A stretch of 64,000 nt of DNA, taken from the NCBI RefSeq assembly GCF_000948985.2, contig NZ_CP059733.1:1364001-1428000 (forward strand), in the 5' to 3' direction. How positions within the stretch are numbered: position 1 is the stretch's first letter; each line of letters opens with the position of its first letter. This DNA is from Thalassomonas viridans (lineage in GTDB: Bacteria > Pseudomonadota > Gammaproteobacteria > Enterobacterales > Alteromonadaceae). Below are positions 1 to 64,000 of this stretch, piece after piece. The notes beneath the pieces were generated by a model that saw only the letters and a list, made by a program, of their open reading frames with translations, was not told the origin of the DNA and ran no database searches. The position numbers and the translations under genes are program-made.

Positions 1-447
1 GCCTAAGGTAACCTTTTCCTGCCGGATCAGCTCTGTTTTCGGCGTTTGCGCCATCAGGTAGCCGGTCAGCTGTTTGGCCTGCTCGGCGTTAACCGCTATA
101 TGCTTGCCAAGTTTGCTTTCATCGATAATGTCGCCGTCATCGGTGACTTTGACATTGTCCATAAAGAAATGGCCGCCGGGGCGGATGCGGGTGGGGGCCG
201 TCAGCCAGCTTTGCAGCCATTCCCTGTTAAACTTGTTGCCGGCATAATAAAGGGTCGGGGCCTTTTCTTTTAACCTTTGTTCCAGGGTGATGTTGTCGTT
301 GCTGGTGATGCTGTGGCAGTCGGCGCAGCTTTTTTCAAATAATTGCTTGCCGGCTTCATTGCCTGTTGCGCTAAAGGCGTTGCCACTTAACAGCAGGGTT
401 GCCGATAACAGCGCCAGGCTGTTTTTTTTCAATCTGCTAGGTTTCAT
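1..447 (-). CDS. c-type cytochrome, partial (3' end outside the window)
   Basis: The gene starts at ATG 447 and runs off the left edge. The product opens with a short positive stretch and a hydrophobic core ending in NAFSA, a typical signal peptide, so it should be periplasmic. A single haem-binding CADCH motif follows at about residues 41-45. Downstream text such as LTGYLMAQT resembles the C-terminal helix of monohaem class I cytochromes. It lies 106 bp after nirK on the same strand, so it may be the electron donor to the nitrite reductase; that pairing is inference from position. The ATG is preceded by GGGAGT. The missing C-terminus hides the axial Met and any second haem. Confidence 0.8.
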   Translation of the reverse strand, partial: MKPSRLKKNSLALLSATLLLSGNAFSATGNEAGKQLFEKSCADCHSITSNDNITLEQRLKEKAPTLYYAGNKFNREWLQSWLTAPTRIRPGGHFFMDNVKVTDDGDIIDESKLGKHIAVNAEQAKQLTGYLMAQTPKTELIRQEKVTLG

Positions 448-553
448 TTTATACTCCCGAAATAGCTTTTTGTGTCCGTCTCTGTTGTGTAGGGAGGAAA
501 AAGAGCGTCCCTGCTCAGTCTCTCCACACACATTTACATCCGGTTAGCCGGAT

Positions 554-1498
554 TTACCGTACGACCAGGTTGCCGTTTCGGCCCAGTTCCGGGTTGGCGT
601 CGGACTTGTTCATCAATACCGTGATGGCGCCGTTGAGGGCGGATTTCATTCTGTGGTCCACCAGGGCGTTATTGGTATCGCGGTCGCTCGGGCTGACGAT
701 GTCGGCAATCACGCCGTGGGCGGGAGCAACGTCTATGGTTTGCAGGCCGTGTCTCAGGTTTTTCGGATGGCCGTTATCCCACACCTTGTCCCAGATACCG
801 GCAATCGGGTGGAAAGCGGCGTTTTCGTTGATCTTGGCGTTAACGAAGTAAATGCGCACCCGCTCGCCCGGCTTGGACTCAAGCACCATAGAGGCATTCT
901 GGTCATGTACCGGGTCGTAGTGGAACTGCTTGCCGTTGATTAACGCGCCTTTCCATTTTTCGTTATTGGTCATTTCGCTCGGGGTGGCGTCATCTTCAAA
1001 CAGATCCCCCTCGACGATGACATATTCGCGATCCGGCTTAGGGAAGTTTTTGCTGTAGCCCTCTTTGGGATCGACTATGATCACCCCGTACATGCCGCGG
1101 GAAATATGCTCAGACATGGAATCGGCGCCGCAGTGGTAAATGAAAACCCCCGGGTATTTGGCTTCAAACTTGAAGTCTTTTTTCTTGCCCGGCCTGACCG
1201 CTTCAAACTCGTCCAGGACATCGACAATGGCGGCGTGAAAGTCCATGGAGTGGGACTGCTTGTTGCCTTTTTTATTGAGCAGGGAAAAATCAACCACGTC
1301 CCCTTCGGTCACCCGTATTACAGGGCCGGGAATGGTGCCGCCGTAGGTCCACATATTATGCTTGGTGCCGGCGTTATCTATGGCCACTTCCTTTTCAATC
1401 ACGGGAATTTCCACCTTGACGATTTTGGCATTGGCGCTAAAGCCGGTGGTGATGGTTAAGGCGGCCAGCAGGCCTGTGGCTAATTTAGATAGTTTCAT
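554..1498 (-). CDS. nirK: Copper-containing nitrite reductase NirK
   Basis: Reduces nitrite to nitric oxide in the periplasm. The 314-residue product has a signal peptide ending near ANA and two cupredoxin domains. All copper ligands of the family are visible: type 1 copper by H83, C123, H131 and M136; type 2 copper by H88, H122 and H282, with active-site D86 and H230. The motif YHCGADSMSEH resembles the shorter, C-terminally unextended NirK class. A start at ATG 1498 is preferred over the in-frame ATG at 1531 because GGAGAAGT lies just before it and the signal peptide begins there. A cytochrome c gene follows downstream, and norR lies beyond two membrane protein genes. A sigma-54-like element and possible NorR sites lie upstream. 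Confidence 0.95.
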   Translation of the reverse strand: MKLSKLATGLLAALTITTGFSANAKIVKVEIPVIEKEVAIDNAGTKHNMWTYGGTIPGPVIRVTEGDVVDFSLLNKKGNKQSHSMDFHAAIVDVLDEFEAVRPGKKKDFKFEAKYPGVFIYHCGADSMSEHISRGMYGVIIVDPKEGYSKNFPKPDREYVIVEGDLFEDDATPSEMTNNEKWKGALINGKQFHYDPVHDQNASMVLESKPGERVRIYFVNAKINENAAFHPIAGIWDKVWDNGHPKNLRHGLQTIDVAPAHGVIADIVSPSDRDTNNALVDHRMKSALNGAITVLMNKSDANPELGRNGNLVVR

Positions 1499-1630
1499 AT
1501 ACTTCTCCGATAAATGATTTATTTGTTTCATGTGCTTTTGAAAATTGATTTTTTATCTTGCTTTTAATTGATCTGGTTAAAGATTGTTCCTTGCATTTTC
1601 TGTTAAGACTTGGATGATGCCTGAGCTATA

Positions 1631-1753
1631 ACATTAAGCGTGCCAAGTTTTTTATTTGTTGTTTATCTGTTGTTTGTGTGGTTTTGTTGTGTTTTCTTGT
1701 TCCGGGGAGAAGTGCCGGCCCTGTACTTTTAACAGTGAAAATGTCATTAGGAC
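1631..1753 (-). promoter_or_regulatory. Candidate sigma-54 promoter and NorR-type sites upstream of nirK
   Basis: Read on the minus strand, TTGGCAC (1640-1646) matches a -24 element, and GG is followed ten bases later by GT where the consensus -12 has GC, so the -12 part is imperfect. About 80-110 bp further upstream lie two GT-N7-AC motifs, GTCATTAGGAC (1743-1753) and GTACTTTTAAC (1723-1733), the pattern bound by NorR enhancers. GT-N7-AC is short, so two hits could be chance. The rest of the 1499-1886 gap shows no supported gene. Confidence 0.35.
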
Positions 1754-1886
1754 ATCCGGGGAAAATGGGGCTTATTTATGGCAAGTGTCAGCTAAGGAAG
1801 GAATAAGCCGGCTAATGGAGAAACACCGGCTAGAGGCGGGAAAATTATCGCCTAAAGCCGGCTAAAGTCGGTATATGCGTGGGCGG

Positions 1887-2819
1887 TCAGGCACCTTTGG
1901 TTTGCAGGTCCTGAGGTCTGCAAAAAGTCAGCAGGGCATAAGCATAAGAAAGGCACAATAAAAGCAGCGGGCAAAGCTGGTAAAACAGGGCCGTGATACT
2001 GGCGGCATGCCTGTGTTGGCCGCTAAAACAGCAGTCCAGCAACACGGGTAATAAACACAGCGGCAGCGCCAGCAACAAGCCCCTGAGGTTATGTCCTTTT
2101 GGCCAGAGCCTGGCCCTTAACGGCAGCACCGTCAGGAGCACAAACAGCAGCAGGAGTATGGCGGCAAAGCCGAAGACCTGCTGGTAAACCGAATGGATGT
2201 CGAACGCTTCGGCGGCCACCTTAAACAGGGCATACAGGACCAGCAGCCATTTGCTTTGCTCGGCCAGGTAGCCTGCGGAGCCGCACAAGGTTTTCTGCGG
2301 CATCAGCAGCTTTAAATAATCAAAGTAGAGTATGAGTATTAACAATACCGAGGTGGTCAGGGCGAGCAGGGCATCGGCAGCAGCGAGCTCCTGCCCGGAT
2401 AGCGGCCCGGTCAGCAGGAAATGTTGGAATAGAAACAGGCAGGCGCTGGCGCCGACGGCTATGATGGCGGCGTCGGCATTAAAGTCGCTATCGCTTTGCT
2501 GCTGGCCGAGCAGGGCATAGGTACAGGCGCACAGAATAACGGCATCAAGATACAATACCGGCGCCGGCAAGCCTTGCCAGACGGCGAGGTGTTTGATTGA
2601 CATCAAAGTGAGAATAAAAAACAGCATGTTCGTCAAATGAACACTGTGCCCGGAGCGGCGGCGGTTAATGATCCGGGCATTGGTCCTTAGCGCCAGCAGG
2701 GAAATCAGCAGCAGGTGGTTGGCTCCGCCTGCCGTTGTTAACGACAGGCCAAGCATAATAAGGGTTTGCAGCATAGTGACTTTGTGCCGGGCATGGGCAT
2801 AAAGGAAGCTAGGTTGCAT
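1887..2819 (-). CDS. Polytopic membrane protein of unknown function in the nirK-norR cluster
   Basis: A 310-residue, very hydrophobic protein with roughly eight predicted membrane segments separated by short charged loops, including a basic loop NRRRSGHSV near residue 55. I do not recognise the family. Some features recall NnrS-type haem-copper membrane proteins, which often sit beside nitric oxide genes, but it is shorter and the match is not convincing. Its start lies 3 bp after the stop of the gene at 2823-3242, so the two are almost certainly cotranscribed. Position between nirK and norR suggests a role in nitrogen oxide metabolism or metal and haem handling; that is inference only. Confidence 0.75.
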   Translation of the reverse strand: MQPSFLYAHARHKVTMLQTLIMLGLSLTTAGGANHLLLISLLALRTNARIINRRRSGHSVHLTNMLFFILTLMSIKHLAVWQGLPAPVLYLDAVILCACTYALLGQQQSDSDFNADAAIIAVGASACLFLFQHFLLTGPLSGQELAAADALLALTTSVLLILILYFDYLKLLMPQKTLCGSAGYLAEQSKWLLVLYALFKVAAEAFDIHSVYQQVFGFAAILLLLFVLLTVLPLRARLWPKGHNLRGLLLALPLCLLPVLLDCCFSGQHRHAASITALFYQLCPLLLLCLSYAYALLTFCRPQDLQTKGA

Positions 2820-2822
2820 AAG

Positions 2823-3242
2823 TTACTCCTTTATCTTGACGGCAATCAGGGTCAGCCAGGTGAGTAAAATGACCTTGGTCAGTTCGGCGGTCAGGTAGAG
2901 CCAGTGATGGTTGCCGCCTGAATGTATGCCCTGCTCGATATAAACGGCGGCCTGGTAGCTTAACTGCGGCAGCAGGTACCAGGACTGGTAAGCGAATAAC
3001 AGCAACAGGCACAGGGAAAGGATCAGTATATCCCTGGTTTTGCACAGCAGCGCGGCGAGCAGCAGCACCGGCATTAACAGCCACTGGAAGATATCGAAGG
3101 CGTTAAACACGGTGCGGCCGACATCGAGACCTATCCTCAGGTCTACCAGGGAAGCATTGAATTTGACTTTGGCTTCCATAGTGATGGCGCAAATGGCGCC
3201 GAGCCAGAAGCAACTGAGTAAAGCAAGAAGTCTTTTTGACAT
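2823..3242 (-). CDS. Small four-helix membrane protein of unknown function
   Basis: A 139-residue protein with an N-terminal helix (LLALLSCFWLGAIC), an amphipathic stretch containing KFNASLVDLRIGLDVGRTVFNAFD, written here only as a description of a conserved-looking loop at about residues 26-50, and three further membrane helices. A GGNHHW motif near residue 109 could bind metal. It is divergent from norR across an 83-bp gap and is followed 3 bp later by the larger membrane protein gene, forming a two-gene unit. No Shine-Dalgarno sequence is obvious before ATG 3242. I cannot assign a function; divergent transcription suggests control by NorR. Confidence 0.75.
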   Translation of the reverse strand: MSKRLLALLSCFWLGAICAITMEAKVKFNASLVDLRIGLDVGRTVFNAFDIFQWLLMPVLLLAALLCKTRDILILSLCLLLLFAYQSWYLLPQLSYQAAVYIEQGIHSGGNHHWLYLTAELTKVILLTWLTLIAVKIKE

Positions 3243-3325
3243 TAAAACAGTTCCGATTTAAGCTAGATATTCCCTATACAGCAAGTAGCAGGCCAGAGCG
3301 GTCAGGCGCTGATCAGAAGTACCCC

Positions 3326-4936
3326 ATGAATAAAAAAATATCTCATAAAATCAACACCGAACGCTTATGTATGGAGCTGCTTTCGGTTCTGGATCAGGAA
3401 GATAGTCTCACTGCCCTGGCCGGGGTGATAGCCAAAAATTTTCATGCCGACGCCGTCTCTATTTTGGAGTTCAACGAGCCGTTACTGCACCCGGTAGCCC
3501 TGTATGGTTTTTCCAAGGATACCTATGGCCGGCGCTTTGATCTGGCCAATAATCCCAGGCTGATGAAAATTGTCAGCGATGATCAGCCGACGATTTTCGC
3601 CGACGACATAGGTTTGCCAGATCCTTTTGACGGCCTCATCCTGGATAAACAGGAGCGGCTGGAAGTTCACTCCTGCAGCGGTTTGCCTATCAGGCAAAAC
3701 GGCAACCTGAGGGGCATCATTACCCTGGACTCCCTCGACCTGCAGGTTTTTAACCGCTTCCCCGAGGAGAATTTCAATACCGCGGCATCGTTAACGTCGA
3801 AAATCGTGCTGTCGGCAATAGATAACCAAAACCTTAAAGAGCAGCTGTCCAAGAAAACCATTTTAAACCAGACCCTGATCGAGGCTTCTATCGGGGTGAA
3901 AACCGAACTGGTGGGAAAATCGGAGCAAATCGAGCATTTACGCCGGGAGATCAACATAGTTGCCCCTTCTGATCTGGCGGTGCTGGTGACCGGGGAAACC
4001 GGGGTGGGTAAGGAAATTGTCGCCAAGTCTATCCATGGCCAGTCGAAACGTTTCGATAAGCCGCTGATTTATGTCAACTGCGCCGCCTTGCCCGAGTCCA
4101 TCGCCGAATCGGAATTATTCGGCCATGTCAAAGGGGCCTTTACCGGCGCCACCACCAACCGCAGCGGTAAGTTTGAACTGGCCAACGGCGGTACCCTGTT
4201 TTTAGATGAAGTGGGTGAGCTGCCGCTGGCAATACAGGCCAAGATTTTGCGCGCCATCCAGTACGGCGATGTCCAGCGGGTTGGCAGCGACCGCCATGTC
4301 AATGTCGATGTCCGCCTGGTGGCGGCGACAAACCGTAACCTGATGGATGAAGTCAGGGAGGGTAACTTCCGCGAAGACCTCTACCACAGATTAAGTGTTT
4401 ACCCCATTCATATTCCCCCGCTCAGGGACCGCCTGGCGGATGTTGAACTGCTGGTGGGCTTTTTTATGGAAAAAAACCGCATCAAGCTGGGGCTGCAAAG
4501 TGTCCGCCTGGACAAGCAGGTGCTGCCTGAATTGCTCAGTTATAACTGGCCCGGTAATGTCAGGGAGCTGGAACATGTGATGAGCCGGGCCATGCTCAGG
4601 GCCGCTTCTGCCCGGCACGGCAAAATAGTTACCTTATTGCCGGACGATATCGACAGCTCGGTCAGATCGACGGCGGGTGTGAATGGCGGGGTTAATACCG
4701 CTGCGGCGGAGGCCCGTAATGCCCGCTCGGCGGACAATGAATTTCAGCAGGGGATGTCCCAGCCGGAAGTGCCCGAGTTAAATGAAAGCCTGAATGTTAT
4801 GATGGACAACTACCAGCGGGCGCTATTGCAGCAGGCATTAAAACAGTCCGGCGGCAAATGGAATAAAGCGGCGGAATTGCTGGCGATAGATAAGGGCAAT
4901 ATTCACCGTTTGGGCAAACGCCTGGGATTAAAATAG
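3326..4936 (+). CDS. norR: Anaerobic nitric oxide-responsive transcriptional activator NorR
   Basis: Sigma-54-dependent activator that senses NO through a non-haem iron in its N-terminal GAF domain. The 536-residue product has a GAF domain (about 15-170) with the NorR-type motifs GRRF (68-71) and LPDPFDG (97-103), matching the iron-site region of E. coli NorR. An AAA+ domain (about 190-440) carries Walker A GETGVGKE, the sigma-54 contact loop GAFTGA and LFLDEVGE. The C-terminal Fis-type helix-turn-helix ends in HRLGKRLGLK, as in NorR. The longer reading from 3236 adds 30 residues that overlap the divergent gene and do not fit the family, so ATG 3326 is chosen. Likely targets are nirK and the divergent membrane pair. 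Confidence 0.93.
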   Translation: MNKKISHKINTERLCMELLSVLDQEDSLTALAGVIAKNFHADAVSILEFNEPLLHPVALYGFSKDTYGRRFDLANNPRLMKIVSDDQPTIFADDIGLPDPFDGLILDKQERLEVHSCSGLPIRQNGNLRGIITLDSLDLQVFNRFPEENFNTAASLTSKIVLSAIDNQNLKEQLSKKTILNQTLIEASIGVKTELVGKSEQIEHLRREINIVAPSDLAVLVTGETGVGKEIVAKSIHGQSKRFDKPLIYVNCAALPESIAESELFGHVKGAFTGATTNRSGKFELANGGTLFLDEVGELPLAIQAKILRAIQYGDVQRVGSDRHVNVDVRLVAATNRNLMDEVREGNFREDLYHRLSVYPIHIPPLRDRLADVELLVGFFMEKNRIKLGLQSVRLDKQVLPELLSYNWPGNVRELEHVMSRAMLRAASARHGKIVTLLPDDIDSSVRSTAGVNGGVNTAAAEARNARSADNEFQQGMSQPEVPELNESLNVMMDNYQRALLQQALKQSGGKWNKAAELLAIDKGNIHRLGKRLGLK

Positions 4937-5056
4937 CACTATCGTTGTAAAGCTGGCGGAATATCTGGGAGAGCTGGCAGAGCCGAAAATAAGTGCAGGG
5001 AAGAAAGCGTCAAACAAGGCCTTGCGGCTAATAACATGACATTAGCCGTAATTCAT

Positions 5057-5084
5057 TCACGGCAGGCGGAAGCCGTGATTTTTT
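5057..5084 (+). terminator. Rho-independent terminator after norR
   Basis: TCACGGC (5057-5063) pairs with GCCGTGA (5072-5078) and is followed by six T. It may also serve the convergent EF-hand gene. The rest of 4937-5097 is empty. Confidence 0.75.
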
Positions 5085-5097
5085 GCAGCTGGCAAGC

Positions 5098-5316
5098 TTA
5101 CAGTGCCAGCTCTATCACCATTTCTTTTAACTCTTCTTTCGAGATAGAATTGCTATGGTTTTTATCGAATTGATTGAAGATGGTTTCACACATGCGTATG
5201 CCTTTTTCTTGCAACAACACGTCGATCAACTCAACAAACTCGCTGCGGTTGATCACACCGTCGTTATCTTCATCGAATACTTCAAATAATTCGTCTACCC
5301 ACTGATTAAGTTCCAT
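5098..5316 (-). CDS. Small EF-hand calcium-binding protein
   Basis: A 72-residue soluble protein made almost entirely of one EF-hand pair. The first loop, DEDNDGVINRSE (about residues 15-26), has the ideal D-x-D-x-D-G pattern ending in Glu. The second, DKNHSNSISKEE (about 50-61), lacks the central Gly but keeps oxygen ligands at positions 1, 3, 5 and 12. No signal peptide is present, so it is probably a cytoplasmic calcium sensor or buffer. It stands alone, convergent with norR. Function beyond calcium binding cannot be inferred. Confidence 0.85.
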   Translation of the reverse strand: MELNQWVDELFEVFDEDNDGVINRSEFVELIDVLLQEKGIRMCETIFNQFDKNHSNSISKEELKEMVIELAL

Positions 5317-5667
5317 TAGACTTCCTTTGATGTCAGGTTAAAACTATACCTAAACTTTATCTGTTATTTTGATGATTTGGAATGACTATTTTCGATAATT
5401 CTTCCGTTAACTGATATTTTTCAGCTTATTGCTGAATATTAGCGCAAATTGGTTTATTTTGCTTCAGGCTAACCCGCGTGAAATAGCCCCGCTTGCCGGT
5501 AACCTACTAAATTTCCATGGGTTAAAATTGTTTTCGTTTACCGTTTTATTTCGGGGAGCTAACCGCTGTTTTCTCGGCCTGAACTATCCAATAAAAATGT
5601 AAGCGCTCTCATTTTGTGCACTTTTTTTATAAGATGACCGGGTTTGTATTAACGGGAGTAAAATTTT
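5317..5667. other. Gene-free intergenic stretch with LacI-type operator near its right end
   Basis: An AT-rich 350-bp region between divergent genes. No supported ORF is seen. It must hold the promoters of the EF-hand gene (minus) and the CBM9-like gene (plus); the only clear motif is the operator at 5597-5612. Confidence 0.5.
5597..5612 (+). promoter_or_regulatory. LacI-family operator-like palindrome
   Basis: ATGTAAGCGCTCTCAT is an imperfect palindrome centred on AGCGCT, with 6 of 8 positions symmetric. The core TGTAAGCGCT is typical of LacI-family sugar repressor sites in marine gammaproteobacteria. It lies 55 bp before the CBM9-like gene, fitting carbohydrate-responsive control. No LacI-type gene is in the window. 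Confidence 0.5.
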
Positions 5668-6465
5668 ATGGCAACAAGTAGTAGGCCCGGCTGGCGGCAA
5701 GTGAAATCTTTTTGGTTGGCTGGCCTATTGTCGGGCTTTTGTTTAACCGGCAATCTTGCTGCCCATGACGGGATGCAGCTGGCGAAGAAGCGTATTACAG
5801 CTCCCGGTTACCGGGCATTATACACAGGGGAAAAACCGGCGATCGACGGCCAGCTAAAAGAAAGCATCTGGCAGCGGGCCTCCTGGTATCCGATAAAGCA
5901 CTTGATGTTGGGGGATATGCCCGACAGCCGTGACTTTCAGGGAGAGTTTGCCCTGGCCTGGGATGAAAACCGCCTTTACCTGGTGGCGAGAATTACCGAT
6001 GACGTCTTGATAGACAAGCATGCCGATCCGTTAGCCTTTTACTGGGATGACGATACCCTGGAAATTTTTATCGACGAAGACTTCTCCGGCGGCGGGCACC
6101 AATATAACCACAATGCCTTTGCCTACCATGTGGCCCTGGACAATCAGGTGGTGGATATAGGCAGCAACCGTAAAGCACAGCTTTATAACGAGCATATCAA
6201 CAGCCGGTGGCGCAGGCAGGGGGAGCAGATTATCTGGGAAACGGAGATCACGGTATACGGCGACGACTACCGGGACGGCAAAACGGATAACCAGGCGGTT
6301 AAACTGGCAAAAAACAAACTGATGGGCTTTATGCTGGCCTATTGCGATAATGACGGCAGCGCTGAGCGTGAGCATTTTATCGGCTCGCAGCCGATCCCCG
6401 GAGCAGATAAAGACCAGGGCTGGAAAACAGCCGATGTTTTTGCGCCTTTAAAACTGGTGCGTTAG
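5668..6465 (+). CDS. Secreted CBM9-like carbohydrate-binding protein
   Basis: A 265-residue exported protein. After an N-terminal arginine-containing signal peptide (hydrophobic LAGLLSGFCLTGNLAA), one beta-sandwich domain of the CBM9 type fills the chain. Family hallmarks seen include PAIDGQLKESIW near residue 55, WDENRLYLVARITDD (about 108-122), and WDDDTLEIFID (about 133-143). This domain usually binds xylan or other sugars, often at enzyme termini; here it stands alone without a catalytic domain. The start has AACGGGAGT upstream. A LacI-type operator precedes the gene, which supports a sugar-related role. Substrate cannot be told from sequence. Confidence 0.85.
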   Translation: MATSSRPGWRQVKSFWLAGLLSGFCLTGNLAAHDGMQLAKKRITAPGYRALYTGEKPAIDGQLKESIWQRASWYPIKHLMLGDMPDSRDFQGEFALAWDENRLYLVARITDDVLIDKHADPLAFYWDDDTLEIFIDEDFSGGGHQYNHNAFAYHVALDNQVVDIGSNRKAQLYNEHINSRWRRQGEQIIWETEITVYGDDYRDGKTDNQAVKLAKNKLMGFMLAYCDNDGSAEREHFIGSQPIPGADKDQGWKTADVFAPLKLVR

Positions 6466-6603
6466 TTTTTGCTTTAAAACGACTTAACTGCTTAAGGAAA
6501 GCGAATTAATAAACCTTGGGTAAAATAAAAATTAATTTTTTGTAATAAATATCAGGTTTAGCAGACTAGCTAAGCAGGTATTATAAAAACAAAGGATAAA
6601 TAA

Positions 6604-8040
6604 ATGTTTTACAGAGGTTTATTCGCAACGCTTTTTTTTGCTGTCAGCAGTACTGTGCTGGCTAATGAAGCCAAGCCTGTACTCAAGGATTGCCATCTCG
6701 ACGGCATCAAGGAAAAAGTAAAATGCGGCCAGCTGCAGGTGCCGGAGAATTATGCCGAGCCTGAGGGCAAATCAATTCCGTTGAATTTTGCGGTATTGCC
6801 TGCCATAGATCAGAGCCAGCAAAAAACGCCTCTGATGTTTCTGGCCGGCGGACCGGGACAGGCGGCCGTGGAGTTGGCTGCCGGTTTACGCAGGGTGTTT
6901 CGCGAAGCCCGTAAAACCCGGGATCTGATCCTGGTGGATCAGCGGGGTACAGGGGAGTCGCAGCCTTTCCAGTGCAGCCTGTCTGAAGAAAGCAATATTT
7001 ATCAATTATTGCCGGAAGACTTTTCCGCCAAAGATGTGCAGGAGTGTTTATCCGGGTTTGACGGTGATCTCAGCCAGTACAATTCAGAAAATGCCATCCG
7101 CGATTTCGAAGCGCTGCGCGACGCTTTAGGTCATCAGCAGGTAAACCTTTACGGCGGCTCTTACGGCACCCGGGCGGCCCTGGTGTATATGCGCTTATTC
7201 CCTGAGTCTATCCGCAGTGTTGTACTCGACAGCGTCGGCCCGGTAGAAGTGCCCATCGGTCTTTTTGGCCAGAGTTCGGCCCGCTCTTTTGAGCTGCTGC
7301 TGGCCAATTGTCGCCAGGACGAAGCCTGCCATCAGGCTTTCCCTGATTTAAAAACTGAATTTCATCAGGTGATGGCGGCACTGGAGCAAGAGCCGAAATC
7401 AGTAACCATTCCCCACCCCAGGTTAGGGGAGCCGACCACTTTTGTGATCAATAAAAGTAAATTTATCGGCAACTTAATACAGCAGCTTTATAGCACGAGC
7501 AGCCGGGCATTCGTGCCTTTAGTGATCCACCAGGCGGCCAAGGGCAATTACCTGCCTTTAGCCGGGCTTATTGCTACCACAGACGGTGAAGAGCCGATTT
7601 ATTTAGGCCTGCATATGAATATTGTCTGCAATGAGGACTTTCCTATGATCACGCCTGAGGCATTAACGGCAGATGCCGATAACAGCTTCGGTGGCGACAT
7701 CAGCCATAAGCCTATGCAAACGGCGTGTCCGTTATGGCCCCGGTATCGCCCCGGCAAGGCATTTTATCAGCCGGTGACGGCAGATATTCCCACCCTGATC
7801 TTGTCCGGTGAGCTGGATCCGGTGACGCCGCCAAGTAATGCCGAGTTTTCAGATAAAACCCTGGCCAACAGCCATCATATCGTGGTTAAACAAACCGGGC
7901 ATACCGTGGCCATGACCACCTGTGCATCCGATATTGTCAACGAATTTATGAATGTCTTAACCCCGGCGAAACTTGACGAGTCCTGCCTTGAAGATATCCC
8001 GGACGAATCTTTTATGACTGGCCTGAACGGCAGCTTTTAA
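6604..8040 (+). CDS. Secreted alpha/beta-hydrolase, peptidase family S33 (tripeptidyl aminopeptidase-like)
   Basis: A 478-residue exported hydrolase. Residues 1-20 form a signal peptide ending in VLA. The S33 fold is shown by the oxyanion segment LAGGPGQ (80-86), DQRGTGES (112-119), the nucleophile motif GGSYGT with Ser186, the acid Asp405 in SGELDPVTPP and His433 in TGHT. Several cysteines (30, 41, 124, 149, 236, 242) suit periplasmic disulfides. The family cleaves N-terminal residues from short peptides, notably proline-containing ones. The ABC exporter genes begin 24 bp after the stop, so it heads an operon that also includes a sigma factor. It could process a peptide exported by, or sensed with, that system; this is inference. 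Confidence 0.88.
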   Translation: MFYRGLFATLFFAVSSTVLANEAKPVLKDCHLDGIKEKVKCGQLQVPENYAEPEGKSIPLNFAVLPAIDQSQQKTPLMFLAGGPGQAAVELAAGLRRVFREARKTRDLILVDQRGTGESQPFQCSLSEESNIYQLLPEDFSAKDVQECLSGFDGDLSQYNSENAIRDFEALRDALGHQQVNLYGGSYGTRAALVYMRLFPESIRSVVLDSVGPVEVPIGLFGQSSARSFELLLANCRQDEACHQAFPDLKTEFHQVMAALEQEPKSVTIPHPRLGEPTTFVINKSKFIGNLIQQLYSTSSRAFVPLVIHQAAKGNYLPLAGLIATTDGEEPIYLGLHMNIVCNEDFPMITPEALTADADNSFGGDISHKPMQTACPLWPRYRPGKAFYQPVTADIPTLILSGELDPVTPPSNAEFSDKTLANSHHIVVKQTGHTVAMTTCASDIVNEFMNVLTPAKLDESCLEDIPDESFMTGLNGSF

Positions 8041-8064
8041 GGACAAATTTCCTGAGGAAAACAC

Positions 8065-8799
8065 ATGATTGAAGTTAATAATTTACATAAGAATTTCAGC
8101 CGGGTAAAAGCCCTGGACGGTTTATCTTTTACAGCCCGTGATGGAGAAATTACCGGTATTTTAGGCCCGAACGGCGCCGGTAAAACCACCTGTTTGCGTA
8201 CCTTGTACGGCTTATTGAAAGCGGATCAGGGCAGCGCCCGAATCGACGGCATAGAAGTCAGCAAGCAGCCCATCGAGGCACGCGGGCGTTTAGGCATTTT
8301 CCCGGATAAGTTCGGCCTTTATGAGCGCCTGACCGCCTATGAGCAAATCGATTATTTTGCCAGTATCCACGGCTTGCACGGCAAGGCAAAAAAACAGGCG
8401 ATCGAAGAAGTGATCGCCGACCTGGATATGCAGGATCTGGCCTACCGAAAAACCGCCGGTTTCTCCCAGGGACAGAGAATGAAAGTTACCCTGGCGCAGG
8501 CGCTGGTGCATAAGCCGCAAAACTTTGTGCTGGACGAGCCCACCCGGGGCCTGGATGTGATGAGTACCCGCATCTTGCGTAATTACCTGGCGCGTTTTAA
8601 GGCAAAAGGACACTGCATTTTGTTCTCCTCCCACGTGATGCAGGAAGTGGCCGCCTTATGCGATCGGGTGATTATCGTTGCCAACGGCAAGTTGGCGGCG
8701 GAAGGCACCCCCGGTGAATTGTGCGCCCTGGCGGACAAAACCAATCTAGAAGAGGCGTTTGTGAAAATTATCGGCAGTGACGAGGGCATAGCGGCATGA
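8065..8799 (+). CDS. ABC transporter ATP-binding protein, NatA-like
   Basis: A 244-residue ATPase subunit. Walker A GPNGAGKTT spans residues 34-42, the signature is a slightly unusual FSQGQRMK instead of LSGGQ, and Walker B is NFVLDEP followed by TRGLD. The H-loop lies in LFSSHVMQEV. Overall it matches the NatA and drug-exporter branch (DrrA-like), which pairs with a single-gene permease. Its last codons overlap the permease start by 4 bp (ATGA), a mark of translational coupling. The start has CTGAGGAAA upstream. Substrate is unknown: sodium and antimicrobial peptides are both possible for this family. Confidence 0.9.
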   Translation: MIEVNNLHKNFSRVKALDGLSFTARDGEITGILGPNGAGKTTCLRTLYGLLKADQGSARIDGIEVSKQPIEARGRLGIFPDKFGLYERLTAYEQIDYFASIHGLHGKAKKQAIEEVIADLDMQDLAYRKTAGFSQGQRMKVTLAQALVHKPQNFVLDEPTRGLDVMSTRILRNYLARFKAKGHCILFSSHVMQEVAALCDRVIIVANGKLAAEGTPGELCALADKTNLEEAFVKIIGSDEGIAA

Positions 8800-9959
8800 T
8801 CCAGTTTAATGCATTACTGAAAAAAGAACTGAAAGAAGCCTTTCGGGATAAACGGGCGCTGATGTATGCCCTGATGATGGCGTTAATGGCCCCGGTGATG
8901 ATTTACGCGGTTTCAAATTCCATGATCAAAGATCTTACGGAAACCCCGGCGCTTTATATCAATATCCAGGGTGGGGAAGCCGCACCTAAGCTGATGAAGC
9001 TGCTTAAAGATGAAAATATCCTGCCGCTGTCGCAGGTGCCGGAAAAGGAAAAACGCCTGTGGCAGGAACGCAATATCGAGCTGATCCTGCCCGAAACCTT
9101 TGCCGAAGACATGGTTGAAGGCCGCATGATAGATGTTATCTTACGTGCCGACTATCAGGAAAAGGCGCTGTTTGCCCCGTTAAGGCGGATAAAAGAAGTG
9201 GTGCGGAAATATTCCGCGGCTATCGGTAGCCAGCGCCTGCTGGTGCGCGGCATCGATGTGCGCCTGATGCGGCCGGTGAAATTGCTGGAGCAGGATACCG
9301 CCGAACCCACCAGCGGCCCTGTGTTTATTACTATGGTGTTGGGCATGTACCTGATGATGGCGGCTTTTGTTTCCGGCTTGTCGGTGGCCATCGACTCCAG
9401 CGCCGGCGAGCGTGAACGTAATGTGCTGGAAATGCTGTTATGCCAGCCGCTGGATACCCTGAAAATCGTGCTGGCGAAACTCTCCTGCGCCAGTTTGATC
9501 GCCGCCATCGGTGTGATCCTGACCCTGGCGTTAACCCACTTTGCCATAGGCTTTATCGACCTGAGCAAAATAGGGGCAACCTTTAATCTCGATTTCATCA
9601 GTGTTAGTGCTTTATTATTGCTGCTGTTGCCGTTATGCTTTTTTGCTTCGGCACTGCAGCTGTTTTTTGCCTTCGGTGCAAAAAGCTTTAAGGAAGCCCA
9701 GTCGACCGTCACTATGATCGTTATGCTGCCGGCATTTATTCCTTTTGCCCTGTCATTTGTCAACAACAAGCCGCAATGGCTGGACTGGGCGCCGATCGCC
9801 GGGCAGTCGATGTTGATTGAAGATATTTTTAAGGGGACGCCGGTTAACTGGAACCTGGTTGCCTTTACCACTTTAGTGACAGTCGCGCTGACGGTGGCCC
9901 TGGTGAAAGTGATGGCGGAAAAACTTAAATCTGAAAAAGCAGTACTTGCGCTAAGCTAA
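8796..9959 (+). CDS. ABC transporter permease, NatB-like
   Basis: A 387-residue ABC-2 type membrane subunit. One helix lies near the N-terminus (about 24-44), then a large extracytoplasmic domain of roughly 130 residues, then five helices from about residue 175 to the end, including FITMVLGMYLMMAAFVSGLS and the post-helix motif ERERNVLEMLLCQP that characterises NatB/ABC2 permeases. It overlaps the ATPase gene by 4 bp. Together they form an exporter. A short ORF and a sigma factor gene follow at once, so expression of exporter and regulator is linked. Confidence 0.9.
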   Translation: MIQFNALLKKELKEAFRDKRALMYALMMALMAPVMIYAVSNSMIKDLTETPALYINIQGGEAAPKLMKLLKDENILPLSQVPEKEKRLWQERNIELILPETFAEDMVEGRMIDVILRADYQEKALFAPLRRIKEVVRKYSAAIGSQRLLVRGIDVRLMRPVKLLEQDTAEPTSGPVFITMVLGMYLMMAAFVSGLSVAIDSSAGERERNVLEMLLCQPLDTLKIVLAKLSCASLIAAIGVILTLALTHFAIGFIDLSKIGATFNLDFISVSALLLLLLPLCFFASALQLFFAFGAKSFKEAQSTVTMIVMLPAFIPFALSFVNNKPQWLDWAPIAGQSMLIEDIFKGTPVNWNLVAFTTLVTVALTVALVKVMAEKLKSEKAVLALS

Positions 9960-9975
9960 GCGAAGGAGCAAGAGC

Positions 9976-10026
9976 ATGAAAAAAAGGCCGAATCAAAGGC
10001 TGAAAGTAACGGGCCCGGATAACTGA
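9976..10026 (+). CDS. 16-codon coupling ORF ahead of the sigma factor gene
   Basis: Encodes MKKRPNQRLKVTGPDN, a basic peptide. It has a strong GAAGGAG site 8 bases before its ATG, and its TGA overlaps the ATG of the sigma factor gene (TGATG). The sigma gene has no Shine-Dalgarno sequence of its own, so ribosomes probably reach it by terminating on this ORF. It begins 16 bp after the permease stop. Whether the peptide itself has a role is unknown. Confidence 0.5.
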   Translation: MKKRPNQRLKVTGPDN

Positions 10027-10616
10027 TGTTCGGTAGCCTCAAACTCAGGCAGAAATCACCGGCGACCGTTGCTGTCGCCGGTGGCATTGAGCACACTGCC
10101 GATCAGAAGGCGATGCAGGCCTTATTCAGGCAATGGATGTCGCAGCATGAAAAAATGCTGCGCCATCTTATTTGCGGTTTTGAAGCCAAGCCGGCATTGC
10201 AGGATGAGCTGTTTCAGGACATTGCCCTGAACATCTGGCAGGCCATGCCCAAATTCCGCCAGGACGCCAGTGTTAAAACCTTTGTTGCCCGTATTGCCCA
10301 CAATATTCTGGTGACCCATGTCGCCAAAGCGGTGCGGACAGTGAAAACCGACCATGGCCATGAAGAATACCTGGAGCAGCAGGCGTCGGATGCAACCCCG
10401 TACCAGGCGTTGGATCAAAAGCAGCGTCAGCAGCGCCTGTCCCGCGCCATCCGGCAGTTAAAGCTGGAGCAAAGGCAAGTGATCACCCTGGCGCTGGAAG
10501 GCATGAGTTATCAGGAAATGGCCGACATTCTCTGTATTTCCGTCAACCTGGTGGGGGTTCGCCTGCAGCGCGCCAAAACCACTTTAAACCAATTGTTAAA
10601 AGTAAAGGAGGGCTGA
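10026..10616 (+). CDS. RNA polymerase sigma factor, sigma-70 family, ECF-like
   Basis: A 196-residue group IV-type sigma factor. Region 2 lies at about residues 30-95 (LFQDIALNIWQAMPKF, then the -10 recognition stretch KTFVARIAHNIL), followed by a linker and region 4 at about 135-190 with helix-turn-helix GMSYQEMADILCIS and VGVRLQRAKTTL. An N-terminal extension of about 30 residues is longer than usual. Start ATG 10026 overlaps the stop of a short upstream ORF. The next gene, 2 bp downstream, encodes a membrane protein that may be its anti-sigma factor. Likely targets include its own operon; no matching promoter was identified. Confidence 0.88.
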   Translation: MFGSLKLRQKSPATVAVAGGIEHTADQKAMQALFRQWMSQHEKMLRHLICGFEAKPALQDELFQDIALNIWQAMPKFRQDASVKTFVARIAHNILVTHVAKAVRTVKTDHGHEEYLEQQASDATPYQALDQKQRQQRLSRAIRQLKLEQRQVITLALEGMSYQEMADILCISVNLVGVRLQRAKTTLNQLLKVKEG

Positions 10617-10618
10617 AC

Positions 10619-11215
10619 ATGACACGGCAATCTCCCTTAAATGAAGAATCACCGCTGGATGACAGCTGGCTGGCCATCAGCCAGGACTGGCAAGAGCAGC
10701 CCTATGAAAAAGCCAACCTTGATGCCCTGGTCAGGAAAACCCGGCGCCGCACCTGGTGGGCCAAGGCTTGTCTGGTGGCCAATATCCTGGCGACCGCCGG
10801 CATGCTGGTCACCTTGCTGGTCGGCCTGTACCGTGGAGACTGGGAAACGCCGCACCTGGTAACTTTGGCTGTGCTCTTTGTCTCTTCCGTGGTTTATGTC
10901 TATATAGAAATCAAAATCCGCTCTGCCGCCTGGCAGTTAAATGATGCCGGGCCGGACCATGCCTTAAAGGCGGCGATCAGCGGCGGCAAATCTTCCCTGC
11001 AATATGCCCGGCTGATGAAGTGGAGCTTTTATTTTTTGATTATTCCGCTGAACTGGTATGCCTATGCCATGATGGAGTTCAGGGAAAAAATTACCTGGAA
11101 AACTTTCGCTTTCATCAACGTCTTTTTGCTGGTGATGTACATCTGTACCCACATCTATCAGAAAAAACGCGAGCGGGAGCTGGCCTCACTTAAACAGTTC
11201 TCTGAAAATAATTAA
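10619..11215 (+). CDS. Four-helix membrane protein, candidate anti-sigma factor
   Basis: A 198-residue protein with a soluble acidic N-terminus of about 45 residues (SWLAISQDWQEQPYEK) and then helices at about 47-70, 77-97, 135-155 and 160-180. It starts 2 bp after the sigma factor gene, the usual arrangement for a membrane anti-sigma factor, and its N-terminal cytoplasmic segment resembles short anti-sigma domains in size. No zinc-binding HxxxCxxC motif is present, so a ZAS-type domain is excluded. The role is inferred from position. A perfect inverted repeat that can terminate transcription follows. Confidence 0.75.
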   Translation: MTRQSPLNEESPLDDSWLAISQDWQEQPYEKANLDALVRKTRRRTWWAKACLVANILATAGMLVTLLVGLYRGDWETPHLVTLAVLFVSSVVYVYIEIKIRSAAWQLNDAGPDHALKAAISGGKSSLQYARLMKWSFYFLIIPLNWYAYAMMEFREKITWKTFAFINVFLLVMYICTHIYQKKRERELASLKQFSENN

Positions 11216-11234
11216 ACTCATCCCGATATGATTG

Positions 11235-11275
11235 AAATAAAATTCAGGTATTTTGAATATACCTGAATTTTATTT
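11235..11275. terminator. Bidirectional terminator, perfect 17-bp stem
   Basis: Arms 11235-11251 and 11259-11275 are exactly complementary around a 7-base loop, with A/T runs at both ends. It lies between the end of the sigma operon and a decayed small ORF on the minus strand. Confidence 0.8.
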
Positions 11276-11307
11276 GTTGTTTTCTCGTTTTTAGTTATTT
11301 ATAGTGT

Positions 11308-11425
11308 TTAGCAATCAGCGTCAGAACTGTATTCGTTTTCTTTGTCATTTTTGTTGATGGCGGCGCTAAAAACTTTTACCGAATAAAACATTGCCAATAG
11401 AGCTAAAACTAAGCGTTTTAATCAT
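11308..11425 (-). pseudogene. Small exported-peptide gene with a one-base frameshift
   Basis: On the minus strand, ATG 11425 begins MIKT and soon stops, but removing one A from the AAAA run near 11416-11419 joins it to an open frame reading KRLVLALLAMFYSVKVFSA and then a charged tail ending in SSDADC before TAA at 11308-11310. That is a convincing signal peptide and a roughly 18-residue mature part. The gene would end just before the bidirectional terminator at 11235-11275. No clear ribosome site is seen. It may be a decayed gene, a sequencing error in the A run, or chance. The remaining part of the 335-bp gap before glyA shows no other gene. Confidence 0.35.
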
Positions 11426-11550
11426 GTACAACCCGGCCCGGTTCAGGCAGAATATGCCGCATTTCTACACTAGGTTTAAAACCTCTGGTTCAAGGGGCGT
11501 GATTTAAACCTGGCTGCTGTAGCTACCGGCTTACTAATTGAGGAGAAAAC

Positions 11551-12807
11551 ATGCTTACTCGTGATATGAATATTGCTGATTTTGATGCTGAACTTCATCA
11601 GGCGATAACCGATGAGGTTGTGCGCCAGGAAGAACACATAGAGTTAATTGCTTCTGAAAATTACTGTAGTCCCCGCGTGCTGGAAGCACAAGGTTCGCAG
11701 CTCACCAACAAATATGCCGAAGGTTACCCGGGCAAGCGTTACTACGGTGGTTGTGAGTATGTTGACAAAGCCGAACAGTTAGCCATTGAGCGTGCTAAAG
11801 AATTATTCGGTGCTACCTATGCCAATGTTCAGCCTCACGCCGGTTCTCAGGCCAATGCCGCGGTATTCCAGGCGCTGGTTAACCCGGGCGCCAAAGTATT
11901 AGGCATGAGCCTGGCCCACGGTGGTCACTTGACCCACGGCTCTCATGTAAACTTCTCCGGTAAGCTGTATGAAGCCATTCAGTACGGTTTACACCCTGAA
12001 ACCGGTGAAATCGACTACGCCGAAGTTGAGCGCCTGGCGTTAGAACACAAGCCGGAAATGATCATCGGTGGTTTCTCTGCCTACTCAGGTATTGTTGACT
12101 GGGCCCGTATGCGCGAAATCGCTGAAAAGGTAGGCGCTTACTTTATGGTAGATATGGCTCACGTTGCCGGTTTGGTTGCCGCTGGCCTTTACCCTAACCC
12201 GGTTCCTCATGCCCATGTAGTAACTACTACTACCCACAAAACTTTAGCCGGTCCTCGCGGCGGTCTGATCATCTCAGGCTGTGACGACGAAGACATCTAC
12301 AAAAAGCTTAACAGCGCAGTATTCCCAGGCGGCCAGGGCGGTCCTTTAATGCACGTAATTGCTGCTAAAGCGGTTGCCTTTAAAGAAGCGCTAGCGCCTG
12401 AGTTTAAGGAATACCAGCAAAAAGTGCTGGATAACGCCAAAGCTATGGTTGCCGTGCTGCAGGAGCGTGGTTACAAGGTGGTTTCCAACGGTACCGAAAA
12501 CCACTTATTGCTGCTGGACCTGATCGACAAAGACATCACAGGTAAAGATGCCGATGCCGCTTTAGGCCGTGCCCATATCACGGTAAACAAAAATTCTGTG
12601 CCTAACGATCCGCGTTCTCCGTTTGTGACCTCAGGTTTACGTTTAGGTACGCCGGCCATTACCCGCCGCGGTTTCGGTGTTGAAGAAACCAAAGAGCTGA
12701 CCGGCTGGATTTGCGATATCCTTGATGACATCACCAACGAAGATGTGATCGAGCAGGTGAAGGGCAAAGTAAGAGAAATTTGCGCCAAGCACCCGGTATA
12801 CGCATAA
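11551..12807 (+). CDS. glyA: Serine hydroxymethyltransferase
   Basis: Interconverts serine and glycine with transfer of a one-carbon unit to tetrahydrofolate, using pyridoxal phosphate in the cytoplasm. The 418-residue length is normal. Family motifs include ELIASENY (31-38), [14 protein letters not shown] (54-67), DMAHVAGL (201-208) and the cofactor lysine in [14 protein letters not shown] (Lys230). Codon usage is more biased toward common codons than in neighbours, as expected of a highly expressed gene. The start has GAGGAGAA upstream. A terminator follows, so it is probably transcribed alone. Confidence 0.98.
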
Positions 12808-12848
12808 GGAGCCGACTACGGCTTACTAAAAAGCTAACGCTTTGATTT

Positions 12849-12874
12849 AAAGGCCGCATTTTGCGGCCTTTTTC
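12849..12874 (+). terminator. Rho-independent terminator after glyA
   Basis: AAGGCCGCA (12850-12858) and TGCGGCCTT (12862-12870) form a GC-rich hairpin followed by a T run. The rest of the 12808-13076 gap carries the nrdR promoter region and no supported gene. Confidence 0.9.
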
Positions 12875-13076
12875 TTAGCTGATAAGAACACATGCCACAG
12901 TTGCGGGCTTGCTGCCCGTTTTCTTGGCGCCGGGGCTGTTTTTTTTAATCTGTGCCCCCATATAGTGATACAGTTCACGGCTCTTGATATAATAGCCGTC
13001 GTTAACAACCCGGTTTGCGATCATCGGGGCAAACTTGACTGAATAACCTGATCCCGATGAGTTTTGGAGTATATAA

Positions 13077-13529
13077 ATGCATTGTCCCTTCTGTTCGGCA
13101 ACCGATACCAAGGTAATAGATTCCCGCCTGGTATCCGACGGTCACCAGGTGCGCAGGCGCCGGGAGTGCCTGGCCTGCCATGAAAGATTCACTACCTTTG
13201 AGTCAGCAGAACTGGTGATGCCGCGTATTATCAAGCGCGACGGTTCCCGCGAACCTTTTAATGAAGATAAACTGCGCAACGGCTTGTTAAGATCGCTGGA
13301 GAAAAGACCTGTCAGTGTCGAGCAGATGGAGCTGGCGATCAACAAACTCAAATCCCAGCTGAGGGCAACCGGCGAGCGCGAGCTCTCCAGTGAAATGCTG
13401 GGCAATATTATTATGGAGCAGCTGAAAAAGCTGGATAAAGTGGCTTACGTTCGTTTTGCTTCCGTGTACCGCTCTTTTGAAGATATCCGCGAATTCGGCG
13501 AAGAAATTGCTAAATTAGGTGATGAATAA
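13077..13529 (+). CDS. nrdR: Transcriptional repressor NrdR of ribonucleotide reductase genes
   Basis: A 150-residue nucleotide-sensing repressor. The zinc ribbon uses C3, C6, C31 and C34, followed by an ATP-cone domain (about 49-139) with [13 protein letters not shown] and [14 protein letters not shown]. Length and motifs match the family closely. It is the first gene of an nrdR-ribD-ribE-ribBX run, the order found across gammaproteobacteria. The ribD start lies 3 bp after its stop, so the two are cotranscribed. Targets (nrd operons) are not in this window. Confidence 0.97.
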
Positions 13530-13532
13530 CTT

Positions 13533-14795
13533 ATGTCGGCTATTACCCTGAATACTGCCGAGAAAAAAGTAGAGCAGAAAGCTGTTGCCGGGCAAACCTA
13601 TGTAACGGCAAAACCTCTGTCTGCGCCCGGCAGTGCCAAAGAAGCGTTTTCTCCTGAAGATTACACCTATATGCAACGGGCCATCAGCCTGGCGCAAAAG
13701 GGTCATTACACCACTTCCCCCAACCCCAGGGTTGGCTGCGTGATTGTCAAAGGCGGGCAGGTTGTCGGCGAAGGCTACCACATTAAAGCCGGCACCGAGC
13801 ATGCCGAAGTACATGCCCTGGCCATGGCAAAAGAGCAGGCCAAAGGCGCTGTTGCTTATGTGACCTTAGAGCCTTGCAGTCATTTCGGCCGTACCCCCCC
13901 TTGTGCACAGGCCCTGATTAATTCAGGCGTGAAGGAAGTGGTGGTTGCCATGGTAGATCCGAACCCCCAGGTTTCCGGCAGAGGTTTGACCCTGCTGGAA
14001 CAGGCGGGCATAAAAACCAAAGTGGGCTTGCTGCTGGCGCAGGCACAGGCGCTTAATCCCGGTTTTATCAAGATGATGTCAACCGGTTTGCCTTATGTCC
14101 GGTGCAAGCTGGCGTCCAGCCTGGACGGTAAAACCGCCATGGCCAACGGTGAAAGTAAATGGATCACGTCTCCCCAGGCCCGCAGCGATGTGCAGCGTTT
14201 AAGGGCGCAAAGTTGCGCCATTATCACAGGCGCTGACTCTGTGCTTATGGATAAGGCGAAAATGACGGTGCGCTGGCAAGAGCTGGGCAGCCTGAAAGAA
14301 AACTATCCGCAAAACGAGCTGCGTCAACCGGTGCGGGTGATTATCGACTCGCAAAACCGCATTACGCCTGACTTGCCCATATTTGACACCCCAAGCGAAG
14401 TCGTGCTGGTACGTGCCGCCATCGAAAATAATCTGCAGTGGCCTTCTTTTGTGCAGCAGATACAGTTACCATTAGCCGCCACCGCTTCCGGGACAGAGAA
14501 AATAGATCTCAGGGCCGTGCTGCACTATCTGGCACAGCGGGGCTTTAACGATGTTTTGCTTGAGTCCGGCGCCCGCCTTGCCGGAGCCTTTATCGAACAG
14601 GACTTAGTAGATGAGCTGGTGTTGTACCAGGCGCCCAAGCTGATGGGGGCCGACGGCAAAAGCCTGATGGCCATGCCCGGCATAGAAAACCTGGCTGCGG
14701 CCAAACAAGTAGCAATTGACGATGTACGTATGGTGGGGCCGGATATCCGCATCACCGCCAAATTAGAAGAGAATAAAACATGTTTACCGGAATAA
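13533..14795 (+). CDS. ribD: Bifunctional riboflavin biosynthesis deaminase/reductase RibD
   Basis: Carries out two middle steps of riboflavin synthesis: deamination of the pyrimidine from GTP and reduction of its ribosyl side chain. The N-terminal deaminase domain has the zinc motif HAEV (90-93) and PCSHFGRTPPC with C115 and C124; the reductase domain (about 195-410) begins RCKLASSLDGKTA. At 420 residues it is about 50 longer than E. coli RibD, because of a 45-residue low-complexity N-terminal extension. The true start could be a later codon near 13671, but that would trim the first deaminase helix, so the first ATG is kept. It overlaps ribE by 16 bp. Confidence 0.94.
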   Translation: MSAITLNTAEKKVEQKAVAGQTYVTAKPLSAPGSAKEAFSPEDYTYMQRAISLAQKGHYTTSPNPRVGCVIVKGGQVVGEGYHIKAGTEHAEVHALAMAKEQAKGAVAYVTLEPCSHFGRTPPCAQALINSGVKEVVVAMVDPNPQVSGRGLTLLEQAGIKTKVGLLLAQAQALNPGFIKMMSTGLPYVRCKLASSLDGKTAMANGESKWITSPQARSDVQRLRAQSCAIITGADSVLMDKAKMTVRWQELGSLKENYPQNELRQPVRVIIDSQNRITPDLPIFDTPSEVVLVRAAIENNLQWPSFVQQIQLPLAATASGTEKIDLRAVLHYLAQRGFNDVLLESGARLAGAFIEQDLVDELVLYQAPKLMGADGKSLMAMPGIENLAAAKQVAIDDVRMVGPDIRITAKLEENKTCLPE

Positions 14796-15454
14796 TTGAA
14801 GCGACCGGCCGTATTTCGGCGATAAACGTTAACAGCCAGGGGGCGCGGGTGGTAGTACAAAGCAATACCCTGGATATGGGCGACGTCCGCCTGGGAGACT
14901 CCATTGCCACCAACGGCGTGTGCTTAACCGTGGTTGCCTTTGACAGCCAGAGCTTTAGCGCCGATGCTTCCAGCGAAACCTTAGCCCGTACCGGCTTTAC
15001 CGACTACCGTGTCGGCACCGCCGTGAACCTGGAAAAAGCCATGCTCGCCAGCACCCGCTTTGGCGGCCATATGGTGTCCGGGCATGTCGATGCCCTGACC
15101 CAGGTATTATCGATAGAAGATAAAGGCAACAGCATAGACTACTGGCTTGCCATGCCGGCAGATTTGGCCCCTTATATCGCCGAAAAAGGTTCGGTGACCA
15201 TAGACGGTGTCAGCCTGACGGTAAACGGTTTAGCCGAAGACAGTTTCCGCATTACCATAGTGCCCCATACCCGGCAGGAAACCATTATCAAGTCTTATCA
15301 GCCCGGCACCCGGGTGAACCTGGAAGTGGACCTGATCGCCCGTTATCTGGAACGTCTGCTGCTGGCAAGAAGCGGTAAAGGCGAAGCCGCCAGCGAAAGC
15401 AAGCCGTCCGGGATTACCGAAGCATTACTGAAAAAATCCGGGTTTCTTTCTTGA
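14780..15454 (+). CDS. ribE: Riboflavin synthase alpha subunit
   Basis: Dismutates two molecules of 6,7-dimethyl-8-ribityllumazine to riboflavin. The 224-residue protein begins MFTGIIEATG and shows the two lumazine-binding repeats of the family, with NGVCLTV near residue 49 and VSGHVD near 98 in the first and IDGVSLTVNGL in the second. It overlaps the end of ribD by 16 bp, with AAGAGAATAAAAC before the ATG. The gene for its substrate-making partner, lumazine synthase ribH, would normally follow nearby but is absent from the window. Confidence 0.97.
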   Translation: MFTGIIEATGRISAINVNSQGARVVVQSNTLDMGDVRLGDSIATNGVCLTVVAFDSQSFSADASSETLARTGFTDYRVGTAVNLEKAMLASTRFGGHMVSGHVDALTQVLSIEDKGNSIDYWLAMPADLAPYIAEKGSVTIDGVSLTVNGLAEDSFRITIVPHTRQETIIKSYQPGTRVNLEVDLIARYLERLLLARSGKGEAASESKPSGITEALLKKSGFLS

Positions 15455-15544
15455 GCAGAGAAAAACCGGGAAAATTGAATATACAAAAGCAATACAACAA
15501 CAAGCACTTAAATTATCTTATAGCTTAAAAATTAAGAGGTTGGC

Positions 15545-16654
15545 ATGCAATTAAATACCCCGCAGGAGATTATCGAAGATATTGCTCAGGGTAAAATGGT
15601 TATTTTGATGGATGATGAAGATCGCGAAAACGAAGGCGATTTCATCATGGCCGCAGAAAAAGTTACCCCGGAAGCCATTAACTTTATGGCAACCCATGGA
15701 CGTGGTTTGATTTGCATGCCCATGACACTGGAAAAATGCCGCAAGTTGAAATTACCCCTGATGGTGGATAATAACAACGCCCAGTTCAGCACCAACTTTA
15801 CCGTGTCGATTGAAGCGGCGGAAGGGGTAACCACAGGCATCTCCGCCTCTGACCGGGCAAAAACGGTACTGGCGGCAGCTGCCAAAGATGCCGACCATAT
15901 GTCCATCGTTCAGCCGGGGCATATTTTCCCGCTGATGGCACAAGACGGCGGCGTACTGAACCGTGCCGGACACACCGAAGCCGGCGTTGACCTGGCGCGT
16001 ATGGCAGGGTTAGAGCCAAGCGCCGTGATCGTAGAGATCTTAAATGAAGACGGCACTATGGCCCGCCGTCCTGATCTGGAAGTGATCGCGCAAAAACACG
16101 GCTTAAAAATGGGCACCATCGCCGATTTGATCGAGTACCGCAATGCCCATGAAACCACGATAGAAGAGGTTTCCAGCTGTAAACTGCCGACCGCTTACGG
16201 TGACTTCGATTTAACCGTATTTAAAGACACCATAGACGGCCAGGCGCACTTTGCCCTGACCAAAGGTGAAATCAAGGCAGACGAGCCGACTTTAGTACGG
16301 GTGCACCTGGAAAATACCTTCCGCGACCTGCTTTATAGCCAGCGCGAAAGCGTGGTTAAGTGGCCGATTGCCAATGCCATGGAAAAAATCGGCAAAGAGG
16401 GCGGGGTACTGGTGCTGTTAGGTAAGCACGAGTCGCCGATGGAGCTGATTGCCCAGGCACAGAAATATGCCAAGCAGGATGCCGGTGAAGTGGTTAAAGA
16501 AGTGAAACGCCATGTCGGTTCGCGTAATGTTGGTGTTGGTTCGCAGATCTTATCCCATTTAGGGGTGAGTAAAATGCGTTTGCTGAGTTCACAAACCAAG
16601 TATCATTCTTTGTCTGGTTTTGGCCTGGAAGTGGTGGAGTATATTCCGGAATAG
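15545..16654 (+). CDS. ribBX: RibBX-type 3,4-dihydroxy-2-butanone-4-phosphate synthase with degenerate RibA-like domain
   Basis: The N-terminal domain (1-205) is a full DHBP synthase, making the four-carbon unit of riboflavin from ribulose 5-phosphate, with [11 protein letters not shown] (23-33) and HTEAGVDL. The C-terminal domain (about 210-369) aligns in outline with GTP cyclohydrolase II but lacks its zinc cysteines and the RxEGR-type catalytic region; instead it reads [14 protein letters not shown] and [11 protein letters not shown]. This is the known RibBX hybrid of proteobacteria, which has only RibB activity. An active ribA should therefore lie elsewhere. It is 90 bp after ribE, with AAGAGGTTGGC before the ATG. 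No FMN riboswitch is seen in that gap. Confidence 0.92.
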
Positions 16655-16689
16655 GCTTGTAGTTTTACAGCTTACGTCATTGCAAATAA

Positions 16690-16739
16690 AGCGTCGTTAA
16701 TTTGCTCTTAGATTGGGAGCTTATTAACGGCGTTTTTTT
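16690..16739 (+). terminator. Terminator of the riboflavin operon
   Basis: GCGTCGTTAAT (16691-16701) pairs with ATTAACGGCG (16723-16732) with one mismatch, and seven T follow. An inner GCTC/GGGAGC stem strengthens it. It ends the nrdR-ribBX run. Confidence 0.8.
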
Positions 16740-16873
16740 ATTTATCACTTCCGGAAATTTACCTTATGTAAATCTATTATCGTTGCGGAACAGCTGCTTT
16801 TATTAGGCGTAATGGGCCCGGACTCCATACATGTCGCTCAAAACTAATTCCGTCTATTGTTGCGTTTTTGTAG

Positions 16874-16897
16874 AAGAGCCGCAGATCTGCGGCTCTT
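16874..16897. terminator. Perfect hairpin downstream of the Cys-rich peptide gene
   Basis: AAGAGCCGCAGATCTGCGGCTCTT is a perfect 24-bp palindrome 18 bp past the stop of the minus-strand peptide gene. It lacks a good T run on the minus strand, so it may stabilise or weakly terminate that transcript. Confidence 0.5.
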
Positions 16898-16915
16898 TAT
16901 CCGACTACAACGCGA

Positions 16916-17092
16916 TTAGCAATACCGCTCAAAATTCTCACACGCAAGACGGTTTCCCATATACTCACATGATTGAAATAAAGAAGTACAGTATTGGTAT
17001 GAATAATCGCGAGCCATTACCGAGGTGTTTGCACTTAAACCAATGCCAAAGGTTAATGCGAGTAGTGCGGCCGATATCTTTTTGTTTTTCAT
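16916..17092 (-). CDS. Small Cys-rich exported peptide
   Basis: A 58-residue product. Residues 1-27 form a clear signal peptide: basic MKNKK, hydrophobic LLALTFGIGLSA and cleavage near VMA. The mature part of about 31 residues is rich in Tyr and Phe and holds four cysteines (C35, C42, C51, C58), with the last at the very C-terminus, fitting two disulfide bonds. A good ribosome site, AAGGA, lies 7 bases before ATG 17092, and a perfect hairpin follows the stop. I do not recognise a family. Exported disulfide peptides of this size may be toxins, signals or envelope factors. It lies alone at the left border of the accessory block. Confidence 0.65.
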   Translation of the reverse strand: MKNKKISAALLALTFGIGLSANTSVMARDYSYQYCTSLFQSCEYMGNRLACENFERYC

Positions 17093-17343
17093 TCTAATTT
17101 CCTTATTTAGTCGTAATAATGTTTAAACTAGTTGTTTTTTGGTTACACAATGATGTGTTTTGTGTAAAAAATAAGTTAACAACAAAGATGGGGACGGTCA
17201 AGCCGCTTAATTTAGTACATGCACAACTAAGCTGAGCTGAATATCCATAAACCGGGATAATAAAAAACTAAGCTATGTGAATTGATGTTGCTATAGTTAT
17301 GGTTGTATTTTTAGCTTTTATTTCATTTTTCAATTATATAGTA
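17093..17343. other. AT-rich intergenic region left of the attC-like site
   Basis: No supported gene. It contains the promoter of the minus-strand peptide gene; nothing else stands out. Confidence 0.4.
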
Positions 17344-17409
17344 GCTAACAAACCCATCAATTAACTGCTTTACGTTGCGCTTCAGGCGGCAAATTATGGC
17401 GGTGTTAGC
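17344..17409 (+). repeat. attC-like recombination site
   Basis: A 66-bp imperfect palindrome. Outer arms GCTAACA (17344-17350) and TGTTAGC (17403-17409) match the R''/R' boxes of integron attC sites (TAAC to GTTA). An inner pair CCAT/ATGG and AATT/AATT follows, offset by one unpaired base, as the extrahelical base of attC would require, and the centre TTTACGTTGCGCTTCAGGCG forms the variable loop. The ORF at 17430 begins 20 bp after the site, as a cassette gene does. No integrase gene is in the window. A lone palindrome of this sort could be chance. Confidence 0.45.
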
Positions 17410-17429
17410 CATCATCGAGGTATGGTATT

Positions 17430-17927
17430 ATGAGTTCAGAAACGCTACAGGCAACCACTATGCTAGCTACCAGTCTGGCGGCTCTTGCGGCGATATTATC
17501 TGGTATATGTGCTTTTTTTAGCTATAAGTTGGCGCGTAATATCCAAAATGATATGAAATCTGACGAGTGCATCATTATAGGCACACCAATACATCCAGAG
17601 TTAAAAAAACTGAAACATGAGCGGTGCGTACTGATGTGTGCCCTGTTTAACAAATCCAAACGAAAAGCATTTATCAATTCAGTTGAAGCCTATGACCGCC
17701 AGGGAAATATATTAGACGTTACCTGGGCTGGTGAAATTGATCAGATAGGTATTCCCCAGAATCCATCTCAATTGGTTGGTGTTGTTGACTCAGCCAACTT
17801 ATATGTTCGCAGCAGCGACGGCAAGGAGGTTGAATATATGGAGCTGGAGGTAAGTCATTCATTTTCGGATGAACCTTGTGTGGTTATTTATGATCCTTCA
17901 TCAGACTGGGATGAAAATGACGGCTAG
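17430..17927 (+). CDS. Membrane-anchored protein of unknown function
   Basis: A 165-residue protein with one N-terminal helix (about 10-32, LATSLAALAAILSGICAFFSY) and a soluble domain of about 125 residues that is predicted mostly beta, with no motif I recognise. ATG 17430 follows GAGGTATGGTATT. It begins 20 bp after the attC-like site. Its last 17 bases overlap the next gene, so the two are probably translated from one transcript. Context (small accessory genes) gives no function. Confidence 0.7.
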   Translation: MSSETLQATTMLATSLAALAAILSGICAFFSYKLARNIQNDMKSDECIIIGTPIHPELKKLKHERCVLMCALFNKSKRKAFINSVEAYDRQGNILDVTWAGEIDQIGIPQNPSQLVGVVDSANLYVRSSDGKEVEYMELEVSHSFSDEPCVVIYDPSSDWDENDG

Positions 17928-18564
17928 CAGGCACATAAATCGTCATTTTGTGCGCAGCATGCTAACTGTATCGGTTTGTGCCGTATGCCTGGATGTTTCT
18001 GCCTTGAACTTCGAGCAGGATATTGTAGAAGCTGCACACGAAAGAACAAAGTCTTCCGTTCGTTATGATGGCGCATATGTGGCAATAGACTACCCCTGGG
18101 GGGATGTGCCAAAAGAAACCGGCGTGTGCACCGATGTTGTTATTCGCTCTTACCGTAAGTTGGGCACAGATCTTCAGCAGCTGGTTCACGAAGACATGAG
18201 CAGCAGTTTCAGCAAATATCCTTCAAAAAGAATTTGGGGCCTTAAGCGCCCGGATAAAAATATCGATCACCGGCGTGTTCCTAACCTTCAGGCTTTCTTT
18301 AAGCGCCACGGCCTGGTTTTAGCGGTTACCCGAAATCCCAAAGACTATAAGCCGGGCAATCTGGTAACCTGGATGTTGCCGGGTAACCTGCCTCATATCG
18401 GCATTGTCAGTGACCAGCTTCACTCGGAAACGGGTAATCCTATGATAGTGCATAACATAGGTAATGGTCCCGAACTTGAGGATATCTTGTTTGGCTACAA
18501 AATTACCGGCCATTACAAATATGTACCGGAGAAATATAACAAGACAGGGCAAGAAGCGCACTAA
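17911..18564 (+). CDS. DUF1287 family exported protein
   Basis: About 217 residues with an N-terminal hydrophobic segment (MLTVSVCAVCLDVSA) that looks like a signal peptide. The rest matches DUF1287: YPWGDVPKETGVCTDVVIRSYR, given here as the region around residues 60-80 with a conserved Cys, VHEDM, then NIDHRRVPNL (about 123-132), PGNLVTW, LPHIGIVSD and IVHNIGNGPELED. The fold is thought to be of the NlpC/P60 cysteine-peptidase type, with the Cys and His residues as catalytic candidates, so an envelope amidase-like role is possible. The start is uncertain: ATG 17911 is used, ATG 17917 is equally likely. Confidence 0.82.
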   Translation: MKMTASRHINRHFVRSMLTVSVCAVCLDVSALNFEQDIVEAAHERTKSSVRYDGAYVAIDYPWGDVPKETGVCTDVVIRSYRKLGTDLQQLVHEDMSSSFSKYPSKRIWGLKRPDKNIDHRRVPNLQAFFKRHGLVLAVTRNPKDYKPGNLVTWMLPGNLPHIGIVSDQLHSETGNPMIVHNIGNGPELEDILFGYKITGHYKYVPEKYNKTGQEAH

Positions 18565-18608
18565 TGCTCAGCCCTTGTCTGCGGCATTAAATGTCTGAAA
18601 GGAGTACG

Positions 18609-19088
18609 ATGAAGAATCCATATACTGAAAATGACAATCGCCTGGCAGATGTTATTGCTGCTATACAGGTTATGGCCACCTATAAGTTTTACAAGCAGGA
18701 TTTTTCGGAATGGGCAAAACGGATTGAAGGCGATGAAACCAGGGGAGAGCATTGGAAAAAGGTTTTTGAACAGCATCCTGAGTTTTTCCGGTTGGGTGGG
18801 GGCAAGAAAAAAGCTTCGCTTGTGTGGCGCAGGAATTACCAAAAACTCTACAATGTTGATCTGGAAGAAAAAGTCAGTCGTGAGGCCTACAAAAATTTAA
18901 CTGATAAAGAAAAAAACAGATACTCCCGTATTCCCCTTAGTAATTCAGATATATCAACATTAATAGACACGGCCATTAACCTCCATTCCAGGGAAATCGA
19001 ACATAAGCAAGACTCCAGATGGTGGGTCGCAATTGTATCGGGCTTAGTGGGGGTTATTGTCGGTTCACTGATCAAGGCTTTCGTGTGA
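18609..19088 (+). CDS. Conserved protein with C-terminal membrane anchor, function unknown
   Basis: About 159 residues. The N-terminal 80 residues (RLADVIAAIQVMATYKFY, then HWKKVFEQHPEFFRL and SLVWRRNYQ) look like a small helical, possibly winged-helix, domain that I recall only from uncharacterised proteins. A charged linker follows, and a single helix WWVAIVSGLVGVIVGSLIKAF at the C-terminus should anchor it to the inner membrane. ATG 18609 has a strong AAGGAG 6 bases upstream, so it is preferred over 18591. It follows the DUF1287 gene by 44 bp on the same strand. Confidence 0.72.
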   Translation: MKNPYTENDNRLADVIAAIQVMATYKFYKQDFSEWAKRIEGDETRGEHWKKVFEQHPEFFRLGGGKKKASLVWRRNYQKLYNVDLEEKVSREAYKNLTDKEKNRYSRIPLSNSDISTLIDTAINLHSREIEHKQDSRWWVAIVSGLVGVIVGSLIKAFV

Positions 19089-19333
19089 GATATTTAACAG
19101 GTCAGTCAAAAGAGCTTTTCAGGCTAAAAGTTGCTGTTGATGAATTTTTGTAATCTTATGAAACTTATGGGTTAATTGTCGTTTTTTTAACTCTGTGTGA
19201 TATTTTTTTATGGTTGGATTAGCGCTTAGGACAGCCGCAAATTTTATTAGAACAAGCTGACATGATTGGAAAAATATCGTTTTTTGTCTGTTAAGGCGTA
19301 GTGCACTCTTCAAATAAACCCGGAGGAATTTAA

Positions 19334-19702
19334 ATGATTGGATACACAACACTTGGTACTAACGATTTGGAAAAGTCTTCAAGGTTTTATGATGCGCTGT
19401 TTGCAGTATGTGGCGCTTCCAGAATTCTGGACATGGGCACTTTCATACTTTGGGGCACTTCTCTTGAAGAATCTGCATTGGCAATCGCCAAGCCCTTCGA
19501 CGGCAACGAAGCGACTGTTGGCAACGGCGTAATGGTAGCGATCCGTGCCAAGTCTGAAGAAGAAGTAAATGCAATTTACGATAAAGCCATAGAGCTTGGC
19601 GGTTCAGACGAAGGTGCTCCCGGGCAGAGGGGCGATGGTTTTTATGCCGGGTATTTCAGAGATCTTGAAGGTAATAAACTTAATGCCTTTTTCACGGGGT
19701 AG
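19334..19702 (+). CDS. VOC (glyoxalase/bleomycin resistance) family protein
   Basis: A 122-residue single-domain member of the vicinal oxygen chelate superfamily. It begins MIGYTTLGTNDLEKSSRFYDALF, described here by its typical beta-alpha start, with the C-terminal half ending DGFYAGYFRDLEGNKLNAF, the family's second metal-ligand region (Glu in DLEGN). Substrate cannot be predicted: members include dioxygenases, isomerases and fosfomycin or bleomycin resistance proteins. The start has GGAGGAATTTAA upstream. A terminator follows directly, so it is expressed alone. Genes of this family are common passengers of integrons. Confidence 0.88.
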   Translation: MIGYTTLGTNDLEKSSRFYDALFAVCGASRILDMGTFILWGTSLEESALAIAKPFDGNEATVGNGVMVAIRAKSEEEVNAIYDKAIELGGSDEGAPGQRGDGFYAGYFRDLEGNKLNAFFTG

Positions 19703-19714
19703 ATGCAGTTATTC

Positions 19715-19750
19715 CCGCTGCCGCCCAATAAAGTGAGGCAGCGGTTTTGT
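19715..19750 (+). terminator. Rho-independent terminator after the VOC gene
   Basis: CCGCTGCC (19715-19722) pairs with GGCAGCGG (19737-19744), followed by TTTTGTTT. Confidence 0.8.
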
Positions 19751-19793
19751 TTCTCTCACCACTGCTGACGGTGTAATGTATTAGGAAGAAGTA

Positions 19794-20297
19794 TTGAACA
19801 TTGCAGAAACTGACAGGTTAGTTATTTGAGAAGTCACCGACAGAGATGTTGGCGATCTCGCAAAGGTTTTATCAGATCCCGAAGTCATGAGATATTCATT
19901 AAAAGGGGTTCATTCAAAAGAACAAATTCTTGAATACATCAAGAATTGTAAAAATGCCTACCAGAATAATGGCTATGGTCATTGGATAATCCATAGTATT
20001 TCGACAGGTGAGTTTGTAGGAATTTGTGGATTAAATAAACACGAGGTGGATAATGAGGATATTGTTCATATTGTCTATCGGCTGGCCAAAGAGCAGCAGG
20101 GAAAAGGTTATGCAGCAGAAGCGGCTACAGCTGTTTTGAGCTTTGCCAAAAACTCCCTTGCGCTTAACAGTGTGCACGCACTCATAGATCCCCTCAATAC
20201 TGACTCGTTAAAAATTGTTCAACGCACCGGCTTTAAATATAAGAAACCGTCTGTATTTGGTGGTGTTAAAGTTGATGTTTTTGAGGCGCAGTTGTAA
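19794..20297 (+). pseudogene. GNAT acetyltransferase interrupted by a stop codon
   Basis: Read from TTG 19794, the frame gives NIAETDRLVI, then TGA at 19827-19829, then EVTDRDVGDLAKVLSDPEV joining the open frame at 19887. GNAT proteins of the RimJ/RimL type have Arg at this position (RLxIRE), so a CGA to TGA change is the simplest explanation. Downstream, the acetyl-CoA site reads KEQQGKGYAAEAA, and NTDSLKIVQRTGFKY is the usual C-terminal motif. AGGAAGAAG precedes the TTG. A shortened protein from ATG 19887 would lack the first strand and helix. Readthrough or sequencing error cannot be excluded. Confidence 0.7.
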
Positions 20298-20508
20298 AAC
20301 GAGATATAACAAGCCCGTCAGGTTTTTAATGGCGTTTTACCTTTTGAGCAGCCAGAGTGGCCTTTGAAAATGGCAAAACGCCTTCTATTTGGTTTATTTT
20401 ACTTCTAAATCAACACCTTTTTATAATAAGAGTTGCTGATGAAAAGTATATGCGCTCTTAGGTTAAGCGTTTATATACGGGATTTTTATTGTTAGTCCTG
20501 GGAAATTT
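20298..20508. other. Intergenic region with long-range inverted repeat
   Basis: ATATAACAAGCC just after the GNAT gene looks like the left end of an attC site, and GGCGTTTT (about 20332-20339) can pair with AAAACGCC (about 20375-20382), but no matching right-hand GTTA box follows. It may be a decayed attC or a weak terminator. Confidence 0.3.
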
Positions 20509-21357
20509 TTACCCGCTTTTAGGCGTAAAATGGTAAGCATCCCATTCTTCGCCGGTGTCATTATCTCTGATGGTTAACCATTCTTCGCCGGATTCGGTAT
20601 TTTCGTCCCACCAGTAATCAATATCATCTCCCCAGCCGTCTGCTTGTTCTTCTGCCCAATCCCGATATTCCTCATCCTGACATTCATCATCACAAACCTC
20701 ATCGTCGTCAGTTTCGCCTTCCTTAAAAGATAATAAAGAGGGCTTTATTAACTGCTCTGATTTAGTTAATTGCTTTTTTGGGCTGCCCTCCAGAACATAT
20801 TTCACCGCGTCTGATATTTTTTGAGAAGCCGAATTGGTGGTAAGGCGTGAGAGTTGCTCTAAATCCGTTGCGGAAAGCTTATTATTCTGCAGTTCATTTT
20901 GAAATAAGGCTAATGCATAGCCGCTTACCCGTTCTTTGTTTTTGCTCAAGCTGTTAAAAATGATTTTTACCGGTTCGCCTTTGGTAACTTCATCATTTAA
21001 AGTAATGCTGTATGCCTGGCTTGCCTTGCGTAGAAACAAATCGACAAAGGCTATTTTGTCGTTGGCATTATTTAGTGTGCGGTAAGTTTCCTTATACCTT
21101 TTGATAAGGTTGCGAACCTCAGTTCTTTCAGGCAGGGATGATTTGTCGATTGACTGCCTTGCAGCCATGTTGTTAATACAGTATTTATTCGAGAGTAAAA
21201 ACTGATGGTTGTGGCTAAGGTTTGCTGCAAAGTCTGCTTTAGTCAGTTTTGATGCAGAATTGCATTTTAGTTCGTTTACCTGCTGGTACGCCATGGTATT
21301 AGGCGTAGCAAGCAGGGTGAAACCAGCACATAAAATTAACGAGAGTAAATTCTTCAT
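20509..21357 (-). CDS. Exported acidic protein of unknown function
   Basis: About 282 residues. A signal peptide (MKNLLSLILCAGFTLLATP, cleavage near TMA) precedes a helical domain of about 190 residues, then a strongly acidic tail of about 70 residues with clusters such as ETDDDEVCDDECQDEE and several Trp (WWDENTESGEEWL). ATG 21357 is chosen over 21372 because AAAGGGA lies before it and the signal peptide starts there. Four cysteines could pair. No family is recognised. An acidic C-terminal tail might bind calcium or a basic partner, which is speculation. The gene stands alone, divergent from the HTH gene. Confidence 0.68.
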   Translation of the reverse strand: MKNLLSLILCAGFTLLATPNTMAYQQVNELKCNSASKLTKADFAANLSHNHQFLLSNKYCINNMAARQSIDKSSLPERTEVRNLIKRYKETYRTLNNANDKIAFVDLFLRKASQAYSITLNDEVTKGEPVKIIFNSLSKNKERVSGYALALFQNELQNNKLSATDLEQLSRLTTNSASQKISDAVKYVLEGSPKKQLTKSEQLIKPSLLSFKEGETDDDEVCDDECQDEEYRDWAEEQADGWGDDIDYWWDENTESGEEWLTIRDNDTGEEWDAYHFTPKSG

Positions 21358-21514
21358 AAAGTCCCTTTCCATTTGTTTTTATAAAATTGTTACATTATAT
21401 TTACAATGTGTTTTTGTCAATTCCTTACTGTCGGGTAAAAGTCGTGTTAAATTCGTACCCGACACCGGATAAATTGGGGGATACTTGTGATTGTTAAGTT
21501 CAGGGGGAAATTAA

Positions 21515-21982
21515 ATGATTCTTAAAGAGTTACGTATTAGCCGCCACCTTTCACAAGAGCAATTGGCGCAAATGTCCGGGTTGAATGTCAGGACAATCCA
21601 GCGGATTGAGAGCGGCAAAAACGCCAGTTTAGAGTCCCTTAGATGCCTTGCTTCTGCTCTGGATGTTGATGTGGCAACCTTGCAGCAGGAGAAGTTTGTG
21701 ATAGACAAACAGTCGGATAACTGGAAAAACTTACCGCTGTTGCTGAAAATCTGGTTTATATTCAACTTTCTGCAAATTCGCTCTAAAAGAGCAACGGCTG
21801 TTCGTATTGAGCTTGTTTCTCATGTCAGCGGCTTTATGTTTTGCTGTTTAGGGCTGGTGAATGAAGCGGCGCTTGTTGGCGGTTTGATTATGCTGGCTAC
21901 GGCCTATTTGTTTCACCTGTTAAAGTGGCAGGGGGATAAATACGGTATTTGGTTTGAGCATGAAACAGCTAAACGCAGCTGA
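21515..21982 (+). CDS. XRE-type helix-turn-helix protein fused to a two-helix membrane domain
   Basis: A 155-residue protein. Residues 1-60 are a classic Cro/C1 domain: LSQEQLAQMSGLNVRTIQRIESG, described as helices 2 and 3 with recognition helix NVRTIQRIE. After a short linker, residues 85-145 hold two hydrophobic helices, so DNA-binding appears tethered to the membrane. A 52-codon membrane peptide gene starts 22 bp downstream and is likely cotranscribed. Proteins of this build occur as 2TM-domain regulators. Target and signal are unknown; self-regulation is likely. Confidence 0.82.
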   Translation: MILKELRISRHLSQEQLAQMSGLNVRTIQRIESGKNASLESLRCLASALDVDVATLQQEKFVIDKQSDNWKNLPLLLKIWFIFNFLQIRSKRATAVRIELVSHVSGFMFCCLGLVNEAALVGGLIMLATAYLFHLLKWQGDKYGIWFEHETAKRS

Positions 21983-22004
21983 TAGATAAGAAGGTATCGT
22001 AAAT

Positions 22005-22163
22005 ATGCTTGATGGTATTCTAACGGTTTTGGGAATAGCCCCTTTACAGAGTTTAGGCGAGTCTATGCGCAGCTCGAAAACACTCACCATTATGGTGGTT
22101 ACCGGCCTGGTTTTGTTCGGTGGTTTCGTGTTGTTTTTATATAAAATAGCAGGTATGCAATAG
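22005..22163 (+). CDS. Small single-pass membrane protein
   Basis: A 52-residue product whose second half is one helix (TIMVVTGLVLFGGFVLFLY). AAGAAGG lies about 10 bases before ATG 22005. It follows the XRE/2TM regulator by 22 bp and precedes a terminator, so both form a small operon; it may be a partner or effector of the regulator. No family is recognised. Confidence 0.55.
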   Translation: MLDGILTVLGIAPLQSLGESMRSSKTLTIMVVTGLVLFGGFVLFLYKIAGMQ

Positions 22164-22184
22164 GGGCTGATATCTTTGCTGGTT

Positions 22185-22220
22185 AGCCTTAGCCATTAAG
22201 GTTAACGGCTAAGGCTGTTT
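22185..22220 (+). terminator. Rho-independent terminator after the HTH operon
   Basis: AGCCTTAGCC (22185-22194) and GGCTAAGGCT (22207-22216) form a 10-bp stem followed by GTTT. Confidence 0.7.
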
Positions 22221-22268
22221 GCTTAAGCTCTTTCCCTTCAACTCTTTTCCTTAAGCTCTTTTCCTAAA

Positions 22269-22571
22269 TTAAAGCAGCTCTCTCATACGTCGTTGTAGTT
22301 GCTGTATCCTGCTGTCAAACTCTGTCACCCTATTCTTAAGCCATTTGGCATTGCGCTGGTAGCCGTAGGCGGTGAATTCATTCATGTCTTCCTGCTCATT
22401 GATAATGGCGGCAAAGGCGTCACAGAGAAAGGCACAGTCTGCGTTGAAATCGCCGAAATCGTCCGTCAGCTTTATAAACTCACTGGAAATTGGCTTTTGT
22501 CCAACGGTGTTTTCTTCGCCGTTTTCTGAATCAAGATCTTCAGAGTCGGGTTGGTCTGTAAATTCACTCAT
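22269..22571 (-). CDS. Small acidic soluble protein of unknown function
   Basis: A 100-residue protein without signal or membrane segments. The first 30 residues are acidic and disordered-looking (DQPDSEDLDSENGEE). The rest is helical, ending in a basic, coiled-coil-like helix (FDSRIQQLQRRMRELL). ATG 22571 has TAGGAGA upstream. A 52-codon ORF ends 12 bp before this start, with its stop codon inside the ribosome site, which suggests translational coupling. I do not recognise the family. Confidence 0.65.
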   Translation of the reverse strand: MSEFTDQPDSEDLDSENGEENTVGQKPISSEFIKLTDDFGDFNADCAFLCDAFAAIINEQEDMNEFTAYGYQRNAKWLKNRVTEFDSRIQQLQRRMRELL

Positions 22572-22583
22572 TTTCGTAGTCTC

Positions 22584-22742
22584 CTATAAGCTGGCTGTAA
22601 GGTAAGGACCGTCTTGGATTGACGGGTGGCCGTGGTGGTTACTGCCTGCGGTCGGCGGATCGTGAAAGGTGAGGTTGTGTATGTTCGTTGTTAAAAAAAC
22701 TTTAACCGAGTTTAACTCTGGCATATCATTAATGTTAGCCAT
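22584..22742 (-). CDS. Possible small gene coupled to the acidic protein gene
   Basis: A 52-codon ORF reading MANINDMPELNSVKVF and ending in GPYLTASL, with a His/Pro/Gly-rich middle (HDPPTAGSNHHGHP). GAGG lies 9 bases before ATG 22742. Its TAG overlaps the AGGAG site of the next gene. The leader-like start followed by a hydrophilic second half resembles a peptide precursor in outline, but no modifying enzyme is nearby. It may be a leader peptide, a small protein or chance. Confidence 0.35.
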   Translation of the reverse strand: MANINDMPELNSVKVFLTTNIHNLTFHDPPTAGSNHHGHPSIQDGPYLTASL

Positions 22743-23214
22743 AATGGATAGCCTCATTATCTATTGTGGTCAGCTGCCTCTGGGTGTTCTCGCACTCAGG
22801 GGTAGCGCCTGTTGTTTATCTTTACGTTAATTACTGCTTTTTTACAGTGCTATTAACTGTTCTCTCTACTGTTCTTTCTACTGTTTTATTGCTTCTTGGT
22901 AATGCCTCCTTTGGTTTTGAATTCCACTATTAAGGTATAGTCGATCAGGCTGGAAATTTCGACAGTGTAAGGGCTTTTTTTGCGGTTAAATGCGGGGGAT
23001 TTTACGGGCTGTTTCTGCCATTAATTTGGGCCTGTAGCGCTATCTTGAGTGTTCATTAACGTGAGGGGAAATATCTGGTGACAATAATTGCGAACATGGG
23101 GTAAAACAAACTGATATTATTGAAAATTATTTATATTTAGTCACCGATGGCGCCGTTGTCCGGGGCTTTGTGGAGTTGTTCCTGCGGTGTAAAATTAGAT
23201 GTATAAGGATAAAA
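22743..23214. other. Gene-free stretch before the polysaccharide deacetylase gene
   Basis: No supported ORF. CCTCTGGGTG and CACTCAGGGG near 22777-22802 can form a hairpin using G-U pairs. Three pyrimidine-rich CTGTTCT-like repeats lie near 22855-22885. The deacetylase start has AAGGATAAAA upstream. Confidence 0.4.
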
Positions 23215-24138
23215 ATGAAATCATGTTTAATGGTGCTGGTGTTATTGCTGGCGGCGCCTTTGTCTCTCGCAAAAGAAATTGCGATCACTTTCGATGATTC
23301 TCCTCGTAAAGCCGCCGGTTATTTTAGCGGGCCTGAACGCGCGCAAAAGCTAATCGCCGAGTTAAAGCAGCACAAAGTTCCCCAGGTCGCCTTTTTTTCT
23401 AACAGCAGCAAGCTTGACGAGGAAGGGGTTAAAAGGTTGCAGGCATATAGCCGGGCGGGCCATGTTATTGCCAATCATAGCCATGATCATGCCGATTTTA
23501 ACAGAACCGGCCTGGAGCAATATGTTGAAGCCTTTTTACTGGCGGACGAAAAACTGGGGCAGTTTGAAAATTTTAAAAAGCTCTACCGCTTTCCTTATCT
23601 CAGGGAAGGTAACGACAAAGCCAAGCGAGACGGCATGCGGGCCGCACTGAAAAAGCACGGTTATAGCAACGCCTACATTACCCTGAATAATTATGACTGG
23701 CACATAGAAAGTCTTTTTCAGGCCGCCATCGACAAAAAGCTTGCGCCGGACTTTGAACGCATGGGGCAATTTTACGTTCAGGTATTGATGGAAAGCATCG
23801 AATATTACGACCAGATGGCGCAAACCCACCTGGGGCGCTCTCCCAGGCACGTACTACTGCTGCACGAGATGGATATTTCTGCGCTTTTTATCGGTGACCT
23901 GGTTGACGAGCTTAAGCGCAAAGGCTGGCGCATTATAACGCCTGAGCGGGCTTATCAGGATGAAATCGCCCAATACCAGACCGAGCGGGTGTTGCCCTTT
24001 AATCCCGGCCGCATCGGCGAAATTGCCAGGGATAAAGGCCAGAAAAAGGGGCTTTGGCACTCGACACTGGATGAAAACTATCTGGAGCAGAGGTTTATCA
24101 GCGAAGTATTACAGGCAGATATGAAAACCTTGCTGTAG
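23215..24138 (+). CDS. Exported polysaccharide deacetylase family protein
   Basis: About 307 residues: a signal peptide (LMVLVLLLAAPLSLA) and a NodB-type domain of carbohydrate esterase family 4. The first metal-site motif is ITFDDSP, with the catalytic Asp pair; HSHDHADF (about residues 86-93) is the zinc-binding His motif; RFPYLREGN is motif 3; and LLHEMD near residue 220 provides the late His. These enzymes remove acetyl groups from chitin oligomers, peptidoglycan or biofilm glycans in the envelope. ATG 23215 is chosen over 23170 because AAGGAT precedes it and the signal starts there. A NUDIX gene follows. Confidence 0.88.
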   Translation: MKSCLMVLVLLLAAPLSLAKEIAITFDDSPRKAAGYFSGPERAQKLIAELKQHKVPQVAFFSNSSKLDEEGVKRLQAYSRAGHVIANHSHDHADFNRTGLEQYVEAFLLADEKLGQFENFKKLYRFPYLREGNDKAKRDGMRAALKKHGYSNAYITLNNYDWHIESLFQAAIDKKLAPDFERMGQFYVQVLMESIEYYDQMAQTHLGRSPRHVLLLHEMDISALFIGDLVDELKRKGWRIITPERAYQDEIAQYQTERVLPFNPGRIGEIARDKGQKKGLWHSTLDENYLEQRFISEVLQADMKTLL

Positions 24139-24222
24139 TGAAGTTTGCTGTTAAGGGACTCACTAAATAAGCTGAGTGATGCGAATACAAGTAAATCAAT
24201 ATTATTGGAAATAAAATTTAGT

Positions 24223-24663
24223 ATGAAAAAAGAAGTACGGGTTGGAGTTGGTGTGATTATTCTGCGGGATAACCGCATCTTGTTAGGAGAGCGCATAGGT
24301 TCACACGGCGCGAATACCTGGGCAACCCCGGGCGGGCATTTGGAGCTTGGCGAGAGTGTAGAAGCCTGTGCCAGGCGGGAGGTGCTTGAAGAAACCGGGT
24401 TGGAGCTTGGAGAGCTTAAAAAACTTGGTTTTACTAACGATATTTTCAACCAGGAAGGTAAGCATTATGTCACCTTGTTTGTGGTTGCCACAGAGGCCGA
24501 GGGCGAAGCGGAGATCAGGGAGCCGAATAAGTGTAAGCAATGGCGTTGGTGTGATTTTGACGACCTGCCTGAGCCTTTATTTTTGCCTTTGGTGAATTTG
24601 CTTAAAGAGCAGCCTGATTTGAAGGAGGTTGTTTGTTTAAATCAGGCTGATCGGGTGGTGTAG
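24223..24663 (+). CDS. NUDIX hydrolase
   Basis: A 146-residue cytoplasmic hydrolase of nucleoside diphosphate-linked compounds. The NUDIX box is complete: GGHLELGES followed by REVLEETGLEL, fitting G-x5-E-x7-REU-x-EE-x-GU. The start ANTWATPGG and the overall length resemble MutT/NudG-like dihydroneopterin or CTP-type pyrophosphatases. ATG 24223 gives the normal family N-terminus (VRVGVGVIILRDNR); the longer reading from 24145 adds 26 unrelated residues. Upstream GGAA is weak. Substrate cannot be assigned. Confidence 0.88.
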   Translation: MKKEVRVGVGVIILRDNRILLGERIGSHGANTWATPGGHLELGESVEACARREVLEETGLELGELKKLGFTNDIFNQEGKHYVTLFVVATEAEGEAEIREPNKCKQWRWCDFDDLPEPLFLPLVNLLKEQPDLKEVVCLNQADRVV

Positions 24664-24683
24664 TTTTACGCTTTAACCTCAGG

Positions 24684-24760
24684 CGCTGAATTCATGTTTT
24701 CTGCCCGACGCAGTGGCGCTGGAACTCTGATAGAGAAAGTGATTTCACATGAATTCAGCG
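24684..24760. repeat. Inverted repeat with 13-bp perfect arms
   Basis: CGCTGAATTCATG (24684-24696) is repeated in inverted form at 24748-24760 around a 51-bp loop. It lies between convergent genes, so it could act as a two-way terminator, or be the ends of a small non-coding mobile element. Confidence 0.5.
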
Positions 24761-24783
24761 AGAGTCCTATATAAAGGTTTTAC

Positions 24784-25230
24784 TTACAGGCAAACAATCG
24801 CATTGAAGTTTTGCTTGCTGCTCACTGAATAATTGAAATTTAATTGCTGGGAAAGCTGCGCTTCATTCTTGTTGGCATAAACGTCACGCCAAACGCTGAA
24901 AGTCATCAAATAAGTGCCGGACTCATTGTTGAGATTTAGTTGTGAGCGATATCGCAGCACCATGAGCTGGCAAAAAGCGACGACAGGATCAGTTCCGGCG
25001 GGCATTAAGTTATGGTAGTGGCGAAATTTAGGGGTATTTAAAACATATTCCATATCCGCCTGGGGCCTTGAGCCGCTGGCGTCTCTGAACCATATACAGC
25101 TGTCGTTGTCGCTTCTGTGCACTTCGCCGTTTTTGTAGTCGATTATGTCGCAAGACTCGATATAATTTTTAAGTTCTTCGAAGCCAGGATAGCTTTGTTC
25201 GCTCCATTTTCTTACTATTGCATTACCCAT
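24784..25230 (-). CDS. Soluble protein of unknown function
   Basis: A 148-residue protein with no signal peptide or membrane helix, mixed alpha/beta in appearance. Noticeable stretches are CIWFRDASGSRPQADMEY and FRHYHNLMPAGTDPV, each possibly a conserved core, but I cannot place the family. ATG 25230 has an ideal AAGGAG site upstream. It stands alone on the minus strand, convergent with the NUDIX gene. The region upstream (25231-25603) is AT-rich and empty of genes. Confidence 0.68.
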   Translation of the reverse strand: MGNAIVRKWSEQSYPGFEELKNYIESCDIIDYKNGEVHRSDNDSCIWFRDASGSRPQADMEYVLNTPKFRHYHNLMPAGTDPVVAFCQLMVLRYRSQLNLNNESGTYLMTFSVWRDVYANKNEAQLSQQLNFNYSVSSKQNFNAIVCL

Positions 25231-25603
25231 TTTTAACTCCTTGTATTTATTGATATAAAGCCGTCAGGTGGCCTTGAATTCCATTTGCAAATCGATACTA
25301 GCTTAAGTTGTTGGTGCTTGTATATATGAAATGCTCTGCTTTAGATAAATTCATAAAAAAGTATGATTTTTCTTTATCTTACTGTTTTAAATGAAAAACG
25401 TTTTGGTTTTCGGTTGTCAAAAGGCGTTAAAGATTCTAATTATGTGATTAAATATACTGTATTACTATACTGGGATATATTTGTTAAATAAGCTGGGGCG
25501 GTGCTTATTAATTGGCAATATTGTTATTGTGCTAAGTCAAATTTTGGCAGTTCAAATTTGTATTATGATTTAATCAAATATTTCGTTACTTGAAAGGATT
25601 ATT
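25231..25603. other. AT-rich gene-free stretch before the toxin-antitoxin module
   Basis: No supported gene. Direct and inverted CAAATTT motifs near 25537-25580 could be the operator of the antitoxin, since such modules repress themselves. Confidence 0.35.
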
Positions 25604-25837
25604 ATGAGAAGTATTAATAAACCGGATGTAGGTGAAAAGCTACTTAAATTGTTGGATGAAAAGGAACCCATTGACGAAGATATCATTATTTTAGATGAAA
25701 GTGGTGAAATTCATTCGGCGATTATAACTAAGGAAGCATATGACTTTTTTTTAAGGAAAGTGGAAGAAGTTGAAGATGAAATTGATAGCCAAACTGTTGA
25801 AGAATTTCATCGTTCAGGAGAGAAAGATGGAAGATGA
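25604..25837 (+). CDS. Phd/YefM-like antitoxin candidate
   Basis: A 77-residue acidic protein. The middle section, DIIILDESGEIHSAIITKEAYDFFLRKVEE, described as a beta-hairpin then helix, resembles the Phd/YefM core in which a strand pair is followed by a toxin-binding helix. The C-terminus ends EEFHRSGEKDGR. It opens a three-gene cluster that ends with a RelE/ParE-type toxin, so it should be the antitoxin and autorepressor. ATG 25604 follows AAAGGATTATT. It overlaps the next small gene by 11 bp. The family call is moderate; the toxin call is stronger. Confidence 0.68.
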   Translation: MRSINKPDVGEKLLKLLDEKEPIDEDIIILDESGEIHSAIITKEAYDFFLRKVEEVEDEIDSQTVEEFHRSGEKDGR

Positions 25838-25976
25838 AGACTTAAAAGACATTCTTGAAATACAGAAGCAAAAGTCAGAGCAAGGAAATAGAAAAGAAGA
25901 CATGGCCACATGGAAATATGGAGTGGGTTTGACATCAAAAAAGGAAATTGACGATGTACGAGGTGAAATTCAGTAA
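25827..25976 (+). CDS. Small charged middle protein of the toxin-antitoxin cluster
   Basis: A 49-residue, very hydrophilic product (MEDEDLKDILEIQKQKSEQ, then WKYGVGLTSKKEIDD). A strong CAGGAGAG site precedes ATG 25827. It overlaps the antitoxin gene by 11 bp and the toxin gene by 23 bp, so all three are translated together. No motif is known to me. It might be a second antitoxin part, separating DNA-binding and toxin-binding roles as in three-component modules. Confidence 0.55.
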   Translation: MEDEDLKDILEIQKQKSEQGNRKEDMATWKYGVGLTSKKEIDDVRGEIQ

Positions 25977-26211
25977 AAAAGCAGAAAAGGCATATAAAAA
26001 GTTATCCGAAAATATAAGGGTTAGAATAGATCAAAAGATTAGCTATCTTCAAAACACTCCGAGAGGTAGCGATACTAAAAAACTTGCCGGTTTGGTTAAT
26101 GTGTATCGAACAAGGGTTGGACGTTATCGCCTTGTTTATGAAATTACAGATAGTGAATTGCTTGTTTGGATTTTAGATATAGGCCATAGAGGTAGTATTT
26201 ATCAAAAATAA
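25954..26211 (+). CDS. RelE/ParE superfamily toxin
   Basis: An 85-residue toxin. The sequence begins MYEVKFSKKAEKAYKKL and continues with KISYLQNTP, KKLAGLVNVYRTRVGRYRLVYE and WILDIGHRGSIY, given in parts to show the typical RelE fold: helical hairpin, then four strands with conserved Leu-Arg-GxYRLxY and a C-terminal HR..Y. Members either cut mRNA on the ribosome or poison gyrase; the HRGSIY ending favours RelE. ATG 25954 has AAGGA 8 bases before it; TTG 25948 is an alternative. It ends the cluster. Confidence 0.9.
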   Translation: MYEVKFSKKAEKAYKKLSENIRVRIDQKISYLQNTPRGSDTKKLAGLVNVYRTRVGRYRLVYEITDSELLVWILDIGHRGSIYQK

Positions 26212-26314
26212 TCCTTATATTTTCGAATGAATCAGGGTAGATGCATACTGATAACTTACTGTGATTTATATGTTTTTGGCTTATTGTTGATACTGAATTA
26301 GAGCTTCTGAATAA

Positions 26315-26352
26315 AAAACGCCGTGATACAGTTAAAATGTTCACGGCGTTTT
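26315..26352. terminator. Bidirectional terminator between the toxin gene and dxs
   Basis: AAAACGCCGTGA (26315-26326) pairs perfectly with TCACGGCGTTTT (26341-26352). It serves the plus-strand toxin module and the minus-strand dxs operon. Confidence 0.88.
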
Positions 26353-26378
26353 ATTAATGATTAAAGTTAGGTTAATAT

Positions 26379-28241
26379 TTAATTTAAAAAAGCATTAACC
26401 TTGTCGATAATCCCTTCACAGTCCAGTCCCAGCTCCTGATGGATTTCTGCCTGGGTGCCGTGTTTAACGAAAACGTCCGGCAAGCCTATGTTGAGTACTT
26501 TCACTGCTAAACCCTGGCTCAGGATATATTCGTTAACGCCAGAGCCTGCGCCGCCGGCAATCACATTGTCTTCTAAAGTCACCAGGGTGTGGTGGCTTTG
26601 TGCCAGCTCGCTGATCAGGGCTTCGTCTAAAGGTTTGACGAAACGCATATCTACCAAAGTGGCGTTAAGGGCGTTGGCGGCTTTTTCTGCTTCCTCCAGC
26701 ATAGTGCCGAAGCTTAGCAGGGCGATTTTCTCCCCGGTTTGCATTACCCGGCCTTTACCTACTTCTATGGTTTCATCCATAGTGGGCAGTTCCTCGCCAG
26801 TGCCGTTCCCCCTTGGATAACGTACTGCCGCTGGTTTGTCGAGTTTGTGTCCGGTAGTAAGCATTAACTGACATTCGCGCTCGTTGGCCGGAGCCATGAT
26901 TACCATGTTAGGGATGCAGCGCAGGAAACTTAAGTCAAAAGCGCCCTGGTGAGTAGGGCCGTCGGCGCCGACAATACCGGCACGGTCGATGGCAAAGAGT
27001 ACTGGCAGGTTTTGAATGGCTACGTCATGTATCAGTTGGTCGTAGCCGCGCTGTAAAAAGCTGGAATAGATGGCAACTATGGCGTTTTGGCCGCCTATGG
27101 CCAAACCTGCGGCGTAGGTAACCGCGTGTTGCTCGGCAATGGCAACGTCATAGTATTGATCTGGGAAGCGCTGGCTGAATTCCACCATGCCCGAACCTTC
27201 GCGCATGGCCGGGGTTATGGCTACCAGTTTGGGGTCCAGCTCTGCGGTTTTACATAACCAGTCGCCGAAAATCTGCGAGTAGGTGGGCAGGCTGGGCTTG
27301 CTTTTCGGCAGGCTGGTGTCGTTCGGATTGAACTTAGGCACCGCGTGGTATTTGATCGGATCCTGCTCGGCTGCCTGGTAGCCTTTGCCTTTGGTGGTGG
27401 CAATATGCAATATCTGCGGGCCTTTGAGGTTGCGCATATTGCGGATAGTATCTACCAGGCCGTTGACGTCGTGGCCGTCAATCGGGCCTATGTAGTTAAA
27501 GCCAAGCTCTTCGAAGAAGGTGCTGGGCACTACCATGCCTTTTAGGTGTTCTTCGGCGCGGCTGGCCAGTTCCTTGATCGGCGGAATGTTTTTCAGAATG
27601 CGCTTACTGCCTTCGCGCAGGCCGGTATACAGGCTGCCGGACAGCATTTTTGCCAGGTGGTTGTTTAACGCGCCGACATTTTCGGAAATCGACATTTCGT
27701 TGTCGTTGAGGATCACCAGCATGTCTTTATGGATGTCGCCGCCGTGGTTGAGGGCTTCAAAGGCCATACCTGCGGTCATGGCGCCGTCGCCGATCACGGC
27801 AACTACTTTACGGCCTATGCCTTCTTTTTCTGCGGCTACCGCTAAACCTAAGGCGGCGGAGATCGAGGTGCTGGAGTGGCCGACACTGAGCACGTCATAT
27901 TCGCTTTCTTCCCGCCACGGGAAAGGGTGCAGGCCGTCTTTTTGACGGATAGTGTGCAACTGGTCGCGGCGGCCGGTTAAGATTTTATGGGGGTAAGCCT
28001 GGTGGCCGACGTCCCAGATCAGGTGATCTGTCGGGGTATCGTAAACATAATGCAAGGCAACCGTTAATTCTATGGTACCCAGGCCTGAGGCGAAGTGGCC
28101 GCTGCTTTTACTGACCGAGTTAAGCAGGTAGCTGCGCAATTCGTTGCTGACGGCGGTTAACTGGTCCTGGCTGAGCTGACGCAGTTGCGCGGGCGCATCG
28201 ATTTGTGACAATAAAGGATAGTCGGCTAGGTTTGTAGTCAT
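26379..28241 (-). CDS. dxs: 1-deoxy-D-xylulose-5-phosphate synthase
   Basis: First enzyme of the MEP isoprenoid pathway, condensing pyruvate and glyceraldehyde 3-phosphate with thiamine diphosphate. The 620-residue length is typical. Seen are [15 protein letters not shown] near residue 77, the ThDP motif [15 protein letters not shown] starting near 150, and the transketolase central motif ([16 protein letters not shown]) near 365. It is the last gene of an xseB-ispA-dxs operon, the same order as in E. coli, lying 19 bp after ispA. It borders the accessory block. Confidence 0.97.
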
Positions 28242-28260
28242 AGTGTAATAGATCGGTTTA

Positions 28261-29154
28261 TTAATTCGTGCGTTTTACGATAAAGGTCGCAAATTCGGAT
28301 AAATTCTGCGTATTGTAGGGCAAAGTGGCCAAAGCTTGAAGTGCTTGTTGATATAAGTGGTCAGCTTTTTCCTGCGCACCTTGTAAACCCAGCAGGGCGG
28401 GGTAGGTGCTTTTATTGGCGGCCAGGTCGGATCCCGCCGGTTTGCCCAGTTCTTCTGCCGACGAGGTGATGTCGATAATATCGTCGCGTACCTGGTAGGC
28501 CAGGCCTACGTGTCTGGCGTAATCGGCGAGCGCCTGTTTTTCTTCGGCTGTGGTATTAGGGGCGCAATTGGCGGCCATCAATACCGAAGCTTGTAATAAA
28601 GCGCCGGTTTTCAATTTATGGATTTGTTCCAGGTGCGCCAAGTCGGCGCTTTTGCCTGTGGCTGCCAGATCCAATGCCTGGCCGCCGCACATGCCCTGGT
28701 AGCCACTGGCGTTCACCAGCTGGCGGATCAGGGTCAGGCGCATAGATTCTACCGCCTGTGTGAACTTATGGTTGGCCAGAATATCAAAGGCCAGGGTTTG
28801 CAGGCTGTCGCCGGCCAAAATAGCGGTGGCTTCGTCAAATGCCTTGTGGCAGGTGGGCTGGCCGCGGCGCAGGTCGTCGTCGTCCATGGCCGGCAGATCG
28901 TCGTGCACCAGGGAATAGGCATGAATACATTCTAGCGCGCTGGCGATACCGTCAATATCGTCAAGGTTGGCGCCTAAGGCTTCGCCGGTAATATAGGCCA
29001 GGTAAGGGCGCATGCGTTTGCCGCCCAGCAGCAGGCTATAGCGCATGGCCTCCAGCAATTTTTCATCGTTAACGGGGAGTTGTGCCAGTTTGTCGGATAA
29101 AAAGTTGTTGATGCGGGTTTGGTATTGCTCTAGACGGGCGAGTTTTGTGTTCAC
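28261..29154 (-). CDS. ispA: Farnesyl diphosphate synthase (geranyltranstransferase)
   Basis: Joins isopentenyl diphosphate to C5 and C10 allylic diphosphates to make farnesyl diphosphate for ubiquinone, cell-wall carriers and haem. The 297-residue protein has the first Asp-rich motif [14 protein letters not shown] near residue 86 and the second, YQVRDDIID, near 223. GGKRMRPYL near residue 44 binds isopentenyl diphosphate. The start is GTG 29154, overlapping the xseB stop by 4 bp (GTGA). It sits between xseB and dxs. Confidence 0.97.
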
Positions 29155-29402
29155 GAACTTTCCTGGTCTTGGAGTACAAACGGTTCTAATTGCTGCTCAC
29201 CGTTTTTTTCCAGTAAGATTTTTATTTTCTGCTCTGCGTCCTGCAGTTTTACCTGGCTTTGTTGGCTCAGGCCCAGACCACGTTCAAATAGGGCCATAGA
29301 GGCTTCTAAACTCAGCTCTCCCTGCTCAAGACTTTGTACGATATTTTCTAATTCTGCTAGTGATTCTTCGAAGCTTAAATTCTCGATTTTTTTCTTGGCC
29401 AT
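29151..29402 (-). CDS. xseB: Exodeoxyribonuclease VII small subunit
   Basis: An 83-residue all-helical subunit that binds XseA to form exonuclease VII. The family pattern LSFEESLAELENIVQSLEQGELSLE, described as the first helix pair, and LFERGLGLSQQSQVKLQDAEQKI are both clear. It leads the xseB-ispA-dxs operon and overlaps ispA by 4 bp. The large subunit gene is not in this window, as is usual. Confidence 0.95.
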   Translation of the reverse strand: MAKKKIENLSFEESLAELENIVQSLEQGELSLEASMALFERGLGLSQQSQVKLQDAEQKIKILLEKNGEQQLEPFVLQDQESS

Positions 29403-29628
29403 CGTCTTGTTTTGGGTCAGATCGGATTTCTAGGCGCAAAGGTACCTCAGCTGGCCTCCGGGGTCAATCTAAGCGGGTGAAATAACCGCAGGGGAAGAAG
29501 AAAAAATTTCCATTAAGTGTCTGGGAAAATGGCCGATAACACGGGGATTACTATTAGCGTATAACGTATAGTTAAGGTATTATCATGGACATATGCCCAA
29601 TAAATAAGTGCTTGATTAGGAGGCTTTT

Positions 29629-30393
29629 GTGGATTTAGCAACGCTACTTGGAATTTTAGGTGCCATAGGTTTTATTGTGATGGCGATGATATTAGGTGGC
29701 GATATCGGTATGTTTATAGACACCCAGTCAATACTCATTGTTTTTTGTGGTTCCTTTTTTATTGTACTGTCAAATTATAACCTCGGGCAGTTTTTCACTA
29801 TCGGCAAGGTTGCCGCGAAAGCCTTTTTATTTAAGCTGGAAAAGCCGGACGAGCTGATTGAAAAGTCAGTTGAAATGGCGGATGCGGCCCGTAAGGGCGG
29901 CTTTCTTGCCCTGGAAGAAGCGGAAATATCCAACTCCTTTATGCAAAAGGGCGTCGATATGCTGGTTGACGGCCATGACGCCGACGTGGTGCGCGGCACT
30001 TTGCAAAAAGATATCAGTCTAACCAGTGAGCGTCACGAAACCGGTATCGGCATGATGATGTCGTTGGCTGACATTGCCCCGGCCATGGGCATGATAGGTA
30101 CGCTTATAGGTCTGGTGGCCATGCTCTCGAACATGGATGACCCGAAAGCCATAGGCCCGGCGATGGCGGTGGCACTGCTGACAACCCTTTACGGGGCCTT
30201 TTTGGCCAACGTTATTGCCTTGCCCATTGCTAACAAGCTAAAGCTGCGTCTGGCGGAAGAGAAAATGAACCAGCAGTTGATCCTTGATGCGGTATTGGGG
30301 ATACAGGACGGCCAGAACCCGCGGGTAATCGAAGGTTTGCTGAAAAATTATCTGGCGGAAGGTAAACGCACCATCAACACCACCGATGAGTAG
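29629..30393 (+). CDS. pomA: Flagellar motor stator protein PomA/MotA
   Basis: Inner-membrane stator subunit that with PomB converts ion flow into flagellar torque. The 254-residue product has four helices: two at the N-terminus, a cytoplasmic loop (about 60-150) with the charged residues that touch FliG, and two helices at about 152-172 and 183-203 (PAMGMIGTLIGLVAML). The sequence is of the PomA type, used by sodium-driven motors. Start is GTG 29629 with a strong TTAGGAGG site. It is 27 bp ahead of pomB. Confidence 0.95.
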   Translation: MDLATLLGILGAIGFIVMAMILGGDIGMFIDTQSILIVFCGSFFIVLSNYNLGQFFTIGKVAAKAFLFKLEKPDELIEKSVEMADAARKGGFLALEEAEISNSFMQKGVDMLVDGHDADVVRGTLQKDISLTSERHETGIGMMMSLADIAPAMGMIGTLIGLVAMLSNMDDPKAIGPAMAVALLTTLYGAFLANVIALPIANKLKLRLAEEKMNQQLILDAVLGIQDGQNPRVIEGLLKNYLAEGKRTINTTDE

Positions 30394-30420
30394 TCTGGCT
30401 AAATTAAGCGGGAGTAAGTT

Positions 30421-31374
30421 ATGAGTGATGAAGAAGAGTGCAAATGCCCGCCACCCGGTTTGCCGGCGTGGATGGGAACCTTTGCCGATTTGATGTCGCT
30501 GCTGATGTGCTTTTTTGTACTGCTGTTGTCTTTTTCGGAAATGGATGTACTGAAATTCAAGCAAATCGCCGGTTCGATGAAGTTTGCTTTCGGGGTGCAG
30601 AATAAAATTGAAGTAAAAGATATTCCCAAGGGCACCAGTATTATTGCCCAGGAGTTTCGTCCGGGTAAGCCCGAGCCGACGCCGATTGAGGTGATTCAGC
30701 AGCAAACCATGGAAATGACCCAGCAGATGCTGGAATTTCAGGCGGGGGATGAAACCTCGGCCGGTGGCCGTCAGGAGCAGCGCGGTACCGAGCGCGGCGG
30801 TCAGTCGCAAAGTACCGCCGATGAATTGTCGGCCCAGGCGCGGCAGTTAGCCAAAGAAGAGCTTGAGCAGGCCTCGCAGGAACAGGTGAACGAACTGGTG
30901 AAGAAAATTGCCGAGCAGCTGGAGCAGCAGATTCAGGACGGCGCGATCGAACTGGAATCTCTGGGGCAGCAGGTGGTGATCCGTATCCGCGAAAACGGCT
31001 CTTTTCCTTCCGGTTCGGCGTTTTTACAGCCTAAGTTCAAGCCGATCATTCAGGAAATAGGCGCCTTGCTTAATACCATTCCCGGTGAAATTTCGGTGTC
31101 CGGTAATACCGATAACCAGGGGGTTAGTTCCGAGCTGTTCAGCTCCAACTGGGATTTGTCCAGTAAACGGGCGGTGGCCATTGCCCATGAGTTGATTAAG
31201 GTGCCGGGCTTTGACGATACCCGTTTGCTGGTGGTGGGCCACGCCGATACCCGGCCGCTGGTGCCTAACACCAATGCCCTGAACCGGCGCCGTAACCGCC
31301 GGGTGGAAATTGCCATCAACCAGGGTAAGGCCAAAGAAACCGATCCTGTGTCCTTGTATCAGGAATCTAAGTAA
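30421..31374 (+). CDS. pomB: Flagellar motor stator protein PomB/MotB
   Basis: Partner of PomA. The 317-residue protein has a short N-terminus with CxC, one helix with the essential ion-binding Asp23 (WMGTFADLMSLLMCFFV), a long Gln/Glu-rich periplasmic linker, and a C-terminal OmpA-like domain (about 185-300) ending in ALNRRRNRRVEIAI, which anchors the stator to peptidoglycan. The residue pattern after the Asp and the partner sequence favour sodium coupling, fitting a marine host. A terminator follows. Confidence 0.95.
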   Translation: MSDEEECKCPPPGLPAWMGTFADLMSLLMCFFVLLLSFSEMDVLKFKQIAGSMKFAFGVQNKIEVKDIPKGTSIIAQEFRPGKPEPTPIEVIQQQTMEMTQQMLEFQAGDETSAGGRQEQRGTERGGQSQSTADELSAQARQLAKEELEQASQEQVNELVKKIAEQLEQQIQDGAIELESLGQQVVIRIRENGSFPSGSAFLQPKFKPIIQEIGALLNTIPGEISVSGNTDNQGVSSELFSSNWDLSSKRAVAIAHELIKVPGFDDTRLLVVGHADTRPLVPNTNALNRRRNRRVEIAINQGKAKETDPVSLYQESK

Positions 31375-31395
31375 AAAGTAAGTTCTTACTTAAGC

Positions 31396-31430
31396 CAAAC
31401 GGCTTGTCATCTGGTAAGCCGTTTGTTTTT
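31396..31430 (+). terminator. Rho-independent terminator after pomB
   Basis: CAAACGGCTT (31396-31405) pairs with AAGCCGTTTG (31416-31425), followed by TTTTT. Confidence 0.88.
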
Positions 31431-31473
31431 GCCGCTGTTTTTAGCCTGCCTTTGTTAAACTCCCTGTCTGGTT

Positions 31474-31501
31474 TTTACACCGCTGCCAGATAGTGTATAA
31501 T
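31474..31501 (+). promoter_or_regulatory. Sigma-70 promoter of thiI
   Basis: TTTACA (31474-31479) and a perfect TATAAT (31496-31501) are spaced by 16 bp, ending 32 bp before the thiI start. Confidence 0.65.
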
Positions 31502-31533
31502 GCGCGCCACTTTGAATACATGTGGTTTTGTTG

Positions 31534-32988
31534 ATGAAATTTATTGTTAAGCTCCAAGCGGAAATTACCATTAAAAGTCGCCCTGTGCGCAAGCGTTTTA
31601 GTAAAATATTAGAGTCGAACGTTAAGAATGTGCTGCGTCGTGTTGACGAGCAGGTAACTACACGCTTGAACTGGGACAATATTGAAGTTAACAGCAAAAA
31701 TGAATCACCTGAAAACCGTCAGCTGCTGATCGACACCTTAAAATGTATTCCGGGTATTCCAGTATTTATCGAAGTACAAAAGACCAGCTTTGCCGATGTA
31801 CACGATATTTTCGAGCAAACCTTAAAGGTGCATGCCAAAACCATTGAAAACAAAAGTTTTTGCGTGCGGGTGAAACGTAGCGGCAACCATGATTTCAATT
31901 CGTTGAAAGTTGAGCAATATGTCGGCGGCGGCTTGAACCAGAAGGTTGAAAGCGCCAGCGTTAAATTAAAAAATCCGGACGTGACCATTCGCCTGGAGAT
32001 TAAAAACAATGACCTGTTTATTGTTACCGAAACCCATAAAGGCATGGGCGGTTTCCCGATTGCCACCCAGGAAGATGTGTTATCCCTGATGTCCGGCGGC
32101 TTTGATTCGGGGGTTGCTAGCTATCAGATGATCAAAAAGGGCGCCCGTACCCACTACTGCTTCTTTAACCTTGGCGGCTCAGCCCATGAAGTTGGCGTGA
32201 AGCAGGTCAGTTATTACCTGTGGAACAAGTTCGGCGCTTCCCACCGTATTAAGTTCTTTGCCGTGGATTTTGAGCCTGTGGTGGCCGAAATTCTGGAAAA
32301 AGTAGAAAACGGCCAGATGGGCGTTGTGCTTAAGCGTATGATGATGCGCGCTGCCAGTAAAATCGCCGAGCAAAAGGGCATTATGTCGCTGGTGACCGGT
32401 GAAAGCCTGGGACAGGTGTCCAGCCAGACCCTGACCAATCTAAACGTGATCGACCGGGTAACCGATACCCTGATCTTAAGGCCGCTGGCGGCATACGATA
32501 AGCAGGAAATTATCGATATCGCCCGTGAAATCGGCACTGAGGATTTTGCCAAGACGATTCCTGAATACTGCGGTGTGATCTCGAAAAAGCCGACGGTAAA
32601 AGCGGTATTGTCGAAAGTGGAAGAGGAAGAAGCCAATTTTGACTTCGGTGTTTTAGATAAGGTTGTTGAAGAAACCCGGGTTTTTGATATCCGTGATATC
32701 GGCCAGGAAACCGAAGAAGAAATTCAGGCGGTGGATATGGTGGCGGATATCGATGCTGGTGCCGTAGTGCTTGATATCCGTAGCCCGGAAGAAGAGGAAG
32801 AGAAGCCGTTAGAGCTTGATAATGTTGAAGTTAAGCACCTGCCTTTCTACAAGCTGGCGACTCAGTTTGGCGATCTGGATCAGAGCAAGCAATATCTGCT
32901 TTACTGTGATCACGGGGTGATGAGTAAATTGCAGGCCCTGTACCTGATAGATAACGGCTTTAAAAACGTTAAGGTTTACCGCCCGTAA
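31534..32988 (+). CDS. thiI: tRNA 4-thiouridine sulfurtransferase ThiI
   Basis: Adds sulfur to U8 of tRNA and supplies sulfur for the thiamine thiazole ring. The 484-residue protein shows the ferredoxin-like and THUMP domains (1-165), the PP-loop SGGFDS (187-192) that adenylates tRNA, and a C-terminal rhodanese domain with the persulfide Cys458 in YCDHG. ATG 31534 gives the usual start MKFIVKL; the reading from 31522 adds four residues. It lies between pomB and panE, close to its E. coli neighbours dxs-ispA-xseB. Confidence 0.97.
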
Positions 32989-33014
32989 GCTTTATCGTCT
33001 ATAAGTTTTTGCTC

Positions 33015-33045
33015 TAAGCCCCGCAATTGCCGGGGCTTATTGTTT
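33015..33045 (+). terminator. Rho-independent terminator after thiI
   Basis: TAAGCCCCG (33015-33023) and CGGGGCTTA (33031-33039) form a GC-rich hairpin followed by TTGTTT. Confidence 0.82.
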
Positions 33046-33097
33046 ACAGGGGGCAATGTCTGTCATGGGCTTATGGATGAGCAGGAACGGCGGCTTT

Positions 33098-34009
33098 TTA
33101 CAGTGCCGAAACCTGTTGCCATAGAAGGGTATTTTCCGGGGTGGAAATTTGCTGTTCTTGCCCCAGGCGGTGAATATAGCCGTTGATGTAGTCTATTTCG
33201 CTTCTTTTACCGGCAAGTACGTCGCAGCGCATTGAAGAAATATTATTGGCGGTTGCCTGTGCCACGTCTCTCACTATTTGCTCCAATTCCGCAGGGTTAA
33301 GCTCTATTCCCTGACTTTTCGCCACATGACAGATTTCAGCCAGTATCGCTGATATCTGCGTATCGAATTTGCCTGTCAGTATCTGGCCATTTTTCAGCTG
33401 GTGCAGGGCGGTAAGTGGATTAATCACGCAATTAACCGCCAGTTTACGCCATTGTTTTTCTGTTATGTTGTTTGTCCATTCCACTTGGGGCAGGGCAAAA
33501 TTTAATGTCTCTGTTAGCCCGGTTTTTTGTCCTGTTGTCAGTTGCCCTGACACTAAGCCTATATCGCTGAAGCCTTGTCCGGTGTGGCGGATATGCCTGG
33601 ATTTTGTCCGCAGACAGCCGTGGGTGGTTAACATGGTTAATATCGGGCGCTTATTGGTGATCTCCGGCGGCAGCTCGGTTAAGGTGCCCATGCCGTTGTG
33701 GCATAATATAATGCCGGTATCGGCATTTAGGTGAGGCAGTACCGGCTCCAGAGCCTGCTTTACCTGGTAGGATTTAACGCATGCCAGTAAGTGGTCACAC
33801 TCATTCAGTGCCTTATTATCAGCGGCCATTAGCGGTCTTTGCTCGCTTAAGCCGGAAAAAGCGGTGAAGGTAAATGTTTGCCTTGTTGCTTGTTGAGCGG
33901 GTCGCGAGCATATTTTGACCTTTATATCTGGGCTGTTGCCGGCCAAGTGCTGTAGTGCGCGATACCAAAGCAGGCCAATAGCTCCCTGGCCGAGGATAAT
34001 GATATTCAT
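33098..34009 (-). CDS. panE: 2-dehydropantoate 2-reductase
   Basis: Reduces ketopantoate to pantoate with NADPH on the way to coenzyme A. About 303 residues, with the nucleotide motif GQGAIG (7-12), the catalytic Lys in KQWRKLAVNCVINPLTAL near residue 175, and a C-terminal ENTLLWQ helix region. ATG 34009 is chosen over 34045 because the family starts with the strand MNIIILGQGAIG. The ATG overlaps the stop of the VanZ-like gene (ATGA), so it is translated with it. E. coli also has panE next to yajQ and thiI. Confidence 0.93.
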   Translation of the reverse strand: MNIIILGQGAIGLLWYRALQHLAGNSPDIKVKICSRPAQQATRQTFTFTAFSGLSEQRPLMAADNKALNECDHLLACVKSYQVKQALEPVLPHLNADTGIILCHNGMGTLTELPPEITNKRPILTMLTTHGCLRTKSRHIRHTGQGFSDIGLVSGQLTTGQKTGLTETLNFALPQVEWTNNITEKQWRKLAVNCVINPLTALHQLKNGQILTGKFDTQISAILAEICHVAKSQGIELNPAELEQIVRDVAQATANNISSMRCDVLAGKRSEIDYINGYIHRLGQEQQISTPENTLLWQQVSAL

Positions 34010-34392
34010 ATCGCTGTTCTTTTTCGATAAAGATGAATGCACCATTGCAGTAGGGCAAAGGCCAATACGCCCAGGGCATCGGCATAAAAGTCCCTGAACT
34101 CGGCGTTACGGAAGCCTAGGTAATATTGCCCCAGCTCGCTGAGGGCGCCGTAAAAAATCAGACAGGAGCAGCTGACAAAAAGGGAGATTTTGATGACGTG
34201 GTGCAGCAGCGCACCGAGCAGGAAAAAGCTGATAAAATGGCCGGTGGTATCAAGCTTAATGTTTTTATAAAGTATTTTACCGGCATCGGTAAAAAGGAGT
34301 AATCCGGCCAGAATAAGGATAAGAGATACAAACAAATACAGCTGTTGGCGAACACTCACTTTGGGGGCTTTCCGTAATAATTTCAGATTCAA
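34006..34392 (-). CDS. VanZ-like membrane protein
   Basis: A 128-residue protein with four predicted helices. The VanZ signature is visible: DTTGHFISFFLLGALL (about residues 48-63) followed by GALSELGQYYLGFRNAEFRDFYADALG (described as the segment near 82-108) and a last helix. The family includes the teicoplanin-resistance protein VanZ, but most bacterial members have no known role. It precedes panE with a 4-bp overlap. No link to resistance should be inferred. Confidence 0.85.
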   Translation of the reverse strand: MNLKLLRKAPKVSVRQQLYLFVSLILILAGLLLFTDAGKILYKNIKLDTTGHFISFFLLGALLHHVIKISLFVSCSCLIFYGALSELGQYYLGFRNAEFRDFYADALGVLAFALLQWCIHLYRKRTAI

Positions 34393-34569
34393 AAAGGCAT
34401 GATATCACGATGCTTGTTCTGTTCGCCAATCCCCGGTCGGTTTTTAGTGAGCTTTCAGCCTATCTTTGCTTCTACAGCCTGCGGGCAGTAGCTCTTGACT
34501 ATTTGCTTTGTTATCATTGCCTTCATATAGTTATTTTTTAATTTATTCAGACATTTTTGAGAGCACATT

Positions 34570-35052
34570 ATGCCATCGTTAGACATCGTCTCTGAGATCA
34601 ATTTAGAAGAAGTTCGCAACGCCACTGAAAACTCGGTACGTGAATTAAGTACCCGTTTTGACTTTCGCGGTGTTGAAGCCAGCATTGAATGGGATGCGCC
34701 GGTAATTACTTTAAAAGCCGAGCAGGACTTCCAGGTAAACCAGCTACAGGATATCGTTCGCGGTAACCTGGCCAAGCGTCAGATAGATGCCAAAGCCATG
34801 ACGGTTTCCGAGTCTATTCATTCAGGTAAGACTTTCAGCCGTAAAGTGACTTTTAAAGAAGGCATTGAGCAGCCGGTCGCGAAAAAAGTGGTTAAGCTGA
34901 TCAAAGACAGCAAGCTTAAGGTACAGGCTGCTATCCAGGGAGACCAGGTGCGGGTAACCGGTAAGAAGCGTGATGACCTGCAAGCGGTAATGCAGATGGT
35001 GCGTGAAGCGGATATGGAACAAAGCTTTCAGTTTAAAAACTTTAAAGATTAA
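34570..35052 (+). CDS. yajQ: YajQ family nucleotide-binding protein
   Basis: A 160-residue protein of two ferredoxin-like domains. It begins [18 protein letters not shown] and contains [13 protein letters not shown] near residue 25, both diagnostic. Members bind cyclic di-GMP or nucleic acid in some bacteria (XC_3703 in Xanthomonas) and affect virulence gene control or phage transcription. It is divergent from the VanZ-panE pair. The start follows TTTGAGAGCACATT. The gap to 35391 holds no supported gene. Confidence 0.95.
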
Positions 35053-35391
35053 TTGTTGTTAATTGCGCTCCTGTTTGTTGGTTGAGGCTTATAGGAGCTG
35101 CATTGATAGAAAATGATGGCTGCCTTTTCGTTGGCCGTCAGCTATGTAAACCTGTTTAATATCTCCCCCCTTATTTTTCCATTTATTACCTGTCTGGTAA
35201 TTCATTTTCATGATTTCTATATTATGTTGGCTTTGGCTTTACAAATGTTTCATTTTTTATACAAGAAATGTCAGATATTTTTACGCATCTATTGAGTGGT
35301 TTAACCACAGGCCAGACAAAACGATGATGGCTTGATATTTGCTATGTGGCCGGTATTTTACGAAGCTTTTCGTTGTATGGGAATAAAACCA

Positions 35392-36339
35392 ATGAAAAAA
35401 ATACTTGCTGGAATTTTACCTGTTTTACTTAGCATGAATGTCAGTGCTGCATTGCTTTCTATAGAGGTATATGACTCTAAACTTTATAACAGTAGTTTAG
35501 GGGAAGTATGCAATGCAATTGATGAGGAAGACATTTTACGTGCGCAATCCAGCGAACTTTTTGAGTTTTCTCTTAGTGTTAATAATATAGGCACTTTTGG
35601 TCCAGCTCTTTCCTTTTATGAAGAGCTCCTTGGGAGCCAAGGGCAACCAATTGGTACTTTCGCTCATATGGATACGGGTGTACATATTAGTCCTTTCGCA
35701 TTAAGGCATCTTTATAGTGAAGATATGGATTTGATGAGTGCTCAATATGCTAAAGAAAATGTAGAAAGTTCGGCTGAAAATGAATCGAATTTTAATTACC
35801 AGGCTTTATGGGTAGATTATGAGAGTTTTAGCTATTTAGAAGAAGAAAGTCACGACCCGTGGAGCTTTGAAGATTATGCTTATTTGGGGATAGGTGTGAG
35901 TTCTTATGAGAGTCAATATTGGCACAAAAATGAGAATGGTGTTAGTACCGGCCAACTTTTGGTTAATAGTGTTTCTATTGTTCTTAACCAAGAAACTGAC
36001 TTACCTTTTTCCAGTTTTGATGAGGAAGAAGAAGTTTTTGAACTTATTAAACAAGCTATGCTAGTTGGGAATGAGTTTGAATTTGTCCAATATATGAGGT
36101 TGATCAGTTTTGAATTAACGAATCCGCTTGGTAATCCCCGATGCATAGATGGTTTTGATTCGTCTTATTGCGAAGAGAATGAAGGAATGAAAGTTTTAGC
36201 AGAAGAAAGTTTATCATACATAGCTAAGGCCAGAGTTACGGCGGTTGATTATAGTGAAGTTCCAGAGCCCTCAACTAATTTATTACTTGTGTTGGGGTTA
36301 ATGGGCTTAATATTTTTAAATAGGCATCGGTCATTGTAG
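35392..36339 (+). CDS. PEP-CTERM sorting-domain protein
   Basis: About 315 residues. An N-terminal signal peptide (MKKILAGILPVLLSMNVSAA) and a C-terminal exosortase signal, VPEPSTNLLLVLGLMGLIF then NRHRSL, mark it as a PEP-CTERM protein, exported and processed by an exosortase. The 260-residue middle is acidic and not recognisable. Base composition is clearly more AT-rich than the neighbours, suggesting transfer. The first ATGs (35332, 35377) are possible, but 35392 starts the signal peptide. No exosortase or glycan genes are nearby. A terminator follows. Confidence 0.8.
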   Translation: MKKILAGILPVLLSMNVSAALLSIEVYDSKLYNSSLGEVCNAIDEEDILRAQSSELFEFSLSVNNIGTFGPALSFYEELLGSQGQPIGTFAHMDTGVHISPFALRHLYSEDMDLMSAQYAKENVESSAENESNFNYQALWVDYESFSYLEEESHDPWSFEDYAYLGIGVSSYESQYWHKNENGVSTGQLLVNSVSIVLNQETDLPFSSFDEEEEVFELIKQAMLVGNEFEFVQYMRLISFELTNPLGNPRCIDGFDSSYCEENEGMKVLAEESLSYIAKARVTAVDYSEVPEPSTNLLLVLGLMGLIFLNRHRSL

Positions 36340-36364
36340 TCCCGGATAAAAAATTTTTAATATT

Positions 36365-36390
36365 AATGGTCGATGTTGCGACCATTTTTA
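36365..36390 (+). terminator. Rho-independent terminator after the PEP-CTERM gene
   Basis: AATGGTCG (36365-36372) pairs with CGACCATT (36379-36386), followed by TTTAT. The remaining bases to 36712 hold no supported gene, only a small AGCTGT/ACAGCT hairpin near 36534-36549. Confidence 0.75.
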
Positions 36391-36712
36391 TATCAAGAGA
36401 TAGCCTTTGTTTAGATGAGTTTTTTAGGGGCTGGTTATTATTAGAAGGAATGAAGATTTTTTAGTGGCTTTTACAGATATCAAGGCCGAAAAATGGACGT
36501 GTAGTTGTTTTATATAACTTTTTCTAACGCCGATAGCTGTAAAAACAGCTAAAAGTGTATTCACGGACAAATAAATAGTTCAAGCCATCTTGCATTTTTC
36601 TTTTTCTTAAAAACCATCAAAAATAAGAAAAATCTCGTATAAGCCTATTTTTTTACCGCCACATTAAGTAAATTAACCCGGCTTTTTAAATAATAATAAA
36701 GATGAAAATGTC

Positions 36713-38059
36713 ATGAGTGTGTCTAGAGGCGGGTTCAGCTCGCGTATTGGTTTTATTATGGCGGCGGCAGGCTCTGCCGTAGGTTTAGGGAATATCTGGG
36801 GTTTTCCAACCCAAACGGCAGGAAACGGAGGTGCTGCTTTTGTTTTAGTTTATCTGGTGCTGGCGTTCTGTCTGGCTTATCCCGCGTTTATGGCTGAGTT
36901 ATTGATCGGTCGCTACGGACAGGCGAATGCCGTGACTTCCCTGCAAAAAATGTCCAAGCATGCCTGGCAGAAGAAGTTCGCTTTTGTTGTCGGTTTTGGC
37001 GGTATTATCTGTGCGTCCCTGATTTTGAGTTTCTACGGCATCATTGCCGGTTGGATGATGTCGTATGCGGTGGAACCGGTATTTACCGTAGTAGGCTTAA
37101 GCTCAGTTGCCGAGTGGGTGGTTACGCAAGATCTTGTCCGTAATTTGCTCTTTACCGTGCTCTTTATGTTTATGACGGTTTATATTATCCGCCGCGGTGT
37201 TGAGCAGGGTATAGAAAAGTGGTCGAAACGCCTGATGCCTATGATGTTGGCGTTGCTGGTGTTGTTAATTATCTATGTGGTTAACCAGGAAGGGGCCGCT
37301 GAGGGGCTGCGAGCCTACCTTAACCCGGATATTTCCCGGGTACTGGAGCCTGATTTGCTGGTGAGTGCTTTAGGGCAGGCGTTCTTCTCCCTCTCTTTAG
37401 GCACCAGTGTTATGGTGATCTACGGTTCTTATATTTCTAAAAAAGAGAACCTGGTGACCCTGGGGGCACAGGTAACCTTAATTGATGTCAGTATCGCCTT
37501 TTTAGCCGGCTTGTTGATTATCCCGGCCATGTATGTGGCTCAGGCGCAGGGCGTGGCGATTTTTGCCGAAGACGGTAGTTTGATTTCCGGCTCCAGCCTG
37601 GTATTTACCGTATTGCCTACCTTGTTTGATTCTATGGGGGCTATGGGGCTGTTTATCGGTTTTGCCTTCTTTGTCCTGATGACTATCGCGGCGCTGACCT
37701 CTTCAATTTCTATGCTGGAAGGGCCGGTTTCTTTTGCGGTTGAGCGTCATAATATCGCCCGTGAAAAAGCGACTACCTTAATTGGCCTGGTGATTTTGCT
37801 GGTGAGTATCGTGATTGTGGTCAACATTTCCTTTATGTTGGATTTGGTGGCTATGATAGCCACACAATACGGTCAGCCTATTATCGCCATGTTATGTTGT
37901 GTTTTCGTCGGCTGGGTTTGGCACCGCAATGAACTGCTAAACGAGCTTAAACTGGGCAATGAAGTAGTTGAAAGCGGTTTATTCTGGAAAATCTGGCCCT
38001 GGTATACCAAGTTTGTTTGTCCCGTAGCCATTGCCATGGTGTTTATCCACTCGCTGTAA
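36713..38059 (+). CDS. Sodium:neurotransmitter symporter family (SNF) transporter
   Basis: A 448-residue sodium-coupled symporter, probably with eleven helices, of the LeuT fold. The first helix has the hallmark GFIMAAAGSAVGLGNIWGFP (about residues 11-30), with the unwound glycine stretch that binds sodium and substrate. Substrates of bacterial members are amino acids such as leucine, tyrosine or tryptophan; which one cannot be told. The gene stands alone between two terminators. Confidence 0.92.
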   Translation: MSVSRGGFSSRIGFIMAAAGSAVGLGNIWGFPTQTAGNGGAAFVLVYLVLAFCLAYPAFMAELLIGRYGQANAVTSLQKMSKHAWQKKFAFVVGFGGIICASLILSFYGIIAGWMMSYAVEPVFTVVGLSSVAEWVVTQDLVRNLLFTVLFMFMTVYIIRRGVEQGIEKWSKRLMPMMLALLVLLIIYVVNQEGAAEGLRAYLNPDISRVLEPDLLVSALGQAFFSLSLGTSVMVIYGSYISKKENLVTLGAQVTLIDVSIAFLAGLLIIPAMYVAQAQGVAIFAEDGSLISGSSLVFTVLPTLFDSMGAMGLFIGFAFFVLMTIAALTSSISMLEGPVSFAVERHNIAREKATTLIGLVILLVSIVIVVNISFMLDLVAMIATQYGQPIIAMLCCVFVGWVWHRNELLNELKLGNEVVESGLFWKIWPWYTKFVCPVAIAMVFIHSL

Positions 38060-38087
38060 CGCCGGGCAGCTTACCTGAAACAATAGC

Positions 38088-38121
38088 AAGCCGCTGTTAA
38101 CTCTAGAGTTAACAGCGGCTT
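38088..38121. terminator. Bidirectional terminator, perfect 17-bp stem
   Basis: Arms 38088-38104 and 38105-38121 are exact complements, forming a 34-bp palindrome with no loop bases of its own. It separates the convergent symporter and thioredoxin genes. Confidence 0.85.
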
Positions 38122-38138
38122 AATTTTATCTGTCGGTT

Positions 38139-38462
38139 TTATTCGCCGACAAAGGTGCGAACCTGTAAAACCGAGGCGGCGCCTACCTGGGTATTAAGGA
38201 CTTCACCGTTTTCAATCAGCAGTAAAGTCGGTATGCCGCGGATGCCGTATTTAACCATTAATTCCTGGGCATTGTCGGCATCAACTTTAACCACTTTCAA
38301 ATCCGGTTTTTCGCCGGCAATCTGCTCCACTACCGGGGCTATCATTTTGCACGGCTGGCACCAGGGGGCGTAAAAGTCCACCAGTACTTTCCCCTTGTAT
38401 TGGTTTACTTCCTGCTCAAATTCACCGGCCGTCACTTCTTTTACTGCTACTGCTGTTGTCAT
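38139..38462 (-). CDS. Thioredoxin family protein with CQPC active site
   Basis: A 107-residue cytoplasmic thioredoxin. The redox motif is WCQPCK (C35, C38) instead of WCGPC, which is common in a secondary thioredoxin of marine gammaproteobacteria. The cis-proline is in RGIPTLLL. It reduces protein disulfides, but its usual partner set may differ from TrxA. It is divergent from the LysR gene at 38607, which probably regulates it. Confidence 0.93.
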   Translation of the reverse strand: MTTAVAVKEVTAGEFEQEVNQYKGKVLVDFYAPWCQPCKMIAPVVEQIAGEKPDLKVVKVDADNAQELMVKYGIRGIPTLLLIENGEVLNTQVGAASVLQVRTFVGE

Positions 38463-38606
38463 GTTCTTTCTCTCACTCTTGCTGTGTGTTGATGGCGGCC
38501 AGTGTAAACAAGTTGTGCTTTTTTTATTAGTCGGGTTTAATGGAAATGATTGTTCTATTTATAGAACAAAATAGAAAGTTAAACGTGTAATGCGGGATGA
38601 GAATAT

Positions 38607-39491
38607 ATGCAGCAGGCAAGCCTGGATGATTATTTACTATTTGTGACTTTGGTCGAATCCGGTTCTTTTACCAAGGCGGCAGCTGAGCTGGGTATGCCTA
38701 AATCGAAGCTCAGCCGCCATATTGCCGCACTGGAGCAAAAGCTTGGCAGCCAGCTGCTGGTGCGCAGTACCCGCCGTCAGGCGCTGACGGAGGCGGGGCA
38801 GGTGTTATACCGCCTGTGCAAGCCGCACACCGAAGAATTATCTAAGGTGGAAGAAGAGCTGGGAGCCCTGATCAGCCAGCCTAAAGGCAAGCTGAACTTA
38901 TTATTGCCGCTGGAGTTCTTCAACCGGGTAATGAGTTCATTATTGGCGGAGTTCGCCGTGTTATACCCGCAGATCAGTATTTATTGCCACCAGTATTCCG
39001 GGGCTATGCCGCAAACGGAGCTGAAATATGATTTGATCTTTGCCCTGCATGAAGATGAGTTGCCCGCGTCCGACTGGGTTGCCAGAACCCTGTTAAGCTT
39101 TCCCCAGTCCGTTTATGCCGCCAGTGATTATGATGCGGGGCACCTGTCGGCGCCGGAGGATTTGCAGGATGAAATGGCGATTCTGGCAGCGCCCAATCAG
39201 CCCTGGCTGTTTCGGGAAGAGCATACCACTCAGAGTGTGCCGGTACATGGCCGGATAGTGCTGGCAAGCCCTGAAATGCAGTTGGGGGCGGCGATGCGCA
39301 ATCTGGGACTGGCAAAACTGCCGGATTACGTGGTGCAGCTTGCCGGTGAAAAAGAAGGTTTGCAGCGTATTTCCCTTAGTAAGCAGCCCGTGGCCCAGCA
39401 GCTAACCGTGATGTACCAAAGCCGCAGTATACCGGCGAAAACCCGGGCTTTTCTTGACTATTTCCAGAGTAAAATAGGCTGTTTGTCTTAA
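38607..39491 (+). CDS. LysR-type transcriptional regulator
   Basis: A 294-residue regulator. Residues 5-65 are the winged helix-turn-helix (GSFTKAAAELGMPKSKLSRHI), followed by an effector domain. The AAELGMPKSKLSR sequence places it near the CrgA/DsdC-like group that often acts on adjacent divergent genes. The thioredoxin gene, 144 bp away on the other strand, is the obvious target. Effector unknown. RluA-like and NhaC genes converge on its end. Confidence 0.92.
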   Translation: MQQASLDDYLLFVTLVESGSFTKAAAELGMPKSKLSRHIAALEQKLGSQLLVRSTRRQALTEAGQVLYRLCKPHTEELSKVEEELGALISQPKGKLNLLLPLEFFNRVMSSLLAEFAVLYPQISIYCHQYSGAMPQTELKYDLIFALHEDELPASDWVARTLLSFPQSVYAASDYDAGHLSAPEDLQDEMAILAAPNQPWLFREEHTTQSVPVHGRIVLASPEMQLGAAMRNLGLAKLPDYVVQLAGEKEGLQRISLSKQPVAQQLTVMYQSRSIPAKTRAFLDYFQSKIGCLS

Positions 39492-39505
39492 TACGAGACG
39501 GGTTG

Positions 39506-40195
39506 TTACAGCTTGGGCCAGTTCAGCAACCAGGGCTGGCCGATATCGAGCAGCTTATCGCAGAGCTGGCTAGCGCTAAACTCTTTGCCGTTGTTTGGCT
39601 GGCAGATAAAGTTGAATTCCTGCCCGTTTAAGGCAAAACGCAGCGCGTAGGCATGCAAATAGCCGCGATCGCTGCCGGGCTGGGGATAGTAATGGCTGTC
39701 CCCTAAAATCGGTGCGCTGATGCTGCTCAGGGCCACCCGTATCTGGTGGGTTTTGCCGGAATGGGGTTTAACCACAAATAAACGCTTGCCGTTCCCCAGG
39801 GCATAAGAGAAAAACTGGCTGATGGCCGGGTTTTTAGTGCTGCGCAGCAGTTTCCAGCTGCCGCGGCGGCTCTTGGCCATATCGCCTTTGATTAAGCCCT
39901 GTTTTTTATTGGGTTTTTTATCGCTCAGCGCCAGGTAATATTTCTCTACCCGGTGCTCAGCAAACATCTGCTGAAATGCTTGTGCGCTGGCGAGATTTTT
40001 GGCAAAAATCACCAGGCCTGAAGTCATTTTGTCCAGGCGGTGTACCGGATAAAGCTCGCTTTGTTTCAGTTCTGCCTTGACTTGGTTAAACAGCCCCTGA
40101 CCCAAATTCTCTTCATCGTGGAAGTTTACACCGGGGGCTTTATCCACCACTAAAAAGTCGGCATAGTCGGCAATTAAGGTAAATTCGCTGCTCAT
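39506..40195 (-). CDS. RluA family pseudouridine synthase
   Basis: A 229-residue enzyme that isomerises uridine to pseudouridine in RNA. The catalytic Asp is in HRLDKMTSGL (about residues 50-59), and KTHQIRVALSSISAPILGD (about 145-163, described as motif III) is typical of the RluA group. No S4 domain is present, so it is a short, stand-alone member close to those of unknown target. It begins next to the NhaC stop with a 0-bp gap, so the two are cotranscribed. Confidence 0.92.
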   Translation of the reverse strand: MSSEFTLIADYADFLVVDKAPGVNFHDEENLGQGLFNQVKAELKQSELYPVHRLDKMTSGLVIFAKNLASAQAFQQMFAEHRVEKYYLALSDKKPNKKQGLIKGDMAKSRRGSWKLLRSTKNPAISQFFSYALGNGKRLFVVKPHSGKTHQIRVALSSISAPILGDSHYYPQPGSDRGYLHAYALRFALNGQEFNFICQPNNGKEFSASQLCDKLLDIGQPWLLNWPKL

Positions 40196-41554
40196 TTAGA
40201 AACTCAGGCCGACAAGGGTGTAGAGCACCAGGGTTGCCGCACCGGCTGCCAGGGCATAGGGCAGCTGGGTTTTTACATGCTCGAAATGGTCGCAGCCGCT
40301 GGCAATGGAAGCCACCACTGTGGTGTCTGAAATCGGCGAAGCGTGATCGCCGAAGATACCGCCGCCAAGTACCGCCGCGACCAGGAAATGCACCGGCAGG
40401 CCGGTTTGCGCCGCGACCGGCACCGCAATGGGGATTAAGATCGCAAAAGTCGCCCAGGAAGTACCGGTGGCAAAGGCCATTATGGCGGCGGCGATAAAGA
40501 TGATCGGCGCCATTAAAAACAGCGGCACTTCTACATGCATCAGCTGGCTGACATAAAGCCCGGTGCCCAGGGCTTTGATGGCATCGCCAAAGGCAAAAGA
40601 CAATACCAGGATAGTGACCGGTAGCAGCATATAGCGGATGCCCTCGACCGAAATTTTAGCAATTTCCCTGAAAGTCAGTAGGTGATAAACCTTGATCAGG
40701 GTTATCAGCAATGTCAGGGCGCTGACAATGGCCCAGAATACGGAGAATGAGCCGGAACCGCGGCGGATATCGCCGTCGCCGGTGATCCAAAGCAGCACCA
40801 GGGTAACGCCGAGTAAAGTGATAAAAGGCAGCCACATCACCCGCGCCGGGGCGACCCGGGAGTTGAATTCCGGTTGCGTCAGGCCGTTGCCTGCAACCGA
40901 GTCTTTCATCGGGCCGTAGATTTTACCGGAAAAGGCGGTGTAATAAGCCAGGGCTACCGCTATGATGGCATAAAAGTTAAAGCCGATGGTGCCGATCAGC
41001 ACACCGACAGGATCTTCGAAAGAATAGCCGTCCAGCAGCCCCAGCACATAAGCCCCCCAGCCGTTGACCAGGATAAGAATACTGATAGGAGCGCAGGTGG
41101 AGTCCAGCAGGTAGGCCAGGCGCGCCCGACTCATCTTGTGCTGATCAAACAATTGCTGGCTGGCCATGCCGCCGGTAAACATGCTCAGGTTAGTGTCGGT
41201 AAAAATGCTGGTGCCGATGATTGTGGGCAGCAGGCTTGCCTGGCGGGAATTCCTCACCAGCTTTAGTGCCGAAAGATGGTTGATAAAGCCGTTGACGGCG
41301 CCGGAGGCGTTCATCAGCTTTACCAGGGCGCCGATCAGCAGGCTGAAGGTGATGATATAGACATTGCCCAGGGAGGAAAAAACGCTTGCCAGTCCTTCAA
41401 TGCTGCCAATCACCCCGGTAACAGGTTGCCACTTGGCTACCATGATCTGGCAAAGTACCAGGGCGCACAGTAATGCCAGCAGGGCGCTTTTACGCCAGAT
41501 GGCGATGGCGATGGCAACAACCGGCGGGAGTAAACTTAAGACACTATCTTGCAT
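40196..41554 (-). CDS. Na+/H+ antiporter NhaC family
   Basis: A 452-residue protein with about eleven helices. Family features are GTSIFTDTNLSMFTGG (about residues 113-128), the acid pair region STCAPISILILVNGWGAY (about 152-169) and the late GDHASPISDTTVVASIASG motif (about 398-416). NhaC exchanges sodium for protons and helps pH and salt balance, or some members carry amino acids. Its stop touches the pseudouridine synthase start. The upstream 41555-41916 gap shows no gene and no clear motif. Confidence 0.92.
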   Translation of the reverse strand: MQDSVLSLLPPVVAIAIAIWRKSALLALLCALVLCQIMVAKWQPVTGVIGSIEGLASVFSSLGNVYIITFSLLIGALVKLMNASGAVNGFINHLSALKLVRNSRQASLLPTIIGTSIFTDTNLSMFTGGMASQQLFDQHKMSRARLAYLLDSTCAPISILILVNGWGAYVLGLLDGYSFEDPVGVLIGTIGFNFYAIIAVALAYYTAFSGKIYGPMKDSVAGNGLTQPEFNSRVAPARVMWLPFITLLGVTLVLLWITGDGDIRRGSGSFSVFWAIVSALTLLITLIKVYHLLTFREIAKISVEGIRYMLLPVTILVLSFAFGDAIKALGTGLYVSQLMHVEVPLFLMAPIIFIAAAIMAFATGTSWATFAILIPIAVPVAAQTGLPVHFLVAAVLGGGIFGDHASPISDTTVVASIASGCDHFEHVKTQLPYALAAGAATLVLYTLVGLSF

Positions 41555-41916
41555 TGTTCTTCTTCTTGTTGATTAACCAGCGACCTAAGTATTTTTTACA
41601 CCCGGTGATTTTTGCTGGGTTATTGATTTTGCTGGATATTCTTGTCGGTATCCGGCTTTTATTTGCGTTATTCTCTCATTGAACGCAAGAAATGGCTATC
41701 AAGAATGTTAACAGCGGGTGATAATAGCAGGGCTGTTATTTTATTTACGAAGATATTTGTAATTATTTTGTCGTCTCTACGGTCAGGTACTGCTTAGGAT
41801 AGCAATGTTTTGTTACTTTACTGAGGGTAAATAAATAACGGCTGTCATTGAAAAGCTGAGGTTTATCCCTTAAATAGGGGGTATCTTTTGCAAAACTATT
41901 TGCTCCGGGAGTGATT
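41555..41916. other. Gene-free stretch between nhaC-like gene and gshA
   Basis: Holds the divergent promoters of both genes. Nothing else is recognisable. Confidence 0.4.
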
Positions 41917-43485
41917 TTGTCATCTTTTAACGATTATATTGTGGCCTTTAATCAGGAGGCTTATTTACCGTCTCTGACCGGCATTGGCCGGGGGATTGAG
42001 CGGGAAGCACTGAGGGTGCTGCCTGAAGGTAAATTATCTGATAAACCACATGCTTATGATATCGGCTCGGCATTAACACACCCGAATATCACCACAGATT
42101 ATTCTGAAACCTTGCTGGAGTTTATTACTCCGGTGAGTTTTACCCCGGAAACGGCTATTGCCCAGCTGCAGGATATTCAAAAATTTACCCTTAAGCAGAT
42201 AGACGGTGAGTTATTGTGGCCGTTGAGCATGCCCTGTTTTGTCAATGATGCCGATAAAATCCCCTTGGCGCAATACGGCACCTCCAATATCGGCAGGATG
42301 AAAAACACCTACCGTCAGGGGCTGAAAAACCGTTATGGCAGTATGATGCAGGTGATTGCCGGGATACATTTCAATTTTTCTTTTCCAAAGGACTTTTGGA
42401 AGAACCTGCAGGCATTTGAGCAGAACAGCGATAACCTGGACGAGTTTATTTCCGAGCGCTATTTTGCCCTGATCCGCAACTATAAGCGTTTTTGCTGGCT
42501 GATCCCTTATTTATACGGCAGTTCGCCGGTGATCTGTTCCTCCTTTTTGCAAAATAAACCCCAGCAATTGCCGTTTAAAAGATCCGACAGCGGTTATTTA
42601 TATCTGGAGCATGCCACCTCGTTGCGCATGAGCGACTTAGGTTATACCAACAGTGCCCAATCTGAGCTGCATATTTGCTATAACAGCCTGGACGGTTATG
42701 TTGCCGGCGTACAGGAGGCCATTGGCCTGAGTTCGGATGAGTTTGCCGAGATCGGCGTTAAGGTCAACGGCGAATATCGCCAGCTTAACAGCAATATTCT
42801 GCAAATTGAAAATGAGCTTTATGCGCCTATCCGCCCCAAACGGGTAGCCAAGTCCGGGGAAAAACCGTCTGAAGCCCTTAAGAGCCGTGGTGTGGAATAT
42901 ATAGAAGTACGGGCGCTGGATATCAATCCTTTTGTCGATACCGGCATCAGCCTGGAGCAGGTGTACTTCTTGGATATTTTCCTGACCTATTGCGCCCTCT
43001 TGCCTAGCCCGGAGTTAGATGCCGCGGCGCAAAAGGTTTATGAAGGCAATATGGATGAAGTGGTGGTGCGCGGACGAGATCCTGAGCTGATATTGCATGA
43101 CGGCGGCCGGGAAAAATCTTTGCCTCAGTGGGGCAATGAGATTTTTGAAGGCTTAAGCCAGGTCGCTGCCTTGCTGGATAAAGCCAATAACAGCGACAAG
43201 TACCGGAAATCAGTAACCGATGAGCTGGCCAAAATTAACGACGCCAGTTTGACGCCGTCGGCCCGCCTGGTAGATTTAGTGGTTAACCAGGGGGAGAGCC
43301 TGACGAAGTTTGCCCTGACATCTGCCGGCAACTACCGGAAGTTGCAGCTGGATAACGGTTACCAGTTTTACGATGAAGGCACTTTTGTTGCCAGCGTGGC
43401 GAAATCCCATCAGGAGCAGGCGGAAATCGAAGCCAGCGATGAATTAAGCTATGATGATTTCTTAAAAGAGTACTTTGCCAAATAG
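41917..43485 (+). CDS. gshA: Glutamate-cysteine ligase
   Basis: First step of glutathione synthesis, joining glutamate and cysteine with ATP. The 522-residue protein is of the proteobacterial GshA type, with GRGIEREALRV near residue 24, GSALTHPNITTDYSETLLEFITP (described as the segment near residues 49-71) and IEVRALDINPF near 329. The start is taken as TTG 41917 because CGGGAG lies 5 bases before it; GTG 41911 has no such site. Three small terminator-ending repeats lie beyond its stop on the other strand. Confidence 0.95.
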   Translation: MSSFNDYIVAFNQEAYLPSLTGIGRGIEREALRVLPEGKLSDKPHAYDIGSALTHPNITTDYSETLLEFITPVSFTPETAIAQLQDIQKFTLKQIDGELLWPLSMPCFVNDADKIPLAQYGTSNIGRMKNTYRQGLKNRYGSMMQVIAGIHFNFSFPKDFWKNLQAFEQNSDNLDEFISERYFALIRNYKRFCWLIPYLYGSSPVICSSFLQNKPQQLPFKRSDSGYLYLEHATSLRMSDLGYTNSAQSELHICYNSLDGYVAGVQEAIGLSSDEFAEIGVKVNGEYRQLNSNILQIENELYAPIRPKRVAKSGEKPSEALKSRGVEYIEVRALDINPFVDTGISLEQVYFLDIFLTYCALLPSPELDAAAQKVYEGNMDEVVVRGRDPELILHDGGREKSLPQWGNEIFEGLSQVAALLDKANNSDKYRKSVTDELAKINDASLTPSARLVDLVVNQGESLTKFALTSAGNYRKLQLDNGYQFYDEGTFVASVAKSHQEQAEIEASDELSYDDFLKEYFAK

Positions 43486-43636
43486 CACCATAGGGTTTAC
43501 TGATAACACCTTTTCCCTGCCTGTGACTGAAAGTTAACCGGGCAGGATAAGGGGCAGCATTTCATATGTTTGCCCTTTGATAGCACTTCATATTGGTCTG
43601 GCTACACCTCAGCATTCATTTCTGTTAAAAACAGGC

Positions 43637-43718
43637 AAAAAAAAGCGCGTTGTAAAAACGCGCGTTTGCTTATAAACATAAAAATCACTAAGGGAAATAG
43701 AAGTCTCTCAATCTTCAT
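43637..43718 (-). ncRNA. Tandem small RNA copy A (candidate)
   Basis: On the minus strand, a conserved 43-base block (43684-43726, identical in copy B) runs into a Rho-independent terminator: GCGCGTT and AACGCGC around a 5-base loop (43645-43663), then eight U. A -10-like ATAGATAAC lies at about 43721-43729, giving an RNA of about 80 bases. No conserved peptide frame ends before the terminator. Conservation continues upstream to GTTCATTAAT (43751-43760). Confidence 0.45.
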
Positions 43719-43815
43719 ACCGTTATCTATGAGTCGGTTAACTTGAATAAGTTCATTAATATTTTCTTTTTCTTCAATTTTATTTTTTCTGGCGGTGAAC
43801 GGGAAAATATAGGAC

Positions 43816-43896
43816 AAAAAAAGCGCGTTATAAAAACGCGCATCTTGCTTGTAACACATAAATCACTAAGGGAAATAGAAGTCTCTCAATCTTCAT
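43816..43896 (-). ncRNA. Tandem small RNA copy B (candidate)
   Basis: Same design as copy A, displaced by about 179 bp: conserved block 43862-43904, terminator stem 43823-43841 and seven U (43816-43822). A -10-like TATATAAC lies at about 43899-43906. Upstream GTTCATTAAT (43929-43938) is again conserved. Confidence 0.45.
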
Positions 43897-43985
43897 ACCG
43901 TTATATAGGAGTCGGTTAAAACGGATAAGTTCATTAATGTTCAAATTTTTTTATTTTTCTGTGGTGGGCTGAAAAACAACAGGCG

Positions 43986-44058
43986 AAAAAAAAGCGCGTT
44001 ATAAAAACGCGCATTATATGTAATAAACATAAATCACTAAGGGAAATAAAAGTCTCTC
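43986..44058 (-). ncRNA. Tandem small RNA copy C (candidate, diverged 5' end)
   Basis: Third copy, about 170 bp after copy B. Its 3' half matches (block from 44032, terminator stem 43994-44012, eight U at 43986-43993), but bases beyond 44058 differ, replaced by a CTCT/AGAG hairpin. It has one change in the core (AAATAAAAG for AAATAGAAG). Confidence 0.4.
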
Positions 44059-44265
44059 GTAAGGTAAGAGTGACCTTGCGGGATAAAGTTCATTTTAAAA
44101 TGACAAAAGTTTTTATTCATTGACGATAAAAATATCCCTTGTTGGCTGAAATTTGTGCTTTTATGGCCGTGACGGCGGTTGTTTGTGGAAGTTAATTGAT
44201 TTTCTTCCTGTATTTTTGCGTTTAATCTGGCATCATGCGGGTATAGCAAAAGAGAGTGATTATTT

Positions 44266-44886
44266 ATGGGTGTTTCAAAATCAGCAATACTTGCCGCTAT
44301 TCTGACTGTTGGCCTGGCGGGGTGTGCAACGGCTCCGCCAAAAAATCCTGAAAATCTTTGTGAAATATTCCGGGAGCACAGGGACTGGTATTTTGCCGCC
44401 AAAGAAGTAAGGGAAAGATGGGGGGTGCCGATACATGTGCCTATGAGCATGATGTATCAGGAAAGCTCGTTTAAGGCAGATGCCTTGCCGCCCAGGGACT
44501 ATTTACTCGGCTTTATTCCCTGGGGGCGGGTGAGCAGCGCCTACGGTTATTCACAGGCGAAAACCATGACCTGGGATGACTATGTGCGTGAAACCGACAA
44601 TTCCGGCGCCGACCGGGATGATTTTGACGATGCCATCGACTTTATGGGCTGGTTTATTTTCAAAACCCAAAAGCTCAATAAAGTGTCTAAATGGGATGCC
44701 TACGGCCAGTATTTAAATTATCACGAGGGCTGGGGCGGTTATAAGCGCAAAACCTATAAAAAGAAGGGTTGGCTGGTTAAGGTGGCAAGAAAAGTGGATA
44801 ACCGCGCCAAACGCTACAGCAGCCAGTTAAAAAGCTGTGAGGCCGATTTAAACAAGAGCTGGTTGTGGCGCCTGTTCTTTGGCTGA
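44266..44886 (+). CDS. Lipoprotein with lytic transglycosylase (SLT) domain
   Basis: A 206-residue outer-membrane lipoprotein: a signal with lipobox LAGC (C20), then a lysozyme-like domain. Glu66 in MMYQESSFKADA is the expected catalytic residue of soluble lytic transglycosylases, and YGYSQAKTMTWDDY matches the following part of the fold. It should cleave peptidoglycan between N-acetylmuramate and N-acetylglucosamine. The C-terminal 40 residues are basic. Terminator follows at once. It is the plus-strand neighbour of the RNA array and may share its promoter region. Confidence 0.85.
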   Translation: MGVSKSAILAAILTVGLAGCATAPPKNPENLCEIFREHRDWYFAAKEVRERWGVPIHVPMSMMYQESSFKADALPPRDYLLGFIPWGRVSSAYGYSQAKTMTWDDYVRETDNSGADRDDFDDAIDFMGWFIFKTQKLNKVSKWDAYGQYLNYHEGWGGYKRKTYKKKGWLVKVARKVDNRAKRYSSQLKSCEADLNKSWLWRLFFG

Positions 44887-44913
44887 TCTCCGGCTAATTT
44901 GCCTGTTTAGCAA

Positions 44914-44947
44914 CCCCGCCAGCGGCTATGCCAGGCGGGGTTTTTTA
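44914..44947 (+). terminator. Rho-independent terminator after the lipoprotein gene
   Basis: CCCCGCC (44914-44920) and GGCGGGG (44934-44940) form the stem, followed by six T. Confidence 0.9.
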
Positions 44948-45252
44948 TTGCCTGTTGTTTTGCTTCCTATGCCTTTACCGCCAGATTTGGCTTGGTAATA
45001 TTTTACCAACAGGGAAAAGGAAAATTGCCTTAAGAAATCTTCTTGCTTTTTTATAGATTTTGTATCCCGGAGATCCGCCGAGGATCCAGCAGACTTTAAA
45101 GAAAAGATCCAGGCAAAATGCAAGTTTTTTAAGCAAAAAAACACTGAATTTTCGGGAGTAATACTTTGCCTGATTTCAAGAAAAATATTATTTTTTTTTG
45201 TTAAAAACATATTGCAAATTCCAAAACCTCTATTTGATTGGGCTGGCATTTG

Positions 45253-45343
45253 TTATCCACAGAATTTGTGGAAAGTTAATTTTTGATGTCTAACTTGTGG
45301 ATAACTATGTTGGTAAGTTTTGTTTGTGCTTTTATTATCCACA
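45253..45343. other. Cluster of three perfect DnaA boxes
   Basis: TTATCCACA occurs exactly at 45253-45261 and 45335-45343, and its complement TGTGGATAA at 45296-45304. A weaker TTTGTGGAA lies at 45265-45273. The stretch is AT-rich and free of genes (44948-45500). Three perfect nonamers in 91 bp are far above chance. Neither dnaA, dnaN nor mnmG is nearby, so this looks like a DnaA titration or regulatory site more than the origin. Confidence 0.7.
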
Positions 45344-45414
45344 AAATGCTTTTCCGGGTTTGAGACATTGACCGGGATTTATGGGGGAGATTTCCTATTG
45401 TATTTCGCGGAAAT

Positions 45415-45458
45415 GAAAATAAACAGTGTAAAATTATTGATTTACACTGTTTATTTTC
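45415..45458. terminator. Perfect inverted repeat, 18-bp arms
   Basis: Arms 45415-45432 and 45441-45458 are exact complements around an 8-base loop. It follows the end of the minus-strand CorC-like gene and can act as its terminator, though the flanking T run is short. Confidence 0.7.
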
Positions 45459-45500
45459 AGGAGCTTATAAGGGGGTTTTGGCAGGGAAATGCAGCGGCAA

Positions 45501-46784
45501 TTATTCGCTGACCCGTTCTTCAACGTAATATTCCGGCATGATACGCACAGATTTGATCATATTGTCGCAAACATCGACGATCTCCACCGGATAGCCGGCG
45601 ATCCTGACGCTGAGTTTTGCCTGGGGGATATCTTCGAGATATTCGATAATCAGGCCGTTAAGGGTTTTAGGGCCGTCGGTGGGCAATTTCCACGACATTG
45701 CCTTGTTGATATCCCGTATGTTGGCACTGCCGTCTACCAGGTAGCTGCCGTCCGGCTGCAGGTGGACTTCTTCACTGGCGGCAGGCGTCATGGTAGTGGT
45801 GAAATCGCCGACGATCTCTTCCAGAATATCCTCCAGGGTTACCAGGCCCTGGATATCGCCGTATTCATCGACTACCAGCCCCAAACGCTCTTTTGCATGC
45901 TGGAACTTCAGCAGCTGCACATTAAGCGGCGTGCCTTCGGGAATAAAGTAAAGCTCGCGCACGGCGCGCAGCAGGGTGGCTTTGGTAAACTGGTTCTTGG
46001 ACAGCAGTTTCAGGGCATCGCGCACATGGACATAACCGACGACATCGTCGATATTGTCGCGGTAAAGCAATACCCGGGTATGATTTGATTGGGTTAATTG
46101 TTTCTGGATCCTTTTCCAGTCGTCGTTAACATCGATACCTACGAGTTCATTACGGGGGATCATAATATCTTCAACATGAACCTTTTCCAGATCCAGGATC
46201 CCCACCAGCATATTTTGGTTGCGCTCGGGGATCAGGGCGCCTGACTCGTTTACTACCGTTCTGAGCTCTTCGGTACTCAGGCTATGCTGTTCCCTTTGCT
46301 CTGAGCTGATCCCCAATAACATCAGGAAGCCGTTGGTGATCCAGTTGACTATGATCACTAAAGGATAAAGGAGTTTAAGCAACAGGGTCAGGAACAGTGA
46401 GCTTGGAAAAGCGATTTTCTCCGGATACAGGGCTGCCAGGGTTTTCGGGGTGACCTCGGCAAAAATAAGGATCACCAGGGTCAAGACGATAGTTGCAACC
46501 AGTACCCCGACATCTCCCAGCAAGCGCAGGCCGATAATAGTGGCGATTGCGGAAGCGGCAATGTTGACCAGGTTATTGCCTATTAAGATCAAACCTATCA
46601 GGCGGTCGGGGCGGTCTAACAGTTTACTGACACGTATCGCGCCTTTATGGTTTTGTTTTTCAAGATGCCTTAACCGGTAGCGGTTCAGGGCCATCATGCC
46701 GGTTTCTGAGCTTGAAAAATATGCTGAAATGACGATCAATAAGCCAAGAATGGCAAAGAGTATTTCTGTTGATATGTTGTCCAA
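45501..46784 (-). CDS. HlyC/CorC (CNNM) family protein
   Basis: A 427-residue membrane protein with the four-part order DUF21 (about 1-190, three to four helices, start YFSSSETGMMALNRYRL), two CBS domains (about 205-330, ILDLEKVHVEDIMIPRNELVG as the first segment) and a CorC_HlyC domain (about 345-425). The family is linked to magnesium or cobalt efflux. In E. coli the related yfjD precedes ypjD and ffh in the same order seen here. DnaA boxes lie downstream. Confidence 0.92.
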   Translation of the reverse strand: MDNISTEILFAILGLLIVISAYFSSSETGMMALNRYRLRHLEKQNHKGAIRVSKLLDRPDRLIGLILIGNNLVNIAASAIATIIGLRLLGDVGVLVATIVLTLVILIFAEVTPKTLAALYPEKIAFPSSLFLTLLLKLLYPLVIIVNWITNGFLMLLGISSEQREQHSLSTEELRTVVNESGALIPERNQNMLVGILDLEKVHVEDIMIPRNELVGIDVNDDWKRIQKQLTQSNHTRVLLYRDNIDDVVGYVHVRDALKLLSKNQFTKATLLRAVRELYFIPEGTPLNVQLLKFQHAKERLGLVVDEYGDIQGLVTLEDILEEIVGDFTTTMTPAASEEVHLQPDGSYLVDGSANIRDINKAMSWKLPTDGPKTLNGLIIEYLEDIPQAKLSVRIAGYPVEIVDVCDNMIKSVRIMPEYYVEERVSE

Positions 46785-46858
46785 AAAAGGGTTCCTAGGT
46801 TGTTACACAATAGTTTCAGCCTGATTCGCTAAAACTATTGTTCTTTATACCTTAAAAA

Positions 46859-47674
46859 TTATGACAAGAGAAATTCTTTCACGAATCGGCTGCCAAAATA
46901 TGACAATGTCAGCAAAGATGTCGCACAAATGGTTAAAATCAATACCTTATGACCGCGCCAGCCGCGTTTGTAGTGGCCAAACAGGGTCACCATATAGATC
47001 ACCAGGGCAACCAGTGACAGTACGGTTTTATGCAGCTTGTCTTTGGCAAAAAAGTTATCGAGAAACACAAAACCGCTGATCTCGCTGGTAAACAGGCAGA
47101 AAGTTCCTATCGCCAAAATCAGAAACAGCTGGTTTTCCACCTGCATCAGCGGCGGCAGCTGGTTTACCGCGGCTAAGTTTTTGCTTTTCAGTTTAAAATT
47201 AATATAGGCCACCTGAAAGGCATATAAGGTGGCGATCACCAGCACGCAATAGGCAAGCAGGGCCAGGGTGATATGGCTGATCAGCAGGCCCTTTTCCGCC
47301 GCCAGCGGAATTTCACCGCCGCCGGGCACAAATACCAGCAAGAGCTGCCAGATACCGGCAAAGCCGTATATGACCGGCAACAGCAAGTTGACTTTATAGC
47401 GGGTTGCCACTGCGGTAATGGTCATAGTGATGATCAAAGACACCAGGGAGATCACATAAGGCAAACTGAAATTTATCTCGTCGTTGAAGAACATCTGCTG
47501 GCTGACCCCCAGGGTATGGGCAACAATGGCGCCACAGCCGATCAGGAGCACCAGCAGCTGATTAGGTCCCTGGGGATGAAACAACCGGGTGATAACAGCC
47601 AGTGTTGCCCCTAAATAAGCGACAAATGCTATAATAGAATAAGTTGCAAGCAAATCCACAAAGTGCTCCCACAC
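46859..47674 (-). CDS. CcsA-like inner-membrane protein (YpjD type)
   Basis: A 271-residue protein with eight helices, homologous to CcsA/ResC haem-handling proteins. The tryptophan-rich WWD motif of full CcsA is replaced by GGGEIPLAAEKGLLISHITLALLAYCV (described as residues near 125-150), where the His of the helix is kept. E. coli YpjD has the same place beside ffh. A role in cytochrome assembly is possible but unproven. It precedes the CorC-like gene, probably in one operon. Confidence 0.88.
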   Translation of the reverse strand: MWEHFVDLLATYSIIAFVAYLGATLAVITRLFHPQGPNQLLVLLIGCGAIVAHTLGVSQQMFFNDEINFSLPYVISLVSLIITMTITAVATRYKVNLLLPVIYGFAGIWQLLLVFVPGGGEIPLAAEKGLLISHITLALLAYCVLVIATLYAFQVAYINFKLKSKNLAAVNQLPPLMQVENQLFLILAIGTFCLFTSEISGFVFLDNFFAKDKLHKTVLSLVALVIYMVTLFGHYKRGWRGHKVLILTICATSLLTLSYFGSRFVKEFLLS

Positions 47675-47801
47675 AATATAGTTATCAAAATACGAATTAA
47701 ATGTAATATTATCCGCGGTGATTTTATCAGTTTGTCGCTAAAGCACCATGATCATAAACAAAAACTTACCAAGAAAATGTCAGCAAGTGTGTTTTTGCGT
47801 C

Positions 47802-49025
47802 TTATAGCAACTTGTTTCTTAGTGGTTTTATCGCCAGTAGCGCCAGTAAAATCGCGCAGCCGAGGCTGAACCAGTAAGGCAGGACTTCATGGCTGTGCTG
47901 CATTTGCTGGTTGATATCGATATTAAATTTCAGCAACCCCCAGTCAAGCAGGTAACCGAAGGCCAGGGCGCATAAGCCTATGCCCCCGAGATAACGTATC
48001 AGGACGCCTGAGCCCATTTCATTTTTAATCACCCCTAAGGTCGAGATATTGGTTGCCGGTCCGGCCATCATAAATACCAGGGCGGTGCCGGGAGAAATGC
48101 CTGCAAGAATAAAGCCTGCGGCAATCGGGGTGGAGGCGGTGGCGCAAATATACATAGGGATGGAAATGGCGATCATGATCAGCATGGCGTGCAGCCCGCT
48201 GCCATAGCTGGTTAACAGCGACGGCGGCAAGAAGGTTCTGACCAGGGTGGCAAAGACCAGGCCGATAAAGAGCCAGACAATGATGTCGTCTACTAACTGG
48301 GTGGCCGCATATTTGATGCCCTGAAGGGTCTTGGCGGAAAAGGTTTCTTTATTTTCTGTTTGCGTTGAACCGGAAGCGCAGCAATTGGTTGCGCTTGCCT
48401 CTTTCGGCGCCGTATCCGGGCAGCAGCTGCCTGTGGCGGTTGCTTCCCTGGCAGATGAAGTGCCGCATTGGCCCGTTGCTGCTTTTTCTTTTGTTGCCGG
48501 TGTTGACGTTGCGCAACAGCTGCTGGTTACCGCTTGGGGGGCCGATGGAGCACAGCAGGCAGTTGCCGTCGCCGGCTCTGCTTGCGGACTGTTTTTTGTC
48601 GGCAAAGCTTTTTTAGCTGAGTTATCGGTGGAAACCAGCAAGCCTGTGATAATGGCGGAAGCGATTGCGGTCACGGGACGGTAAACGGCAAATACGGGTC
48701 CTAAAATGGCATAAGAGACAGAAACGGAATCAACCCCGGTTTCCGGCGTGGCAACCAGAAAGGAAGCGGTGGCGGGGTCGGATGCGCCGCCGCGTTTTAA
48801 TTCGGTGGCCACAGGGATCACGCCGCAGGAGCATAAAGGTAAAGGCGCTCCCACCAGGGCGGCTTTAACGATTCCCGATTTGCCTTTGCCCAGGTGCTTA
48901 TTGAGTATTTGCTTGGGCAGCCAGGCCTTCATTAAGCCGGCAATCAGCAGCCCCAGCAACAACCAGGGGCTGGCTTCAGCCGATAAGTCAATGAAATTAT
49001 TCAATAAGGCTGTGAGCTGTTCCAC
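47802..49025 (-). CDS. SO_0444-type Cu/Zn efflux permease with Cys-rich loop
   Basis: About 407 residues, of the DUF318/ArsP permease superfamily. Two helical halves carry the family motifs VGAPLPLCSCGVIPVA (near residue 53) and TPIAAGFILAGISPGTALVF in the second half. Between them lies a hydrophilic loop of about 70 residues with five Cys pairs or triplets (CCAP, SCCA, QCGT, SCCP, NCCA), a likely metal sensor or carrier. Shewanella SO_0444 of this type has been tied to copper and zinc resistance. GTG 49025 is preferred because AAGGAAG precedes it; ATG 49073 adds 16 residues. It is inserted beside the ccsA-like gene and is divergent from ffh. Confidence 0.82.
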   Translation of the reverse strand: MEQLTALLNNFIDLSAEASPWLLLGLLIAGLMKAWLPKQILNKHLGKGKSGIVKAALVGAPLPLCSCGVIPVATELKRGGASDPATASFLVATPETGVDSVSVSYAILGPVFAVYRPVTAIASAIITGLLVSTDNSAKKALPTKNSPQAEPATATACCAPSAPQAVTSSCCATSTPATKEKAATGQCGTSSAREATATGSCCPDTAPKEASATNCCASGSTQTENKETFSAKTLQGIKYAATQLVDDIIVWLFIGLVFATLVRTFLPPSLLTSYGSGLHAMLIMIAISIPMYICATASTPIAAGFILAGISPGTALVFMMAGPATNISTLGVIKNEMGSGVLIRYLGGIGLCALAFGYLLDWGLLKFNIDINQQMQHSHEVLPYWFSLGCAILLALLAIKPLRNKLL

Positions 49026-49086
49026 CGCGCCTTCCTTGTATCTGATAAATAAACCGGGAAAATAGAATACCACAAAAAATCGCCGG

Positions 49087-49140
49087 GCCGATATCCCTAT
49101 CTTCTTTATCTTGGAGGGGATTTTTATGCCGGATATCGGC
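49087..49140. promoter_or_regulatory. Inverted repeat between the metal permease gene and ffh
   Basis: GCCGATATCC (49087-49096) and its exact complement GGATATCGGC (49131-49140) are 34 bp apart. Each half holds a GATATC palindrome. They lie in the divergent promoter region and could be a pair of regulator sites for the permease gene. Confidence 0.35.
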
Positions 49141-49260
49141 TGCGGGAGTAAATTTTCTGCTTATTTTGTTATTTATTCCGCCTTTGCCGGAATTTTATGC
49201 TTTCTCTTCTTTATGCTGAGGTTATAATGTGCCGATAAAGTTTGGCTTTTAGAGTAATCC

Positions 49261-50649
49261 ATGTTTGAGAATCTTTCCGATCGTTTAACGAAAACGTTAA
49301 AAAATATCAGCGGCCGCGGCCGGCTAACAGAAGACAATATTAAAGACACGCTGCGCGAAGTGCGCATGGCCCTGCTTGAAGCGGATGTTGCCTTGCCGGT
49401 GATCCGTGAGTTTGTCAGCAAAGTGAAAGAACGTGCGGTTGGTCAGGAAGTTACTAAAAGCCTGAGTCCGGGACAGGTTTTCGTTAAAATTGTCCGCACC
49501 GAGCTTGAAGTGGCCATGGGTGAAGTCAATGAAGCCCTGGATTTAAAAGCGACGCCGCCGGCAGTGATCATGATGGCGGGTTTGCAGGGGGCGGGTAAAA
49601 CCACCTCGGTAGCCAAGCTGGCAAAATTTTTAACCGAGCGGGAAAAGAAAAAGGTGCTTGTGGTCAGTGCCGACGTTTATCGCCCGGCGGCGATCAAACA
49701 GCTGGAAACCCTGGCAAATGAAATCAAGGTGGAGTTTTTCCCCAGTGATATCAAACAAAAGCCTGTGGCTATTGCCGAAGCGGCCATCAACCATGCCAAG
49801 TTAAACTACTTTGACGTCCTGATTGTTGATACCGCAGGCCGTTTGCATGTCGATGAAGATATGATGGCGGAAATCCAGCAGCTGCATAGCGCCATTAATC
49901 CGGTGGAAACCCTGTTTACTGTGGATGCCATGACAGGTCAGGATGCCGCCAATACCGCCAAGGCCTTTAACGATGCCCTGCCGCTGACCGGTGTGATCTT
50001 AACCAAGACAGACGGTGACGCCAGGGGCGGCGCCGCACTGTCGATTCGCCATATTACCGGCAAGCCGATTAAGTTTTTGGGGGTGGGTGAAAAAACGGAT
50101 GCCCTGGAGCCTTTCCATCCGGACCGTGTCGCTTCCCGTATTCTGGGTATGGGGGATGTGTTATCCCTGATCGAAGAAGTCGAGCACAAAGTCGATAAGA
50201 AAAAGGCGGCCAAGCTGGCCCAGAAGGTTAAAACCGGTAAAGGTTTTGACCTGGAAGATTTCCGGGAGCAGCTCCAACAAATGAAAAACATGGGCGGCAT
50301 GATGGGACTGATGGACAAATTACCCGGCATGGGCAATATGTCTGAGCAAATCAAGGGCCAGATGGATGACAAGGTTACCGTCCGTATGGAAGCCATTATT
50401 AATTCCATGACTCCGGCCGAGCGCGCCCGTCCCGAGATCATCAAAGGTTCCCGTAAGCGCCGGATAGCAAACGGCTCAGGCACCCAGATCCAGGATGTGA
50501 ACAAGTTGATCAAACAGTTCACGCAAATGCAGAAAATGATGAAGAAGATGTCCGGAAAAGGCGGCCTGCAGAAAATGATGCGTGGCATGAAAGGCATGAT
50601 GCCACCGGGCGGTATGGGTGGCATGGGCGGTATGTTCGGCCCTAAGTAA
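49261..50649 (+). CDS. ffh: Signal recognition particle protein Ffh (SRP54)
   Basis: GTPase that delivers ribosomes making membrane proteins to FtsY. The 462 residues comprise the N domain, the G domain with GLQGAGKTT (about 105-113), DTAGR and TKTDGDARGG, and the Met-rich M domain (MKNMGGMMGLMDK to the C-terminus, with repeated GGMGGMGG), which binds the signal peptide and 4.5S RNA. All motifs are intact. It lies upstream of rpsP-rimM-trmD-rplS, as in E. coli, but one gene is inserted between. Confidence 0.97.
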   Translation: MFENLSDRLTKTLKNISGRGRLTEDNIKDTLREVRMALLEADVALPVIREFVSKVKERAVGQEVTKSLSPGQVFVKIVRTELEVAMGEVNEALDLKATPPAVIMMAGLQGAGKTTSVAKLAKFLTEREKKKVLVVSADVYRPAAIKQLETLANEIKVEFFPSDIKQKPVAIAEAAINHAKLNYFDVLIVDTAGRLHVDEDMMAEIQQLHSAINPVETLFTVDAMTGQDAANTAKAFNDALPLTGVILTKTDGDARGGAALSIRHITGKPIKFLGVGEKTDALEPFHPDRVASRILGMGDVLSLIEEVEHKVDKKKAAKLAQKVKTGKGFDLEDFREQLQQMKNMGGMMGLMDKLPGMGNMSEQIKGQMDDKVTVRMEAIINSMTPAERARPEIIKGSRKRRIANGSGTQIQDVNKLIKQFTQMQKMMKKMSGKGGLQKMMRGMKGMMPPGGMGGMGGMFGPK

Positions 50650-50675
50650 TTTTTACTTGCAGAAATTACATGATA

Positions 50676-50704
50676 AAAAAGGTAGCTGAGGCTGCCTTTT
50701 TTAT
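50676..50704 (+). terminator. Rho-independent terminator after ffh
   Basis: AAAAAGGTAGC and GGCTGCCTTTTTT form a hairpin with T run (50678-50704). A threefold 12-bp GATGARTTYNGG direct repeat follows at about 50731-50766. Confidence 0.75.
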
Positions 50705-50798
50705 TATCGGCACTATTATTTATTGGCACTATGATGAGTTTAGGGATGAATTTCGGGATGAGTTTGGACAGGAAAATACCTTCGGGTTAACGGATGCT

Positions 50799-51614
50799 AT
50801 GGCTATTTTCAACTCTGTAAAGACCTTGGTTGTACTTATATTGCTACTCGGTTTTAACCATCTGGCTTATGGTGTCGTTTCGCCCGAAGTTATTGAAATC
50901 AAAGTCGGTACTATACCCCGTCCGCCATTTCTGGCGGCTGACGAGGCGACCGGGGCCGCCCCCGAGGTGCTGGCGGCGATGAACCGGGTGCAAAATCAGT
51001 TTGAGTTTACGCTGGTTTCCATTCCCACCAAACGCCGTATCCGGTCGTTGAGCGCTGGCCTGGTGGACATTATGATGTGGGACAACCCTGCCTGGGGCTG
51101 GCAAAAAGACAGGTTGTCGTTAAGCGTACCGCTGGTCGCCAACCAAGACATTTTCCTGGCCCTGAAGCAGGAGCAACGGACGCAGTCATTTTTTGACGAC
51201 TTAACCGACAAACGCCTGGTGGCTGTTCATGGCTATTATTACCGTTTTGCCGACTTTGTTACCGATGAATCCCGGCTCAGCGAAATGTTCGATATTTCCC
51301 TGGTGAGCAATGAAGAGCTCACCATTAAGATGCTGCTGGCAAAGCGGGCCGATATTGCCGTGGTAAGCACTATTACCCTGAACTGGTTTTTGCTGCGTTA
51401 TCCCCAGTACCGGGAAGAGCTGATGATCTCTGAACGTGTCGATACCAGTCATGAGCGTTTTTTCCTGGTGCCGCAAAGTGCCCCGATCCGGGCTAAGGAA
51501 ATCAATGACATCCTGATAGCGGCGGATCGGCAAGGTTTGTTGTCGGTTATTTACCAGCGCTACGGGCTGGAAAAACCCGACTTTGCCGGATTATATCAGC
51601 TGCCGGTGCGTTGA
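50799..51614 (+). CDS. Periplasmic substrate-binding protein, SBP_bac_3-like
   Basis: About 271 residues. A signal peptide (SVKTLVVLILLLGFNHLAYG) precedes a two-lobed binding domain of the amino-acid or transglycosylase-associated type: VGTIPRPPFLAADEATGAAPEV (described as the first lobe near residue 35), then DIMMWDNPAW and KRADIAVVSTITLNWFL. No transporter genes are adjacent, so it may be a sensor-like or stand-alone binder. The longer reading from 50670 would overlap the ffh terminator; ATG 50799 starts the signal. Ligand unknown. Confidence 0.8.
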   Translation: MAIFNSVKTLVVLILLLGFNHLAYGVVSPEVIEIKVGTIPRPPFLAADEATGAAPEVLAAMNRVQNQFEFTLVSIPTKRRIRSLSAGLVDIMMWDNPAWGWQKDRLSLSVPLVANQDIFLALKQEQRTQSFFDDLTDKRLVAVHGYYYRFADFVTDESRLSEMFDISLVSNEELTIKMLLAKRADIAVVSTITLNWFLLRYPQYREELMISERVDTSHERFFLVPQSAPIRAKEINDILIAADRQGLLSVIYQRYGLEKPDFAGLYQLPVR

Positions 51615-51709
51615 AATCAGACTCTTTATCAAGTGATTGATTTTTAGTGTTGTTTTTGTTTTGTGGCAGAGCGGTAAGACATGAATTTTACCGACATTTT
51701 GTATATTTC

Positions 51710-51737
51710 TTGCAATCTTGGCGGGAAAGCGTAAAAT
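51710..51737 (+). promoter_or_regulatory. Sigma-70 promoter of the rpsP operon
   Basis: TTGCAA (51710-51715) and TAAAAT (51732-51737) are 16 bp apart, about 77 bp before rpsP. Confidence 0.6.
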
Positions 51738-51813
51738 ACGCGAGCTTTTCTGTCACCTTGGTGCCAGAAAGTGTCTGGAAATTCGTTTTAACACTTAATA
51801 TATAGAGGGCGAT

Positions 51814-52062
51814 ATGGTTACCATTCGTTTAGCTCGTGGTGGCGCTAAGAAGCGTCCATTCTATCAGGTTGTTGTTGCAGATAGCCGTAACTCTCGCGAT
51901 GGTCGTTTCATCGAGAAAGTAGGTTTCTTCAACCCAACAGCACAAGGTCAAGCGGAAAAATTACGTTTAGACCTGGACCGCATCAACCACTGGGTTGGTC
52001 AGGGTGCTGGCTTATCTGATCGTGTGGCCAAGCTGGTTAAAGACGCTCAAGCAGCTGCTTAA
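51814..52062 (+). CDS. rpsP: 30S ribosomal protein S16
   Basis: An 82-residue ribosomal protein with the diagnostic start [25 protein letters not shown], described as the S16 opening strand and RNA-contact patch, and the segment [14 protein letters not shown]. It helps fold 16S rRNA. It leads the rpsP-rimM-trmD-rplS operon. AGAGGGCGAT precedes the ATG, and codon usage is strongly biased. Confidence 0.98.
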
Positions 52063-52088
52063 TTAGTTGGTAAGTTGTAGGAATTGTT

Positions 52089-52619
52089 GTGAGTAGTATG
52101 AAAGATAAGATCACGCTGGGTAAATTAGGTGCCGTTTACGGGATCAAGGGCTGGTTGAAAATTCATTCATTCACGGATGATCCCGAAGCTATTTTAGACT
52201 ACATGCCTTGGTCTTTAAAATTAGGCGATAAAATACAGGCAGTAGAAGCGACAGACTGGCGCAGACATAACAATGGTCTGATTGTCAAGATTGCCGGTTA
52301 TGACGACAGAGATCAGGCGCAAACCCTGGTCGGTTCTGAAGTACTGGCGAATCCCGAAGCCTTGCCGAAATTGCCCGAAGGGGAGTTTTACTGGCGGGAT
52401 CTGATCGGTTTGAAGGTTGTTACGACCCAAGGTTACGACCTGGGGACGGTTTCCGATATGATGGAAACCGGCGCGAACGACGTACTGGTTGTAAAAGCTA
52501 ACCGCAATGATGCTTTTGGCAAAAAAGAAAGGTTAATTCCTTACTTGTTTGACCAGGTAGTGGTGTCGGTTAGTATCGAAAATAAACAAATTAGTGTTGA
52601 CTGGGACCCAGGTTTTTAA
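52089..52619 (+). CDS. rimM: Ribosome maturation factor RimM
   Basis: A 176-residue 16S rRNA processing factor that binds S19 and helps 30S head assembly. It has the N-terminal barrel (ITLGKLGAVYGIKGWLKIHSF as its start) and a PRC-barrel second half with EFYWRDLIGLKVVT. GTG 52089 is likely, with TAGGAATT before it; ATG 52098 is a shorter choice. It is 26 bp after rpsP and 3 bp before trmD. Confidence 0.97.
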   Translation: MSSMKDKITLGKLGAVYGIKGWLKIHSFTDDPEAILDYMPWSLKLGDKIQAVEATDWRRHNNGLIVKIAGYDDRDQAQTLVGSEVLANPEALPKLPEGEFYWRDLIGLKVVTTQGYDLGTVSDMMETGANDVLVVKANRNDAFGKKERLIPYLFDQVVVSVSIENKQISVDWDPGF

Positions 52620-52622
52620 CTC

Positions 52623-53429
52623 GTGAGCAGCAGCAATGGCTCTGGTAAGAGCAAGTGGATTGGGGTGATCAGCCTTTTTCCCGAAATGTTTGATGCTATC
52701 ACTGAGTATGGGGTGACCGGCCGTGCGATCCGTAATGGTCTGATCGAGTTTCACAAGTGGAACCCGAGAGACTTTACCCATGATCGGCACCGCACCGTAG
52801 ATGATCGTCCTTATGGCGGTGGTCCGGGCATGTTGATGATGGTGCAGCCGTTGCGTGATGCCATTAATGCAGCCAAAAGCGCTGCGCAGGCTGACGGCGG
52901 CAAGGCCAAGGTAATTTATCTGTCACCTCAGGGACGTAAACTGGATCAGGCCGGTGTGCGTGAGTTATCGCAACATGATCATCTGGTATTTATTGCCGGA
53001 CGATATGAAGGCATAGACGAGCGGATCATTGAATCAGATGTTGATGAAGAATGGTCTGTTGGCGATTACGTGTTAAGTGGCGGCGAACTGCCGGCCATGA
53101 ATGTGATCGATGCCGTAGCACGTTTTGTGCCCGGAGTATTGGGACATGAGTTGTCAGCCGAGCAGGATTCTTTTTCTGACGGTTTACTCGATTGTCCGCA
53201 TTATACCCGGCCGGAAGTGCTGACCACCCCGGATGACGGGGAAAAGGCGGTACCTAAAGTGCTGCTAAGCGGTAATCATGAACAAATCAGGCTTTGGCGC
53301 CAGCAGAAGTCCCTGGAAAGGACATGGACCAGAAGACCCGAACTATTAACTGACCTAGCTCTGACTGCGGAGCAGGAGAAAATGCTTGAGAAAATCAAGC
53401 AAACTGCTGCTGACGACAGTGAATCCTAG
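52623..53429 (+). CDS. trmD: tRNA (guanine-N1-)-methyltransferase
   Basis: Methylates G37 of tRNAs, preventing frameshifts. The 268-residue SPOUT enzyme has [15 protein letters not shown] (near residue 17), [11 protein letters not shown], the knot segment YLSPQGRKL and the SAM loop [12 protein letters not shown]. Start is GTG 52623, in the intercistronic TAACTCGTG. It sits between rimM and rplS as in E. coli. Confidence 0.98.
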
Positions 53430-53442
53430 GAAGAAGGTAATT

Positions 53443-53796
53443 ATGAGTAAGATTATTGAACAGCTCGAACAAGAGCAAATGAAAACTGACGTTCCAGCGT
53501 TCGCCCCGGGCGACACTGTTTCCGTTCAAGTTAAAGTTACCGAAGGTAACAAAACCCGTCTTCAGGCTTTTGAAGGTGTGGTAATCGCTGTTAAAAACCG
53601 TGGCTTACATTCTGCATTCACCGTTCGTAAAATTTCTAACGGTGTTGGTGTTGAGCGTGTATTCCAGACACACAGCCCATTAATTGACTCTATCGAAGTC
53701 AAACGTCGCGGTGATGTTCGTCAAGCTAAGCTTTACTATCTTCGTGAGCGTTCAGGTCGTTCTGCACGTATCAAAGAGAAGTTGGCTAAGAAGTAA
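53443..53796 (+). CDS. rplS: 50S ribosomal protein L19
   Basis: A 117-residue ribosomal protein at the 30S-50S interface. Sequence [14 protein letters not shown] and [21 protein letters not shown] (described as the central beta region) are diagnostic, with [25 protein letters not shown] at the end. ATG 53443 has AGGAAGAAGGT upstream; the longer reading overlaps trmD. Its codon bias is strong. A terminator closes the operon. Confidence 0.98.
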
Positions 53797-53821
53797 TTGT
53801 AGATTACTCAATAGTTTAATA

Positions 53822-53855
53822 AAAAGCCATGTGGGCAACCACATGGCTTTTTTTT
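53822..53855 (+). terminator. Rho-independent terminator of the rpsP operon
   Basis: AAGCCATGTGG and CCACATGGCTT form an 11-bp stem around GCAA, followed by eight or more T. Confidence 0.93.
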
Positions 53856-54178
53856 ATGGGCGTGTTCCAGCCCGATACCCGGAGCAGGGTTATTTTTATG
53901 AATCTTTGTGGGAACAAGAAAAAAACAGCTATTACCACTTATACTTAAATATTCACATCAAGTTTACAGGAGTTATTCTTTCAGTTATCCCCCGTTACTG
54001 TTAGCGGTGAAGCGGTTATGGCCTGATTGCCTATGACTGCACTGTCGGTGTTAACACCGGCAGAAAAGATGCTAATGGACAAAATGCATTTTCAATGGCG
54101 AAGTCACGCCGGAAATTTTGAAATTATCAGCACTCCATAGTTGTGGGCGTGTTGGCAGATAATTTACGGGAGTAGTCC
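53856..54178. other. Intergenic region with a 22-bp palindrome
   Basis: No supported gene. CTGTCGGTGTTAACACCGGC at 54042-54061 plus AG forms a near-perfect palindrome centred on GTTAAC. It could be a regulator site or transcript stem. Confidence 0.4.
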
Positions 54179-54802
54179 ATGAAAAAGTTTATCTGTGCCG
54201 GCAGCCTGGCGGCTGCGTTATTTGTCAGTGTTTTCTTGTTTAATGAGGGAGATCCCGATACAGCGGCAAGAGAGCCGCTGATGGCAAGCACCATGAAGTT
54301 TGCTTCATTTGTTAGCGGCGGCAGCAATGCGACGCAAAAAGCCGAAGAGAGCCCGGTGAAAACCCGCCACCTGAGAGTCACCTTTACCCACCAGGAAAAA
54401 TTAAGCGACTTTGTTAAACTTTCCCCCTCAAAAGAATGGCAGCCGGTTACTGTTGCCAATGGTGTGGCAATTGCCAATTACTTGCTTTATACAGACAAGC
54501 AAAGCTACCAGCTGGCAATTATCCGCATGAAAAAGGTGATGCCGCTGGAGGCCATAATGAACATCTGGCAGCAAAAAGCCGGTTTACCTGCGGCAGATCA
54601 TTTTGAGGTGGTTAAAACCATCAAATGCGGTGATGATCAGGAGCTGGATTTGTATCAGATCCGCGGTGAAAGCCAGTCAATCGCCCTGGCGGTTCACGCC
54701 GGCGAAAAATATACCTTCTTCCGTTTATCCGGCGCCGGGCTGATGGAAGAGCAGGTGCTGGCTAAATTTACCGAATTGCTCTCTTCGGCTTTATTTATTT
54801 AA
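54179..54802 (+). CDS. Exported protein of unknown function
   Basis: A 207-residue protein with a signal peptide or anchor (MKKFICAGSLAAALFVSVFLF). The rest is a compact alpha/beta domain with a repeated hydrophobic/strand pattern (TVANGVAIANYLLYTDKQSYQLAIIRMKK). No family is recognised. ACGGGAGTAGTCC precedes ATG 54179. A strong 10-bp stem follows at 54811-54837. It is located alone before acs. Confidence 0.7.
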   Translation: MKKFICAGSLAAALFVSVFLFNEGDPDTAAREPLMASTMKFASFVSGGSNATQKAEESPVKTRHLRVTFTHQEKLSDFVKLSPSKEWQPVTVANGVAIANYLLYTDKQSYQLAIIRMKKVMPLEAIMNIWQQKAGLPAADHFEVVKTIKCGDDQELDLYQIRGESQSIALAVHAGEKYTFFRLSGAGLMEEQVLAKFTELLSSALFI

Positions 54803-54810
54803 TGTCTTCC

Positions 54811-54837
54811 GGCTCCTGCTATTTTGCAGCAGGAGCC
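54811..54837. terminator. Hairpin after the exported protein gene
   Basis: GGCTCCTGCT (54811-54820) and AGCAGGAGCC (54828-54837) are perfect complements with a 7-base loop. No U tract follows, so termination may be weak. Confidence 0.5.
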
Positions 54838-55019
54838 AGAAAATTCTGGCAGACCGGCAAAGCCGGGCTTGCCCGGACCTTTCTTATTTACTTCGTGCAA
54901 ATATTAGCCAGTTTGCCTTGTTTGAAAAAAACTTAGTGATTTATTAAATTCATTAAGGGTAAACTCTTAACCACTTATAAGAAAATAATAACTAGAACCT
55001 ATAACATCAGAGAATAGAT

Positions 55020-56960
55020 ATGAAGGAATTACAATCTCGCTATCCGGTATCGACACGCGCGCAGGCAAGCACCCACATCGATACCGCTACCTATGAAGCC
55101 ATGTATCGCCAGTCGGTTGAACAGCCGGATACCTTTTGGGCTGAGCAGGCGGAAAAGTTTATCGACTGGTATCAGCCCTGGGAGCAGGTCAGCAAGGTTG
55201 ATTTTAAAGCATCCCAGGTAAGCTGGTTTGCCGGCGGCAAACTTAACGTCAGCTACAATTGCATTGACCGGCATTTAGCTAAGAAAGCAAATGACATCGC
55301 TGTCATCTTTGAGGGAGACGAACCCGATAATGATGCCAAGATCACCTACCAGCAATTGCATGATCATGTTTGCCGCTTTGCCAACCTGTTAAAGCAGCGG
55401 GGAGTGAAAAAGGGCGACAGGGTTTGCATCTATATGCCGATGATCCCGGAAGTCGGTTATGCCATGCTTGCCTGTGCCCGTATCGGCGCCGTGCATTCGG
55501 TGGTTTTTGGCGGTTTCTCTACCGAGTCCATTAAAGCCCGGGTGCTGGATGCCGATTGCCGTGTGATCATTACCGCAGACGAAAGCGTCCGCGGTGGCAA
55601 ACGTATCCCCCTTAAAGCCAATGTCGACGAAGCGCTTAAAGACTGCCCGAATGTTCATTCGGTAATAGTGGTGGAGCGTACTGGCGCAAAAATCAACTGG
55701 AACGATGCGCTGGATGTTAAATATGCCGAGGCGGTGGCCGGGTTGCCTGCCGAATGTGAACCGGAGCAAATGGATGCCGAAGACCCCTTGTTTGTGCTTT
55801 ATACCTCGGGCTCTACCGGTAAACCTAAAGGGGTGCTGCACACCTGCGGCGGCTACCTGCTTTATGCCGCCATGACCCACAAATATGTCTTTGATTACCA
55901 GGACGGTGAAATTTACTGGTGTACGGCAGATGCCGGCTGGATCACCGGCCATTCCTATATCTTCTACGGACCGCTGGCCAATGGCGCCACCACACTGGTA
56001 TTTGAGGGGGTGCCTACCTATCCGGATGCCGGGCGTTTCTGGCAGGTTTGCGAAAAGCATAAGGTGAATGTGTTCTATACCGCTCCTACGGCCCTGAGGG
56101 CATTAATGAGTTTAGGGGATACCTTAGTGGAGCAGGCGGACTTGTCTTCTGTCAGGATACTGGGCACGGTTGGCGAGCCGATTAACCCGGAAGCCTGGCA
56201 CTGGTATTATGAGATTGTCGGCAAGGAAAATTGCCCTATTGTCGATACCTGGTGGCAAACCGAGACCGGCGGCATCCTGATGACTTCTCTGCCCGGGGCG
56301 GTGGATATGAAACCCGGGGCCACGGGCAAACCTTTCTTCGGGGTTCAGCCGGCGATATTTGATAAAGAAGGCAATGAGCTTGAAGGTGAAGCCGAGGGCC
56401 TGCTGGTCATGAAAGGCGGCTGGCCGGGGCAGATGCGCACCGTATACGGTGATCACCAAAGGTTTTACGATACCTATTTAAGTCAGTACCCGGGCAATTA
56501 CTTTACCGGCGACGGCGCCAAGCGGGACAAGGACGGTTTTTACTGGATCACCGGACGGGTAGATGATGTGCTCAATGTTTCCGGCCACAGGTTAGGGACG
56601 GCGGAAATCGAAAGTGCCCTGGTATTGCACCCGGCGGTTGCCGAGGCGGCTGTGGTGGGTTATCCCCACGATATCAAAGGGCAGGGGGTTTATGCCTATG
56701 TAACCCTGATGAGTTCGGCTACCGAATCGGATGCTTTGCAGGCGGAACTGACGGAATTTGTGGCCAAAGAGCTGGGGCGTTTTGCCAAACCGGATTATAT
56801 TCAATGGGCGCCGGGCCTGCCCAAGACCCGCTCGGGTAAAATTATGCGCCGTATCCTGCGTAAAATAGCCGAGAATGAAATGGAAAACCTGGGGGATACT
56901 TCGACCCTGGCGGATCCAAGCGTGGTAGATCATCTGGTTACCAACCGCATTATCAAATGA
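55020..56960 (+). CDS. acs: Acetyl-coenzyme A synthetase
   Basis: Activates acetate to acetyl-CoA through acetyl-AMP. The 646-residue protein of the adenylate-forming superfamily shows the P-loop [11 protein letters not shown] (about 264-274), WWQTETGG (about 412-419), [16 protein letters not shown] (about 516-531) and the catalytic lysine in [10 protein letters not shown] (about 607-616), the site that is often acetylated for control. All key residues are present. The upstream gap (54838-55019) is AT-rich and probably holds the promoter. A perfect terminator follows. Confidence 0.98.
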
Positions 56961-56985
56961 TAACGGCTTGAACGTAGAGCACGCT

Positions 56986-57010
56986 AAAAACCGGCATTTT
57001 GCCGGTTTTT
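56986..57010 (+). terminator. Rho-independent terminator after acs
   Basis: AAAAACCGGC (56986-56995) pairs with GCCGGTTTTT (57001-57010). Confidence 0.9.
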
Positions 57011-57313
57011 ATATGCAGGATGCATGGTATTGCGCGGTGACAGGAAGTCAAAGAGCGCTTATATGCAGGATGCATGGTATTGCGCGGTGACAGGAAGTCA
57101 AAGAGCGCTTATATGCAGGGATGCATGGTATTGCGTGGTGACAGGAAGTCAGAGAGCGCTTATATGCAGGATGCATGGTATTGCGCGGTGACAGGAAGTC
57201 AAAGAGCGCTTATATGCAGGGATGCATGGTGTGGCGCGGTGACTGGAAGTCAAAGAGCGCTTATATGCAGGGACGCATGGTATTGCGCACTAACTGGATG
57301 TTTAAGCGCGCTT
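57011..57313. repeat. Six-copy 50-51 bp tandem repeat
   Basis: Units start at 57011, 57061, 57111, 57162, 57212 and 57263. Copies 1 and 2 are identical; copies 3-6 gain an extra G and point changes, with copy 6 most diverged. Each begins ATATGCAGG and ends AGAGCGCTT. A broken seventh start follows (ATCCCGGGATGC). No spacers lie between copies, so this is a minisatellite. It starts right after the acs terminator and its last copy supplies the 3' end of the fetB-like gene. Confidence 0.92.
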
Positions 57314-58129
57314 ATCCCGGGATGCCTGTTTTTTCACTTTCGGGGTTTTAAATGTCACCTTAACCCGACCGGTGGCTTCTATTGAAGTGCGAATCCCCAG
57401 GTAAAGGCTGGCGGTAACCGAGATGCTCAGCATCACAAAAATAGCCACTAAGATTACCAGCTGGTATTTAATGGCGGTGATAGGATCTACACCCCCCAAT
57501 ATTTGTCCCGTCATCATGCCGGGCAAGGTTACTAATCCCGTGGTTGCCATAGAAGCCAGGATAGGGGCAAAGGCCTGCTGCATCGCAGACTGCACGAAGG
57601 GCAGGCTCGCCTGGGCCGGACTAGCCCCTAATGCCAGTGCTCCCTCATATTCGTCGTTTTTATCCCTAAAGGCGGTAAATAACCTTTGCAGGGCAACAAT
57701 ATTGCCGCTGAGGCTGTTGCCGAGCAGCATACCGGCCAGCGGGATCAGGTATTGGGCGTTATAGACAGGCTCCGGCCGGAGCAGGGCCAGCAGTAACAGT
57801 AGCAAGAGCGGCACCAGCCCCAGCAACAGGCCGCTGAGCACCGGCAGGTAGAGGTACTTTGCCGGCAGCGCGGTACTGGAGATAATGGCGCTGGTGCCAA
57901 CGAGTAGCATCACCATCAGCCACATCAGGTTCAGTACCGGGTTGTTCAGTTCGAACAGAAACTGCAGATACAGGCCCACCAGCACCAGTTGTAAGCTCAT
58001 GCGCACTACTGCCAGGCTGATTTCACGGGTCAGTCCCAGGGAAAACCTGAAGTTAACCACCAAAGGCACCAGCAGTACCAACATGAAAATGGCCAGTTGC
58101 CACCAGCTGATATCAAGACTTGATTGCAT
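57302..58129 (-). CDS. FetB-like ABC permease (UPF0014)
   Basis: A 275-residue protein with about seven helices. Family features include VVRMSLQLVLVGLYLQFLF (near residue 41), NSLSGNIVALQRL, the loop DEYEGALALGASPAQA (near 160), which contacts the ATPase, and TGLVTLPGMMTGQILGGVDP (near 195). E. coli FetB exports iron with FetA. The ATPase gene fetA is not beside it here. The last codons (SRDKRA and stop) lie within the decayed last tandem repeat, so the C-terminus may have been altered by repeat growth. Confidence 0.88.
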   Translation of the reverse strand: MQSSLDISWWQLAIFMLVLLVPLVVNFRFSLGLTREISLAVVRMSLQLVLVGLYLQFLFELNNPVLNLMWLMVMLLVGTSAIISSTALPAKYLYLPVLSGLLLGLVPLLLLLLLALLRPEPVYNAQYLIPLAGMLLGNSLSGNIVALQRLFTAFRDKNDEYEGALALGASPAQASLPFVQSAMQQAFAPILASMATTGLVTLPGMMTGQILGGVDPITAIKYQLVILVAIFVMLSISVTASLYLGIRTSIEATGRVKVTFKTPKVKKQASRDKRA

Positions 58130-58814
58130 ACTCAGTTATTAGGAATAAAGCGATAACAGATAGATTTATTTTACCCTGTTTTAGGAGCGCTAAGCTTTAT
58201 TTGATTAAAAATATTTGATTTTTCTGTGATTTATTAGCTGCTTTCTGCACTTTTTCTTTATTTGCGGAAGTACCACTTCCTGTTGCCGTTGTTGAACAGA
58301 ACCTGCCAGTAGTCCGTATGCTAAGGAAATCACTACCTGGTGATGCTCATTATAAAGCTAATAAATATCTATTGAGGACCATTGGTATTTTGTCCGTTTT
58401 TATATTTATTGTTTTACTTTTTGCTGTTTTCAGACAACGGAGAAGTTTTCAGCTCTGTGAAAAAAGCAGCGGTTATTTCTGAGTAGCTTACTGTGGGCTG
58501 CTTGTCCGTTAATCGCGATGTTTTTTGTCAGTTATTGGGGAATTTTACCGGGGACTTGTCCGTGAAAATTTAGCTGTATTAGCCGGGTGGAGTTTTCTTA
58601 CTTTTCGCTGATTAGTTGGCAGAAGTTAGCTAAAACAAAATTTAATCTATTAATTTTCATATCCTTACCTTTTTGTTAGAAGCTTGATTGCTTGTCGGAG
58701 CACTGATTTTTATTAGGTCTGTACAGCCAGCTGCGGCAGTTGTGTTCTGATGCTTTTGTACTAGGTTAGAGGTAGGAATAAACAGGATGTTATTTAATAG
58801 GCAGGAAGCTTCAT
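58130..58814. other. Long gene-free stretch
   Basis: Both strands were scanned over these 685 bp; only short unsupported ORFs occur. The stretch is AT-rich. A ribosome site GCAGGAAGC precedes the next gene. It may hold a decayed gene or an unannotated RNA, but I see no clear sign of either. Confidence 0.4.
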
Positions 58815-59666
58815 ATGAATACTATTGCATCGTTTTTTCAGGCGCTTAGCCAATTGCCCGTGATGGAAAGCATCATGGTGATCTTACCTTTGATCGGCAC
58901 TTTTGTTGCCGCCCTTGCGCTTACTTTTATGAGCAAACACTTATATGCCCGGGTTGCCTTTGCTTTATTGAGCCTGGGGATACTAATCACTGCTCCTTTT
59001 AGCGCCAACTTTCAGGTCAGCACTTTGGCACAGACGGAGCATACCCGCCAGGATGCCATAAAATATCAGGACTCTCTGCAAAGGCATTTTAATTTGCTGA
59101 CCGGAGATGCAAAATCCAGGGATGAAGCGGTTAACTCCAGGTTGATGGAAAAGTTCAACCGCCTCGATACCCGGCAAAAGGAGGTGGTGGAATTGATTGC
59201 CGAGGTGGTCGCAGATGCCAATAAGCAGCTGTTAAGCCGGTTGGAGCAGCAAACCCTGATAATAGATGATTTGATTGCCGACAGCGAAGGCTACTTATCC
59301 GATAAAGTCAGCTCGGCCAGTGTGGATGTTATCGGTCATGTAACTGTGAAACAATCCTCCCCCGGGAATGACAGCAAGTCAGTAAACCGGGAACTTTCTG
59401 CTTTGCTTGGCAAACAGACCGATGCCCTGAACCGGTCTATTGCTCACCTGAGCGATAGGTTTACCGCTGACCTCAATAAAGAAATGGCACGGCAAGATGA
59501 ACATTACCAGCAATTTAGCCGTGATTTAGCCCGGGTCTCAAGCGAGATAAAGCAAATTAACCGTATGCTTGCCGCCCATCAGACAACGCAGGTTTTATCT
59601 CTGGAAAAAGGTAAAGATAATTCAGCTGTTGTTGCTGCCGGATTGTCGGGTAAGCGTGCCGAATAA
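58815..59666 (+). CDS. Membrane protein with long coiled coil, function unknown
   Basis: A 283-residue protein. Two N-terminal helices (about 17-40 and 46-66) are followed by some 200 residues of mostly heptad-like helix (QDSLQRHFNLLTG, RLDTRQKEVVELIAEVVADANK, ALNRSIAHLSDRF, given as separate helices). The form resembles ZorA-like or chemoreceptor-like tethers, but it lacks their motifs, so no family is assigned. ATG 58815 has GCAGGAAGCTTC upstream. Its end is 35 bp from the stop of the convergent GGDEF gene. Confidence 0.7.
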   Translation: MNTIASFFQALSQLPVMESIMVILPLIGTFVAALALTFMSKHLYARVAFALLSLGILITAPFSANFQVSTLAQTEHTRQDAIKYQDSLQRHFNLLTGDAKSRDEAVNSRLMEKFNRLDTRQKEVVELIAEVVADANKQLLSRLEQQTLIIDDLIADSEGYLSDKVSSASVDVIGHVTVKQSSPGNDSKSVNRELSALLGKQTDALNRSIAHLSDRFTADLNKEMARQDEHYQQFSRDLARVSSEIKQINRMLAAHQTTQVLSLEKGKDNSAVVAAGLSGKRAE

Positions 59667-59701
59667 CCCGGATTATTACCGCTTTTACAATGGTACCGGG
59701 G

Positions 59702-61141
59702 TTACATTTTATAGCTGGTTTTTTCTATCTGGTGAAACTGGTAGTTGTTGCCGCCAAAATTTTTCACTTTATACATGGCCATATCGGCATGCGGCATCAA
59801 GGTTTCATAGCTGTCGCCGTCTTCCGGGAAAGTGCTGATGCCGATACTGGCGGATATCGACAATTGGTGGTTGGCCAGGTTAATGGGTTTTTGAATACAG
59901 CGCAGCACTTTTTCGGCGACGACCGCGGCATTATTACGTTTGGCTATGCTCGGCAGCAAAATGATAAATTCATCGCCGCCGAAACGGCAGGTTAGATCTT
60001 CTTTGCGTAGTGAATTTTTGATGGTGGCGGAAACCTGCTGCAGCAAAGTATCCCCCATGGCATGGCCATAGGTATCGTTAATGGGTTTGAAGTTATCCAA
60101 ATCGATAAAAAGCAACGCCAGGCCATGGCGGCGGCGTCTGGCCTGGATTAACGCCTGTTTGACCGAGTCGGTAAAGTGGCTGCGGTTAGGCAAATTGGTT
60201 AACAGATCATAATTGGCCTGGTGATACATCTCTTCTTCGCTGTGTTTTCGTTCGGTAATGTCCTGGGTAATGCCGATAATGCGGTGAACTTTGTGCTCAT
60301 TTTCTTCTATGGGAATAAAACAGGAGGAGAAAACCCTGAGTTCACCATTGCACCTGAGCTGAAATTCGAATTCGCTGGAGTAACCCTTAAACGCCCTTAA
60401 CATTAAATATTCGATGCGGGGTTTGTCTTCATCGGCGACCAGCGACAGGTAGCGGCAGCCGAGGATCTGGCCGACGTCATTAAGGCGTAACATTTGTAAG
60501 CCGCAGTTATTCATGGCGGTTAGCCGCCCGTCATGGTCTATTTCATGAATGCACACCGGGGCATTGTTGAGGAAGGTTTGATAAATTTCCTGCTCCGGGA
60601 ACAATAACTGCGGCACTTTTTTCCTTTGCGCCAGGCTGGTTACAGAAATAATCATCCGGGTATGGTCGGTAACGGTTTCCGGAATAATGGCTTTCATGAC
60701 CACCTTAAACCGGTGGCCGTCCTCATGGCAGGCGGTGGCTTCGGTTTCAAAATAATGGCGTTGCTCCAGCAAGGCTACCACCAGTTTTTTTAATACTTCC
60801 AGCTGATCTTTATTATGCTTGTGGCTTACCTGCTCTAAGAAATTCGCCTTGTCATTACCGCCATATAAGGCCAGGGTTGGGCTGTTAATGTCCACTACCT
60901 TGACTTGCCTGGCCAGGGCTAATAATTCAAAAAGGTGGCGGGCAAAATAGCGGTGGTAATCCCGGATATCCCGGCTGGCGTATTCTTCCAATTTACCGGG
61001 CAATAAACCGAGATCGATCAGCCACAGGGATATATTGCTTTGTTGAAAAGCGGTGCGGTACCAGTCGGCAATCTTACGTTGCTCTATGGTGAGGTAGTCT
61101 TTTTCGGGAATAGGTAAATGTGAACCGGCGTTAATCATCAC
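59702..61141 (-). CDS. Diguanylate cyclase with PAS domains
   Basis: A 479-residue cytoplasmic enzyme making cyclic di-GMP. Two PAS-like modules (about 20-175 and 185-305, the second ending IIGITQDITERKHSEEEM) precede a GGDEF domain (about 315-479). The active site CRFGGDEF (residues 385-392) is intact, the metal Asp lies in FIDLDNFKPINDTYGH, and an RKED sequence just upstream is an intact inhibitory I-site, so product feedback is likely. No EAL domain is present. The signal sensed by the PAS domains is unknown. No membrane helix or signal peptide is seen. Confidence 0.93.
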   Translation of the reverse strand: MMINAGSHLPIPEKDYLTIEQRKIADWYRTAFQQSNISLWLIDLGLLPGKLEEYASRDIRDYHRYFARHLFELLALARQVKVVDINSPTLALYGGNDKANFLEQVSHKHNKDQLEVLKKLVVALLEQRHYFETEATACHEDGHRFKVVMKAIIPETVTDHTRMIISVTSLAQRKKVPQLLFPEQEIYQTFLNNAPVCIHEIDHDGRLTAMNNCGLQMLRLNDVGQILGCRYLSLVADEDKPRIEYLMLRAFKGYSSEFEFQLRCNGELRVFSSCFIPIEENEHKVHRIIGITQDITERKHSEEEMYHQANYDLLTNLPNRSHFTDSVKQALIQARRRRHGLALLFIDLDNFKPINDTYGHAMGDTLLQQVSATIKNSLRKEDLTCRFGGDEFIILLPSIAKRNNAAVVAEKVLRCIQKPINLANHQLSISASIGISTFPEDGDSYETLMPHADMAMYKVKNFGGNNYQFHQIEKTSYKM

Positions 61142-61543
61142 AGACCCAAAACAAGCTAGTGGCTATTGCTAGCCAGTGAATATCAAAATTAATAATAGCA
61201 AAGTCAGCGCCTTTACTTGTGATATTTGCATATACGTCTCATTTGTATATGTACCTTAACTATAGCCCATTAAATAAACATCTTTCCCATATCCCGGCAA
61301 TTATGGGGTAAAGGGGAATTTTTCAGCAAAAGCCCTATACCGGGCAGAATAAAGAGTGTAATATATATCTTACATTTTGTGTAACGCTATCTTTACAAGG
61401 TTTGATGTTTTGTTTTTTGGTATAAAAAACACGGAAAGAAATCAGTTCTTTTTTCGATATTATCCCTAAATCTCTACCGGCCGGGAATTACTGCTTAGCC
61501 GTTCACTTTACTCTATTTAATCTAATTTTTACCGGAAGTTACC
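61142..61543. other. Intergenic region with aroF promoter and TyrR sites
   Basis: No gene. A CATATAC/GTATATG pair around 61229-61251 is the other visible structure besides the TyrR boxes. Confidence 0.45.
61357..61397 (+). promoter_or_regulatory. Two TyrR boxes upstream of aroF-tyrA
   Basis: TGTAATATATATCTTACA (61357-61374) and TGTAACGCTATCTTTACA (61380-61397) match TGTAAA-N6-TTTACA with two and one mismatches, and both keep the essential G and C. Their centres are 23 bp apart, about two helical turns. TyrR with tyrosine would repress, as at E. coli aroF-tyrA. Confidence 0.75.
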
Positions 61544-62629
61544 ATGGCTGAAACTAACCATAAAACCCATTTGAATGACATTCATGTCAATGCCGAAGAT
61601 GTTCTGATTACGCCGGAAGCGCTGAGAGCCGAGCTGCCGCTGGATAATGAAGGACGCGAGTATGTGATGGCGGCGCGTGAAGTTATCTCCAACATCATCC
61701 ATAAACGCGATCCGCGCTTGCTGGTGATCAGCGGCCCCTGTTCGGTACATGATGTGGAGGCGGCCAAAGAATATGCCCGTCATTTGAAAGCCTTGCATGA
61801 TAAACACCAGGATTCCCTGTATATCGTGATGCGGGTTTACTTTGAAAAGCCAAGGACCACGGTTGGCTGGAAAGGTTTGATCAATGACCCCCATATGGAC
61901 GGTTCTTTTGATGTCGAAACCGGCTTGAGAAAGGCGCGTGAACTGTTAATCTACCTGACAAAACTGGGGCTGCCGCTGGCAACCGAAGCCTTAGATCCCA
62001 TCAGTCCCCAGTACCTGGCTGAGCTATTCAGCTGGTCGGCAATCGGTGCCCGGACCACGGAATCACAGACCCACAGGGAAATGGCCAGTGGTTTGTCTAT
62101 GCCCATCGGCTTTAAAAACGGCACCAACGGCAGCCTGGATGTTGCCATCAATGCCCTGCAGTCCGCCGCGTCTTCCCACCGCTTTATGGGGATAAACCGT
62201 CAGGGGCAGGTAGCGCTGATCAAAACTTCGGGTAATCCGGACGGGCACGTGATTTTACGCGGCGGCAAGCAGCCTAACTATGACTCGGTTAATGTTGCCA
62301 TTTGTGAGCAGGAATTATCCGCCCACAAGCTGGAGCTGGGGATTGTGGTTGACTGCAGCCACGGCAACTCCAATAAAGACTACCGCCGTCAGCCTCTGGT
62401 GGCGGATAATGTCTTCAACCAGATCCTTGAAGGCAATAAGTCTATTATCGGCGTGATGCTGGAAAGCAACCTTAAAGCCGGCAACCAAAGTGCAAACCTG
62501 CCCAGAGAGCAGCTGGAATACGGGGTTTCGGTAACCGATGCCTGTATTGACCTTCAGGAAACCGAAAAGCTTATGATGCTGGCGGAGACTAAGCTGGCAG
62601 ACGTGTTACGTACGCGCATTAATGCTTGA
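61544..62629 (+). CDS. aroF: 3-deoxy-7-phosphoheptulonate synthase, class I (AroF-like)
   Basis: First step of aromatic synthesis, joining phosphoenolpyruvate and erythrose 4-phosphate. The 361-residue AroAI-alpha type shows the family block LLVISGPCSVHD (about 59-70), KPRTTVGWKGLINDP (about 106-120), GARTTESQTHREMASGL and DCSHGNSNKDY (about 270-280, metal ligands). It is assigned to the tyrosine-sensitive branch by its place before tyrA and its TyrR boxes. It has AccGGAAG upstream and lies 41 bp before tyrA. Confidence 0.95.
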   Translation: MAETNHKTHLNDIHVNAEDVLITPEALRAELPLDNEGREYVMAAREVISNIIHKRDPRLLVISGPCSVHDVEAAKEYARHLKALHDKHQDSLYIVMRVYFEKPRTTVGWKGLINDPHMDGSFDVETGLRKARELLIYLTKLGLPLATEALDPISPQYLAELFSWSAIGARTTESQTHREMASGLSMPIGFKNGTNGSLDVAINALQSAASSHRFMGINRQGQVALIKTSGNPDGHVILRGGKQPNYDSVNVAICEQELSAHKLELGIVVDCSHGNSNKDYRRQPLVADNVFNQILEGNKSIIGVMLESNLKAGNQSANLPREQLEYGVSVTDACIDLQETEKLMMLAETKLADVLRTRINA

Positions 62630-62670
62630 TATGATTAGTTAGGGCTAGAAGTAAGGTTACTGCACAGATA

Positions 62671-63804
62671 ATGGAAAACTTTCAAGAACAACTAAAAACA
62701 TTACGTAACGATATCGACGATATCGACAGCCAGATAGTCGCTTTACTGGTTAAGCGCCGCGCTATCACCACTAAGGTGGGCCAGCTGAAAAGCCAGGTGG
62801 GCATGCCGATTTATGCCCCGGACCGGGAAGCCAGCCTGTTGCAGCAGCGCCGCAGCCAGGCGCAAGATCAGGGGTTGTGCCCGGATCTGATTGAAGATGT
62901 GCTGCGCCGCCTGATGCGGGACTCCTATAACAGCCAGGATGCCAGCGGTTACAAATGCGTTAACCCCGACTGTAAAAAAGTGGTGGTGATCGGCGGCAAG
63001 GGCCAGCTGGGCAGTATTTTTGTCGATCTCTTTACCCGTTCCGAGTACCAGGTAACGGTAATGGAGCAGGAAGACTGGGCGCGCAGTGAAGAAATCTTTG
63101 CCGGCGCCGGTGTAGTTTTGGTGGCTGTGCCTATCCGCCTGACCACTATGGTGATCCAGCAGCTGGGGGCTTTACCTGAGTCCTGCATTCTGGCGGATGT
63201 AACCAGTATAAAAGAGTCGCCCCTGTATGAAATGTTGAAGGTACACAAGGGTCCTGTGGTGGGGCTGCACCCTATGTTTGGTCCGGATGTTACCGGCCTG
63301 GTAAAACAAACCATCATCAGCTGTGAAGGGCGTGCTCCCGGGCAGTACCAGTGGTTGCTGGATCAGTTTGCCGTCTGGGGGGCGAAGATCTATCCGGTAT
63401 CCGCCCGCGAGCATGATCAGGCCATGTCCATGGTGCAGGTGATGCGGCACTTTTCCACTATCGCCTATGGCTATCACTTGATGACCGAGGGCTCGGATAT
63501 TGCCCAGCTGGTGGAGATGAGCTCGCCCATTTACCGGCTGGAGCTGATCATGGTAGGCCGTTTGTTTGCTCAGGATCCCGTGCTCTATAGCGATATTATT
63601 TTTGCCAACCCGGACAATGTTTCCATGATGAAACGTTTCGCCTATCGTTTCCTGGAATTGCTCGAAGATATAGAAATGGGGGATAAGGATGCCTTCGTCA
63701 CTATGTTCAACCAGGTGGCCGACTGGTTCGGCGATTATGCGGAAGTCTTTTTACAGGAAAGTAAATCTATGTTATTAAAGGCTAATGAACTAAAAAAAGA
63801 CTAG
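62671..63804 (+). CDS. tyrA: Bifunctional chorismate mutase/prephenate dehydrogenase
   Basis: Converts chorismate to prephenate and then to 4-hydroxyphenylpyruvate for tyrosine. The 377-residue T-protein has a chorismate mutase domain (1-90, LRNDIDDIDSQIVALLVKR) and a dehydrogenase domain starting with the NAD site GGKGQLG (108-114). HPMFGPDV near residue 197 and QVMRHFSTIAYG near 257 are active-site parts. It is cotranscribed with aroF, matching E. coli aroF-tyrA, and shares its TyrR control. Confidence 0.97.
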   Translation: MENFQEQLKTLRNDIDDIDSQIVALLVKRRAITTKVGQLKSQVGMPIYAPDREASLLQQRRSQAQDQGLCPDLIEDVLRRLMRDSYNSQDASGYKCVNPDCKKVVVIGGKGQLGSIFVDLFTRSEYQVTVMEQEDWARSEEIFAGAGVVLVAVPIRLTTMVIQQLGALPESCILADVTSIKESPLYEMLKVHKGPVVGLHPMFGPDVTGLVKQTIISCEGRAPGQYQWLLDQFAVWGAKIYPVSAREHDQAMSMVQVMRHFSTIAYGYHLMTEGSDIAQLVEMSSPIYRLELIMVGRLFAQDPVLYSDIIFANPDNVSMMKRFAYRFLELLEDIEMGDKDAFVTMFNQVADWFGDYAEVFLQESKSMLLKANELKKD

Positions 63805-63865
63805 GTTTGCCGGGTAAATCATGCCGGTGACCTGGTTATTTACCGGCTTACACAGGAAATCCGCC

Positions 63866-64000
63866 ATGAAAATTTACCGCGCCATTGGCTTGGCTGCTTT
63901 TTTACTCTTTACGCTAGTGGCTTGCGCCCATGACGGTAAGGTTGCCGTCGGGGCTATCAACAGCGATGAACTTTTCAGCCAGTATCCTGACTTTAGTCAG
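63866..64000 (+). CDS. Lipoprotein, partial (cut by right edge)
   Basis: The first 45 residues begin MKIYRAIGLAAFLLF with lipobox LVAC (C20) and continue AHDGKVAVGAINSDEL to the window end. AcAGGAAAT precedes ATG 63866. The phrase SDELFSQYPDFSQ recalls thioredoxin-fold lipoproteins of Alteromonadales, but too little is present to call it. It may be cotranscribed with tyrA or not; 61 bp separate them. Confidence 0.65.
   Translation, partial: MKIYRAIGLAAFLLFTLVACAHDGKVAVGAINSDELFSQYPDFSQ

Follow-up and report, generated by a model that had tools for sequence, protein, structure and literature searches.

A tandem array of likely sigmaE-dependent small RNA genes beside gshA in Thalassomonas viridans, probably related to the micA locus

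Between gshA and a lytic transglycosylase lipoprotein gene of Thalassomonas viridans, three similar elements, each ending in a terminator, follow one another on the minus strand, raising the question of whether they are separate small RNA (sRNA) genes, pieces of one attenuated mRNA or a dispersed repeat. The original prediction, made from a 64,000-nt stretch of the genome (hereafter, the window; contig NZ_CP059733.1, positions 1,364,001 to 1,428,000), favored a new family of RNAs of about 80 bases. Our analysis leads us to regard the elements, with reasonable though not full confidence, as three separately transcribed sigmaE-driven sRNA genes forming a tandemly duplicated, diverged and lineage-specific micA locus, the products of which would repress outer-membrane-protein (omp) mRNAs. 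Four results reported below go beyond what had been predicted: promoters of the sigmaE type, a position like that of micA, sister RNA types and a candidate target.

Three copies on the 3′ side of gshA

The predicted triplication was confirmed, with start-to-start distances between cores of 178 and 171 bp [Table 1]. Identity to copy B over 72 nt is 85% for copy A and 86% for copy C; between A and B it is 82% over 148 nt. The long identical run noted earlier between A and B was also found but measures 45 nt rather than 43, the longest runs being 28 nt for B/C and 18 nt for A/C. As had been proposed, every copy terminates in a perfect 7-bp stem (GCGCGTT-loop-AACGCGC) followed by 7-8 T, and a terminator scan returned six terminator-like sites (three stems, counted once per strand) versus a shuffle mean of 0.6. 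The gene on the 3′ side, which we take from protein recognition to be gshA (glutamate-cysteine ligase), is convergent with the array; the latter is thus on the opposite strand, as the description "antisense-oriented" implied, but does not overlap gshA. The transglycosylase lipoprotein gene was likewise found where it had been placed. A search of the whole window against Rfam at gathering score matched no family, and a search of 15 array loci (E <= 5) yielded no credible match. Since MicA is included in this negative result, the array RNAs are not MicA by sequence.

Table 1. Features of the array and its flanks, in window coordinates.
Feature	Position	Strand	Details
gshA (presumed), convergent neighbor on the 3′ side of the array	41911..43485	+	Neighbor conserved in relatives
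sRNA copy A	43637..43721	-	Predicted RNA ~85 nt; core 43637-43709, beginning 43709; terminator 43663-43645
SigmaE-type promoter, copy A	43728..43754	-	GAACTT 43754-43749, N16, TCATA 43732-43728
sRNA copy B	43815..43899	-	Predicted RNA ~85 nt; core 43815-43887, beginning 43887; terminator 43841-43823
SigmaE-type promoter, copy B	43906..43932	-	GAACTT 43932-43927, N16, TCCTA 43910-43906
sRNA copy C	43986..44058	-	Predicted RNA 73 nt; 5′ end GAGAGAC; core TTTCCCTTAGTG, beginning 44058; terminator 44012-43994 + U tract
SigmaE-type promoter, copy C	44065..44091	-	-35 GAACTT 44091-44086, 16-nt spacer, -10 TCTTA 44069-44065
SLT_4 transglycosylase lipoprotein gene, divergent neighbor upstream of the array	44266..44886	+	PF19489, 268 bits; conserved neighbor

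A pattern search revealed three further copies at 4515-4518 kb of contig G000:C1, for a total of six in 7.9 Mb, divided between two loci, which argues against a widely dispersed repeat. The second locus (G000:C1:4511000-4523000) adjoins genes for a DUF1722/2-thiouracil desulfurase and for a phage tail sheath; its copies are spaced by 361 and ~2200 bp, with genes occupying the larger gap. Three sister species carry three, three and two copies at gshA and more copies at another locus. Between species, C-type copies (including the orthologs of copy C in all three) are 85-90% identical and A/B-type copies 74-94%, while C-type and A/B-type copies share 58-65% identity; the duplication is therefore older than the genus. 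Conservation within the genus peaks, by eye, in the promoter, the RNA and the terminator, and compensatory change was seen in 0 of 11 consensus pairs among 14 genus-level RNAs. With six copies by sequence in one genome, and arrays in relatives, the RNAs are multicopy siblings in the sense of two or more highly similar sRNA genes per genome. On the 1.22-Mb second contig (G000:C2), two stretches near either end (at 28493 and 1194609) are identical over 3324 bp, which may reflect the overlapping ends of a circular replicon of ~1.17 Mb.

Promoters and conservation of the unit

The element GAACTW-N16-TCNTA precedes five of the six copies of the genome, copy E differing by one change (GAATTA). Its -10 lies 6 nt from the GAGAGAC 5′ end in copies C-F and 18 nt from the core in A and B, whence the predicted lengths of ~85, 85 and 73 nt for A, B and C. 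The rpoE gene of the same genome is preceded by GAACTT-N16-TCCTA, and E. coli micA by GAACTC-N16-TCTGA followed, 6 nt further, by GAAAGAC. On the strength of this match in form to the promoters of rpoE and micA, the copy promoters were classed by sequence as sigmaE promoters, and the array RNAs are likely to be sigmaE sRNAs. The RpoE protein of T. viridans scores above the NCBIfam RpoE cut-off, and an hfq gene is also present. Published sigmaE motifs, as given in the available part of the source, are GGAACTTTT and GTCAAA, from which Salmonella micA deviates at one and two positions (PMC1804206). A sigma70 promoter scan found 2 matches versus 2.7 expected.

Among copies of the collected loci that have a perfect terminator stem, the motif was found at most 110 nt upstream in 146 of 156. 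Shuffled sequences had it in 22 of 7800 cases, and random positions within these loci, some of them on real copies, in 366 of 8000. With identical copies removed and the -10 widened, the promoter was present in 127 of 130 such copies. A scan of named genomes for the exact core returned 95 stretches, of which the 80 listed (L046-L125, partly overlapping with L020-L045) were all analyzed. Core conservation is by construction in this set, the promoter, terminator and context being free. Without the terminator condition imposed in the counts above, and skipping seven truncated sites, the promoter accompanied 98 of 101 exact-core sites, and 74 of the sites ended in a perfect-stem terminator, 40 different stems being represented; out of 4500 random places, including places on real copies, 62 had a promoter, 94 a terminator and 28 both. 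That the stems vary in sequence yet stay complementary is as expected from selection on the terminator. Sites devoid of a perfect stem mostly showed, by eye, G-U pairs or single defects, and one locus (L111) has a -10 changed by one base. In a 1.6-Mb sample of genome G127 (45% of that genome), 117 promoter matches were counted on both strands, two of which have an intrinsic terminator within 150 nt: these are the type 1 and type 2 sRNAs beside gshA (L032; types defined below). The number of such pairs was 3 with a laxer terminator rule and 34 when a looser promoter rule was added.

The genera met in the exact-core scan were, among the matches listed, Colwellia, Thalassotalea, Thalassomonas, Litorilituus, Pseudocolwellia and Cognaticolwellia, together with MAGs labeled Colwelliaceae, Alteromonadaceae and Gammaproteobacteria. 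Thalassomonas and Cognaticolwellia belong to the family Colwelliaceae in NCBI, to which we presume the remaining named array-bearing genera to belong as well. One site each in Providencia and Nitrincola was set aside as a chance match, having neither promoter nor terminator and no match to the covariance model. At E <= 0.1 this model, built from 14 copies, matched 170 of the 295 GTDB-family genomes, a set whose weak members are not evidence; 48 of the 170 had a best E < 1e-5, often with multiple neighboring copies. The homologous arrays that such a search was expected to reveal in relatives do exist, for instance in Colwellia, Thalassotalea and Litorilituus. Across 247 genomes of the order, eight outside the family gave weak matches (E 2.9e-4 to 9.9e-4); they were not retained as homologues, the seven inspected being all devoid of the promoter and resembling ordinary terminators.

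Two sister types, type 2 (GAGAGCAAAACCTCCCTGGACTGCTTTC) and type 3 (GAGAGACTTTTGTTATATTTTCCC), occur within the same arrays as the type 1 RNAs described so far, and arrays reach five type 1 copies plus one type 2 (L025). The promoter is identical in form in 17 of 17 type 2 and 5 of 5 type 3 copies (13 and 3 after removal of identical copies). Type 2 cores were present in 8 of 59 relatives (copies include L022 1166, L029 1184, L032 1338 and L041 1219) and absent from all four Thalassomonas genomes. Type 2 RNAs have CCUCCC in a 5′ hairpin; that of L032 folds with a 5′ hairpin containing CCUCCCUGG, and the type 1 RNA of L036 with a 5′ hairpin whose loop is UACUCCCUU. The hairpin stem is absent, by eye, from the window copies and from many Colwellia copies, and the 5′ hairpin was therefore not relied upon; consensus folding of 30 diverse copies returned no fold, the terminators being misaligned. 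That the promoter-RNA-terminator unit constitutes a conserved family is very secure.

Other explanations of the units were weighed against regulatory RNAs, with probabilities that overlap and do not have to add up to one. An 85-aa minus-strand open reading frame spanning copies A and B (43602-43859) and the CATG in which the core ends would suit pieces of short leaders or attenuators, or small-protein genes; this explanation is very improbable, given that the minus strand downstream is the antisense of gshA, that almost all copies have a terminator of their own at the end and that the differences in RNA length are not multiples of three, so that no frame is kept. The earlier preference for small RNAs over peptides is supported and, as a promoter-like element and a terminator belong to each copy, the copies do not resemble pieces of a single attenuated mRNA, an alternative named at the outset. 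A mobile or dispersed repeat carrying promoter and terminator by chance, also named then, would be in keeping with the second locus in T. viridans and the loci away from gshA in relatives, yet scarcely fits with so few copies, with a duplication predating the genus or with conservation that is strongest, by eye, precisely in promoter, RNA and terminator; we give it hardly any credence. Finally, the sRNAs might be transcribed but serve as a sponge for a protein rather than as partners of mRNAs. An identical core repeated in many copies suits titration, and the target statistics presented below are weak. GGA, the CsrA-binding motif, is however missing from the conserved core, which is instead CU-rich and complementary to ribosome-binding sites, as suits mRNA pairing, and we consider a sponge improbable.

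Relationship to MicA and other sRNAs

In E. coli K-12, micA (2814802-2814874, plus strand) is convergent with gshA and has luxS on its other side. The array similarly occupies the strand opposite gshA, on the 3′ side of that gene, and copy C shares with micA the 16-nt promoter spacer, the 6 nt to a GA(A/G)AGAC 5′ end, the length of 73 nt and the intrinsic terminator (PMC1804206, PMC4618604 for MicA). Type 3 RNAs have TTTGTTAT in common, by eye, with MicA, an Hfq-dependent sRNA whose 5′ seed pairs with ompA. The two differ in that micA is a single copy in E. coli whereas the array is made of tandem copies, in their cores, and in the SLT_4 gene (PF19489) that takes the place of luxS. The covariance model of MicA (RF00078; threshold, 41 bits) matched nothing in the window at gathering score, nothing in 15 array loci (E <= 5) and nothing in L322 and L323 (E <= 1), while recovering the positive controls E. 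coli (83.9 bits) and the gshA flank L340 (79.8 bits). The case for homology to MicA is thus one of position, promoter and a short element common to both, on which basis a relationship of the array RNAs to micA is probable.

The position was followed through other genomes. In the 80 listed named loci, gshA and slt were both within 2 kb of the core site in 26, slt only in 11 and gshA only in 3; the other 40 consist of 2 chance matches, several loci cut short and copies elsewhere. The sites in these loci that have a gshA 3′ end no more than 2 kb away number 48, and every one is on the strand opposite that gene. When 20 gshA flanks from different genera and families of the order were scanned, a promoter-terminator unit facing gshA was found in 7 under a stricter rule and in 10 under a looser one, same-strand units numbering 0 of 20 under both; the remainder of the flanks held 1 (stricter) and 4 (looser) units per 58,080 strand-bases. 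In 8 of the 10 unit-bearing flanks the -10 has TCCCT downstream of it, and likewise in MicA. L340 is MicA by Rfam, and L338 and L325 are MicA-like by eye. Taken together, the flanking units and the TCCCT found in 8 of 10 were read as a shared ancestral locus. The 10 flanks in which the looser rule found no unit facing gshA (L327, L328, L329, L331, L332, L334, L335, L336, L339 and L341) may have lost or moved the locus, may have been missed by the rule or may never have had it. L337 (G035:C1:579170-581290), from another family, presents a different short RNA, GCAAGAGTTGTTTTTTCATT, in two tandem copies that have GAACCA-N16-TCWGA elements and face gshA, and L330, from a further family of the order, a single unit similar to this pair.

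Alternatively, the array may have arisen independently of any micA ancestor, the 3′ side of gshA being merely a convenient convergent intergenic site for sigmaE sRNAs. The lack of a match to the Rfam MicA model, a core unlike the MicA seed, a neighbor other than luxS, the unrelated-looking units of some families (L337, L330) and the 10 of 20 flanks with none all speak for independent origin. Against it are the position, orientation, promoter geometry and 5′ GA(A/G)AGAC, which are those of E. coli micA, units that are intermediate by eye (L325, L338) and the TCCCT common to most unit-bearing flanks, so that we judge independent origin unlikely, though far from negligible.

Descent from a micA ancestor, which we prefer, would fit a broader picture in which several families have a nursery of envelope-stress sRNAs 3′ of gshA, an ancestral sigmaE RNA having given rise to MicA in enterobacteria and, in Colwelliaceae, to arrays with at least three seed types that seeded copies elsewhere; we regard the chances of this picture as evenly balanced. 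If it is true, the birth and re-targeting of sRNAs would be traceable at one place, with a record of sRNA duplication, seed change and target gain in marine Colwelliaceae, and the envelope-stress sRNA branch would extend to a group with no characterized example among the papers listed in our literature searches. MicA, a well-studied regulator, is described, in the available text, as essentially enterobacterial, conserved among Enterobacteriaceae with one additional partial BLAST match in Lactobacillus (PMC4618604), a view that sigmaE sRNAs at this locus in several families would widen. In Bordetella, according to the available text, the level of a proposed MicA homologue was unchanged in an rseA mutant (PMC12235514).

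The array was also compared with other known sRNAs. MicV is, like RybB and VrrA, a sigmaE-dependent repressor of omp mRNAs; all three are single-copy and lie at a different locus. Type 2 RNAs contain ACTGCTTTC, which in our assessment resembles the RybB seed. The seeds of these three sRNAs are unlike array type 1, for which Rfam returned no match. LhrC of Listeria has a CU-rich pairing stretch, and OmrA/OmrB, PrrF1/2, AbcR1/2 and Qrr belong to other regulators and loci. The accessible portions of the corresponding papers describe RybB (PMC1804206) and VrrA (PMC2628432) as sigmaE-dependent repressors of omp mRNAs, and OmrA/OmrB, PrrF1/2, AbcR1/2 and Qrr as sibling sRNAs, some of them tandem (PMC4211561). 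LhrC1-5, likened here by description rather than sequence, consist of several highly similar copies linked to cell-envelope stress, but are under the control of the LisRK two-component system rather than sigmaE and belong to a Gram-positive bacterium (PMC4132741, available portion). By term search, the available text of the sibling-sRNA review mentions neither MicA nor LhrC (PMC4211561), and the gshA-side locus is not mentioned, under the terms used, in those of a Shewanella sRNA paper (PMC5471319) and a Pseudoalteromonas Csr paper (PMC11882849). Searches of the openly licensed PMC literature on Colwellia and Thalassomonas sRNAs returned nothing on the array, and neither did those on Alteromonas sRNAs and tandem sigmaE sRNAs among the matches listed (for one search, the best 10 of 170).

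Proposed mode of action and candidate targets

We propose that, when misfolded outer-membrane proteins activate sigmaE (RpoE), several copies would fire together, yielding a large dose of 73-85-nt RNAs whose U-rich linker and U tail would fit Hfq binding. Aided by the 5′ GAGAGAC, the core UUUCCCUUAGUG would then pair with the ribosome-binding region of omp mRNAs and stop their translation. Judging from sequence, repression of outer-membrane receptors by the array RNAs is plausible. The copies themselves, their promoter elements and terminators, their conservation and the synteny are visible in the sequence; control by sigmaE, a role of Hfq, repression of targets and an origin in a micA ancestor are inferred from it.

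Global target searches, for which gene starts were taken from a crude ORF and start-codon rule (as in the two-part test below), gave weak signals. In a duplex-energy ranking of 1350 gene starts of G127, the best energies were not better than those of shuffled sRNAs. The leaders of 30 TonB receptors of T. viridans (of 59 plug matches) had a mean of 8.39, versus a shuffle 95th percentile of 8.47. Among presumed exported genes, 6-mers of the type 1 core reached an odds ratio of 2.44 versus a shuffle 95% limit of 2.09, a result confounded by ATGAAA; enrichment of 7- and 8-mers was not beyond that of shuffles, and type 2 was not enriched. In G127, the contiguous match that ranked first (22 bp, 6 of them G-U, located upstream of a Pfam-less protein gene beside mdh) was dropped; of 59 relatives, 1 has a homologue of that gene, and the pairing is interrupted there. 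A possible type 2 site in the leader of a dsbA-like gene of G127 (AAGGAAAGCAGT) scored no better than shuffled-sRNA maxima. Within the window, a near-complement of the core (TACTAAGGGAAATA, one change) lies on the minus strand at 39368-39381, 4 kb from the array; located on the antisense strand inside a LysR-type gene, it is probably due to chance and was discarded as a partner.

The pattern AACACTAAGG-N2-12-ATG, which resembles a Shine-Dalgarno sequence, was found at 173 sites in 98 genomes, versus 64 for the backward control. Thirty loci with the pattern were returned, eight of which have an open frame of at least 130 aa at the ATG, four of the eight being exported-looking by eye. Two sites recur between species of the genus, both heading outer-membrane receptor genes. 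The first (L375/L376), the site string of which is also present in a third species, gives good pairing to the G001 copies, equaled by 0 of 200 shuffles. Pairing of the second (L377/L378) is poor, with 23-94 of 200 shuffles doing just as well, and the ortholog of this second receptor in T. viridans, L241, is devoid of the core site.

In T. viridans, the L375/L376 receptor has an ortholog, L391 (91% over 361 aa), with a paralogue close by, L390 (44%); the two have CarboxypepD_reg and OMP_b-brl_4 domains and are located at G000:C1 3.866-3.872 Mb. These two OMP_b-brl_4 TonB-dependent receptors are the best target candidates, as a lead rather than proof. In each leader, pairing is predicted at two separate places, the Shine-Dalgarno for the core and codons 5-7 for the 5′ GAGAGAC; the match at the codons may stem partly from protein conservation. 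A motif-based search of the G127 sample for related receptors found none, and pairing at a third relative of these receptors, L389, was not better than chance. For L391, the predicted energies with copies A, C and D were -24.1, -22.2 and -25.0 kcal/mol, with 0, 1 and 0 of 300 mononucleotide shuffles as good; for L390, they were -21.5, -19.9 and -21.1 kcal/mol, with 4, 4 and 1 of 300 shuffles as good. Under a strict two-part rule, L391 failed with the A-type core because of one extra A in the core site and passed with the D-type core, while L390 passed with both; of the 1350 G127 starts, 0 passed, and shuffled segments gave 0-6.
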